In this document: positions 1 through 34,335 of the stretch, in pieces
Layout of the letters: each line of letters begins with the position of its first letter
Position numbering within the stretch: position 1 is the stretch's first letter
Virus record (IMG/VR): IMGVR_UViG_3300042923_001157
Location: 1-34,335 of that record
Strand: one strand, 5' to 3'
From: a virus
DNA length: 34,335 bases
The notes under the pieces: generated by a model
The model's input: the letters and a program-made list of their open reading frames with translations, nothing else
Database searches by the model: none
Told to the model about the DNA's origin: nothing
Translations under genes and position numbers: made by a program

Positions 1-190
1 ATATATTATATGAGACTAAGTCATATGAGTTAATAGTTCCTGCATTATAGTTTATCTTATCAAAAAGCAGGTCAGTCGTTCTCATATATTCTAATTGCTC
101 TTCATATTTATATTTCCCCTTGTCATACCATGATTCGTATGCACCATTTGTAACAACATACTCCCATCTATCAGGGGTTGTTTCTGGTGT
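1..190 (-). pseudogene. Host gene, downstream part (interrupted by prophage)
   Basis: The minus strand is open from 190 to the window edge and reads PETTPDRWEYVVTNG and onward, rich in Tyr, Trp and Gly, with no phage-like character. An in-frame TAA lies at 191-193, on the phage side of the core, so the real coding part starts at the core (GAA at 184-182). It continues, in the same codon phase, the reading frame that ends at the right end of the window (34188-34335). The fused protein would read LPE-TTPDRW across the junction. I do not recognise the family; composition suggests an exported or surface protein, but that is only an impression. Confidence 0.75.
180..184. other. attL core (GTTTC)
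   Basis: GTTTC here and at 34204-34208 is the only identity at the point where the host reading frame breaks at both ends. Flanks differ: on the left, host sequence precedes the core and phage sequence (TGGTGTTTAGAAAACC) follows. A short core is what large serine recombinases use (2-bp crossover within a few shared bases). The exact crossover dinucleotide cannot be read from the sequence. Confidence 0.8.
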
Positions 191-499
191 TTAGAAAACC
201 AAAACTCAAAAATAGAAGGTGTTAAGCTTCAACTCGTATCTACAGATGAATTTATTTCAGACTTATCTATGCGAAAATACCACATAAATAGTACTATTTG
301 TGAAGATAAAAATTCAATAGGTTATAAAATCATTGAATACAGAGCAAAAAACAATTTATACCGAAAAGAATTATCTGAGATATTAAAATGTAATATTCAG
401 ACCTTAGAGAAATGGGAAAAGAATAAAGTTATTCCTAATGAAAAATATCAAAATAAACTAAAAGAGTTGATACCTGATATTATATTCTATAAAAAATAA
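185..499 (+). CDS. Displaced 3' end of the serine recombinase gene, with XRE-like HTH
   Basis: This plus-strand frame is open from the attL core to a TAA at 497-499 (104 codons). The only ATG (269) has no ribosome binding site, so it is unlikely to be a gene of its own in the prophage. Joined at the GTTTC core to the recombinase frame at the right end, it continues that frame without a stop. Within it, residues from IGYKIIEYRAKNN through ELSEILKCNIQTLEKWE to NKVIPNE follow the HTH_3/XRE pattern (helix, TQ-x-LA-like helix, turn, recognition helix ending in W-E-x-x-K-x-x-P). Seen: open frame and motif. Inferred: that the tail is translated only from circular or re-joined phage DNA. An internal start giving a free 76-residue HTH protein is the alternative. 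Confidence 0.7.
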   Translation, partial: WCLENQNSKIEGVKLQLVSTDEFISDLSMRKYHINSTICEDKNSIGYKIIEYRAKNNLYRKELSEILKCNIQTLEKWEKNKVIPNEKYQNKLKELIPDIIFYKK

Positions 500-522
500 A
501 AGAGTAGAAAAGCTACTCTTTT
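498..522. terminator. Bidirectional hairpin terminator
   Basis: AAAAGAGTAG (498-507) pairs with CTACTCTTTT (513-522) around a 5-nt loop, flanked by A-rich and T-rich tracts on both sides. It closes the displaced recombinase tail on the plus strand and the methylase gene on the minus strand. In circular phage DNA it would terminate the repressor-recombinase transcript; in the prophage it is about 34 kb from that transcript. Confidence 0.85.
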
Positions 523-540
523 ATTTTTACAATTAAAACA

Positions 541-1286
541 TTAATAATTTGTTATAATTAATTCTCTAAATTCTTTAGTTTTAAATGATAAATTATTAAA
601 TCTAGTTACTTCCTTTATATTATAACCTTTATATAATTCTCTTATGTAAGGACAATCATTGTATGATAATATAAACTTACCTTTTATATTTTTTAATGAG
701 TTATATAGTCTCTCATGATCCTCTCTTTTAAATTCTACATTTTGATAATATTTCTCAGTTTCAAAATATGGTGGATCTAGGTAAAAAAGTGTTTCTTCCC
801 TATCCTGTGAACTTATTAAATTTTGAAAATCCTTATTTTCTATTGCTACCCTAGCTAATCTTGCACTTACTAAAGTTAAATATTCAGTCATATTATTAAG
901 ATTAGTAGGAACTCCTCCAAAAGTAGTTACCTTACTACCATAACTTGTTTTTATAACATCATATATCTTGCAGCCTTTTGGATATCGGTCATACCTTCTC
1001 TTTTATATTCATTCAAAAAATTATGAAATACTTCCCTTGAATTTAATACATAACTTAATTCTCTTTGAAGCTCTGGAGTATGAAACTTTGCGCATCTAAA
1101 TAGATTAACAAGCTCCGAATTATAATCATTGTATATTTCTATATTTGCATGCTTATCTTTATTAAAAAGTACCCAACCAGCGCCGCCAAATACTTCAACA
1201 TATCTTTCTATACCTTTAGGTATTAATTCCGTTATTTTGTTTCGTAGTAGTTTTTTACCTCCTACCCAACTAATAAAACTATTCAT
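541..1286 (-). pseudogene. DNA adenine methylase (D12 class), frameshifted
   Basis: The N-terminal frame (1286-951) carries FISWVGGKK and the SAM-binding VEVFGGAGWVLF; the C-terminal frame carries FYLDPPYFETEKYYQ, the DPPY catalytic motif. These are the two signature motifs of D12-class N6-adenine methylases, in the normal order. The frame breaks at about 952: after AARYMM the stop TAA (953-951) follows, but one base further on the protein continues as IKTSYGSK, TTFGGVPTN into the second half. One missing base explains it. The repaired protein would be about 248 residues, normal for the family. Start chosen at 1286 because GAAGGA lies 7 nt upstream; the ATG at 1295 abuts the Shine-Dalgarno. 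Likely role: protection of phage DNA from restriction. It has its own promoter (1329-1357) and shares the terminator at 498-522. Confidence 0.8.
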
Positions 1287-1311
1287 TTTTTGCATTCCTT
1301 CTTTCTTATAT

Positions 1312-1321
1312 CAAACGTTTG
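1312..1321. promoter_or_regulatory. Palindrome CAAACGTTTG downstream of dam promoter
   Basis: A perfect 10-bp palindrome lies between the -10 box and the methylase start, 26 nt upstream of the ATG. Position suits an operator, but no protein can be assigned and short palindromes arise by chance. Confidence 0.3.
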
Positions 1322-1328
1322 TTCTATA

Positions 1329-1357
1329 ATTATATCATTATTTATGTTATGTTTCAA
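1329..1357 (-). promoter_or_regulatory. Promoter for the adenine methylase gene
   Basis: On the minus strand TTGAAA (1357-1352) and a perfect TATAAT (1334-1329) are separated by 17 bp, a strong sigma-A type promoter. Transcription would begin about 35 nt upstream of the chosen ATG. It suggests that dam is expressed in the lysogen independently of the phage late or early operons. Confidence 0.75.
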
Positions 1358-1412
1358 TAGTAAATATTTATTATCTACAAAATAAGATAAATTTTATACT
1401 ATATTTAATAAA

Positions 1413-1430
1413 TTCGACAAGGAACGACAT
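1413..1430 (-). promoter_or_regulatory. Tandem TGTCGAA-like boxes, site A
   Basis: On the minus strand ATGTCGT (1430-1424) is followed 11 bp on by TGTCGAA (1419-1413). TGTCGAA is the consensus Spo0A box of Bacillus and Clostridium, and tandem boxes about 10 bp apart are known from abrB-type promoters. The site lies in the divergent intergenic region between dam and the gene at 1477. Two similar pairs occur at 2880-2896 and 23086-23102. Confidence 0.4.
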
Positions 1431-1476
1431 AACAATAGAAATATAACTGATATATTATATATAGGTGGTGTTTATA

Positions 1477-1716
1477 ATGAGTACATTCAATAAAAAAGCA
1501 AAAGAAATAAAACAACAAGAAAAATTAGAAAAATTTACAGAAAAATATCAATTAGATGGAATTAGTGACAAGGATATAGAAATCCTAAAGATAATTACAA
1601 GTGATCTAACTGATAATGGTTCATTTAAAGCTGGTCTTTCATTATCTGTATTAATAGAACAGAATTGGTTAATATTTAGGAAACTTGATGAAATTAGTAA
1701 AAAACTAGATAAATAA
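1477..1716 (+). CDS. Small charged protein of unknown function
   Basis: A 79-residue protein, very Lys-rich at its N-terminus (STFNKKAKEIKQQEKLEKF), then a more hydrophobic helical stretch (SLSVLIEQNWLIFRKLDEI). No signal peptide, metal motif or known domain is visible; it looks all-helical. Start chosen at ATG 1477 because AGGTGG (1463-1468) sits 8 nt upstream; the GTG codons at 1465 and 1468 are inside that Shine-Dalgarno. It is transcribed on the plus strand, opposite to the phage operons, and is closed by its own terminator, so it behaves like a lysogenically expressed accessory gene. Function unknown. Confidence 0.7.
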   Translation: MSTFNKKAKEIKQQEKLEKFTEKYQLDGISDKDIEILKIITSDLTDNGSFKAGLSLSVLIEQNWLIFRKLDEISKKLDK

Positions 1717-1743
1717 AAAAGAGTAGATCCCATCTACTCTTTT
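1716..1743. terminator. Bidirectional hairpin terminator
   Basis: AAAGAGTAGAT (to 1728) pairs with ATCTACTCTTT (from 1732) around the loop CCC, with A and T tracts on either side. It lies between the convergent genes ending at 1716 and 1734. The stem shares AAAAGAGTAG with the terminator at 498-522. Confidence 0.85.
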
Positions 1744-2276
1744 ATTTTAGATATACAATTCTTATATTTTCTGTATATATTATTATATTTTTCTTTGTAA
1801 TCTAATTTGTATGTTTTTTTATCAACAGCTACAATTCCTAAATGATACATGTCCACCAATAGGAGTCTTAAAGTGTCATTGTCTTTTTTAAAATATAATT
1901 GATACCCTTTATCTTGTTTGTTTTTATATCTTAATATATCTTTACAATTACTAAAAAAGAAAAAACCAGAACCAGACTTAGTAAATATATTAAATAGTCT
2001 AGTCACTGTTTTCTTATCTTCCTCTCCATAATCATAAACTGGTTTTTCCTCGAATTCAGTTAATAGAATTTGTATAGGATCATTTGATGAATATATTTTT
2101 CTTAAATTTTTAAATCTTTCATCTCCAGTATTCTCTACAAAATTTGTAAATGTAAATTGTTTTTCATTTATTGAATGAAGAGCGTTACCGTAATTAATAT
2201 TTTTGAAATATTTTTGTTGGAATCTTGACTTATTAAATGCTATTGATTGTGTATCAACAAGCATGTTTCTTTTCAT
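1734..2276 (-). CDS. Partner of the Panacea gene, candidate toxin
   Basis: A 180-residue protein I cannot assign to a family. It is basic at the N-terminus (MKRNMLVDTQ), contains an aromatic patch with four consecutive Phe (SGSGFFFFSNCKD, about residue 100) and ends in a Lys/Tyr-rich segment. Its start overlaps the 3' end of the Panacea-domain gene by 23 nt, which implies translational coupling, with only a weak AAAAG before the alternative ATG at 2264. In known PanAT systems the Panacea protein is the antitoxin and its tightly linked neighbour is a toxin of very variable type. On that basis it is a toxin candidate; the inference rests on position only. Confidence 0.55.
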   Translation of the reverse strand: MKRNMLVDTQSIAFNKSRFQQKYFKNINYGNALHSINEKQFTFTNFVENTGDERFKNLRKIYSSNDPIQILLTEFEEKPVYDYGEEDKKTVTRLFNIFTKSGSGFFFFSNCKDILRYKNKQDKGYQLYFKKDNDTLRLLLVDMYHLGIVAVDKKTYKLDYKEKYNNIYRKYKNCISKIKE

Positions 2277-2754
2277 ATTCGTTAATTATTTGTTTTTTCG
2301 GTATTTCTTTATTATGAAGAAAACTAAATGAAGAAAAATTTTTCTTCCAACAATTATCACAATGAGATATTTCTACCAATCTAAAATCACTAACATCCAA
2401 CACATCATTTAATATTTCGTCAATATATTCCCTTACATTATTATTATTGTTGAATAAATTTGGTGTATAATATTTAAGTATATCATCTTCATGATATACA
2501 TCAGGCACAACTGGACCATATACCCAAGCTTCTATTCTATTTTTAAAAAGATTTTCTTCGTAGTCAGAAGTATTTACCTCTGACATGTTAGGGTTATTCT
2601 TTCCACGCATAACAAAAGCACCCCAATATGCAAAACAAAAATACAATGCTTTTTGAAGTTTTATCGGTGATATTTTTTTATCTTCACCAGTACTTTCATA
2701 TCTATTCTTTATATATGCCGCAATTTCTCTTGCATCAAACATTCCTTTATCCAT
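2254..2754 (-). CDS. Panacea-domain (SocA-like, DUF4065) protein, candidate antitoxin
   Basis: A 166-residue protein with the Panacea/SocA-like signature: FDAREIAAYIKNR near the start, ISPIKLQKALYFCFAYW (the KLQKLLYF motif) around residues 28-44, and RIEAWVYGPVVPDVY (the AW-x-xGPV motif). Panacea proteins act as antitoxins, often by chaperone-like neutralisation of diverse toxins, and are common in prophages. Start at 2754 has AAGGTGA 5 nt upstream; an in-frame TTG at 2787, also preceded by AAGGTGAT, would add 11 residues. It overlaps the partner gene downstream. The pair may stabilise the prophage or block other phages. Confidence 0.8.
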   Translation of the reverse strand: MDKGMFDAREIAAYIKNRYESTGEDKKISPIKLQKALYFCFAYWGAFVMRGKNNPNMSEVNTSDYEENLFKNRIEAWVYGPVVPDVYHEDDILKYYTPNLFNNNNNVREYIDEILNDVLDVSDFRLVEISHCDNCWKKNFSSFSFLHNKEIPKKQIINEYEKKHAC

Positions 2755-2879
2755 AATTTTCACCTTACTTTTAAATAAATCAAACAATAATATCACCTTA
2801 TATATAATATGATTCACATTTAATATAATGATACATTATTTTATTTGTGAAAATCATAACATAACTCTTTCTGTATTTT

Positions 2880-2896
2880 TGTCGAAACGTGTCGAT
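2880..2896 (+). promoter_or_regulatory. Tandem TGTCGAA-like boxes, site B
   Basis: TGTCGAA at 2880-2886 and TGTCGAT at 2890-2896 are spaced exactly 10 bp, one helical turn. They lie in the divergent region between the Panacea gene and the HEPN-like gene, about 80 bp upstream of the latter's -35 box. The match to tandem Spo0A boxes is the best of the three sites. Confidence 0.45.
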
Positions 2897-2976
2897 ATGT
2901 AATATTTTATACTAATTTGTAATAAATTTCAAGAAATTACAACTATTTTTGTAATAAAGCTGTAATATTTTAATAT

Positions 2977-3005
2977 TTGACAAATAAAAGACTTTCTTGT
3001 ATAAT
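2977..3005 (+). promoter_or_regulatory. Consensus sigma-A promoter of the HEPN-like gene
   Basis: TTGACA (2977-2982), 17 bp, TATAAT (3000-3005): a perfect consensus promoter. It overlaps the upstream extension of the reading frame, which shows that the coding region cannot start at the TTG of the -35 box and supports the ATG at 3022. The transcript leader would be only about 10 nt, containing GGTGAT. Confidence 0.9.
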
Positions 3006-3021
3006 ATTTTCTGGTGATTAT

Positions 3022-3684
3022 ATGAAGAAAAAATATGATGATTGGATTAGTGGTATTTCAGCTTATTTATTAATATTATATAATGTAAATAAGAACTTTT
3101 TAAAGGTTTGTGGTCTTGAAGCTGATTTTAATGGTTTTTTTGAATTAGAAAATTTATTCTTAACAATATCCCAAGATATTTATAAACTGATTCCTTATAA
3201 ATATAATAATAAGACAAATAATATAGAATTATTAAAAGATGATGGTCTGTTATGTTTTAAAGACACTTTTAGCTATTTATATGATGACCTTAAACTACTA
3301 TTTGATAATAATAATTCTATCCTAAATGATTTAAAGTCAATTAGAGATAAAACCCAACATGCTCCTCATAAAATAAGAGCAACAATAAGTAATAGTGGAA
3401 CATTAGATTTACCAGAAACTAATTTTGAATTAAAAACTACTATAAATGGAAATATTTCAACAATAAATTTTATAATTCAAGCTAAGAAAATAAAAAAATT
3501 ATTGCTGGAGCTTAATATTTTATATGATAAATTAATAGATGAACTTATTCAATATTCTCATGAGAAAGATTTAGATGATAATAATTATATAAGAAAAAAT
3601 ACCAAATTTAAATTTATGACCTTCAACGAAATATATAATTCCGAAGTTTTAAAAAATTGCGGTAGAATTATGAAAGAATTTTAA
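3022..3684 (+). CDS. HEPN-like protein, candidate anti-phage or exclusion factor
   Basis: A 220-residue, mostly helical protein. The segment SIRDKTQHAPH holds R108 and H113, an R-x4-H arrangement like the catalytic motif of HEPN ribonucleases, set at the end of a helix (DLKSIRDK) as in that superfamily. No other domain is recognised and the HEPN call is by motif only. The gene has a perfect consensus promoter, faces away from the phage lytic operons, and ends at a strong terminator, so it is probably expressed from the lysogen. In prophages such genes commonly act in superinfection exclusion or abortive infection. Start at 3022 follows GGTGATT and is forced by the promoter position. Confidence 0.6.
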   Translation: MKKKYDDWISGISAYLLILYNVNKNFLKVCGLEADFNGFFELENLFLTISQDIYKLIPYKYNNKTNNIELLKDDGLLCFKDTFSYLYDDLKLLFDNNNSILNDLKSIRDKTQHAPHKIRATISNSGTLDLPETNFELKTTINGNISTINFIIQAKKIKKLLLELNILYDKLIDELIQYSHEKDLDDNNYIRKNTKFKFMTFNEIYNSEVLKNCGRIMKEF

Positions 3685-3690
3685 GCAAAA

Positions 3691-3715
3691 AAAGAGAGGC
3701 ATTTAGCCTCTCTTT
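3691..3715. terminator. Hairpin terminator after the HEPN-like gene
   Basis: AAAGAGAGGC (3691-3700) pairs perfectly with GCCTCTCTTT (3706-3715) around a 5-nt loop, preceded by an A tract. It lies between convergent genes and can also end late minus-strand transcription from the endolysin gene. Confidence 0.85.
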
Positions 3716-3793
3716 AATCAAATTCTATACTACATATCATTTTGATATGTTTTCTTATAAACTTTCTAAACTTATTGAGATTATGCTTTCTTT

Positions 3794-4516
3794 TTATATT
3801 TTTAAACAATAATCTAAACATACCCATCCGCTATATCCACGTCCCCAATTTCCCTGCACTTCCAAAACATCAAATACTGTACCATTGATATATCCGCCTT
3901 TACGTTTTGCATCTACAGATAATTCATTTAATGCTTTTGTCCTGAAATTTGTTCCTGGACCTGTCCTAACATTTACACCATCTAGAGTATTTACTTTATA
4001 TCTTCCTGGTGTAAATTTAGGCTTAGGTGGATTTAGATCTATTTTATAATTATTGCTATCATAAGTGCCTATTACATTAGGTATACCCATGAATGTAGCA
4101 GGATTTAATATTTTAAGTAATACACCTGCAGCATTGTATTCTCTTATTTCAACATGTGTATGTGGTCCTGTACTATTACCTGTTGATCCCATAATTCCAA
4201 TTATAGTAGCAGGATTTACTTTCTGACCAACAAAACATTTTATTTCACTCATGTGAGCTAAAAATACTTTTTTGAATCCATTAGCATTAACATCAAACTT
4301 AATTGATACGTATTTTCCAAAACCTTGTTTTTGATTGTTTATATTTTCCCATCCTGCATATGAAACTATTCCATCCACGATAGAATATATTGATGGCATT
4401 TCTGAATTGCCTACATCTATACCAGGATGATATCCTTGAGCATATGCACTGTTTTTTACACCGTATGGATATGTTACTTTAAATTTACCTTCAAATGGTA
4501 GTTTTGTTATATACAT
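3794..4516 (-). CDS. Endolysin: M23 endopeptidase with C-terminal SH3 domain
   Basis: A 240-residue lysis enzyme that cleaves peptide cross-links of host peptidoglycan. The M23 (LytM-type) zinc site is complete: YHPGID gives H30 and D34, FLAH gives H88, and GPHTHVEI gives H119 and H121. From about residue 170 a bacterial SH3 wall-binding domain follows (VNTLDGVNVRTGPGTNF, WGRGYSGWV). No signal peptide or membrane segment, so it relies on the holin genes just upstream to reach the wall. Start at ATG 4516 because AGGAG lies 8 nt upstream; the GTG at 4525 is in the Shine-Dalgarno. Last gene of the late operon. Confidence 0.93.
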   Translation of the reverse strand: MYITKLPFEGKFKVTYPYGVKNSAYAQGYHPGIDVGNSEMPSIYSIVDGIVSYAGWENINNQKQGFGKYVSIKFDVNANGFKKVFLAHMSEIKCFVGQKVNPATIIGIMGSTGNSTGPHTHVEIREYNAAGVLLKILNPATFMGIPNVIGTYDSNNYKIDLNPPKPKFTPGRYKVNTLDGVNVRTGPGTNFRTKALNELSVDAKRKGGYINGTVFDVLEVQGNWGRGYSGWVCLDYCLKI

Positions 4517-4527
4517 TTTACTCACTC

Positions 4528-4587
4528 CTATTCTTCCATTTCTGGAGCTATGTCGTCCATAGTTTCAATCTTTTCATTTTCATTCAT
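4528..4587 (-). CDS. 19-residue acidic micro-ORF between holin and endolysin
   Basis: ATG at 4587 preceded by AAAGGAGTGA, reading MNENEKIETMDDIAPEMEE before TAG at 4530-4528. The stop overlaps the Shine-Dalgarno of the endolysin (TAGGAG), so translation of the micro-ORF could feed into the endolysin. Function unknown; small leader or lysis-timing peptide is possible but unproven. Confidence 0.5.
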   Translation of the reverse strand: MNENEKIETMDDIAPEMEE

Positions 4588-4609
4588 GAAAATCACTCCT
4601 TTTTCAATC

Positions 4610-4652
4610 ATGGCCATAAAAAACGCCGCTCTAAAACGCCGTTTTAAGCCAT
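4610..4652 (-). terminator. Long hairpin between holin and endolysin genes
   Basis: ATGGC (4610-4614) pairs with GCCAT (4648-4652), and inside it AAAACG pairs with CGTTTT, around a loop with two direct copies of CGCCG. It could attenuate late transcription ahead of the lysis gene. The stem is interrupted, so a terminator call is tentative. Confidence 0.35.
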
Positions 4653-4673
4653 TTAAAATTTTAATTAGTACAC

Positions 4674-4889
4674 TTATTTGTCTATATTTTCTGCGTTTTT
4701 CTTTGTAAATAAATATGTAATAACAGAAGTAACAACATTACTAAATAATGTAAATACTAGTGTTATTAGATCCATATTGCCTCTAACAAATACAAGTATT
4801 ATAATTATTTCTAAAGTTAATATTAAAGATAATGTTGAAATAGATTTAACGTCTATCAACTTTGTTAATTTTTCTTTCACCTTGCTCAC
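4674..4889 (-). CDS. Holin-like membrane protein with two transmembrane segments
   Basis: A 71-residue protein: basic N-terminus (SKVKEKLTKLI), two hydrophobic helices (LSLILTLEIIIILVFV and LITLVFTLFSNVVTSVITYLF) and a charged tail, the size and plan of a class II holin. It lies just upstream of the endolysin. The start GTG overlaps the stop of the preceding gene (GTGA), which suggests coupled translation; GTG at 4880 is an alternative. Confidence 0.6.
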   Translation of the reverse strand: MSKVKEKLTKLIDVKSISTLSLILTLEIIIILVFVRGNMDLITLVFTLFSNVVTSVITYLFTKKNAENIDK

Positions 4890-5131
4890 CCCACTCTCTT
4901 ATATAATAGTGCATCATCAATTTCTTCTCTTGCTTTTTTAAATTCACCATTACCAATTTTATTTTCAATAAAATGATCTAGCATAACAGTTATAGCTTTT
5001 AAACTAGCTATTGTTAATTTTTCATTTTGTAATATTTTAGTATATATTTTAAATAAGAACCATAATGCAGTTATAATAGGTATTCCTACTGCTAATCCTC
5101 CTGCAATTTGTCCAAGTGTTAAATTTTCCAA
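4886..5131 (-). CDS. Holin-like protein with one transmembrane segment
   Basis: An 81-residue protein with one N-terminal hydrophobic segment (IAGGLAVGIPIITALWFLF) followed by a charged helical tail (LDHFIENKIGNGEFKKAREEI). A TTG start is preceded by GGGGTGA. The single helix plus cytoplasmic tail resembles XhlA-type or auxiliary holin partners, and it overlaps the two-helix protein by 4 nt, so the two probably form the membrane half of the lysis cassette. Which is the true holin cannot be told. Confidence 0.55.
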   Translation of the reverse strand: MENLTLGQIAGGLAVGIPIITALWFLFKIYTKILQNEKLTIASLKAITVMLDHFIENKIGNGEFKKAREEIDDALLYKRVG

Positions 5132-5210
5132 AAAATCACCCCACAGTCATATTTATATAAAAAAACAGCCTCCTATTAGATGACCGCTTATTATTTTTAA
5201 TTGGTATAAA

Positions 5211-5465
5211 TTATATGTATTTTTTTATATTATGAGGTATATCTATAAATGCATTTTTGTCTAAATTCAATACCTTTTTGTACCAATTTATTATTGAATC
5301 GTGTTCATCTTGACTTTCTATTTCGATTCCGTATTGAACATTACTTTTGTATATATCAAAAGCATCTAATATACTTATTCTGCTGACTCTTAAATAGTTT
5401 TCCCATGTACCATGAACTGACAACATATTTTTTTCTTGTTCTCTGTTTAGTTTTATTTCATTCAT
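5211..5465 (-). CDS. Small protein of unknown function after the tail fibre gene
   Basis: An 84-residue hydrophilic protein without transmembrane segment, starting MNEIKLNREQEKNML. Start at ATG 5465 since AGGTGA lies 5 nt upstream; GTG 5474 is within it. It sits between the tail fibre and lysis genes, where siphophages often carry XkdX/XkdW-like small proteins, but I see no motif that proves such a family. It may be a chaperone or structural accessory of the fibre. Confidence 0.6.
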   Translation of the reverse strand: MNEIKLNREQEKNMLSVHGTWENYLRVSRISILDAFDIYKSNVQYGIEIESQDEHDSIINWYKKVLNLDKNAFIDIPHNIKKYI

Positions 5466-5474
5466 AATATTCAC

Positions 5475-7877
5475 CTATCCTATAACTTCTACTGTTAAGT
5501 AACATTCCAAGTATTCCATATTACCTGTACCACCACATGTTGCACCAAGTTGTATTAAATCGTCTTTAGTAACATTTATTGGATACGGTAATATATTTGA
5601 TGTATTAAACCCTCCGTTGTTGCTAGTTTGGTCATATGTACTAATTTGAGAAACTCCATTTTTTAGTATATTCATAACTTTGTCGCCACCAGCCTGTAAT
5701 CCGTTGTATCTATGCATAGCACTAATCATTACAGCTCTAACTCCAGAACCAATCTTAATGCCATTAGTTGTAAATATTAATTTGTCTCCTATGCCACCTA
5801 CACTGGAACTTAAACCCATATTATAAGTAGTCCAAGATACTGCATGATTTAAATATGCTCTATTTCTTACACAGCACATTACACTTCTACCTAAAGAATC
5901 ATTAGACCATCCACTCCATGATTGTGCATCTATTTTTCTTCTATTATAGCACATACCATCTATACTTATAAAAGTTTGCCAAATCCAATTATCAACACCG
6001 TTTTGTGTTGTATTATCACTTAATAAAACTATTAGTTTGCCGTGTATAGCTCCAGTATAAGGAGCATTAGTTAAAGATGTTTCACTAGAAATTTTATATT
6101 CTCCATGAGTTAATGCTGTATCAAAACTGTTAGTCTGTCCTCTATAATAAGAAATTAATGCTCCGCCTGCTTGTACTACTCCGCCTACGTCTGTATCATA
6201 AAAATTACCAAACGCAACTCCTTCTCCAATTCCAAAAGCCTGTTGAGGTTTACCTGATTGTAAGACTATTTTATTATTTAAAAGAGTTGTTGATAATTTA
6301 TCTTTTATTTCAATTTCTATATTATATGAATAAGCACTATTAAAGCCATTAGCTCCTAAATCACCTGCTATTGAAACTGATTTAGAATAAGAATTGTCAG
6401 TTAAAGTAGGAGTTATATTTGTAGTGCCAGTAATCCATTCAGTATCAGTTGTCTTTTTAAATTTGTAACTTGCTGAAACTACACTATTTTGTACCTCACC
6501 AAAGTTGTTATTCCATATATCGCCATTAAAATTTAGCGTTGCTTCTGTTCCAATTCCACCCGTACCTCTAATAGCACTTATAGCCTGAATATTAATAGGC
6601 CAGTAATCTAATAATGTATTTACCGGTATATCTTTTTTTGTGCTATTATTTCTACTATCTACAGCATATACACTTAAAACATTACCATCAGCACCGTTTA
6701 TAGTTAATTCAACATTACCAGTTGATGCATAAGGAGTTTCTACACCTGTTTTACTTCCAGTTATAAACATATACTTACCCATAATAGCATTTTTTTGTGC
6801 TATAGCTTTGTTAGCTTCTGAAATTGTAGCTTTTATATTTGAATAACCTTTTACAATAGTCTTTTCATTATTAGTCAAAGCTTTTGTTACTAAATTTATA
6901 TCTACGTAATCAAAGTTATTAAATATTGGGTTTGCATTTACTATAGTTATTGTTCTATCGATAAAACTCCAATATGAATCAGTACCATTTATTTTTGTAA
7001 CAATTCCATATCTTATAGTAGTTGAATTTGAAATCTGACATTTAGTATATAATAGATTTTTTTGTGCCTCTGTTAAAGCAAATGTATAATTACCTGTATT
7101 AGGTATATTATCTATTATGCATACTGTTTGAGTAGGATTTAAAATTTCTATATAAGATTTTACTTGAGCTCCACTCGGATTACTGAAAGTCATGTATGGA
7201 TTCTGCTCATCAGTAATATTATTACCACCAGTTACTCTTGCTATATCTTTCGTAGTTACATTTATATTTTGACTATACCATAATCCACTATCTAATCTTT
7301 GAATATTCACCTTAATAGTATAAGTAGTGTTAGGTTGCAAGTTACTTACTGTAAATTCCGGTCCAGAGGCCCATATAGGAGCTCCACCATTAATATTATA
7401 GTCTGCATAACCTACAACGCTATCAGCTTCCCAATGTATAGTTGCTTGAGTTAAATTTGTGCTTACTACGTAAAGAGAAGTAAAATACGAGTATCTTGCA
7501 AAAAATGGAGGATAGATAGGAACTGTATTTGTATATTCTCCTATGTTTGTTCCATATCCCTGAATTGAAATTTCTCCTATTGTACCATCAGAATTATGTG
7601 TAAATGTTTTAGAGAAATTTCCTACAAGTCTACCACCATTATTATAATAAGGTATTGTTTGGTTTGCTGTTTCTAAATAAATAGTTTGTCCACCTAAATA
7701 AATTCTTATCTTTAAAGAATATTGAGATACCGCACCATCTGGAGAATCAGATTCATAATAAGCACTTCCATATACAGTAGTTGTATTATTTGCTTGATTC
7801 TGTGAATATGTGTAATAAACTCTTGTTCTAGCATTGTTTTCAAATACCGGAGAATATGCACTATATAAGTTCGCCAT
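5475..7877 (-). CDS. Tail fibre / distal tail structural protein with FN3-like domain
   Basis: An 800-residue protein. The N-terminal part is beta-rich and resembles the DUF859-type siphophage tail proteins (Asn/Thr/Tyr-rich, YYNNGGRLVGNFSKTF). Around residues 130-215 a fibronectin type III-like domain is visible (TQATIHWEAD, then SNLQPNTTYTIKVNI). The C-terminal 200 residues look like a host-contact domain (FGIGEGVAFGNFYD, WSGWSND). Probable role: receptor binding at the tail tip. The start ATG (7877) overlaps the stop of the upstream gene as TAATG, with GGAGGTG 7 nt before; an upstream in-frame start at 7907 has no Shine-Dalgarno. Confidence 0.8.
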   Translation of the reverse strand: MANLYSAYSPVFENNARTRVYYTYSQNQANNTTTVYGSAYYESDSPDGAVSQYSLKIRIYLGGQTIYLETANQTIPYYNNGGRLVGNFSKTFTHNSDGTIGEISIQGYGTNIGEYTNTVPIYPPFFARYSYFTSLYVVSTNLTQATIHWEADSVVGYADYNINGGAPIWASGPEFTVSNLQPNTTYTIKVNIQRLDSGLWYSQNINVTTKDIARVTGGNNITDEQNPYMTFSNPSGAQVKSYIEILNPTQTVCIIDNIPNTGNYTFALTEAQKNLLYTKCQISNSTTIRYGIVTKINGTDSYWSFIDRTITIVNANPIFNNFDYVDINLVTKALTNNEKTIVKGYSNIKATISEANKAIAQKNAIMGKYMFITGSKTGVETPYASTGNVELTINGADGNVLSVYAVDSRNNSTKKDIPVNTLLDYWPINIQAISAIRGTGGIGTEATLNFNGDIWNNNFGEVQNSVVSASYKFKKTTDTEWITGTTNITPTLTDNSYSKSVSIAGDLGANGFNSAYSYNIEIEIKDKLSTTLLNNKIVLQSGKPQQAFGIGEGVAFGNFYDTDVGGVVQAGGALISYYRGQTNSFDTALTHGEYKISSETSLTNAPYTGAIHGKLIVLLSDNTTQNGVDNWIWQTFISIDGMCYNRRKIDAQSWSGWSNDSLGRSVMCCVRNRAYLNHAVSWTTYNMGLSSSVGGIGDKLIFTTNGIKIGSGVRAVMISAMHRYNGLQAGGDKVMNILKNGVSQISTYDQTSNNGGFNTSNILPYPINVTKDDLIQLGATCGGTGNMEYLECYLTVEVIG

Positions 7878-9952
7878 TACATAACACCTCCAATATTGTT
7901 CATACAAACTTGTCCATTTATCCTCTGTGTTAATAATCCAGCCACTAAAGACGATTGAGCTGTTAATTTATTTGTTGTTGTGCCTTCAGTTGTAAACTCT
8001 GTACTAACATTACCAGTTGTCTTTGTACGCATTCTTATTCCATCTGCTCCAGCTTCAAGTCTTGTGTCAGTATTAGTTGCCTCGATAGTCAATCCTTTAC
8101 CGATTTTAACAGCATCTGTGTATGTTTCGTTTTGGTTTAAACTAAATACTTGTGGCAAATCACCACTATTAAGCATCAAATCAGCGACATATCCAGCATT
8201 AGCAGAATCACCAGTAACTTTAACTGTTATACTTCTGTTCGTTACTTGAAAGGTATATATAAATTGCGTCCAAGACATTTCATTTAAATTAAGATCAACA
8301 TCGTTAACAGTTATTTTAATATTTGCTAATTCTAACAACTTCTTATATAATCCACTTAATGTATATGTACCATTCTGAACATTAACAGTTTGTTCAAAAG
8401 TGCCATTTTGCAGATTAAACGCAATATCAGATCTAGTATTGTCTAATATCTCTGTATTAGTGATTGTAACTAGTGGGCCATTCCAATAATCATTTTTAAA
8501 ATAACCTGGTGCATCGTGAATTATATTTAATCCACCAGTTTCTTTCATAGTATTTGTTAAGCCAGTAACATTTTCCACTAACGTGTTTGTTCTATTATTT
8601 AAATCGGTTACCGTGCTAGTAATAGTAGATATTCCAAAATCTATACTGGAAAGTTTTTCAATAAGACCTGTAACTCTTTCGACAGCCATTGTACCTGTTT
8701 TAATAAAATTAGCATTAAAAACTCCATCTAATGTCCATGCATATTCAAATGGACCTTCATATCCATTCGAACTGAAACCAATACCTGCCAATCCTAATCT
8801 CATTACATACTGCGCATTTTCTTTAGGCAATACATCTAATATTAAAACTTCATTATCATCTATAAATACATTACCTAATTTATTTAAAGTATTTATCAAA
8901 TTAGTTTGACCATTTATCACTTGCTCTTGAAGTGAGATTTTTTCACTAATAATTTTAATATTACTTTTTATATTATCAAATTTTGCCTTTACATCTCTTG
9001 TAAAATTTCCAAAAACTATTCTTTTAACTTTTTTTGAAATAGTATTATACTCGTATTCTAAAACTTCAGTGAATAATGTTACAAGTGGATGTTTAACCTC
9101 TATAGTATCTCCTATTCCTAGAAGTTGATTTATGTCAGAATTAATCTCATAAGATACTTGAGGATACTTATTTATATTTAAATATTCTATGGCTTTTTCT
9201 CTTAACTCATCTAATAAAGTTTCTTCAGTTTGATTTTCTTCATCAAGATCAGTTTCAAATGGTAGTGTTTTTGTATAAGGTTTGTCATATTCAATGTCAG
9301 CAATTAAATATTTTTCAGGTAATAGTAATCCATCTTTACCAACTGGTAAAATTTTAGTTACTACGTTACTCCAGTCTTCAAATTTTTTAATATGTTGAAG
9401 ATTTTTATTATAAGATATTACTTCTCCAGAATCTACACCAATACTCTGTTTAAAAGATATATTCCAATTGTCAGCATCAAAAACACCATTCCAGCGTTCT
9501 TCTATAATCGACCAAGCTTCTAATAAATTTTTACGTATAAAATATGCTGTTTCTTCAGTTATTACATCCGAAGAAATAGTAAAAGGGCTTACATTGTCAG
9601 CCCTTTCATTTATATATGTTAAAACCCCTAATCCGTTTAAATTCATAGCTCTTACATCTAATAGTAAATAATCTATGGCATCAAACATAACATGTTCAGC
9701 ATTAAAGATTATTTTGGTAGATGTATATTCAATATTTTTAATTCTAAAAGCTTGTGGATTTAATTTTGATTTACTTTTTATAACACATAGTTTATCTTGA
9801 AAAATATGATCTTTATATTTAATTGGTACTTCTACATCTATATACCATCCATTTAAAGATTTTTTCTTTATTTCCATACATTTAAAAGGATTGATAACTA
9901 TATTACCATTAGTATTAAAAAGCCTATCTGTAGAATTAAATATTTTAATCAT
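7877..9952 (-). CDS. Phage minor structural protein / tail-associated endopeptidase-like protein (Tal)
   Basis: A 691-residue protein in the Tal position immediately downstream of Dit. Its N-terminal 350 residues match the prophage tail endopeptidase / minor structural protein type (IKIFNSTDRLFNTNG, PQAFRIKNIEY, IFNAEHVMFDAIDYLL, LGIGDTIEVKHP). A coiled region (about 345-480, with SLQEQVINGQTNLINTLNK and later VTDLNNRTNTLVENVTG) links to a beta-rich C-terminus. It forms the tail-tip plug and attaches to the fibre. Start at 9952 by the ATGA overlap with the Dit stop and AAGGA upstream; the ATG at 9958 is too near the Shine-Dalgarno. Confidence 0.85.
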   Translation of the reverse strand: MIKIFNSTDRLFNTNGNIVINPFKCMEIKKKSLNGWYIDVEVPIKYKDHIFQDKLCVIKSKSKLNPQAFRIKNIEYTSTKIIFNAEHVMFDAIDYLLLDVRAMNLNGLGVLTYINERADNVSPFTISSDVITEETAYFIRKNLLEAWSIIEERWNGVFDADNWNISFKQSIGVDSGEVISYNKNLQHIKKFEDWSNVVTKILPVGKDGLLLPEKYLIADIEYDKPYTKTLPFETDLDEENQTEETLLDELREKAIEYLNINKYPQVSYEINSDINQLLGIGDTIEVKHPLVTLFTEVLEYEYNTISKKVKRIVFGNFTRDVKAKFDNIKSNIKIISEKISLQEQVINGQTNLINTLNKLGNVFIDDNEVLILDVLPKENAQYVMRLGLAGIGFSSNGYEGPFEYAWTLDGVFNANFIKTGTMAVERVTGLIEKLSSIDFGISTITSTVTDLNNRTNTLVENVTGLTNTMKETGGLNIIHDAPGYFKNDYWNGPLVTITNTEILDNTRSDIAFNLQNGTFEQTVNVQNGTYTLSGLYKKLLELANIKITVNDVDLNLNEMSWTQFIYTFQVTNRSITVKVTGDSANAGYVADLMLNSGDLPQVFSLNQNETYTDAVKIGKGLTIEATNTDTRLEAGADGIRMRTKTTGNVSTEFTTEGTTTNKLTAQSSLVAGLLTQRINGQVCMNNIGGVM

Positions 9953-10620
9953 AACCATCTATCCTTTCTTTTAACTTTAATTATCGGATCTCCGCTATGA
10001 ATAATAACATTATTTATACCAGGTTCTAATAATGGAAAATCATATCCTATCTCTAATTGCCTATTTCTTAATAAACCATCCATTATAGCGCTCATTTCTT
10101 CACAATCAATTTCAACATAATTATCATTATTAAAATTATATTTAAAACGAATAGCTCCTATTGTTACTTCTATAGAAGTTTCACTTTGCTTTTCTAAACG
10201 TATTATTGGCCTTGATACTATATTCCCTTCATTTAAAATAGTTGAAGTTACTAATTCATATATATCATTAGCTTTATACCAAAATGGCGATCTAATAAAT
10301 GAAAAGTCCGCTATTTTAATTATAGAATTTCTTATAGGCGTAACTTGACTATAAAAATATGCTGTTGTAACCCTACCTTTGTACTCAAAAGGTCCATTAC
10401 CATTTAACCACGATAATATGTAATCCTGCTTGGATAAATCAATCATTTGTACCTTTATGGGCCTTTCAATGTTACTATATCCTAGCGAATTATAAATTGC
10501 CCCATCTCTACCTTCCACTTCAATTGTTTCAATTCTTTGAGGCGCTTTTGCAATAAAATGTTCTTCTTCTTCAATAACAACTTTCATGTCGTCACTAGAT
10601 ATATTTTTAAATGTAAACAT
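9949..10620 (-). CDS. Distal tail protein (Dit)
   Basis: A 223-residue protein of the siphovirus distal tail family: YNSLGYSNIERPIKVQM, the DYILSWLNGNGPFEY motif, and FSFIRSPFWYK are typical of Dit. It caps the tail tube as a hexamer and anchors the Tal protein. It starts directly after the tape measure stop, whose last codons supply the Shine-Dalgarno (GGGAGG). Confidence 0.88.
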   Translation of the reverse strand: MFTFKNISSDDMKVVIEEEEHFIAKAPQRIETIEVEGRDGAIYNSLGYSNIERPIKVQMIDLSKQDYILSWLNGNGPFEYKGRVTTAYFYSQVTPIRNSIIKIADFSFIRSPFWYKANDIYELVTSTILNEGNIVSRPIIRLEKQSETSIEVTIGAIRFKYNFNNDNYVEIDCEEMSAIMDGLLRNRQLEIGYDFPLLEPGINNVIIHSGDPIIKVKRKDRWL

Positions 10621-13245
10621 CTACGTAACCTCCCATAATCTTTTATCAACCAGTCTAGCAAATCCATCATCATCCAATTCTAATTTACACGAATTTAGAG
10701 CTTTCATAAATGCTAAAGCTAGCTTTTCGTAATCAATTATTTTTGCCGGTGTTGCACCGCCACCATCTGAAAGTGGCATTACTGAAGTTTTATTTCCTTG
10801 TTGCATTAATAATTCTGGGCCAGCTTCTGCTACAACTGCCATACCCTCTAAAAGTTGTCCACCTTTAGCTAGCATTGATATCATTGAGAAGTTGACACTT
10901 GAGCCACCCATACCAGGAACCCAATCAGGAACTTTTAATTTATTTAAACTTTTTAATACATTATTAATTAATCCAATAACTCCATTAATAGGAGTTTTAA
11001 TTATTCCAGCTATTGAACTAAAAATATTACTAATAGTATCTTTTATAGATGAAAAAATACTTATTACGAAATCTTTTATATAACTAAAGGCTTGCTTAAT
11101 CTTATCAATCACATTGCTTATAATATTCCATATACTGTTAAATATCGAACTAAAGAAATTCAGTATAGGTTGCAAAATATTTGACCATATAAAATTAAGT
11201 ATTCCAGATAATATACCTTTAATAAAATCTATACCTGCACTTATACCATTCCAAATAGATTGAATTATAAGTATAACTTGATCTACGAATGGCTTGATAA
11301 AATTCCATATAGATTCAAGCAACATAGCAATCAATGCAACAATTAATATAAACATATTCTTTAAAAAATCAAATGGTCCACTTAAGATTAAAATTATATT
11401 ATCTATAACTAATTTTATAAATTCCACAACTGAATTAAACGCATTTGCAATAATTTCTGCTACATTGGTCATTGCTTCAGATATTGTATTTTTTATTGCT
11501 TCAAATACTTCTTTTACTTTTTCCCAAACACTACCTGCGAACTCTTTAATTTTATCAAAATTCATTATTACTAATGCTATAATACCAACCAAAGCTATTA
11601 TTCCAGCTACTATTGCAGCTATTATTCCAGTTAAAGGCAACAAGCCTATTCCTAATGCGGTAGCTGCCATAGCTAACTTGGATATAAAACCTAAAACAGC
11701 GCCAACAATTAACAATAGTGGTCCTAACATCGCTATTAGTCCACCAACAAGCAAAATAAAATTTTGCATTTCAGGGCTCAAATTTGAAAACCAATTTAAC
11801 ATATTTTCTATTTTTGTTAAAAAATCATTTATATGTGGTAATAATTTTTCACCTATAGTTATAGCTATATCATTTAATGTGTTTTTTGCAATTTTCATTT
11901 GAGATTCTGTTGTAGCATATCTTTTTTCTGCTTCAGTTAATAGAGCTGTATTCTCTTCCCAAGCTTTATTACCCATTTCAACAGATTCTTTAAATAATCC
12001 AGATGCATTTGCTGCTCTTAACATTGTATCTCTCAATCTAATCTCTTTAATATCTAAATCTTCTAATGTAGTTATTAAGTTGCCTCCGTTTTTCTCAACG
12101 TTACCTAATCCCTCCATAAATTTAATCATTGCACCTGCTGCATCTTTTTCCCATAAATTTTTAAATTCTTTTACTGTCATTCCTGAAATTTCGGCATATT
12201 GTTTTAAGCTACCTGATCCGGTTGCAACAGCACTTTCAATATCAATCATCATCTTTGAGAAAGCAGAACCACCCATTTCCGCCTCTATACCCACAGAACT
12301 TAAAGCATTTGCGAAAGAAACGATATTTGCTTCTGTTAAGCCTACAGTTTTTCCAGCACCTGCAAGTCTCAACGCCATCTCTGTTATATCTTTTTCTGTG
12401 GATGCACCATTATTTCCTAAATGAACAATAGTAGACCCAAGTCTATCAAAATCACTTTGAGCCATTCCTGTTATATTTGCCAATCTGGCCAAAGCATCTG
12501 CAGCTTCACTAGAAGATAAATTAGTAGATTCACCTAAATCTATCATTGTTTTTGTAAAAGATAGAATATTTTCCTTTTTTATACCAAGTTGTCCTGCAGC
12601 TTCTGATACAGCTGATATTTCAGTTGTTGTTGCAGGTAATACTTTTGCTAGATCCCTTATTCCTTGTTTTAAATCTGTCAATTCTTCAGTAGTTGCATCT
12701 ACAGTCTTTTCGACACCGGCAAAAGCACTCTCAAACTCTATCGCACTTTTAGCCGAAGCTCCTAATCCAGCAACATACGCAGCACTAAAAATAGATAGTT
12801 TTTTACCAGCACTAGTAAGCACATCCTCTACTTTATCAAGGTTTTTTGCAAAATCTTCTAAATTTGCAGTTCCTGATTTTATTTTCTTACTAGTTTCATC
12901 AATTTGGTTACTATATTTTTGAAGAGAAGTTTCAGCTTGAGTTAAAGCTATCTTCTTACGCTGAATAGCAGTTTCGTCTCTAGTTTCAGCATCTTCTAAA
13001 TCATTAAGCTCACTTTTTAAAATATTTACTTTGTCACGTTGAATATCATAAGCATCATTTAAATAATTTAATTTATCTGCTAACTTTTGACTTGCTGTTG
13101 TTGACTTATCCCATTGTGCTTGTACGAGTTGAAAATCTTGATAATTTTCTTTTAAAGTCGTATTGACAATTTGCATTGATTTTATAAAATCTGTAGAGCC
13201 ATCAGCATTAAATACTAAACCCACTTTTTTTAAATCACTTGCCAT
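10621..13245 (-). CDS. Tail tape measure protein (TP901 family)
   Basis: An 874-residue protein. Residues 30-150 are coiled coil, then comes the TP901 core (SAIEFESAFAGVEKTVDATT, AEMGGSAFSKMMIDIE, LRDTMLRAANASGLF), a run of hydrophobic helices (IALVGIIALVIMNF, LILSGPFDFLKNMFILIVAL) and a Trp-rich repeated helical region (SIWNGISAGI, SIWNIISNVI). It sets tail length and may help DNA cross the membrane. At 0.15 nm per residue the tail would be about 130 nm. Start follows AAAGGAG; it overlaps the end of the gpGT frame by 11 nt. Confidence 0.93.
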   Translation of the reverse strand: MASDLKKVGLVFNADGSTDFIKSMQIVNTTLKENYQDFQLVQAQWDKSTTASQKLADKLNYLNDAYDIQRDKVNILKSELNDLEDAETRDETAIQRKKIALTQAETSLQKYSNQIDETSKKIKSGTANLEDFAKNLDKVEDVLTSAGKKLSIFSAAYVAGLGASAKSAIEFESAFAGVEKTVDATTEELTDLKQGIRDLAKVLPATTTEISAVSEAAGQLGIKKENILSFTKTMIDLGESTNLSSSEAADALARLANITGMAQSDFDRLGSTIVHLGNNGASTEKDITEMALRLAGAGKTVGLTEANIVSFANALSSVGIEAEMGGSAFSKMMIDIESAVATGSGSLKQYAEISGMTVKEFKNLWEKDAAGAMIKFMEGLGNVEKNGGNLITTLEDLDIKEIRLRDTMLRAANASGLFKESVEMGNKAWEENTALLTEAEKRYATTESQMKIAKNTLNDIAITIGEKLLPHINDFLTKIENMLNWFSNLSPEMQNFILLVGGLIAMLGPLLLIVGAVLGFISKLAMAATALGIGLLPLTGIIAAIVAGIIALVGIIALVIMNFDKIKEFAGSVWEKVKEVFEAIKNTISEAMTNVAEIIANAFNSVVEFIKLVIDNIILILSGPFDFLKNMFILIVALIAMLLESIWNFIKPFVDQVILIIQSIWNGISAGIDFIKGILSGILNFIWSNILQPILNFFSSIFNSIWNIISNVIDKIKQAFSYIKDFVISIFSSIKDTISNIFSSIAGIIKTPINGVIGLINNVLKSLNKLKVPDWVPGMGGSSVNFSMISMLAKGGQLLEGMAVVAEAGPELLMQQGNKTSVMPLSDGGGATPAKIIDYEKLALAFMKALNSCKLELDDDGFARLVDKRLWEVT

Positions 13246-13710
13246 ACTTACTCCTTTCTAGCTTAATATGATAATCAACCATTTCATAAAATTCGATGGG
13301 ATTAGTTTTTTTAAATTCATTAAAACTGATTCCCATCGTTAACGCTGTATATTTTAATTCAGCCCAATTTATCTTCTCTGGTGACCCCTCTTGAAATTTG
13401 GCGGATATTTCTGCACTTCTTTTTTTTTAAACTCATCTAATTTTTTCATTTCTGTAGTTATAAAATCAGATATTTTATTCATATCCTCAATGTTTACTAG
13501 ACATACAGCTTGTCTATAAGTTAAAGGTTCATCAACGTTTGCTCTGATAAGTGAATATAACAAGTGATTATTTACTTTAAGTTGATTTCGCTTTGCTTCT
13601 AAATCGCTCTTCAAACCTTTCAAACCACCTTCATACTCTTCTATATATTCCATAACAAGGAAATTCCAGTCCAGTTCAATGTTTTGGCCATTTTTTAATT
13701 TGATTATCAT
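13235..13710 (-). CDS. Tail assembly chaperone gpGT (-1 frameshift product)
   Basis: Reads the gpG frame for 97 codons up to AAA AAA AAA (13428-13420), then in the -1 frame for 61 codons (RSAEISAKFQEGSPEKINWA, then ELKYTALTMG, PIEFYEMVDYHIKLERSKYG) to a TGA at 13237-13235 inside the tape measure start. The -1 frame has no start and would otherwise be an unexplained 120-nt gap, and its WAELKYTALTMG-x-EFYEMVDY pattern resembles gpT domains of other Gram-positive phages. The fused protein (158 residues) would be the minor product that recruits the tape measure during tail assembly. Confidence 0.8.
13369..13710 (-). CDS. Tail assembly chaperone gpG (unshifted product)
   Basis: A 113-residue, charged helical protein (KLKNGQNIELDWNFLVMEYI, YEGGLKGLKSDLE) located between the major tail and tape measure genes, the fixed position of gpG chaperones. 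Most ribosomes would terminate here after FKRGHQRR. Start follows AGGAGG. It coats the tape measure together with gpGT before tube polymerisation. Confidence 0.82.
   Translation of the reverse strand: MIIKLKNGQNIELDWNFLVMEYIEEYEGGLKGLKSDLEAKRNQLKVNNHLLYSLIRANVDEPLTYRQAVCLVNIEDMNKISDFITTEMKKLDEFKKKEVQKYPPNFKRGHQRR
13420..13428 (-). promoter_or_regulatory. -1 slippery site (A9) for gpG/gpGT
   Basis: Nine consecutive A on the minus strand, in phase as AAA AAA AAA G, allow both tRNA-Lys to slip back one base. This joins the gpG frame to the only open frame covering the space before the tape measure. Even if the A9 tract varies or is misread by one base, the two-frame arrangement is the conserved one. 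Confidence 0.8.
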
Positions 13711-13731
13711 ATTTTCCTCCTAAATAAAAAA

Positions 13732-13752
13732 TAGAGGCTTATTAAGCCCCTA
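13732..13752 (-). terminator. Hairpin downstream of the major tail gene
   Basis: On the minus strand TAGGGGCTT pairs with AAGCCTCTA (one G-T wobble) around AAT, followed by a run of T. It overlaps the stop codon of the major tail gene. Partial termination here would give more major tail protein than tape measure, the ratio tails need. Confidence 0.75.
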
Positions 13753-14362
13753 TTACTGCAGTTTGTAAATCAGCAACAGTAAGTATTGGTTTTGTAAAGA
13801 ATTTTTCTTCAGTTAAATTTTCTGGGAAGTTTGTAGCTTCACTATCAACATAGTTTTTAACGTCTCCATCTTCATTAAATGGATAACATCTTATTTTTAC
13901 TTTGTCATTTTGTTCACTGAAATTCTCCTCTTTTGTTGCTATATCATCACTGTTCTCTACTAACTGACATTTTGGATACCAATCATATCTTACTCCGTCA
14001 CCAATCTTTTTAACTACTTTGCCATATGCGAAAAATGGTCTCTTTGTAGATCGTCCACTAGAAATAAGTCCTCCTGCGTCTACAATTTCACCTCTCATTT
14101 TAGCTAAATCATCTGCATCAAATGCTATTATTTCCACATCTAATTCTGTACTAGATGTTTGAGAAACTGATGTATAATCTTTACCACTAGCTCTAACTAC
14201 TGCACTTTCAGCATTTTCACTAGTAGATATACTTTTTACTGTTTCAGTTTTAATTGTCTCTTCATAAGTACCTGGATTAAATTCTCCTCCTGCAGTTGGA
14301 GTATTAAATGCATAATACTGCGCACCTACTGTTTCTTTAATCATTGGTCTTTTATTTTTCAT
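13742..14362 (-). CDS. Major tail protein (phi13 family)
   Basis: A 206-residue protein that forms the tail tube. ETVGAQYYAFNTPTAGGEFN near the start, SQTSSTELDVEIIAFDADDL around 70-90 and RPFFAYGKVVKKIGDGVRYD around 110-130 are the hallmark segments of the phi13-type major tail family. Preceded by GGGAGTAA and followed by a partial terminator. Confidence 0.9.
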   Translation of the reverse strand: MKNKRPMIKETVGAQYYAFNTPTAGGEFNPGTYEETIKTETVKSISTSENAESAVVRASGKDYTSVSQTSSTELDVEIIAFDADDLAKMRGEIVDAGGLISSGRSTKRPFFAYGKVVKKIGDGVRYDWYPKCQLVENSDDIATKEENFSEQNDKVKIRCYPFNEDGDVKNYVDSEATNFPENLTEEKFFTKPILTVADLQTAVIGA

Positions 14363-14378
14363 AAAAATTACTCCCTTC

Positions 14379-14762
14379 TTAATGCCCTAATTTAACGAGC
14401 ATTTTATCATAATATTTATTTTTATTTGTATTCCACAACGGTTCTAAATGTGGTGTACCTGGTATTCTTTTCATACCTTTTTTTGTTTTTCTATCAGATC
14501 CTCTTTCAACCATAGGACCATAATATTTACCCCAACCTACCTCAATTTCTTTATTTCTTGATCTTCTATAAGCAAATGTATCAACTAAATGAGTATATCC
14601 ACTTTTTCTAATCATTGAAATTGGTTTAGGTAATTTTAATAAGTCTGTTATGAATTCTTTTGCTCCAACTTCTAGAACATCTTGAACATTTTCTACATTT
14701 TTTATATAATCTTCTAATTCCTTAGATAAATCCTCAAATCCTTTATAAAGTTTGTCCGACAT
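14379..14762 (-). CDS. HK97 gp10-like head-tail completion protein
   Basis: A 127-residue basic protein (TFAYRRSRNKEIEVGWGKYYGPMVERGS, cut here for length; then TPHLEPLWNTNK). The YYGPMVERG and PHLEPLW patterns are typical of HK97 gp10-type proteins that sit at the head-tail interface. It overlaps the preceding gene by 20 nt. Confidence 0.8.
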   Translation of the reverse strand: MSDKLYKGFEDLSKELEDYIKNVENVQDVLEVGAKEFITDLLKLPKPISMIRKSGYTHLVDTFAYRRSRNKEIEVGWGKYYGPMVERGSDRKTKKGMKRIPGTPHLEPLWNTNKNKYYDKMLVKLGH

Positions 14763-15102
14763 CCTCTATTACCTCTAATGTCTCAGCTACTTCTATTGCA
14801 AAAAATGAGTGCCAATATCTATCTTCTTCACTATATTCAATCTGAATCCTTGGATTTATCTTCATTTCATTTAATTTTTTCCTTAATTTAAGTAATGTTG
14901 GATCACGTGGAATTGGTGAGTAAAATGAAATTTGATATGTAACTAAATCTTCATATTTACTGCCACTAGCAGTAATAGAATCCCATATAAAATCCCAATA
15001 TACAATTCTGCGTGGAGCATTAATATTAATGTCATTTTGAATACCTTCACTCACAGGAATATTTAAACTTTTTAATAACTGATCTAGTTCTTCTTTTTTC
15101 AT
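14743..15102 (-). CDS. Tail terminator-like protein
   Basis: A 119-residue protein (INAPRRIVYWDFIWDSITAS, YQISFYSPIPRDP) in the slot between the gp10-like and head-closure genes, the usual place for the tail completion/terminator protein (gp17/DUF3168-like). Assignment is mainly by order, with the YQI-x-FYS beta strand in support. Strong GGAGGGAG Shine-Dalgarno. Confidence 0.65.
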   Translation of the reverse strand: MKKEELDQLLKSLNIPVSEGIQNDININAPRRIVYWDFIWDSITASGSKYEDLVTYQISFYSPIPRDPTLLKLRKKLNEMKINPRIQIEYSEEDRYWHSFFAIEVAETLEVIEDVGQTL

Positions 15103-15476
15103 AGATCTCCCTCCAGTTTTACATTAGTGTATATTTCTAAAGTTAAATCACTTTGCTTAATATCATCCTTATTAGTGAAATGATACGCATTATAAACTTT
15201 ATAATGTTGATCATTTATTTTTAAAACATGTAATGACCCTATTTCTTTCATTTGAGGAATACGAATTTTAAGTGATATGTTTTTTTTACGTTGTTCTAAT
15301 TCAAACCTTAATTTATCCGTTATTGATAGTTCTTCATAATAAAACCTTTTATCTGGATAGATCTCTTTTAAATATTCTATAGGAAAACTATCAGATGTTT
15401 GTTTTATCTCAAAGAGTTTAAACACACCATCATTGTAACTCGGTAGGTTTGTAATATTTAATTTGAAGTTTCGCAT
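15099..15476 (-). CDS. Head-closure (stopper) protein
   Basis: A 125-residue beta-rich protein (LRFELEQRKKNISLKIRIPQ, HYKVYNAYHFTN) placed after the head-tail adaptor, as in SPP1 gp16-type head-closure proteins. Start ATG 15476 lies 5 nt from GGAGGTGA; GTG 15482 is inside that motif. It overlaps the upstream adaptor gene by 47 nt, unusually long, and the downstream gene by 4 nt. Confidence 0.65.
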   Translation of the reverse strand: MRNFKLNITNLPSYNDGVFKLFEIKQTSDSFPIEYLKEIYPDKRFYYEELSITDKLRFELEQRKKNISLKIRIPQMKEIGSLHVLKINDQHYKVYNAYHFTNKDDIKQSDLTLEIYTNVKLEGDL

Positions 15477-15720
15477 ACTCACCTCCGTATAATTCTTTGA
15501 ACTCTGCTAATCTCTTATAAGAAGCATATAATACATAGTTTTTTAGTAAGCTTCTAGCTTCTAAATCTTCCTCATATTTAATTAATTCTCCACTAGAATT
15601 ATTAATACTATATTCAGCTTCCTTAATATAACTTTCTATAGTCGTATCTTCAATCATAGGTGATATTTGTTGCTCGCCTCTAACCTCTTCAACAATTTTT
15701 TTAATTTGAGTGTCAGTCAT
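15430..15720 (-). CDS. Head-tail connector (adaptor), gp6-like
   Basis: A 96-residue helical protein. The segment ARSLLKNYVLYASYKRLAEF followed by KELYGGEYAKLQIKYY is the usual C-terminal half of gp6/gp15-type head-tail adaptors, which bind the portal. AGGGGG precedes the ATG. Confidence 0.8.
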   Translation of the reverse strand: MTDTQIKKIVEEVRGEQQISPMIEDTTIESYIKEAEYSINNSSGELIKYEEDLEARSLLKNYVLYASYKRLAEFKELYGGEYAKLQIKYYKPTELQ

Positions 15721-15731
15721 TTTGATACCCC

Positions 15732-16154
15732 CTATTCGTTATTTGATTTTTGATTTGCTCTTTTTTCCTTTATTAATCTTATTAATTCATCATTAGATAT
15801 AATTGCTTTAAATTGTATTTCTAAATTTTTAGCTATTGCTTTTAACTCAGGTTGCTTTAAACCATTTAAATCGGAATTATTATCTTCTGGCTTATCTTTT
15901 ACGTCTGTTCCTGAATTATTTTCTCCTGGTTGTTTTTCTTGATTTGTTCCTGGCACATCATCTTTTGGTTTATCTTCTTGTTTGTCTTCTTCAAATTTAA
16001 TCAAAGGAACACCTATTTTATTATTAATAGTAGTCAAATCTGCTATTCTACTTTCTTCTATTTCACGATTATCGTATGGAAATTTATTAGTAACTTCATA
16101 TATATGTTTATTTTCATCTTCTAAATCTTGGAATTTGTGAATTACTTTATACAT
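15732..16154 (-). CDS. Head-tail region protein with C-terminal HeH/LEM-like domain
   Basis: A 140-residue protein. The N-terminal 50 residues (YKVIHKFQDLEDENKHIYEV) resemble short phage head proteins; residues 55-95 are a Pro/Gln/Asp/Lys-rich linker; the C-terminal 40 residues (LNGLKQPELKAIAKNLEIQF and so on to LIRLIKEKR) follow the HeH/LEM-SAP helix-extension-helix pattern. Such domains are found in phage capsid-adjacent proteins and may bind DNA, but no activity is proven. It lies between the capsid and connector genes and is followed by no terminator. Confidence 0.65.
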   Translation of the reverse strand: MYKVIHKFQDLEDENKHIYEVTNKFPYDNREIEESRIADLTTINNKIGVPLIKFEEDKQEDKPKDDVPGTNQEKQPGENNSGTDVKDKPEDNNSDLNGLKQPELKAIAKNLEIQFKAIISNDELIRLIKEKRANQKSNNE

Positions 16155-16178
16155 AATTTTTCTCCTTTCTAAATAGAG

Positions 16179-16201
16179 AAGAGGCTTAAATTAAGCCCCT
16201 T
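16179..16201 (-). terminator. Hairpin downstream of the capsid gene
   Basis: On the minus strand AAGGGGCTT pairs with AAGCCTCTT (one wobble) around AATTT. It overlaps the stop codon of the capsid gene. Its stem GGGGCTT/AAGCCTC is shared with the hairpin after the major tail gene; both probably raise the yield of the major structural protein in front of them. Confidence 0.7.
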
Positions 16202-17327
16202 GTACCACTTCTATTGTTTTTACAGTTGGTATATACTCTTCTAATTTTGTTACATCAAATACATATGCCACATTATCATCTGATGCTCTACCATTTGAGT
16301 AACCTTTTCCTATTACTAAATCTGCATCGTCTAAAGCTAATGTTTGATCAAATTCTTTTATACCTAAATTATTCAAACCTAATGTGTATTTTTTAGGTAT
16401 AAACAATGCAGCTTTACCTATAGGATTGTTAGCACTAGTTTTAACTACCATATTTTTATATGATGAAATCAATTTGCCTTCATCGTTATATATAGCAGGT
16501 GCTACATAATCTGCCTCATCGTTAGGATGACATATTAATACTAATTCATCAATTACTCTTTTTCCATTTTTATTTAAATACTTTTTAGCTGGTGCTAAAG
16601 CTTTCGGTTTGAATGAAGTTAAATCTGTATTTAAAATCTTGTCTTTATGAGTTTGATCTTCGTTTACTTCTGCTATTTTCTTATAAATACCTATTGGTTC
16701 ATTCTTACCACTTCCTTGTAAGAATCCATATTCTAATCCGTCATTTAATTGTTCTTTCAATACTTCTTTGAAATATTTATCAACAAATGGTAATGCTAAC
16801 TCACTAATAGCTTTAGGAATTATCATATATACAGTTAATTTAGATACGTCCATATCAACTAATGCAAAACTAGCAGTTAATTCTCCTCTTATAACATCTG
16901 TTAGTCCGCCCCAAGAATAAGCACCTGTTTTAGATGCAGAAATCCATTTTTTAACGTTAGCAGGAGCAAAATTTACGTAACTTAATATTCCACTTTCTTT
17001 CTTTACATCTTCTAAAGTAACATCTATTATTGTATTAGGAATTATATCTATTTGATTTGCTGTTACAGCTTGTTTTACATTTTGTATCAATGCATAAAAT
17101 TCTTTTTCTTTGCTTGATAGAACTCTTAAATTAAGAGATTTTGCATAATCTTTATCACTCTCAGCTTTATTTGCCTGTTCTGTAATCTCTTGTATTAATT
17201 CACTATTATATGCTGATACTAATGTTTCTACTGCATCAGCTACTGCTTGAGATTTATCTTCTGTATTTTGTAGAATTTTTAAAGCCTGTTCTTTAGCTTC
17301 TTTCATTTTATTATTATCTAATTTCAT
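16191..17327 (-). CDS. Major capsid protein (HK97 fold)
   Basis: A 378-residue protein with the HK97 phage_capsid pattern: an N-terminal helical delta-like region (to about 90), then IPNTIIDVTLEDVKKESGIL, SWGGLTDVIRGELTASFALV, a spine helix (ISELALPFVDKYFKEVLKEQ) and GFLQGSGKNEPIGIYK. The upstream ClpP-type protease probably removes the N-terminal scaffold domain. Strong GGGAGG Shine-Dalgarno. Confidence 0.93.
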   Translation of the reverse strand: MKLDNNKMKEAKEQALKILQNTEDKSQAVADAVETLVSAYNSELIQEITEQANKAESDKDYAKSLNLRVLSSKEKEFYALIQNVKQAVTANQIDIIPNTIIDVTLEDVKKESGILSYVNFAPANVKKWISASKTGAYSWGGLTDVIRGELTASFALVDMDVSKLTVYMIIPKAISELALPFVDKYFKEVLKEQLNDGLEYGFLQGSGKNEPIGIYKKIAEVNEDQTHKDKILNTDLTSFKPKALAPAKKYLNKNGKRVIDELVLICHPNDEADYVAPAIYNDEGKLISSYKNMVVKTSANNPIGKAALFIPKKYTLGLNNLGIKEFDQTLALDDADLVIGKGYSNGRASDDNVAYVFDVTKLEEYIPTVKTIEVVQGA

Positions 17328-17339
17328 TTTATTTCCTCC

Positions 17340-18041
17340 CTATTTTTTTGACATAAAAAAAAGATCCCACGGATCTTTACTCTCTTTACTTGTTATACCT
17401 ATGTTGTTTTCTAATTCTTTTAATTTCATTACCATTTTGTGAATATAGTGATTTTCTATAGATTGTTTTGCTTCATTGTATCTTTCAATTGTAGTTGCAA
17501 ATCCCATTTCAAATCCCTCTTTTGATGTTATCCATGTCTCATTATCCATCTTTTCTTTTATCTCTTCTTCTGAAAGTCCAGTTTTAGAAACATAGATATT
17601 TACACTTGGTTGAGTTATTTTTTCTAAATCTTCAGCAGCTTTTCTCATAGCATTACTATCGCCTTCTGCATAACTCCATGCATTATGAATCATAAGTAAC
17701 CCATTTTCTGGTATGATTCTTTTTTTACCTGCCATAAATATTACACTTGCAGCACTGCAAGCAAATCCATCTACAATAGTAATAAGATTTCCTTTAAATT
17801 CTGATAGCAAGCTATAGATAGCTAATCCTTCTGAAACAGATCCTCCCATAGAATTTATTCTTACTTTTAAATTATCAGTATCAACTTTTGATAACGCATC
17901 CTTTAAAGTAAATGCATCTGTACTATCTGTTTCAATACCTAACCATTTTTCTATAATGTTCTTTTTTCTTATTTCTCCATAGATATATAATTCTGTTGTG
18001 GATTCATCAACTTTTTTGAATTGCATATATTTATCTCCCAT
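17340..18041 (-). CDS. ClpP-type head maturation protease (S14)
   Basis: A 233-residue serine peptidase. INSMGGSVSEGLAIYSLL is the substrate groove motif, FACSAAS gives the nucleophile S96, and LLMIHNAW gives H119; the acidic residue follows in the helical arm. It processes the capsid/scaffold during head assembly. Start at ATG 18041 (GGAGGTG 9 nt upstream) is preferred over GTG 18053; ATG 18026 preceded by GGGAG is equally possible. Overlaps the portal gene. Confidence 0.9.
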   Translation of the reverse strand: MGDKYMQFKKVDESTTELYIYGEIRKKNIIEKWLGIETDSTDAFTLKDALSKVDTDNLKVRINSMGGSVSEGLAIYSLLSEFKGNLITIVDGFACSAASVIFMAGKKRIIPENGLLMIHNAWSYAEGDSNAMRKAAEDLEKITQPSVNIYVSKTGLSEEEIKEKMDNETWITSKEGFEMGFATTIERYNEAKQSIENHYIHKMVMKLKELENNIGITSKESKDPWDLFFMSKK

Positions 18042-19230
18042 TATTTTTTTCACCTCCCTTCACATTTCCAAAATTTTTAGTAACATAATGCTCTTTGGCC
18101 CATTCTTCATCAGTCAAAGGTATTCCTAAAAATCCTTCTATATCATTATGGCTAAAACTAATACCTTTAAGCTTTTCTAAACTTCCCGCAACATCCATAA
18201 TATCAAAATGTTTCATATTAAACTTATTTATTTTAATTTTTTCACCCTTAATATATTCATCTTGATCAAATAATTTAGCATTCATGCCATCTTCTAAGAT
18301 TTCTAATATTGGACTAACTGCAAAAGTTATAAAATCGTTTGTTCCTGTTGATTTATCAGTTTTACTTCCGTAATAAACATCAAGAGGTATATTAAATGCC
18401 TTTGCTACTTGATCGCCTACATCTTTTACCATTTTTCTATAGTCCTCAGACGTTTTTTCTGTTTCTTTATTTAATCTAATTAAATCAAACTGATCCGCTA
18501 GCATTATTATAGAGTCTTTGTCTTCATCTATGAGTCCATCAGATATTTTCTTTTTGAATGCCTCATAATCTATAGGCTGTTTAGTTATAGGATCTAATAA
18601 CGCATTTTGTGTACCTTGATACTTTAATTTCCATTTTTGCAAGTTCGATAATTTATAGCTCTTTGAGGCTATAGATAATAACTTTGCATATTCATTATAA
18701 AAATTATCTAAATACTCTTTTATTTTTGATTCGCCTAAAGTCAAATATATAACATCTTCAATATCATATGTTTTTTCAATCTTAAGTTCATTTCCTTTTG
18801 TATCACTTAAAATTATATTATTAAATTTCTTAGGTAACATCACATCATTTGTTGTATCAAAACTTTTAGCTAAATATAGAGTTTTTGAACCTTTCATATT
18901 TGATTTATTAAGTAAAATTAAAGCTTCCTGGTCTATCAATAATTTTTGTATAACTCGATAAAAAAATGCAGTACCTTGCTCATTATAATTAGGACGTATA
19001 TTTAGTCTATAATAAGCATCGTCTATAGTTTCAATGACTCTTTTTTTATTTTTATTATATCTATAAACTTTAATTTCACTTTTACTTATTGTCTTAGAGA
19101 TTAAGTCAATTGCATGTCCTATTTCTAAAGCTTTCACATAAAGTTCTTTTCCTCCAGCTCCGACTATTATATCAATTAGTGTTTTGTCACTAGTTGACCA
19201 TATTCCTTTAAACCAATCTGCTATATTCAT
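18031..19230 (-). CDS. Portal protein (HK97 family)
   Basis: A 399-residue protein. ADWFKGIWS at the start, AIDLISKTISKSEIKVYRYN, the RPNYNEQGTAFFYRVIQKLL segment and AFNIPLDVYYGSKTD are typical of phage_portal family members. It forms the dodecameric vertex ring for packaging and for docking of the connectors. Ends ahead of a short overlap with the protease gene. Confidence 0.92.
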   Translation of the reverse strand: MNIADWFKGIWSTSDKTLIDIIVGAGGKELYVKALEIGHAIDLISKTISKSEIKVYRYNKNKKRVIETIDDAYYRLNIRPNYNEQGTAFFYRVIQKLLIDQEALILLNKSNMKGSKTLYLAKSFDTTNDVMLPKKFNNIILSDTKGNELKIEKTYDIEDVIYLTLGESKIKEYLDNFYNEYAKLLSIASKSYKLSNLQKWKLKYQGTQNALLDPITKQPIDYEAFKKKISDGLIDEDKDSIIMLADQFDLIRLNKETEKTSEDYRKMVKDVGDQVAKAFNIPLDVYYGSKTDKSTGTNDFITFAVSPILEILEDGMNAKLFDQDEYIKGEKIKINKFNMKHFDIMDVAGSLEKLKGISFSHNDIEGFLGIPLTDEEWAKEHYVTKNFGNVKGGEKNNGR

Positions 19231-19244
19231 AATTCACCACCTTT

Positions 19245-20969
19245 CTATACATATACATATATAACTTGCTCATTTAATAGTTCTTCACCACTCATAGCAC
19301 ATACAAATGCCATAAATGGATCGTTCTTACGAAGTTTTGGTTCAATTTTTTCATAGACTTTGTTTCCGTCTTTTTTTGTGACAACTTTTGTATTATTTAT
19401 TGCCCACCTCATTATAGCACTATTTCCTATATTAATTCTTCCCTCTTCAAATTCCACTTCTATCTTTGGAGCATATATTGCAGCAATACTTGCCGGATAT
19501 CTTATCATTTCTAATTGTCCTCCTGGATTAGTCTTTTCATGATACTCGGTTATTCCATATTTTTCAAAGGTCTTTCGATATAATTTAAATTGATAATTAT
19601 CCATTTTAATTCTTTTTAGATTATATTTTTGCATTTCATTTATAACCCATAATATAATTTCATCTTCCGATATAGTGCTTGTATTTACAACTTCAAAATC
19701 AGTATATCCATATTCACCTGCTAGATGAAAAGGAAATTTTATATCGCTAAAAAAACGTCCATTTGAGCATATCCATGTCTTTTGTATCCATATATACTCA
19801 TTTTTATCTTTGAATAAAAAACCAGCACTAGCAAAATCATTTAAACTAGCCATATCCATTCCAACTACAGTTAGCATACTTGTAAGATTTGGTTTATCTC
19901 TTTCAATCTTATTTTCTATATTTTTATATGAAGCTTTCTCTAGATTTTCCCAAGAAGTTACAGCATCATCTTCCTTTATCATCGGGAAGTTCATTCTCTG
20001 TGGATAATATTCTTGCTTATATGATCTTTGTATGGTCATTTTCATATAATCTTTAAAAAGTTGTTCCTTTAATGTTGGCATAAATTTTAAACTAGGATTA
20101 GCCTTACACCAATTAGAGTAGTCTATATCATTTTTGTTTTTTGTTTCTAAAAACTTTTTCATAGGATTATGTATATCAGCTTCTGAATTTACTCTATAAA
20201 TAAAAGGAAGTAATCCCAAATAATTAGGTTCTCCCCTTAATACTTGCATAGCTAAATCTTTTTTTTCATCTAAAGGACCATCTCTAACAACACCATCAGT
20301 TGTAATTGTAATTATTCTTGCATGTTTTATTTTACCTAAACCAGATGTAAAAGTATTTAACTGTTTATAATCAACATAAGTATGTAACTCATTAAAAATT
20401 ATCATTCCTGTTTGTTTACCATATTTAGTTGCAGCATTTGATGTATTATATCTTAAAATAGATTTTGTTTGTCTATTTATAATTTCAACCTTATTCCAGT
20501 AAAAATATTTTTTCATTACTGCTTTGTTAGATTCTAGCATATTATATACAACATTATAGCTATTTAGTGCGGTTTCTTCTGCCGTTGCAACTATATCTAT
20601 ATGATAATTCTTAACTCCATAAAAATGAGTTTGTAAATAATTTGCCAATGGCATTATTAATCCATCTTTCCCATTTCCTCTTGCTATTAATAAAAATATA
20701 TCTGGAAATTTTACTATATCATGATTGTCTTTTTCATACATAAACACACATGCATATATTGCTTTTTGATAAATTCCTAATTTGTAATACCATTTTTCAC
20801 AATATGCTATGCATTGTTTTGTTTGCTTTTCATCATAATAGACTTCACCTTTTTCTAAAGTTGGAATTATAACGTTTTCAAATAGTAAAAAAATTTCCTC
20901 TGGTATTTCTTCTTTGTGTGTTTTAGAATATTTAATATAGTCATCTATTTCCTTACAATAAATCTTCAT
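19245..20969 (-). CDS. Terminase large subunit
   Basis: About 574 residues. The ATPase has a Walker A-like LLIARGNGKDG (residues 94-103) and Walker B-like TGMIIFNELHTY; the nuclease domain starts with VVGMDMASLNDFASAGFLF, supplying the first metal-binding Asp. Family resemblance is to the TerL of HK97-like cos phages. Several in-frame starts occur at 20987, 20981, 20975 and 20969; 20969 is chosen because GGTGATG is 9 nt upstream. It overlaps the small subunit gene. Confidence 0.93.
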   Translation of the reverse strand: MKIYCKEIDDYIKYSKTHKEEIPEEIFLLFENVIIPTLEKGEVYYDEKQTKQCIAYCEKWYYKLGIYQKAIYACVFMYEKDNHDIVKFPDIFLLIARGNGKDGLIMPLANYLQTHFYGVKNYHIDIVATAEETALNSYNVVYNMLESNKAVMKKYFYWNKVEIINRQTKSILRYNTSNAATKYGKQTGMIIFNELHTYVDYKQLNTFTSGLGKIKHARIITITTDGVVRDGPLDEKKDLAMQVLRGEPNYLGLLPFIYRVNSEADIHNPMKKFLETKNKNDIDYSNWCKANPSLKFMPTLKEQLFKDYMKMTIQRSYKQEYYPQRMNFPMIKEDDAVTSWENLEKASYKNIENKIERDKPNLTSMLTVVGMDMASLNDFASAGFLFKDKNEYIWIQKTWICSNGRFFSDIKFPFHLAGEYGYTDFEVVNTSTISEDEIILWVINEMQKYNLKRIKMDNYQFKLYRKTFEKYGITEYHEKTNPGGQLEMIRYPASIAAIYAPKIEVEFEEGRINIGNSAIMRWAINNTKVVTKKDGNKVYEKIEPKLRKNDPFMAFVCAMSGEELLNEQVIYVYV

Positions 20970-21327
20970 TTGCATCAGCATCACCACTCGACTTTGACGG
21001 ATTACAGTTATCTATGGCTTTAGGCTCGTTTAGTCCTAAATCTGATAGTACCTTCATTAACTGTATGGAAACTTTTAATAACTTTTCTACACTTTTATTA
21101 TCATCTTCTTTTTTATAACCATTTCCTGTTGATGATTTAATTCTAAGGCCTCTTTTTTGTATATCTTCTTGCAATACATCCTTTATCATAAATAAATATA
21201 TAGCATGTTCTAATAGGTCATCATATTGGGGTCCAATTTTATTTTGTTCTATTAACTGTTCTTTCAATTCTTCTTTTATTTTATTATATTTTTCTTGATT
21301 AGCTTTGCTAATTTTAAGCCCTGCCAT
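20953..21327 (-). CDS. Terminase small subunit (P27 family)
   Basis: A 124-residue protein: NQEKYNKIKEELKEQLIEQN, DDLLEHAIYLFMIKDVLQED, and KLLKVSIQLMKVLSDLGLNE match the helical P27-type small terminase, which recognises the packaging site and loads TerL. Two adjacent ATG codons (21330, 21327); the second has better spacing from GGGGGTGAT. Confidence 0.85.
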   Translation of the reverse strand: MAGLKISKANQEKYNKIKEELKEQLIEQNKIGPQYDDLLEHAIYLFMIKDVLQEDIQKRGLRIKSSTGNGYKKEDDNKSVEKLLKVSIQLMKVLSDLGLNEPKAIDNCNPSKSSGDADANEDLL

Positions 21328-21368
21328 CATATCACCCCCTTTATGTGCGATATTTTTGTTTTATTTGA

Positions 21369-21396
21369 ACAGTCACCTCCACACACCCGCTCTCCT
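21369..21396. other. GC-rich intergenic block, candidate cos region
   Basis: The segment CAGTCACCTCCACACACCCG and the following CTCTCC stand out as GC-rich in a very AT-rich intergenic stretch just upstream of terS. Phages with P27 TerS plus HNH endonuclease package from cos ends, and cos normally lies near terS. No cohesive-end sequence can be identified by eye, so this is only a location guess. Confidence 0.35.
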
Positions 21397-21406
21397 TAAA
21401 TTTTTT

Positions 21407-21835
21407 TTAATGTGTAGATTTTGATGGGGGGATGTTACTGTCATTTTGATTTTCACTTATCAACACAATTAACACACTAGACATTATATATGCTTTAAAT
21501 ATGTGTGTTTCTGTTATATAAGTTTTACCTTTTACAAATGAACCATCATATAATCCCAAAGAGTTTATTACTACATTTCTTTCGTCTTCAAGTAGATTAG
21601 TTTGTAAATCTATAGTACTAGCTATCACCTTTATTATATCCGTACAGTGTTGTATCTGGTCTTTAACTTTAGTATCTGATATTATTTGAACACTTGTTAC
21701 TACATCTTCACTCTCGTAACAATCAGCATATATATAATCAGTAAACTTTAATATAGATACTGGTTTGTTTTTTTCTTTTAGTTCTGCATTTATTTCTTTT
21801 GACTTATAACCTTTTATTAAATGTTCTAATTTCAT
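21407..21835 (-). CDS. Protein of unknown function between HNH and terminase genes
   Basis: A 142-residue soluble protein with no motif I recognise (KLEHLIKGYKSKEINAELKE, then ILKFTDYIYADCYESEDVV). The C-terminus includes a hydrophobic strand (YIMSSVLIVLISENQ). The ATG is preceded by GAGGAGAAGTGG and lies 1 nt after the HNH stop, so it is cotranslated with the packaging genes. A packaging accessory role is possible from position only. Confidence 0.6.
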   Translation of the reverse strand: MKLEHLIKGYKSKEINAELKEKNKPVSILKFTDYIYADCYESEDVVTSVQIISDTKVKDQIQHCTDIIKVIASTIDLQTNLLEDERNVVINSLGLYDGSFVKGKTYITETHIFKAYIMSSVLIVLISENQNDSNIPPSKSTH

Positions 21836-21836
21836 G

Positions 21837-22202
21837 TTACCACTTCTCCTCCGTTAACGGCTTCTTTTTATACCTCCAGGTCCATCTATGACGTTCTTCT
21901 ATTATCTCATGAGCCTCAAAACTTAAACTAACTAAGTTATCTAAATCCAAGCATATATCTGGTCTTTCTTTTATTGAAATTTTATGATGTACTGTATTTG
22001 CATCTATTAACTTTATCTTATCTGGTTTGTGAATACCATCATCCCATTTACCTAAGAAAAATTGGCACTTACCTTTGTCTCTTATTAAAACTTTTTCTCT
22101 TGCTATATCAAAGTCTGTTGAATTATAAAATGCATCTGTATTACCTCTTGCAATTTCTAATGGCCAATTATAATGTTTTCTTCTTGCTCTTCTCTTTTTC
22201 AA
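21837..22202 (-). CDS. HNH endonuclease, packaging-associated
   Basis: A 121-residue protein with an HNH core: TVHHKISIKERPDICLDLDN, then LVSLSFEAHEIIEERH; the HH, N and H positions are present. The usual CxxC zinc pairs are absent, leaving CQFFLG only. In HK97-like cos phages an HNH next to terminase nicks DNA at cos together with TerL. TTG start overlaps the upstream stop (TTGA) and follows AAGGTGAT. Confidence 0.88.
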   Translation of the reverse strand: MKKRRARRKHYNWPLEIARGNTDAFYNSTDFDIAREKVLIRDKGKCQFFLGKWDDGIHKPDKIKLIDANTVHHKISIKERPDICLDLDNLVSLSFEAHEIIEERHRWTWRYKKKPLTEEKW

Positions 22203-22396
22203 ACAATCACCTTATAATTTGTGCATTTATAAGACTCTACTCCATCTTTAAAAATATGTTCTAATCTTAAACAATCTTTACTATTATTTATACAATTAGG
22301 ACAGCAATTTTTATTTAATTGTACTAATTGTTGTTTCCTTTTATTTTCTGCATCTCTAATAATTGATTCATATATATCATTTCTATTTTGTTTCAC
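22199..22396 (-). CDS. Small Cys-rich (zinc-finger-like) protein
   Basis: A 65-residue protein with NCCPNC, DCLRLEH and YKCTNY: three cysteines in a CCxxC cluster and two further ones, consistent with a zinc-bound small fold. N-terminal half is a charged helix. GTG start preceded by GAGGTGAT. Function unknown; cotranscribed with the HNH gene. Confidence 0.65.
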   Translation of the reverse strand: MKQNRNDIYESIIRDAENKRKQQLVQLNKNCCPNCINNSKDCLRLEHIFKDGVESYKCTNYKVIV

Positions 22397-22400
22397 AATA

Positions 22401-22586
22401 TCACCTCATCCATTTTATTGGGAAGGCATTTATTGTTTTTTGACTAGAATTAATATACTCATTCAATCTAGCATCTAAGTTAGCATTTAATATAATTACA
22501 AAATCATTTGAGCCTAATTCAACACATATGTCTAAGTTAGTTTCTTTAGCTATTCCAAAAATGTGTTCTAATTCTTGCTTATTCAT
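22401..22586 (-). CDS. Small hypothetical protein
   Basis: A 61-residue protein (NKQELEHIFGIAKETNLDIC, DFVIILNANL) with an alternating helix-strand look and no known motif. Start at 22586 since GACGTGAT lies 4 nt upstream. It follows the tiny gene at 22677 and precedes the Cys-rich gene. Confidence 0.55.
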   Translation of the reverse strand: MNKQELEHIFGIAKETNLDICVELGSNDFVIILNANLDARLNEYINSSQKTINAFPIKWMR

Positions 22587-22599
22587 ATATATCACGTCC

Positions 22600-22677
22600 C
22601 TATATAATATTCAAAATATGCTTTTTATAATATTCACAAGCTTCTTTTAAATTGTTAAATGTTTTAACATCTTTCAT
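22600..22677 (-). CDS. 25-residue small protein, first of the late operon
   Basis: ATG at 22677 after AATGGTGATTTAT, reading MKDVKTFNNLKEACEYYKKH and ending at TAG 22602-22600, 5 nt ahead of the next Shine-Dalgarno. Lys/Tyr-rich helix, typical of tiny phage genes. It is the first gene below the terminator at 22704-22735. Confidence 0.5.
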   Translation of the reverse strand: MKDVKTFNNLKEACEYYKKHILNII

Positions 22678-22703
22678 ATAAATCACCATTCCTTTTGGGG
22701 TAT

Positions 22704-22735
22704 AAAAAAAACAGTCTTAATAAGACTGTTTTTAA
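22704..22735. terminator. Strong bidirectional hairpin terminator
   Basis: AAAAACAGTCTT pairs with AAGACTGTTTTT around AAT (stem near 22711-22718 and 22722-22729, flanked by A and T runs). It ends transcription of the gene at 22744-23040 and insulates the late operon. Confidence 0.88.
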
Positions 22736-22743
22736 ATTAAATT

Positions 22744-23040
22744 TTATAAATAGAGTTTCCAATCATTTTTTCTATACTCTATTTGTTTTTTTATTGTTTC
22801 TAAAGTTTCAACATCTGGTATATACATTCTTTCTATATAAACTATAACTTGATTTTCTGAATAGTCTATTGTTACATCTGTTACTTTATACTCTTCATTT
22901 TTACTTTTAGGATGTAAATATATCCAATCATAGATATTATCACCAATTCTTGGAATAAAATCAGATTTTATTTCTTTCATTATAGTTTTTGTTTGTTTTG
23001 TTTCTTTAATTTCCATTATTTGCTGTAATGTTATTTTCAT
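22744..23040 (-). CDS. Hypothetical protein downstream of tandem boxes
   Basis: A 98-residue protein with a charged N-terminal helix (TLQQIMEIKETKQTKTIMKE) and a beta-rich middle (DFIPRIGDNIYDWIYLHPKS, VTIDYSENQVIVYIERMYI) that looks like a small barrel. No family recognised. Start at ATG 23040, with GGGGTG 6 nt before; GTG 23049 is inside it. It has its own terminator and the paired TGTCGAA-like boxes lie 33-62 bp upstream of the start. Confidence 0.6.
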   Translation of the reverse strand: MKITLQQIMEIKETKQTKTIMKEIKSDFIPRIGDNIYDWIYLHPKSKNEEYKVTDVTIDYSENQVIVYIERMYIPDVETLETIKKQIEYRKNDWKLYL

Positions 23041-23072
23041 TTTACTCACCCCTATATCATTTTAACATCATA

Positions 23073-23102
23073 ATTCGACTTTATTTGTCGAAACTTGTCA
23101 AA
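23073..23102 (+). promoter_or_regulatory. Tandem TGTCGAA-like boxes, site C
   Basis: TGTCGAA at 23086-23092 and TGTCAAA at 23096-23102 are spaced 10 bp, as at site B. A third, inverted copy (TTCGACT) lies at 23074-23080. The site is in the gap between the unknown genes at 22744-23040 and 23106-23774, upstream of the former. TTGACA on the minus strand overlaps the distal box and may be a -35 element, but I see no well-spaced -10. Confidence 0.45.
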
Positions 23103-23105
23103 ATA

Positions 23106-23774
23106 TTAAGTTTGTGAATCTATTAATCTACTTCTTTTATATTTAACTACTTCAGCATATTTATATATAAAATCATCATACTTTATAAATTCAATTTTAA
23201 ATGGTTCCCTCATATTTCTTAAATAAAATACATTATTGGATGTAAATGATAATAAATAAATATCTTTAGTCAAAGTCTTATCTTTCATTACTTCAAATAT
23301 TAATGTTTCAATCTCGTGTGCAACAATAATTGTTTCAAAAAAATTATTACTTTTACTAATGGGAAATGGATAAAATAATATTATGTTTTTATTTTCAGAG
23401 AATTTTATAGATTTTACTAAATCCTTGTAATCGAATTCTAAATCTTGAAAGTAAAAATTACCTGTACATATAGAACTATTTAATTTATACCAATAATCCT
23501 GTAATACTTTTGCAGGAAATGAATTAGTTATACTCATTTGTTTTAAGAACTCTTGTGGCATAAATATTTTACAATCTAATTCATATGATTTATCTAAAGA
23601 TACATAATCAGGTTCTTTATTGGGTTGCTTTTCTATATGATTGAATGGTATATTACTCTTAAAAATATCAATAGATTTATTTATTATTTCTAAAACTAAT
23701 TGCTCATTTATTACTTTATCTTTTATATTTTTATATGCATCCTTGATTTTCATTTCAAACTCTTCCTCAAACAT
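23106..23774 (-). CDS. Unknown protein in a self-contained transcription unit
   Basis: A 222-residue soluble protein (EFEMKIKDAYKNIKDKVINE, LDKSYELDCKIFMPQEFLKQ, NIILFYPFPISKSNNFFETI). Secondary structure looks mixed alpha/beta; no catalytic motif or membrane segment. GGTGAT precedes the ATG. It has its own promoter (23792-23820), an upstream terminator (23833-23859) and lies between the late operon and the late regulator, so it has the form of a moron gene expressed independently of the lytic cycle. Function unknown. Confidence 0.65.
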   Translation of the reverse strand: MFEEEFEMKIKDAYKNIKDKVINEQLVLEIINKSIDIFKSNIPFNHIEKQPNKEPDYVSLDKSYELDCKIFMPQEFLKQMSITNSFPAKVLQDYWYKLNSSICTGNFYFQDLEFDYKDLVKSIKFSENKNIILFYPFPISKSNNFFETIIVAHEIETLIFEVMKDKTLTKDIYLLSFTSNNVFYLRNMREPFKIEFIKYDDFIYKYAEVVKYKRSRLIDSQT

Positions 23775-23791
23775 ATATAATCACCATAATT

Positions 23792-23820
23792 ATTGTATCA
23801 CATTAAAATATATAAAGCAA
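23792..23820 (-). promoter_or_regulatory. Promoter of the unknown gene at 23774
   Basis: On the minus strand TTGCTT (23820-23815), 17 bp, TACAAT (23797-23792). Five of six bases match in the -10 and four in the -35. The ATG follows 18 nt downstream of the -10 with GGTGAT between. Confidence 0.65.
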
Positions 23821-23832
23821 TTTTAATATATA

Positions 23833-23859
23833 AAAAGTAGCCCCTTTAGAACTACTTTT
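23833..23859. terminator. Hairpin terminator after the late regulator
   Basis: AAAAGTAG (23833-23840) pairs with CTACTTTT (23852-23859) around an 11-nt loop. It closes the long early minus-strand operon and separates it from the promoter at 23792-23820. Confidence 0.7.
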
Positions 23860-23949
23860 ATACATATATTATTTGATAGATTGCTATAAAAACAATTCTA
23901 CTTATACTAATTATAACACATTTATATTCAGTGTCAATACAATGTTTTT

Positions 23950-24519
23950 TCAGTCAAATTTCAATGCATCAATTCCAAATATTAATATTGCTAATTCTTG
24001 TGTTGCTATTTTCTTTGTTGAACTTACTGTTCCTGTTGATATATATAATATTTCAGCTACTTCCTGAGCTGTATAATTTAGCCCATCTTCTTTTTTCTCT
24101 ATATATAAATATTTTAGTATGTCATGTCGTCTTTCTATATCTTCCCTTCCGCTCATTTGACATTTATATTTATATAATTTTAGGCAATCATCTATGTGAT
24201 TTATCATTATTTTAGTTCTTTTTTTGGTCCTTAGAATAGATTCAATAAAACCACTTTCATAATCATCTATAGCATTGTCTCGTAATTCTCTCAATTCATC
24301 CGCAGTGTAGTCTAATCCATCGTATTTTGCATCTGAAACACTATCTTTAAAGTTATTATAATTCTTTAGTAATAAATATGTATTATGTAATCTCTTATCG
24401 GATTTGTTTTTATCTTCGTTTCTAATAAATTTTACTGCCTTTTCTACTGCTTCATTTATTAATGCTTGAAGCATTGCTTGACTTTCACTTGTTATATTAT
24501 TTATTGTATTTATACTCAT
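23950..24519 (-). CDS. ArpU/RinA-type late transcription regulator
   Basis: A 189-residue helical protein. The C-terminal 50 residues (GLNYTAQEVAEILYISTGTV, SSTKKIATQELA) form a sigma-70 region 4-like HTH, and the remainder is charged helix (DDCLKLYKYKCQMSGREDIE). Size, position as last early gene before the late region, and HTH match ArpU/RinA-family activators that switch on packaging and lysis genes. Start at 24519 because GGGGGTAG lies 4 nt upstream; the extension to 24561 lacks a Shine-Dalgarno. Confidence 0.75.
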   Translation of the reverse strand: MSINTINNITSESQAMLQALINEAVEKAVKFIRNEDKNKSDKRLHNTYLLLKNYNNFKDSVSDAKYDGLDYTADELRELRDNAIDDYESGFIESILRTKKRTKIMINHIDDCLKLYKYKCQMSGREDIERRHDILKYLYIEKKEDGLNYTAQEVAEILYISTGTVSSTKKIATQELAILIFGIDALKFD

Positions 24520-24539
24520 ACAACTACCCCCTATAAAAT

Positions 24540-24758
24540 TTATGATTGTCCTACAATCCATACTATTAACTCTAAAAATTTATACCCAATATTTGAAAAA
24601 ATATTTATAATCCAAATAATTGGTCCTAATGCAGCGATTATACATATGATTATTAGTAAAATATTTTTTTTCCATTTATTCATTCTATCTATAAATTTTA
24701 AAATTTTAGTTATAAGATTGCATATTTTTAAAGTTATATTTACAATTATATCCCTCAT
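24540..24758 (-). CDS. Small membrane protein
   Basis: A 72-residue protein with a basic amphipathic N-terminus (LKFIDRMNKWKKN) and a long hydrophobic run (ILLIIICIIAALGPIIWIIN, then LELIVWIVG), likely two membrane helices. It overlaps the preceding gene by ATGA. Function unknown. Confidence 0.55.
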   Translation of the reverse strand: MRDIIVNITLKICNLITKILKFIDRMNKWKKNILLIIICIIAALGPIIWIINIFSNIGYKFLELIVWIVGQS

Positions 24759-25036
24759 CCCTCTTCTACCTCCCCAAATAACTCTATATATTTATTTGGA
24801 TCTAATTGCGATATTGTTTTTTTAACCTCAAATAGTGATACTTCCTCTATCATATTTTTATCTGTATTATGCAATATATAATTACCCTTTTTAGTTTTTA
24901 AATATTGAACATTATTCCAATCATTGATATAACTATTACTATTGAAAAAACTTTTGTACGGATAATTTATTCTAAATTCATATACAACCTCACATTTTTC
25001 TGTATCATATAGTTTATTATTTATTATTGCTTTCAT
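24755..25036 (-). CDS. Small hypothetical phage protein
   Basis: A 93-residue protein starting KAIINNKLYDTEKCEVVYEF, with GNYILHNTD in the middle and an acidic tail. This MKAIINNKLYDT-type beginning is common among small proteins of clostridial phages, but no function is established. AAAGGAAGG precedes the start; the 3' end is coupled to the membrane protein gene. Confidence 0.65.
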   Translation of the reverse strand: MKAIINNKLYDTEKCEVVYEFRINYPYKSFFNSNSYINDWNNVQYLKTKKGNYILHNTDKNMIEEVSLFEVKKTISQLDPNKYIELFGEVEEG

Positions 25037-25266
25037 ATTAAAACCTTCTTTCCTAACATGCTAAGCTGTTTCTTACGTATCCTCTTGGATTTTGTTCGAT
25101 TATAAATCATCATATGTTTGCTATATAACATGTTAATTAGTGGTATATATTGTTTTGCTATAAAAATCAATTCTTCAATAAGTTTTTTTGCTGCTTCATA
25201 TATTTTATTAAATGCTTCTGCCATTGCTTGTATTGCGTCCCTTTGTTCTTGTGTTAGTTCATTCAT
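25033..25266 (-). CDS. Small hypothetical protein, helical
   Basis: A 77-residue protein (NELTQEQRDAIQAMAEAFNK, AKKLIEELIFIAKQYIPLIN) of amphipathic helices ending in a basic tail (RTKSKRIRKKQ). Start at 25266 since AAGGAGG is 8 nt upstream; an in-frame ATG at 25344 with AAGGTGGG upstream would add 26 residues. Function unknown. Confidence 0.6.
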   Translation of the reverse strand: MNELTQEQRDAIQAMAEAFNKIYEAAKKLIEELIFIAKQYIPLINMLYSKHMMIYNRTKSKRIRKKQLSMLGKKVLI

Positions 25267-25366
25267 ATATTTATCCTCCTTAATTTTCGGACATATAATA
25301 TACTGGTGTATGTTTAAATGTTTTAAATTCCATACTATTATCATATTACTTGTCCCACCTTCCTTA

Positions 25367-25537
25367 TTATTTTAAACTATTCCAATACTTTAATATTGCA
25401 TCTTCTATCCATTTTAGCAATTCTTTCTCACTGCAGTATCCAAAATTTAATTTTTCTATATGTTTTGCTTTCTTTAAAATGTATTTAATAGAATGTCCTT
25501 GCCTAAACATATCAATTATTTGTTTTTCTGTCATCAT
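25367..25537 (-). CDS. 56-residue helical protein, paralogue of 28019-28186
   Basis: Open from ATG ATG at 25537/25534 to TAA at 25369-25367: TEKQIIDMFRQGHSIKYILK, then KAKHIEKLNFGYCSEKELLK and IEDAILKYW. Lys-rich, three-helix look. It aligns along its whole length with the 55-residue protein at 28019-28186 (IIxxFxxGxSxKxIxxK, then IL-x-x-W near the end). The II-x-x-F-x-x-G-x-S-x-K-x-I start resembles the first helix-turn-helix of small DNA-binding proteins. Weak Shine-Dalgarno (AGTGATG). Confidence 0.6.
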   Translation of the reverse strand: MMTEKQIIDMFRQGHSIKYILKKAKHIEKLNFGYCSEKELLKWIEDAILKYWNSLK

Positions 25538-25580
25538 ATTATAAACATCACTAATTATAGTATTGTGTTTATAGACTATT

Positions 25581-25859
25581 TTATTCCTTTACTTTATTTT
25601 CAAAGTATTGTTTTATTTCTATTATTGTATCTGCTTTAATATGGTTTTGTTTATTTGAAAATAATATATATTCTGCCATTAGTTCTATTACTTTATAGTC
25701 AAAATTAATCTTCTCATTAAAATATTTTAATCTTACTTGTAATGTTTTATTTTCTTTTTTTAATTTCTTATTTTCTGCAATAATATTAGGATTTATTCCT
25801 AGTTCCCTTAATTTTTCTCTATTATATTTTAATGCACTAAATTGTATTTCCTTAGACAT
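25581..25859 (-). CDS. Coiled-coil small protein
   Basis: A 92-residue protein: SKEIQFSALKYNREKLRELG, then a short coiled coil (AENKKLKKENKTLQVRLKYF) and a helical tail. Start at 25859 with AGGAGGT 8 nt upstream. No known family; the coiled coil implies oligomerisation. Confidence 0.6.
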   Translation of the reverse strand: MSKEIQFSALKYNREKLRELGINPNIIAENKKLKKENKTLQVRLKYFNEKINFDYKVIELMAEYILFSNKQNHIKADTIIEIKQYFENKVKE

Positions 25860-25872
25860 AAGCTTGTACCTC

Positions 25873-25983
25873 CTAATCATGTTTTTTTAATTCATCTATA
25901 ACAGCCTTTATAATTATTACTGTTATCAAAATTATTATTACTATTCCAGATCCTAATAATGTATTTAAAAATAAATTTAACAT
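25873..25983 (-). CDS. 36-residue membrane peptide
   Basis: ATG at 25983 follows AAAGGAGAG; the peptide is one hydrophobic helix (LLGSGIVIIILITVIIIKAV) with a charged end (DELKKHD), stop TAG at 25875-25873 inside the Shine-Dalgarno region of the next gene. Small single-span membrane peptides are frequent in phage early regions; function unknown. Confidence 0.6.
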   Translation of the reverse strand: MLNLFLNTLLGSGIVIIILITVIIIKAVIDELKKHD

Positions 25984-25999
25984 TTTAATCTCTCCTTTT

Positions 26000-26200
26000 T
26001 TATATAACACTAATTATTTTGTAATGCTCTTTATTGTTTACTTTACCATATACTACTGGTATATTATTTATTTCAAATCTATCTTTTTTAAACTCATTTT
26101 CATCCAGTTTTATAAATATTCGATTCATATGATAACCTGTTTTTTTAATTATCTTTAAATCATTATTTATTTTATTTATAATTTGTTTTATTTCTCTCAT
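26000..26200 (-). CDS. Small basic hypothetical protein
   Basis: A 66-residue protein (REIKQIINKINNDLKIIKKT, MNRIFIKLDENEFKKDRF) with a helical N-terminus and beta-rich C-terminus. AAGGAG overlaps the end of the upstream gene. No family recognised. Confidence 0.55.
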   Translation of the reverse strand: MREIKQIINKINNDLKIIKKTGYHMNRIFIKLDENEFKKDRFEINNIPVVYGKVNNKEHYKIISVI

Positions 26201-26201
26201 A

Positions 26202-26609
26202 TTAATCTATCTCCTTACTCATATCAAAGCGACTTAATAATAACTCAATGTATAATTTTCTAGTAAGTGCATTACCATATAATCCCTTTGAATCTGGATT
26301 ATTTAAATCAACTTCTTTTAGTATTTTTTCATTTTCTTCATAATCTGCTTTTAGTTTCTCTCTTATCTCGTTTATTTTATTTTGACCTCTTTCATATGCC
26401 TCTTCTATAACTTTGTGAGATACTTTTAAAACCTCTAATTCCGACTGTAAATCTAATACTTTATCTTTTACTGCTTTATAATCTGTTAATACTATATCTA
26501 GTGCTCGTATATCTTTTTTTTCTGGATTTTTTTCAGCTTCTTGAATTTTGTTATTAAATAAATAATTTTTCAAATCCTCTAATCTTTCAACTGCTTCTGC
26601 TTTATCCAT
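26202..26609 (-). CDS. Coiled-coil hypothetical protein
   Basis: A 135-residue acidic protein dominated by a coiled coil from about residue 45 to 95 (VKDKVLDLQSELEVLKVSHK, GQNKINEIREKLKADYEE), followed by a short helical end (ALTRKLYIELLLSRFDM). No enzymatic motif. Cotranscribed between the membrane protein at 26611 and the gene at 26000. Confidence 0.6.
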   Translation of the reverse strand: MDKAEAVERLEDLKNYLFNNKIQEAEKNPEKKDIRALDIVLTDYKAVKDKVLDLQSELEVLKVSHKVIEEAYERGQNKINEIREKLKADYEENEKILKEVDLNNPDSKGLYGNALTRKLYIELLLSRFDMSKEID

Positions 26610-26610
26610 A

Positions 26611-26991
26611 CTAGTTGTCCTCAGTGATTTCTTTTATAGAATTAATGTTTTTATACATACTAAAGAAATGATTTCTATATCCTGTTGAAGTTATTTCATA
26701 AGTTTTTCCAACTTGTAATCTTGCATATAGATCGCTAGAATTAAATTTACCTATAAACATAAGATCTGATATTTCATACACACCTTTTTCTGTTGAAATC
26801 AAATAAGTACTATTCTTACTATAATTTTTTATCCATTTTTCTTGTACTGTTACTGTAGTGGATTCTTTATTTTGGTAACCAATGTTACCTAACCAAATTA
26901 AACCTCCAATAAGTCCTCCTACTATAAGTATTACTAATATAATCAGTCCCATAATACCTAACATATCCCAATCAATATAACCTTTTTTCAT
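26611..26991 (-). CDS. Membrane-anchored protein with small beta domain
   Basis: A 126-residue protein: N-terminal membrane helix (IMGLIILVILIVGGLIGGLI) then a soluble region (VTVQEKWIKNYSKNSTYLIS, VGKTYEITSTGYRNHFF) that looks like a small OB- or SH3-like barrel, similar in plan to the short DUF proteins with T-x-x-V-x-x-K-W starts found in many prophages. ATG overlaps the upstream stop (ATGA). Confidence 0.6.
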   Translation of the reverse strand: MKKGYIDWDMLGIMGLIILVILIVGGLIGGLIWLGNIGYQNKESTTVTVQEKWIKNYSKNSTYLISTEKGVYEISDLMFIGKFNSSDLYARLQVGKTYEITSTGYRNHFFSMYKNINSIKEITEDN

Positions 26992-27164
26992 ATTAATTTA
27001 CCCCCTGATTTTATATATTTTGTTTTTTCTTTTAGTTGCCCCTTTTTATCAAAATAATGTATGTTTATATAATCTATACCACTTAAATTAAGCCTTATTG
27101 TTATACCGACAACTAACTTTATATTCTCATCTTTTAATTGTTCTATTATTTTTTCTGGATCCAT
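26988..27164 (-). CDS. 58-residue hypothetical protein
   Basis: ATG at 27164 after a strong AGGAGG, reading DPEKIIEQLKDENIKLVVGI, then RLNLSGIDYINIHYFDKKGQ to TGA at 26990-26988, overlapping the next ATG by 4 nt. Helix followed by beta hairpin; function unknown. Confidence 0.65.
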   Translation of the reverse strand: MDPEKIIEQLKDENIKLVVGITIRLNLSGIDYINIHYFDKKGQLKEKTKYIKSGGKLI

Positions 27165-27169
27165 TAATT

Positions 27170-27266
27170 TTACCTCCTATTTCTAACCAATAAACTAACC
27201 ATAACACTATATTCTGGAAAGTTTTTCTTTAATGATTTTTTATATCCTAAATTCGTTTGTTTTCAT
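27170..27266 (-). pseudogene. Tiny ORF with a frame break
   Basis: The frame ending at TAA 27172-27170 reads GYKKSLKKNFPEYSVMVSLL and VRNRR, peptide-like, but has no start of its own. ATG at 27266 (MKTNE) is in another frame; deleting one base from the TTT at about 27251 joins them into a 31-residue peptide whose end overlaps the Shine-Dalgarno of the gene at 27164. No ribosome binding site precedes the ATG, so it may also be a remnant. Confidence 0.3.
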
Positions 27267-27308
27267 TGACTTAGACAACTCTTTTTTGTTATGTTTTTTT
27301 ATAAAAAC

Positions 27309-27992
27309 TTAACAACTTTTCCTTTTACGTTGTTTTTTAGGTCCTAAATAAGAAGACTCTCGCTCTGTCTCCGCATCGTCTTTATCCCACATTACATATA
27401 ACATTGTAATAACAGGATGATCATGATTGTACATTTTCATTAGTGTCATTATGTTTTTTCCTTCTTTGATATACATATATCCAAAGGTTTTTCTCAAGCT
27501 ATGTACACCAAATCTAAAATCGATACCACAAGCTGCAGCTACTTTTAAACATATATTTCTCGCACTTTGTCTTGTCATTGGATATATAATTACTCTAGTT
27601 ACACCTTTGTATGTATCTTTTTTCTTTTGTCCCATGAATAAATAGCTGTTATCTTTAAGTTTATATTTTTCAATGTATTCTAATATCTGGTCATGAAGCT
27701 CTTTATTCATTCTAAAATTTTGCATTTTCCCTGTCTTGTTTTCTTTTATTGAAACGTATCCTTTAATGAGATCTGTGACTCTTAACTGAAGTAAATCCTC
27801 TGCTCTAAAAGCTGTATTTACTCCTATTAAGAAAAACAAATAATTTCTATGTGCCTGATATTCTTTAATTTCAGTCTTAGCTTCATCTATCTGTATTTTT
27901 AGATAATCAAATACTCTATCTAACATCTTAGGATCTTTTATAGGAAAGGTCATTTTTTGTCCACCAAATGTTTTAATTCTTCTTATACCCAT
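27309..27992 (-). CDS. Tyrosine recombinase, catalytic domain only
   Basis: A 227-residue protein with all active-site residues: R63 in AFRAEDLLQL, K89 region in ENKTGK, H164 and R167 in GVHSLRKTF, H190/H192 in MYNHDHP and Y199 in TMLYVMW. It lacks the N-terminal SAM-like arm-binding domains of phage integrases, which are about 150 residues longer. Since a serine recombinase lies next to attR, this protein is probably not the integrase; small recombinases of this kind sit in the replication/regulation region of many clostridial phages. Role may be dimer resolution or control, unproven. GAGGTGAT precedes the start. Confidence 0.85.
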   Translation of the reverse strand: MGIRRIKTFGGQKMTFPIKDPKMLDRVFDYLKIQIDEAKTEIKEYQAHRNYLFFLIGVNTAFRAEDLLQLRVTDLIKGYVSIKENKTGKMQNFRMNKELHDQILEYIEKYKLKDNSYLFMGQKKKDTYKGVTRVIIYPMTRQSARNICLKVAAACGIDFRFGVHSLRKTFGYMYIKEGKNIMTLMKMYNHDHPVITMLYVMWDKDDAETERESSYLGPKKQRKRKSC

Positions 27993-28018
27993 TAAATATC
28001 ACCTCACTTATATAACCT

Positions 28019-28186
28019 TTAATCTGCATTTCTCCACCAAATACTAAGTATCATTTCAACATATGATTGAGCATCGTTTTTAGTAAACTTATTATTTTTA
28101 ACTTTTTCAGCCAAGAAAACTTTTTCAATAATGAATTTCACACTACACCCACTTAAAAATAGTTTTATAATATCATTCCTATTCAT
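28019..28186 (-). CDS. 55-residue helical protein, paralogue of 25367-25537
   Basis: ATG at 28186 after GGAGGATAAAA, stop TAA at 28021-28019. Reads NRNDIIKLFLSGCSVKFIIE, then KVFLAEKVKNNKFTKNDAQS and VEMILSIWWRNAD. Same length and spacing of conserved positions as the protein at 25367-25537. The first gene below the replisome organizer to use a strong Shine-Dalgarno apart from the gene at 28179. Possibly a small DNA-binding or partner protein; unknown. Confidence 0.65.
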   Translation of the reverse strand: MNRNDIIKLFLSGCSVKFIIEKVFLAEKVKNNKFTKNDAQSYVEMILSIWWRNAD

Positions 28187-28274
28187 TTTTATCCTCCAAC
28201 TTTATAGTAGTAGGAATTCCTTTTCTATCACATATATTTTTTACGAATATTTTTAATCTTTCTATATAACTCAC
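28179..28274 (-). CDS. 31-residue small protein
   Basis: GTG at 28274 preceded by AAAGGGGGATTAGA, reading SYIERLKIFVKNICDRKGIP and TTIKLEDKNE to TAG at 28181-28179; it overlaps the start of the next gene by 8 nt, whose Shine-Dalgarno it contains. Basic helix then short strand. Function unknown. Confidence 0.5.
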   Translation of the reverse strand: MSYIERLKIFVKNICDRKGIPTTIKLEDKNE

Positions 28275-28275
28275 T

Positions 28276-28692
28276 CTAATCCCCCTTTACAATAAACTCA
28301 TTTATTAGTGCAGTTTTAAAATATGGAACTATATTATCGTTTTCATATTTAACAACCTGTCCAAACACTTTTTCTAAAATTATTAAATCTACTTTACTAA
28401 TTATTTCATTCTGATTTAAGTCAACTAGTTCTTTTATAGCAGATTGATATAATTTTATTTGATTTAATAATTCATTAGGTAAGATTACATTTGGAGAAAT
28501 ATATATTCCTTTATCGATAAAAATTTTATTGTATTTATTTGTTTGATTTTGCACAAGTGATATTTTTTCTATTTGAGTATATATATTATTAATATCTATC
28601 TGTCTATCTTCTATCTCTAGTTCTAGTTCTATCTCTGATTCTAGATTTGGTGGACAAATGTCCCCTTTTTCTCCGTTGATAGTCGTTTTCAT
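28276..28692 (-). CDS. Replisome organizer, C-terminal part (in shifted frame)
   Basis: A 138-codon frame whose first residues (after KTTINGEKGDICPP) read LESEIELELEIEDRQIDINN, the Glu/Ile/Leu linker usually found in the middle of phage replisome organizers. The 89-nt overlap with the N-terminal frame reads there as Arg/Thr/Asp nonsense (KSRIRDRTRTRDRR), so this is the real frame. The rest is helical (LPNELLNQIKLYQSAIKELV). No Shine-Dalgarno precedes ATG 28692. Removing one base from AGAAAAAGGGG near 28670 fuses the two into one protein of about 295 residues. Either a one-base insertion, a sequencing error, or a true split gene. Confidence 0.6.
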   Translation of the reverse strand: MKTTINGEKGDICPPNLESEIELELEIEDRQIDINNIYTQIEKISLVQNQTNKYNKIFIDKGIYISPNVILPNELLNQIKLYQSAIKELVDLNQNEIISKVDLIILEKVFGQVVKYENDNIVPYFKTALINEFIVKGD

Positions 28693-29164
28693 TTAGTAAA
28701 TCAATATTTTCCCAGGGTGGACATTTGTCCACCTCTTGTCCTCCGGTTATTTTTTTTTGTAAAAACGATGAATTACCTGCTATTAATCTTTGCTGCTGTT
28801 TTTTTAATGCACCTATGCTTTTACTTCCTATCATATTAATTATTTCAGGTAAAAATATCTCACCATTTGCTAAGATAGTAACTAATCCTATTTTTCTCAA
28901 TAATGCCATCGCAACTGTCACTGTATCTTGATTTTTAGTTCTAGTTAATTCTGCTAGTTTCTCATTATCGTATGGTATTAATATTTGGCCAACTCTTCTT
29001 ATAAGTATTCCATTAGTTTTTAAAGATTTTAAACATAATTTTAAATAAAAATTACTGTATTTTTCTCCATTTGGTTGTTCTTCTAACCAAGCAATTGAAT
29101 CTTCATCATAAAAATCTTCTTTAAGTTGTAACCAGAAAAACTTTTTATCATTATATTTAGTCAT
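28604..29164 (-). CDS. Replisome organizer, N-terminal domain
   Basis: The first 120 residues are the phage replisome organizer N-terminal domain: KKFFWLQLKEDFYDEDSIAW, YSNFYLKLCLKSLKTNGILI, RVGQILIPYDNEKLAELTRT. This winged-helix domain binds the phage origin and recruits the host helicase. The last about 25 residues are out-of-frame relative to the C-terminal half (see 28276-28692). Two matching 18-bp palindromes in the coding region (28649-28666, 28716-28733) mark a likely origin. AGGAGGAG Shine-Dalgarno. Confidence 0.85.
   Translation of the reverse strand: MTKYNDKKFFWLQLKEDFYDEDSIAWLEEQPNGEKYSNFYLKLCLKSLKTNGILIRRVGQILIPYDNEKLAELTRTKNQDTVTVAMALLRKIGLVTILANGEIFLPEIINMIGSKSIGALKKQQQRLIAGNSSFLQKKITGGQEVDKCPPWENIDLLNENDYQRRKRGHLSTKSRIRDRTRTRDRR
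28649..28666. repeat. Second copy of the origin-like palindrome
   Basis: GGTGGACAAATGTCCCCT: an imperfect inverted repeat (GGTGGACA with TGTCCCCT), differing from the copy at 28716 in one arm base and the central pair. Separation between centres is about 67 bp. Confidence 0.6.
28716..28733. repeat. Origin-like palindrome, perfect copy
   Basis: GGTGGACATTTGTCCACC: 8-bp perfect arms around TT. Located inside the replisome organizer gene, where origins of such phages usually lie. It is one of the most GC-rich inverted repeats in the window. Confidence 0.65.
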
Positions 29165-29173
29165 GTACTCCTC

Positions 29174-29929
29174 CTATATTAATTCTCCTTTATAAAATTT
29201 ATTAATAAAGTAAACTTGTCCTCTACCAGTAATTTTAGGTGTCTTACAAATACTTATATGACCATCTGCATGTAATATATCTGTTTCTTTGATTTGGAAC
29301 AAACCTAAATCCATACTTTTTTGTGTAGGCATATTGAAATCTGTTCCACGTCTACTTGTTAAATAACCCTTTTTTCTTAATAAATCAAATAATCGATTTT
29401 GACCTATTTCATAACCGTTTTGTTTTAATATTTTAGCTAATTCACCAACTAATATTGATGTTTTTGATGTGGCTACACTATTCGCAAACAATACCTTAGG
29501 TTCTTGTTCTTTAAGCAATCTATCTCTTTCAGCTATTTTATTTTGTGCCACCATTAAGGCTTTAGATAATAATTCCTCATCGCTTAGTGACTCTTGTCCT
29601 GCTATATATCCACCATTTTGTCTAATACTTGGCAGTACCTCAGAAGTAACCCATCTTTTAAACCTTTTCGCACTAGCTAATTTACTAGATAATATCAAAC
29701 TATATAAACCGCTTTCATTTATTACTGTCATTTGTTGGTAACCTCCAAGGGTGTAACAATTCGTTACTCCCTTATCTTCATCATCTACATGATCAGCAAT
29801 TGCCTTTCTACTATTTTGATAACCTAATATATCAGTAATATCTTTTGCTATAAAAGCAGGTTTATTATTTAAGTCTATTAACCTTAATTTTCCAAATTCT
29901 TCATTTTCATATATTTTTAATTCATCCAT
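29174..29929 (-). CDS. Antirepressor, Bro-N and KilAC domains
   Basis: A 251-residue protein: Bro-N domain at 1-105 (GKLRLIDLNNKPAFIAKDIT, ILGYQNSRKAIADHVDDEDK, ESGLYSLILSSKLASAKRFK, VLPSIRQNGGY) and KilAC (phage antirepressor) domain at 150-250 (VGELAKILKQNGYEIGQNRL, FDLLRKKGYL). Such proteins counteract the lysogenic repressor. Strong GAGGAGG Shine-Dalgarno. Upstream (29930-30002) a possible promoter TTGTAT-17-TATATC is present, which could express it separately. Confidence 0.9.
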   Translation of the reverse strand: MDELKIYENEEFGKLRLIDLNNKPAFIAKDITDILGYQNSRKAIADHVDDEDKGVTNCYTLGGYQQMTVINESGLYSLILSSKLASAKRFKRWVTSEVLPSIRQNGGYIAGQESLSDEELLSKALMVAQNKIAERDRLLKEQEPKVLFANSVATSKTSILVGELAKILKQNGYEIGQNRLFDLLRKKGYLTSRRGTDFNMPTQKSMDLGLFQIKETDILHADGHISICKTPKITGRGQVYFINKFYKGELI

Positions 29930-30002
29930 TTATATCAAACCTCCTCTTGACTTTACATAACTTATATGATATAATAAAATCATAATGTTTATACAAGCTT
30001 TA

Positions 30003-30242
30003 TTATTTAGAAGTATCTTCAGTTTCGACGCTAGTAGATGCTTCTATATTTATATCTTTTTGACATGTTATTTCTTTATCATAAATAAATTCTAAAACTT
30101 TAATCATACTTGTTCTAAGATTTTTATCTTGGCATTTATCGAATATGTTTCTAACTAAATTATGAATTTCTTTGTAATTTTCTTTATGTATTTTTTCAGA
30201 TTCAATAAAATCTTCAGATGTATATTTTTTCTCATTTGGCAT
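30003..30242 (-). CDS. Small acidic hypothetical protein
   Basis: A 79-residue hydrophilic helical protein (PNEKKYTSEDFIESEKIHKE, HNLVRNIFDKCQDKNLRTSM) with a Thr/Glu-rich tail. Start at ATG 30242, with AAGAAGGTGA 5 nt upstream; GTG 30251 is inside it. Between antirepressor and the small membrane gene; function unknown. Confidence 0.6.
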   Translation of the reverse strand: MPNEKKYTSEDFIESEKIHKENYKEIHNLVRNIFDKCQDKNLRTSMIKVLEFIYDKEITCQKDINIEASTSVETEDTSK

Positions 30243-30358
30243 TTCATTCACCTTCTTTCTCTATATTAATTACTGTAATAATACCGGACATTTATTTAAA
30301 AATTTTTATGGATCATCACCCTCCTATATTATATATGTATTAAAATGTAGTACCTGGT

Positions 30359-30451
30359 TTATTTTTTTCTATATTCTTTTAAATCAACTATAATTAATAG
30401 TATAAATGGTGCTAACGAAGCTGCTGCAATTGCTAAAATAATATTTAACAT
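30359..30451 (-). CDS. 30-residue membrane peptide
   Basis: ATG at 30451 after AGAGGTGAGATAG, one hydrophobic helix (LNIILAIAAASLAPFILLII) and a charged tail (DLKEYRKK). It starts 1 nt beyond the stop of the zinc-ribbon-like gene. Resembles the 36-residue peptide at 25873. Function unknown. Confidence 0.55.
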   Translation of the reverse strand: MLNIILAIAAASLAPFILLIIVDLKEYRKK

Positions 30452-30452
30452 T

Positions 30453-30610
30453 CTATCTCACCTCTAGTTGTTTCAAAACTCTTATTGCATCTTGTAAAGC
30501 TTCTATATCATCTCCACAAGTACTACACCAGCCCCCAGCAGTTTTACAATTTCACATTGTTCTTGTCTAACTTTTAACATTAATTCTAACTGCTTTATGG
30601 TTTTTTCCAT
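30453..30610 (-). pseudogene. Small zinc-ribbon-like protein gene with one-base deletion
   Basis: ATG 30610 (AGAGGTGAAATAG upstream) reads EKTIKQLELMLKVRQEQCEI, then runs out of frame at LLGAGVVLVEMI and stops at 30505. One extra A in the AAAA at 30542-30545 would restore KTAGGWCSTCGDDIEALQDA and IRVLKQLEVR to a stop at 30455-30453, right before the next gene's ATG. WCSTCG plus the earlier Cys suggests a metal-binding knuckle. The restored gene fills the gap exactly, which argues that it is the ancestral form. Confidence 0.6.
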
Positions 30611-30904
30611 CTATTTCACCTCTCTAATTTTGATGACTTGTCCTTCTGCTAATTTACCACAATCAACTATGTTATTATCTTTTCTTATATTATAAATAGT
30701 TTTGTTTAGATCCTCATTCAGGTCCAATTTATTTGCAATAGACCACACTGTTTCTCCAGTTTTAACTGTGTAATTTTTATAAGCAACTACTTCTACAGCT
30801 CTAACTTCTTGAATAATTGCCATAATTATAATTAGTATAATTAGTAATATAAAGCATATAATTGACATTCTAGTTTCATATTTTTTACTTTTACTTATTT
30901 TCAT
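30611..30904 (-). CDS. Membrane-anchored LysM protein (YneA-like)
   Basis: A 97-residue protein: N-terminal basic stretch, one membrane helix (IICFILLIILIIIMAII), then a LysM domain (YTVKTGETVWSIANKLDLNE, then GKLAEGQVIKI). The plan equals that of YneA, the Bacillus SOS cell-division inhibitor. In an early phage operon it might delay division of the infected cell, but this is inferred from domain order alone. GGAGGTGG Shine-Dalgarno; adjacent to the next ATG. Confidence 0.75.
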   Translation of the reverse strand: MKISKSKKYETRMSIICFILLIILIIIMAIIQEVRAVEVVAYKNYTVKTGETVWSIANKLDLNEDLNKTIYNIRKDNNIVDCGKLAEGQVIKIREVK

Positions 30905-31031
30905 AATTTAATCCACCTCCTTCTAAAATGCGATCAATAATTCTAACTATTGTATAATCAAAATCATCTATTAATTGTTGAGGCGGTTCTTCATTGAGAA
31001 CATTGACGCATATTTCATACTTATTCTTCAT
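30891..31031 (-). CDS. 46-residue hypothetical protein
   Basis: ATG at 31031 preceded by GAGGATAAAA, reading KNKYEICVNVLNEEPPQQLI, then DDFDYTIVRIIDRILEGG to TAA at 30893-30891. Its stop overlaps the start of the LysM gene, whose Shine-Dalgarno (GAAGGAGGTGG) codes for its Gly-rich end. Acidic; function unknown. Confidence 0.65.
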   Translation of the reverse strand: MKNKYEICVNVLNEEPPQQLIDDFDYTIVRIIDRILEGGGLNYENK

Positions 31032-31281
31032 TTTTATCCTCATTTCTGTTAATTTTTTTCACACTTTGACTTAAAAAAATATATTCCTTATAATCAATAT
31101 TATTCTCATTACAATAATTTATAATTGCTCCACAGAATATAGCGCCTGCACCTTTGCCATTTGATTTGATTACTTTATTAAGATGAACTCTTTGTATTCC
31201 CACTTCTTCTGCGAATTTTGATTGGTTACCATGAAATTTATTTTGAATAAGTTCATTAATTTTTTCTATATTCACACCCAA
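31021..31281 (-). CDS. Cro-like HTH regulator
   Basis: An 86-residue protein with an XRE/Cro-type HTH: KINELIQNKFHGNQSKFAEE, then VGIQRVHLNKVIKSN, followed by a short dimerisation part (IINYCNENNIDYKEYIF). It lies divergently from the repressor and leads the early operon, the place of Cro. TTG 31281 is the preferred start (GGGGGTGG 5 nt before); ATG 31296 lacks a spaced Shine-Dalgarno. A copy of the operator (31048-31062) lies within its own coding region. Confidence 0.8.
   Translation of the reverse strand: MGVNIEKINELIQNKFHGNQSKFAEEVGIQRVHLNKVIKSNGKGAGAIFCGAIINYCNENNIDYKEYIFLSQSVKKINRNEDKNEE
31048..31062. promoter_or_regulatory. Operator copy inside the cro gene
   Basis: GTTAATTTTTTTCAC, identical to the operators at 31302 and 31359, but within the cro coding sequence (it encodes the minus-strand VKKIN). 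It is 240 bp from the nearest intergenic operator, a distance suited to looping. Confidence 0.6.
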
Positions 31282-31301
31282 TTTTTCCACCCCCATTTGC
31301 T

Positions 31302-31497
31302 GTTAATTTTTTTCACATCTTCATTTTATAACATATTTTTTTCTTTGTCAACCCCTTTGTTAATTTTTTTCACTTTTTTGTTAAATTTGTTAACTTTTTT
31401 CACTTTAATAATTAAAGTTTTAGTGTATTTTGTAATAAATTACCATTTTTTGTTAACTTTTTTCACTATTTCACATAATTCTGTTGATTTTTTTCAC
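31302..31497. promoter_or_regulatory. Operator array of the lysogeny switch
   Basis: Five intergenic copies of a 15-bp element GTTRAYTTTTTTCAC at 31302-31316, 31359-31373, 31389-31403, 31452-31466 and 31483-31497, plus an overlapping palindromic variant GTTAAATTTGTTAAC at 31380-31394. Half-sites are GTTAA and GTGAA (TTCAC reversed) with 5 bp between. Sites flank both divergent promoters, so the repressor and Cro probably compete for them. Spacings are 57, 30, 63 and 31 bp. Confidence 0.9.
31323..31351 (-). promoter_or_regulatory. Early lytic promoter driving cro
   Basis: On the minus strand TTGACA (31351-31346), 17 bp, TAAAAT (31328-31323). Operators at 31359 and 31302 bracket the promoter, so repressor would block it from both sides. 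Transcription runs leftwards into cro and the early operon. Confidence 0.85.
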
Positions 31498-31512
31498 TAT
31501 TTAGGTTATAAT
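31484..31512 (+). promoter_or_regulatory. Repressor promoter, -35 inside an operator
   Basis: TTGATT (31484-31489), 17 bp, TATAAT (31507-31512). The -35 box lies within the operator at 31483-31497, so high repressor or Cro occupancy would shut the promoter (autoregulation). The leader before ATG 31531 is about 12 nt with GAGGTG. Confidence 0.85.
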
Positions 31513-31530
31513 ATTCTTGAGGTGTTAAAA

Positions 31531-32523
31531 ATGTTTAACAAAGAAAAATTTGCACAAATAATAAAAAAAATATTAGATCAATATGAATCTGGTGTTGAAT
31601 TTTCAGAAAAATCAGGAGTTAATAGAACTTATATATCAAAATATATAAATATGAGTCTTGATAAAGCTCCAAGTCCTGCAATATTAAAAAAACTAGCTAA
31701 TCATTCAAAAGGTATAACTACCTATGAGGAATTGATGGAAACGTGTGGATATGTTGAAATCGATTTTTCTAATTATAAATTTTTAGACGATGATTTGATT
31801 AATTCATATAAACAAATTGGAATGGATACAACAGCTTTTATAAATCTTAATAAACTTTTTAACGAAATTTGTAGAGAGTTTACTCAAGAAGAACTTGATT
31901 TATTTAGTAAAATATTAAAAGATAGAGTTATATATAATAATAAAGGAAATAAAGATGCCTTTGATTTTAATCCTTATTTAATTGGGGTTAATGATGCTTC
32001 TAAAGCAAAAATTACACATGGATATAAAATATTTTTAAATGCAGATTTAAAAATTTATGAGGATATTACTAACTATCTGAAAAGTTTAATAAATAGCGAT
32101 GATGCATTAGATAAAGATGATGTGATAATGCCACTAAAAATACCAGTAGTAGGAAAGATAAGTGCAGGTAGACCTATTTTGGCTGAAGAAAACTTTCAAG
32201 GATATGAATTTGCTCCCTCTACTAATATTAAAAAAGGCTATGAATATTTTTATTTAAGAGTTAGTGGCGATAGCATGAATATTAAGTTCGATGATGGTGA
32301 TTCAGTATTAGTGCAAAAACAAGAAAATCTCGAAAACGGTGAAATTGGCGTCGTTCGAGTAAATGGATATGATGCCACAGTTAAAAAGTTTAAAAGACAA
32401 GGTGACTTTATAATATTAGAACCCATGAGTACAAATCCACATCATGAAATTCAAATATATAAATCTACTGATGACGTCCATATTATTGGAAAAGTAATAT
32501 CTTATATGGGAAAAATAAATTAA
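31531..32523 (+). CDS. LexA/CI-type lysogenic repressor
   Basis: A 330-residue protein with an N-terminal HTH (KFAQIIKKILDQYESGVEFS, EKSGVNRTYISKYINM), a charged linker region, and a C-terminal S24 peptidase domain. The cleavage dipeptide is A212-G213 in GKISAGRP, the catalytic dyad S248 in SGDSMN and K285 in ATVKKF. RecA-stimulated self-cleavage would relieve repression after DNA damage. ATG 31531 has GAGGTG upstream and follows the promoter at 31484-31512; the long in-frame extension upstream runs through the operator region and is not coding. Stop lies 17 bp before the recombinase. Confidence 0.95.
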   Translation: MFNKEKFAQIIKKILDQYESGVEFSEKSGVNRTYISKYINMSLDKAPSPAILKKLANHSKGITTYEELMETCGYVEIDFSNYKFLDDDLINSYKQIGMDTTAFINLNKLFNEICREFTQEELDLFSKILKDRVIYNNKGNKDAFDFNPYLIGVNDASKAKITHGYKIFLNADLKIYEDITNYLKSLINSDDALDKDDVIMPLKIPVVGKISAGRPILAEENFQGYEFAPSTNIKKGYEYFYLRVSGDSMNIKFDDGDSVLVQKQENLENGEIGVVRVNGYDATVKKFKRQGDFIILEPMSTNPHHEIQIYKSTDDVHIIGKVISYMGKIN

Positions 32524-32540
32524 AAGAAGGTGATTATAAA

Positions 32541-34335
32541 TTGAAAAAATATGCAGCTATATATGCTAGAAAATCTAAAGACAAAAACGATAGTTTCTCA
32601 ATAGCCTTTCAAACGCAAAGATGTATAAATTATTGCAATGAGCATAATTGGGAATATAAGATATTTGATATCGATGAAGGATTTTCAGCAGGTAATACAA
32701 AAAGACCTGGGTTTCAGCAAATGCTAAAAGAGATTGAAATCGGTGGAATTGATAAAATTATTATATACAAATATGATAGAATTAGTAGGAGTACAAAAGA
32801 TTTTATTAATTTAGCCGATAATTTACAAAAAAAAGGCGTTGGTATTATCTCGCTTGTAGAACAGTTTGATACAACTACTGCTTTTGGTAGGGCAATGGTA
32901 ATGCAATTAATGATTTGGGCCCAACTAGAAAGAGAACAAACATCCGAACGTATAAAAGATAATGCTATAGATAGAGTATCTCTTGGTAGATGGTATGGTG
33001 GTAATATACCTTTCGGTTATAATAAAGAGAAAATTATCGACAAGAATAATAAGATTCATCCAAAATTAATTATAAATAACGAAGAAGCTAATATCATAAA
33101 ATTTATATATGAAAATTATTTAAAACCTGGAGGCAGCACTAGAAAAATAGCAAAATTACTTAATGATAATAAAGTCCTATATAAGAATGAACCGAAAATA
33201 TGGTCATCATATAATATTTCTCACATTCTAAAATTATATGCTTATTGCCAAAACTCCGCTTCTATTTATGAATATTTTAAAAACTATACTGATATACAAA
33301 TAATGAATCAAATTGAAGATTTTGATTCTACAAAAAGCATAATGATATTTGGAGGTACGAAACGATATCTTGACGGAAGTAGATCAAAAACAAAATCTAA
33401 AGATAGAAAATTATTTGTAGCAGAACATGAATATATTATTGACTCTATAACATGGTTAAAAGCTCAAAAAAAACTATTAGAAAGTGTCATCACTAAAAAT
33501 CCAAATGCAGGACACGGTAAAGCCAGTATATTAAGCGGACTTGTATTTTGTGAATGCGGTAGTCTCATGACAATAGTAGGATCAAAAAAAGAGGATGTTA
33601 ATGGGGAATCATATAGATATTTTCAGTGTACAAAGAAAGATAGAAAAGAAATTTGCAATAGTAAAAATATAAGAATACATGTTTTAGAAAATTATGTTGA
33701 ACAAGAAATCTTTAAATATATTAATAACACTAATGTTTTAAAAAAATATATCAAAATAAAAGATAAATTAAGAAATAGTAAACAAGACCTAATAGAAAAA
33801 CAGAAAAATTTAAATAATGATATTTTGATTTTAGATAATAAAATATCCAATCTTTTGAATAGTTTTTCTGATAATTTAAATCTTAAAGAATATGTTGAAA
33901 AAGAAATCAATAGACTAGATTTAGATAAGAGAAAATTAAAAGAATTCTCAGAACAGTTAGAGAGTCAATTAATGGATATAAGCAACGAGGATTTAAGTAT
34001 AGAACTTTTAAAAAATAAAATAAAAGATTTTGAAACAATTTATATAAATGCTAATTTTAAAGAGAAACAAATTATTATAAAAACAATAATAAAAAAAATT
34101 AACATAAAGCCAAAGGTAACTATTGATTTTTTTGATTTAAGCTTCTCTATCCTAAAAAATATTGATAGAGAAGCATCTTCTAACTTTTTAAGTTTTGGTA
34201 GTGGTTTCAGGCAGAAAATCAGCTGGAAAATGTACATTGCTAACAACCGTTCCACTATAACTTGTTCCAAGCAAATAATACTCTCCTCTTTCTCCAAATC
34301 CATTATATTTTCCATTATATCTTGTCCATCTCCCA
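32541..34335 (+). CDS. Large serine recombinase (integrase), no stop in the window
   Basis: TTG start after GAAGGTGAT. Catalytic domain 1-150: IYARKS gives the nucleophile S12, then DEGFSAGNTKRPGFQQML, IIIYKYDRISRS, and RAMVMQLMIWAQLEREQTSE. Recombinase domain 160-260 (GRWYGGNIPFGY, STRKIAKLLN). Zinc ribbon with C337, C339, C363 and C372, then a coiled coil at about 400-510. All conserved parts end by about residue 540, before the attR core, which is codon 555-556. In the prophage the frame then reads at least 42 codons of antisense host sequence with no stop before the window ends. Joined at the core as in attP, it continues instead through 185-499, giving 660 residues with an XRE-like tail. 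It mediates integration and, with a directionality factor, excision. Confidence 0.93.
   Translation, partial: MKKYAAIYARKSKDKNDSFSIAFQTQRCINYCNEHNWEYKIFDIDEGFSAGNTKRPGFQQMLKEIEIGGIDKIIIYKYDRISRSTKDFINLADNLQKKGVGIISLVEQFDTTTAFGRAMVMQLMIWAQLEREQTSERIKDNAIDRVSLGRWYGGNIPFGYNKEKIIDKNNKIHPKLIINNEEANIIKFIYENYLKPGGSTRKIAKLLNDNKVLYKNEPKIWSSYNISHILKLYAYCQNSASIYEYFKNYTDIQIMNQIEDFDSTKSIMIFGGTKRYLDGSRSKTKSKDRKLFVAEHEYIIDSITWLKAQKKLLESVITKNPNAGHGKASILSGLVFCECGSLMTIVGSKKEDVNGESYRYFQCTKKDRKEICNSKNIRIHVLENYVEQEIFKYINNTNVLKKYIKIKDKLRNSKQDLIEKQKNLNNDILILDNKISNLLNSFSDNLNLKEYVEKEINRLDLDKRKLKEFSEQLESQLMDISNEDLSIELLKNKIKDFETIYINANFKEKQIIIKTIIKKINIKPKVTIDFFDLSFSILKNIDREASSNFLSFGSGFRQKISWKMYIANNRSTITCSKQIILSSFSKSIIFSIISCPSP
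34141..34174. repeat. Inverted repeat within the recombinase gene near attR
   Basis: GCTTCTCTATC (34141-34151) pairs with GATAGAGAAGC (34164-34174), 11-bp perfect arms with a 12-nt loop, 30 bp from the core. It is coding. It may be an RNA hairpin, a partial terminator or a protein site at the attachment region. Confidence 0.6.
34188..34335 (-). pseudogene. Host gene, upstream part (interrupted by prophage)
   Basis: From the window edge the minus strand reads GRWTRYNGKYNGFGERGEYY, LLGTSYSGTVVSNVHFPADF, LPE up to the core, and then eight phage-derived bases add TTTKT and a stop (34190-34188). The frame matches in phase the fragment at 1-190. The interrupted protein would be truncated in the lysogen. 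The family is not recognised. Confidence 0.75.
34204..34208. other. attR core (GTTTC)
   Basis: Second copy of GTTTC. Phage sequence precedes it on the plus strand (AGTTTTGGTAGTG), host sequence follows (AGGCAGAAAATCAGC). The phage halves form an imperfect inverted repeat, with GTTTT about 10 bp from the core on each side. In the recombinase frame the core spans the codons GGT TTC. Confidence 0.8.

Follow-up and report, generated by a model that had tools for sequence, protein, structure and literature searches.

What becomes of an integrase gene when the attachment site lies within its own coding frame? The question is raised by a stretch of viral DNA of 34,335 nucleotides (the window, analysed at its full length), at whose right-hand end a serine recombinase frame runs without a stop into host sequence. 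The initial annotation had proposed that attP is located inside this gene, and that integration swaps the C-terminus of the enzyme.

A recombinase frame open at both phage ends

The body of the enzyme, comprising a catalytic domain, a recombinase domain and a zinc ribbon (residues 1-556; 32541..34208, + strand), was delineated using Pfam, PHROGs and alignment with relatives. Pfam matches to Resolvase (1.3e-32), Recombinase (5.6e-12) and Zn_ribbon_recom (4.1e-12) were all above the cut-off, PHROGs returned phrog_95 integrase (8.8e-105), and the alignment revealed the invariant R10/S12 and R80/R83. This domain set, with its catalytic serine, is that of a large serine recombinase (LSR), as predicted from sequence. 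The conserved LSR core stops near 34133 and is followed by a linker of about 25 codons leading up to the att core.

The frame starts at TTG 32541 and continues without a stop through the end of the window at 34335. At the opposite phage end the same codon phase is open until TAA 497-499, and joining the two ends as in the circular form gives an in-frame junction with 104 more codons past the core, for a product of 660 aa with an XRE-like HTH end. The joined gene is thus as the initial annotation had described it. The annotation had also called for extending the sequence to the right to find the stop of the prophage form, which was located using the Clostridia MAG L003: 55 host-antisense codons follow the core, giving a lysogen product of 611 aa.

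The chance of an open frame was estimated at p ~0.011-0.014 for the 53 linker codons spanning both sides of attP, and at p ~3e-5 for all 129 codons past the LSR core. Codon-usage scores in the fusion frame were coding-like, at +4.9 for the linker and +7.4 for the tail, versus -15.2 and -36.1, and -11.2 and -2.8, respectively, in the other frames of the same strand.

After the tail stop, a hairpin and T-tract on the + strand (about 499..527) were read by eye and are probably the terminator of the circular-form gene. This hairpin, the "strong terminator" of the initial annotation, is absent from the output of a terminator scan. A perfect 11-bp inverted repeat (34141..34174, + strand; fold -16.5 kcal/mol, z -1.67) lies between the LSR core and attP, with no clean T-run after the repeat.

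An empty host site defines the prophage ends and attP

When genomes were scanned with the two host flanks joined together, an uninterrupted host ORF, corresponding to the empty site, came up in L003 (9746-11356). Window positions 1-187 align to L003 10310..10124 and positions 34204-34335 to 10131..10000, with 99% identity on both sides (99.5% for the left flank), and the joined flanks form a single open host reading frame. The left part of the host gene occupies 1..185 and the right part 34212..34335, both on the - strand, and the intact L003 ORF encodes a 536-aa protein with an Athe_2463 domain (NCBIfam NF047340, 1.6e-12). Since this host copy is uninterrupted and intact, the prophage ends and attP are real, and with the recombinase frame open to the core and beyond, the placement of attP inside the LSR coding frame is confirmed.

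The sequence GTTTC[T/A]GG is common to the left flank, the right flank and the empty site, with T in attL and the host and A in attR. A dyad in attP, AGTTTTGGT..ACCAAAACT, is symmetric at 16/25 positions and centred on the GG at 186-187, equivalent to 34210-34211. Its phage halves now lie in attR (34184..34211) and attL (186..230), as located by the dyad and the match to the empty site. The crossover dinucleotide is probably this GG at 34210-34211, which also fits the one position (T/A) that varies between the two att sites and the empty site. The core at 34204-34208 given by the initial annotation is indeed shared, with the centre of crossover now moved to the GG. Because the dyad is centred there, codon 557 is probably AGG (Arg) rather than TGG. 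An 80% identical homologue of the host gene in L004 also carries A at the T/A position, and the difference is possibly a host polymorphism; the reading frame is unaffected either way. As in serine integrase systems, a dyad-symmetric attP and an empty attB in L003 have the central dinucleotide in common. Integration at attP/attB has evidently taken place, with the LSR as the predicted recombinase.

Upstream of the recombinase by 17 bp is a separate, intact gene for a CI/LexA-like repressor with HTH and S24 peptidase domains (31222..32523, + strand; Pfam Peptidase_S24 1.9e-29, HTH_3 1.7e-5). A 37-bp match with 84% identity connects 31087-31123 (- strand), to the left of the repressor, with 32624-32660 at the recombinase start, and is possibly a shared site or chance. 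Elsewhere in the window, a D12-class adenine methyltransferase (541-1295, - strand) is present as two ORFs, 541-891 and 951-1295, which match different halves of Pfam MethyltransfD12; this points to either a frameshift in the gene or an error in sequencing.

The detached tail resembles an XRE HTH

The 3' stretch separated from the rest of the recombinase gene (188..499, + strand) was assigned by its open frame, profile matches and a homologue, and contains the XRE-like HTH at approximately 317-442. The window tail scores below the cut-off against Pfam HTH (E 0.0012) and matches PHROGs HTH at 1.4e-5, while the tails of relatives exceed the cut-off. Among all fetched loci, its best homologue is the corresponding end ORF of L043/L153 (E 5e-7). 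Since this best match sits beside the nearest relative of the window LSR, the LSR and its tail seem to move as a unit. The tail terminates in DIIFYKK, with no AA-type (ssrA-like) degradation tag. AlphaFold models built without alignments were poor, with a mean pLDDT of 49 for the window tail and 40 for a second model. Tail matches in G019 and G020 were rejected as LSR tails, being ordinary XRE genes.

A related pair displays both C-termini

The claim that integration exchanges the C-terminus is borne out by a group of relatives captured in both states. The LSR bodies of L047, a free form, and of the integrated L048 and L046 are 75-80% identical (75% for L047 and L048), and the sequences diverge at the core, ..TCTGTAATGCA.GGGTGCCC. 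Past the core, the L047 frame continues into two HTHs, for a total of 709 aa, and that of L048 reads, still in frame, through the C-terminal half of the ComM/Mg-chelatase of the host (Pfam 6.6e-34), for a total of 715 aa. Both L048 and L046 are inserted in comM, forming a recombinase-ComM chimera by in-frame fusion.

The LSR – attP – HTH layout recurs in distant relatives

Scans for close relatives with the window LSR and tail, covering viral and genome contigs, gave no matches, and a fused LSR-HTH query against phages gave no record with at least 80% coverage. Alignment-based scans yielded 160 LSR loci, in which the LSR – attP – HTH layout recurs in distant relatives. In uninterrupted DNA, frame 0 leads from the LSR through an attP-like dyad into XRE HTHs over 129-193 codons in L047, L076, L087 and L235; in L041 (Terrisporobacter phage TPELB_ph1, PP197244.1), L069 and L205 the HTHs are reached in the -1 frame after a run of eight or nine A (A8/A9), over 126-171 codons. 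For prophage relatives, the two ends were joined at the shared core before the frame was read. The joined ends are linked in the -1 frame in L051 and L065 (169 and 176 codons) and in frame 0 in L052 (170 codons). LSR and HTH are unlinked in L044, whose joined ends are clearly out of frame. L043, the nearest relative of the window (37%), is ambiguous: the HTH lies past attP, out of frame by simple join, with the host frame not obviously restored. Linkage was thus found in 11 of these 13 intact-attP and joined-end loci, the window included. HTH detection in L205, L235, L051, L052 and L065 was independent of the training set of the profile.

At the level of sequence, the observations that the initial annotation named as refuting its claim did not appear: the attP junction is in frame, and free or intact-attP relatives carry the fused LSR frame. 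The fusion it described is direct in the window and several relatives, but in many other relatives it would require shifting to the -1 frame at A8/A9. Like the window, TPELB_ph1 has an LSR and an attP-like dyad, followed in its encapsidated DNA by a same-strand HTH ORF of 103 aa, and its -1 frame after A9 links the LSR to this ORF. It differs in being annotated as two genes, in requiring a -1 shift for fusion, and in a body that is only ~31-34% identical. Overall, judging from the comparison of sequences, an LSR gene that contains attP and has a swappable HTH tail seems to be widespread among Clostridia phages and under selection.

Three loci initially taken for an intact attP with a separate HTH were reclassified as integrated records: the DNA of L054 and L107 runs into a trmFO-like gene, and that of L118 into a host gene also found beside L082. 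Two different LSRs were present in each of the records holding L192/L198 (a single 63-kb record), L196/L231 and L235/L244, which suggests tandem prophages, L192/L198 and L196/L231 apparently at trmFO.

A8/A9 runs at LSR 3' ends

Exactly nine A are present at the LSR 3' end in 22 of 77 clusters, usually as ..KKK followed by the stop, and a longer run in none of the 77, while control windows within the same genes contain nine A in 1/962 cases. In the 13 A8/A9 clusters other than L210 and L221, outside one terminator-like group, open stretches measure 17-171 codons in the -1 frame and 1-15 in the +1 frame; after A9, the -1 frame is open through attP in, for example, L051, L060, L065 and L069. This pattern suggests that A8/A9 is a site of programmed slippage or -1 frameshifting, which would yield an LSR-HTH fusion beside the short LSR. 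L257 and L261 depart from the simple -1 rule, and in an independent genome set A9 was found in 3 of 25 loci, with the -1 frame the longest in one of the three. The window has no A9, its fusion being direct. The LSR of L083 (contig 2901126171_000001) ends in a T9 run immediately before the stop, possibly a second kind of slippery end.

The runs could instead be the T-tracts of terminators that block host transcription from attR, the open -1 frame being coincidental. Such a role fits L041, L109, L255 and the L208-L246 group, in all of which a hairpin immediately follows A9, and there the run may also serve as a reverse-strand terminator tract; in the L208-L246 group the -1 frame is shut after 5-6 codons. 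We consider this reading unlikely: L051, L052, L054, L060, L065, L068, L069, L072, L086, L099 and L107 have no such hairpin, and all of these apart from L052, with its frame-0 fusion, have a long -1 frame.

A second alternative is that the HTH forms a small regulator in its own right, with its own start or a start-stop overlap, so that attP, located between it and the LSR promoter, would make its transcription, rather than a fusion, dependent on the circle. Candidate starts exist at ATG 269 in the window and, in several relatives, at an ATG or GTG immediately to the right of the crossover; TPELB_ph1 and L069, read normally, have the HTH as an ORF of its own, L051 has an ATGA overlap, and the HTH is out of frame with the LSR in L044 and, by simple join, in L043. 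However, the first in-frame ATG in the window tail, at 269, is not preceded by a Shine-Dalgarno-like sequence, the frame from LSR to HTH is stop-free in the window, L047, L052, L076, L087 and L235, and the A9 cases keep the -1 frame, but not the +1 frame, open over the LSR-attP interval. We regard an independent regulator as unlikely.

Finally, fusion could be a by-product of an attP situated at the LSR 3' end, with stop codons weakly selected and the tail or host residues immaterial. LSR C-termini are indeed highly variable, many relatives stop before attP, and the host-derived tails are clearly arbitrary. Set against this are the low chance (~0.01) that the 53 linker codons of the window are open, the independent recurrences with recognisable HTH domains, and the excess of A9, which make a by-product very unlikely.

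Proposed mechanism

The reading we favour, with somewhat better than even confidence, is that the LSR gene spans attP, that its tail is swapped on integration, and that the HTH acts as an integration-state-dependent regulator when the DNA is circular. In this pathway, circular phage DNA would encode the 660-residue LSR with its C-terminal XRE-like HTH tail. Crossover of attP with attB at the GG would keep the full catalytic body at attR while replacing the tail with the 55 host-antisense codons, and would strand the HTH part at attL with no evident promoter or ribosome-binding site. Excision would then bring back the tailed form. The tail is presumed to be translated and to bind DNA, and would be active only while the phage is circular, for example by tethering the enzyme near attP or by repressing its own or lytic promoters. 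The lysogen would retain an enzyme usable with a separate RDF for excision.

Its absence from the lysogen means that the tail cannot start excision, and its presence during infection means that integration must be able to proceed with it in place. At its simplest it would be a DNA-binding module of the circular state, either tethering close to attP or controlling the int, cI or lytic promoters. Control of directionality by the tail, as the initial annotation suggested, is also possible, by analogy with engineered fusions of phiC31 and Bxb1 integrases to their RDFs, in which a C-terminal fusion changes directionality (PMC5737554). The window likewise has a small protein joined to the LSR C-terminus, but in contrast to these artificial constructs its HTH tail is natural, present before integration and gone from the lysogen, the reverse of what excision would call for.

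Relation to known systems

The initial annotation had drawn analogies to mycobacteriophage repressors and SSV integrases; the logic is similar, and the window differs from both. In BPs-type mycobacteriophages attP lies in the repressor gene, and integration strips a C-terminal ssrA-like degradation tag (PMC4557955; PMC9934374). Here too attP is within a coding sequence, a C-terminal part is lost, and the virus and prophage protein forms differ; unlike BPs, the gene encodes a serine recombinase, what is lost is an HTH domain without an ssrA-like tag, and the repressor gene is intact. In the suicidal archaeal tyrosine integrases of the SSV1/pTN3/pT26-2 type, attP lies in the integrase gene, which integration splits into two inactive parts, and a review describes self-disrupting recombinases as exclusively archaeal (PMC8371274). 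The window shares an attP in the integrase gene and a gene altered by integration, but its enzyme belongs to a bacterial serine family rather than to the tyrosine recombinases, and retains the whole catalytic body at attR, with only the tail changed.

The open-access literature yielded nothing direct on serine integrase genes that contain attP and carry a swappable HTH tail, nor on slippage or frameshifting in LSR genes. A large LSR-mining study reconstructed attP from prophage ends (PMC10083194), and the passages of that paper that were searched do not mention a tail swap. The arrangement of attP within an LSR gene with a swappable HTH tail is apparently undescribed. We see an even chance that these loci define a class of bacterial serine integrase not described before, with attP in its own coding region, in which the integrated or circular state, in many phages together with programmed slippage at A8/A9, sets whether the tail is an HTH or host-derived; such an enzyme might be termed a "state-reading integrase". 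Mining pipelines, if they use the prophage-encoded integrase, would obtain the host-derived tail and miss the natural one. If the proposal is true, these enzymes would be a bacterial serine-family counterpart of the archaeal self-disrupting recombinases, with the catalytic part retained. They would constitute a protein-level sensor of the integration state, with bearing on LSR directionality, expression control and tool development.
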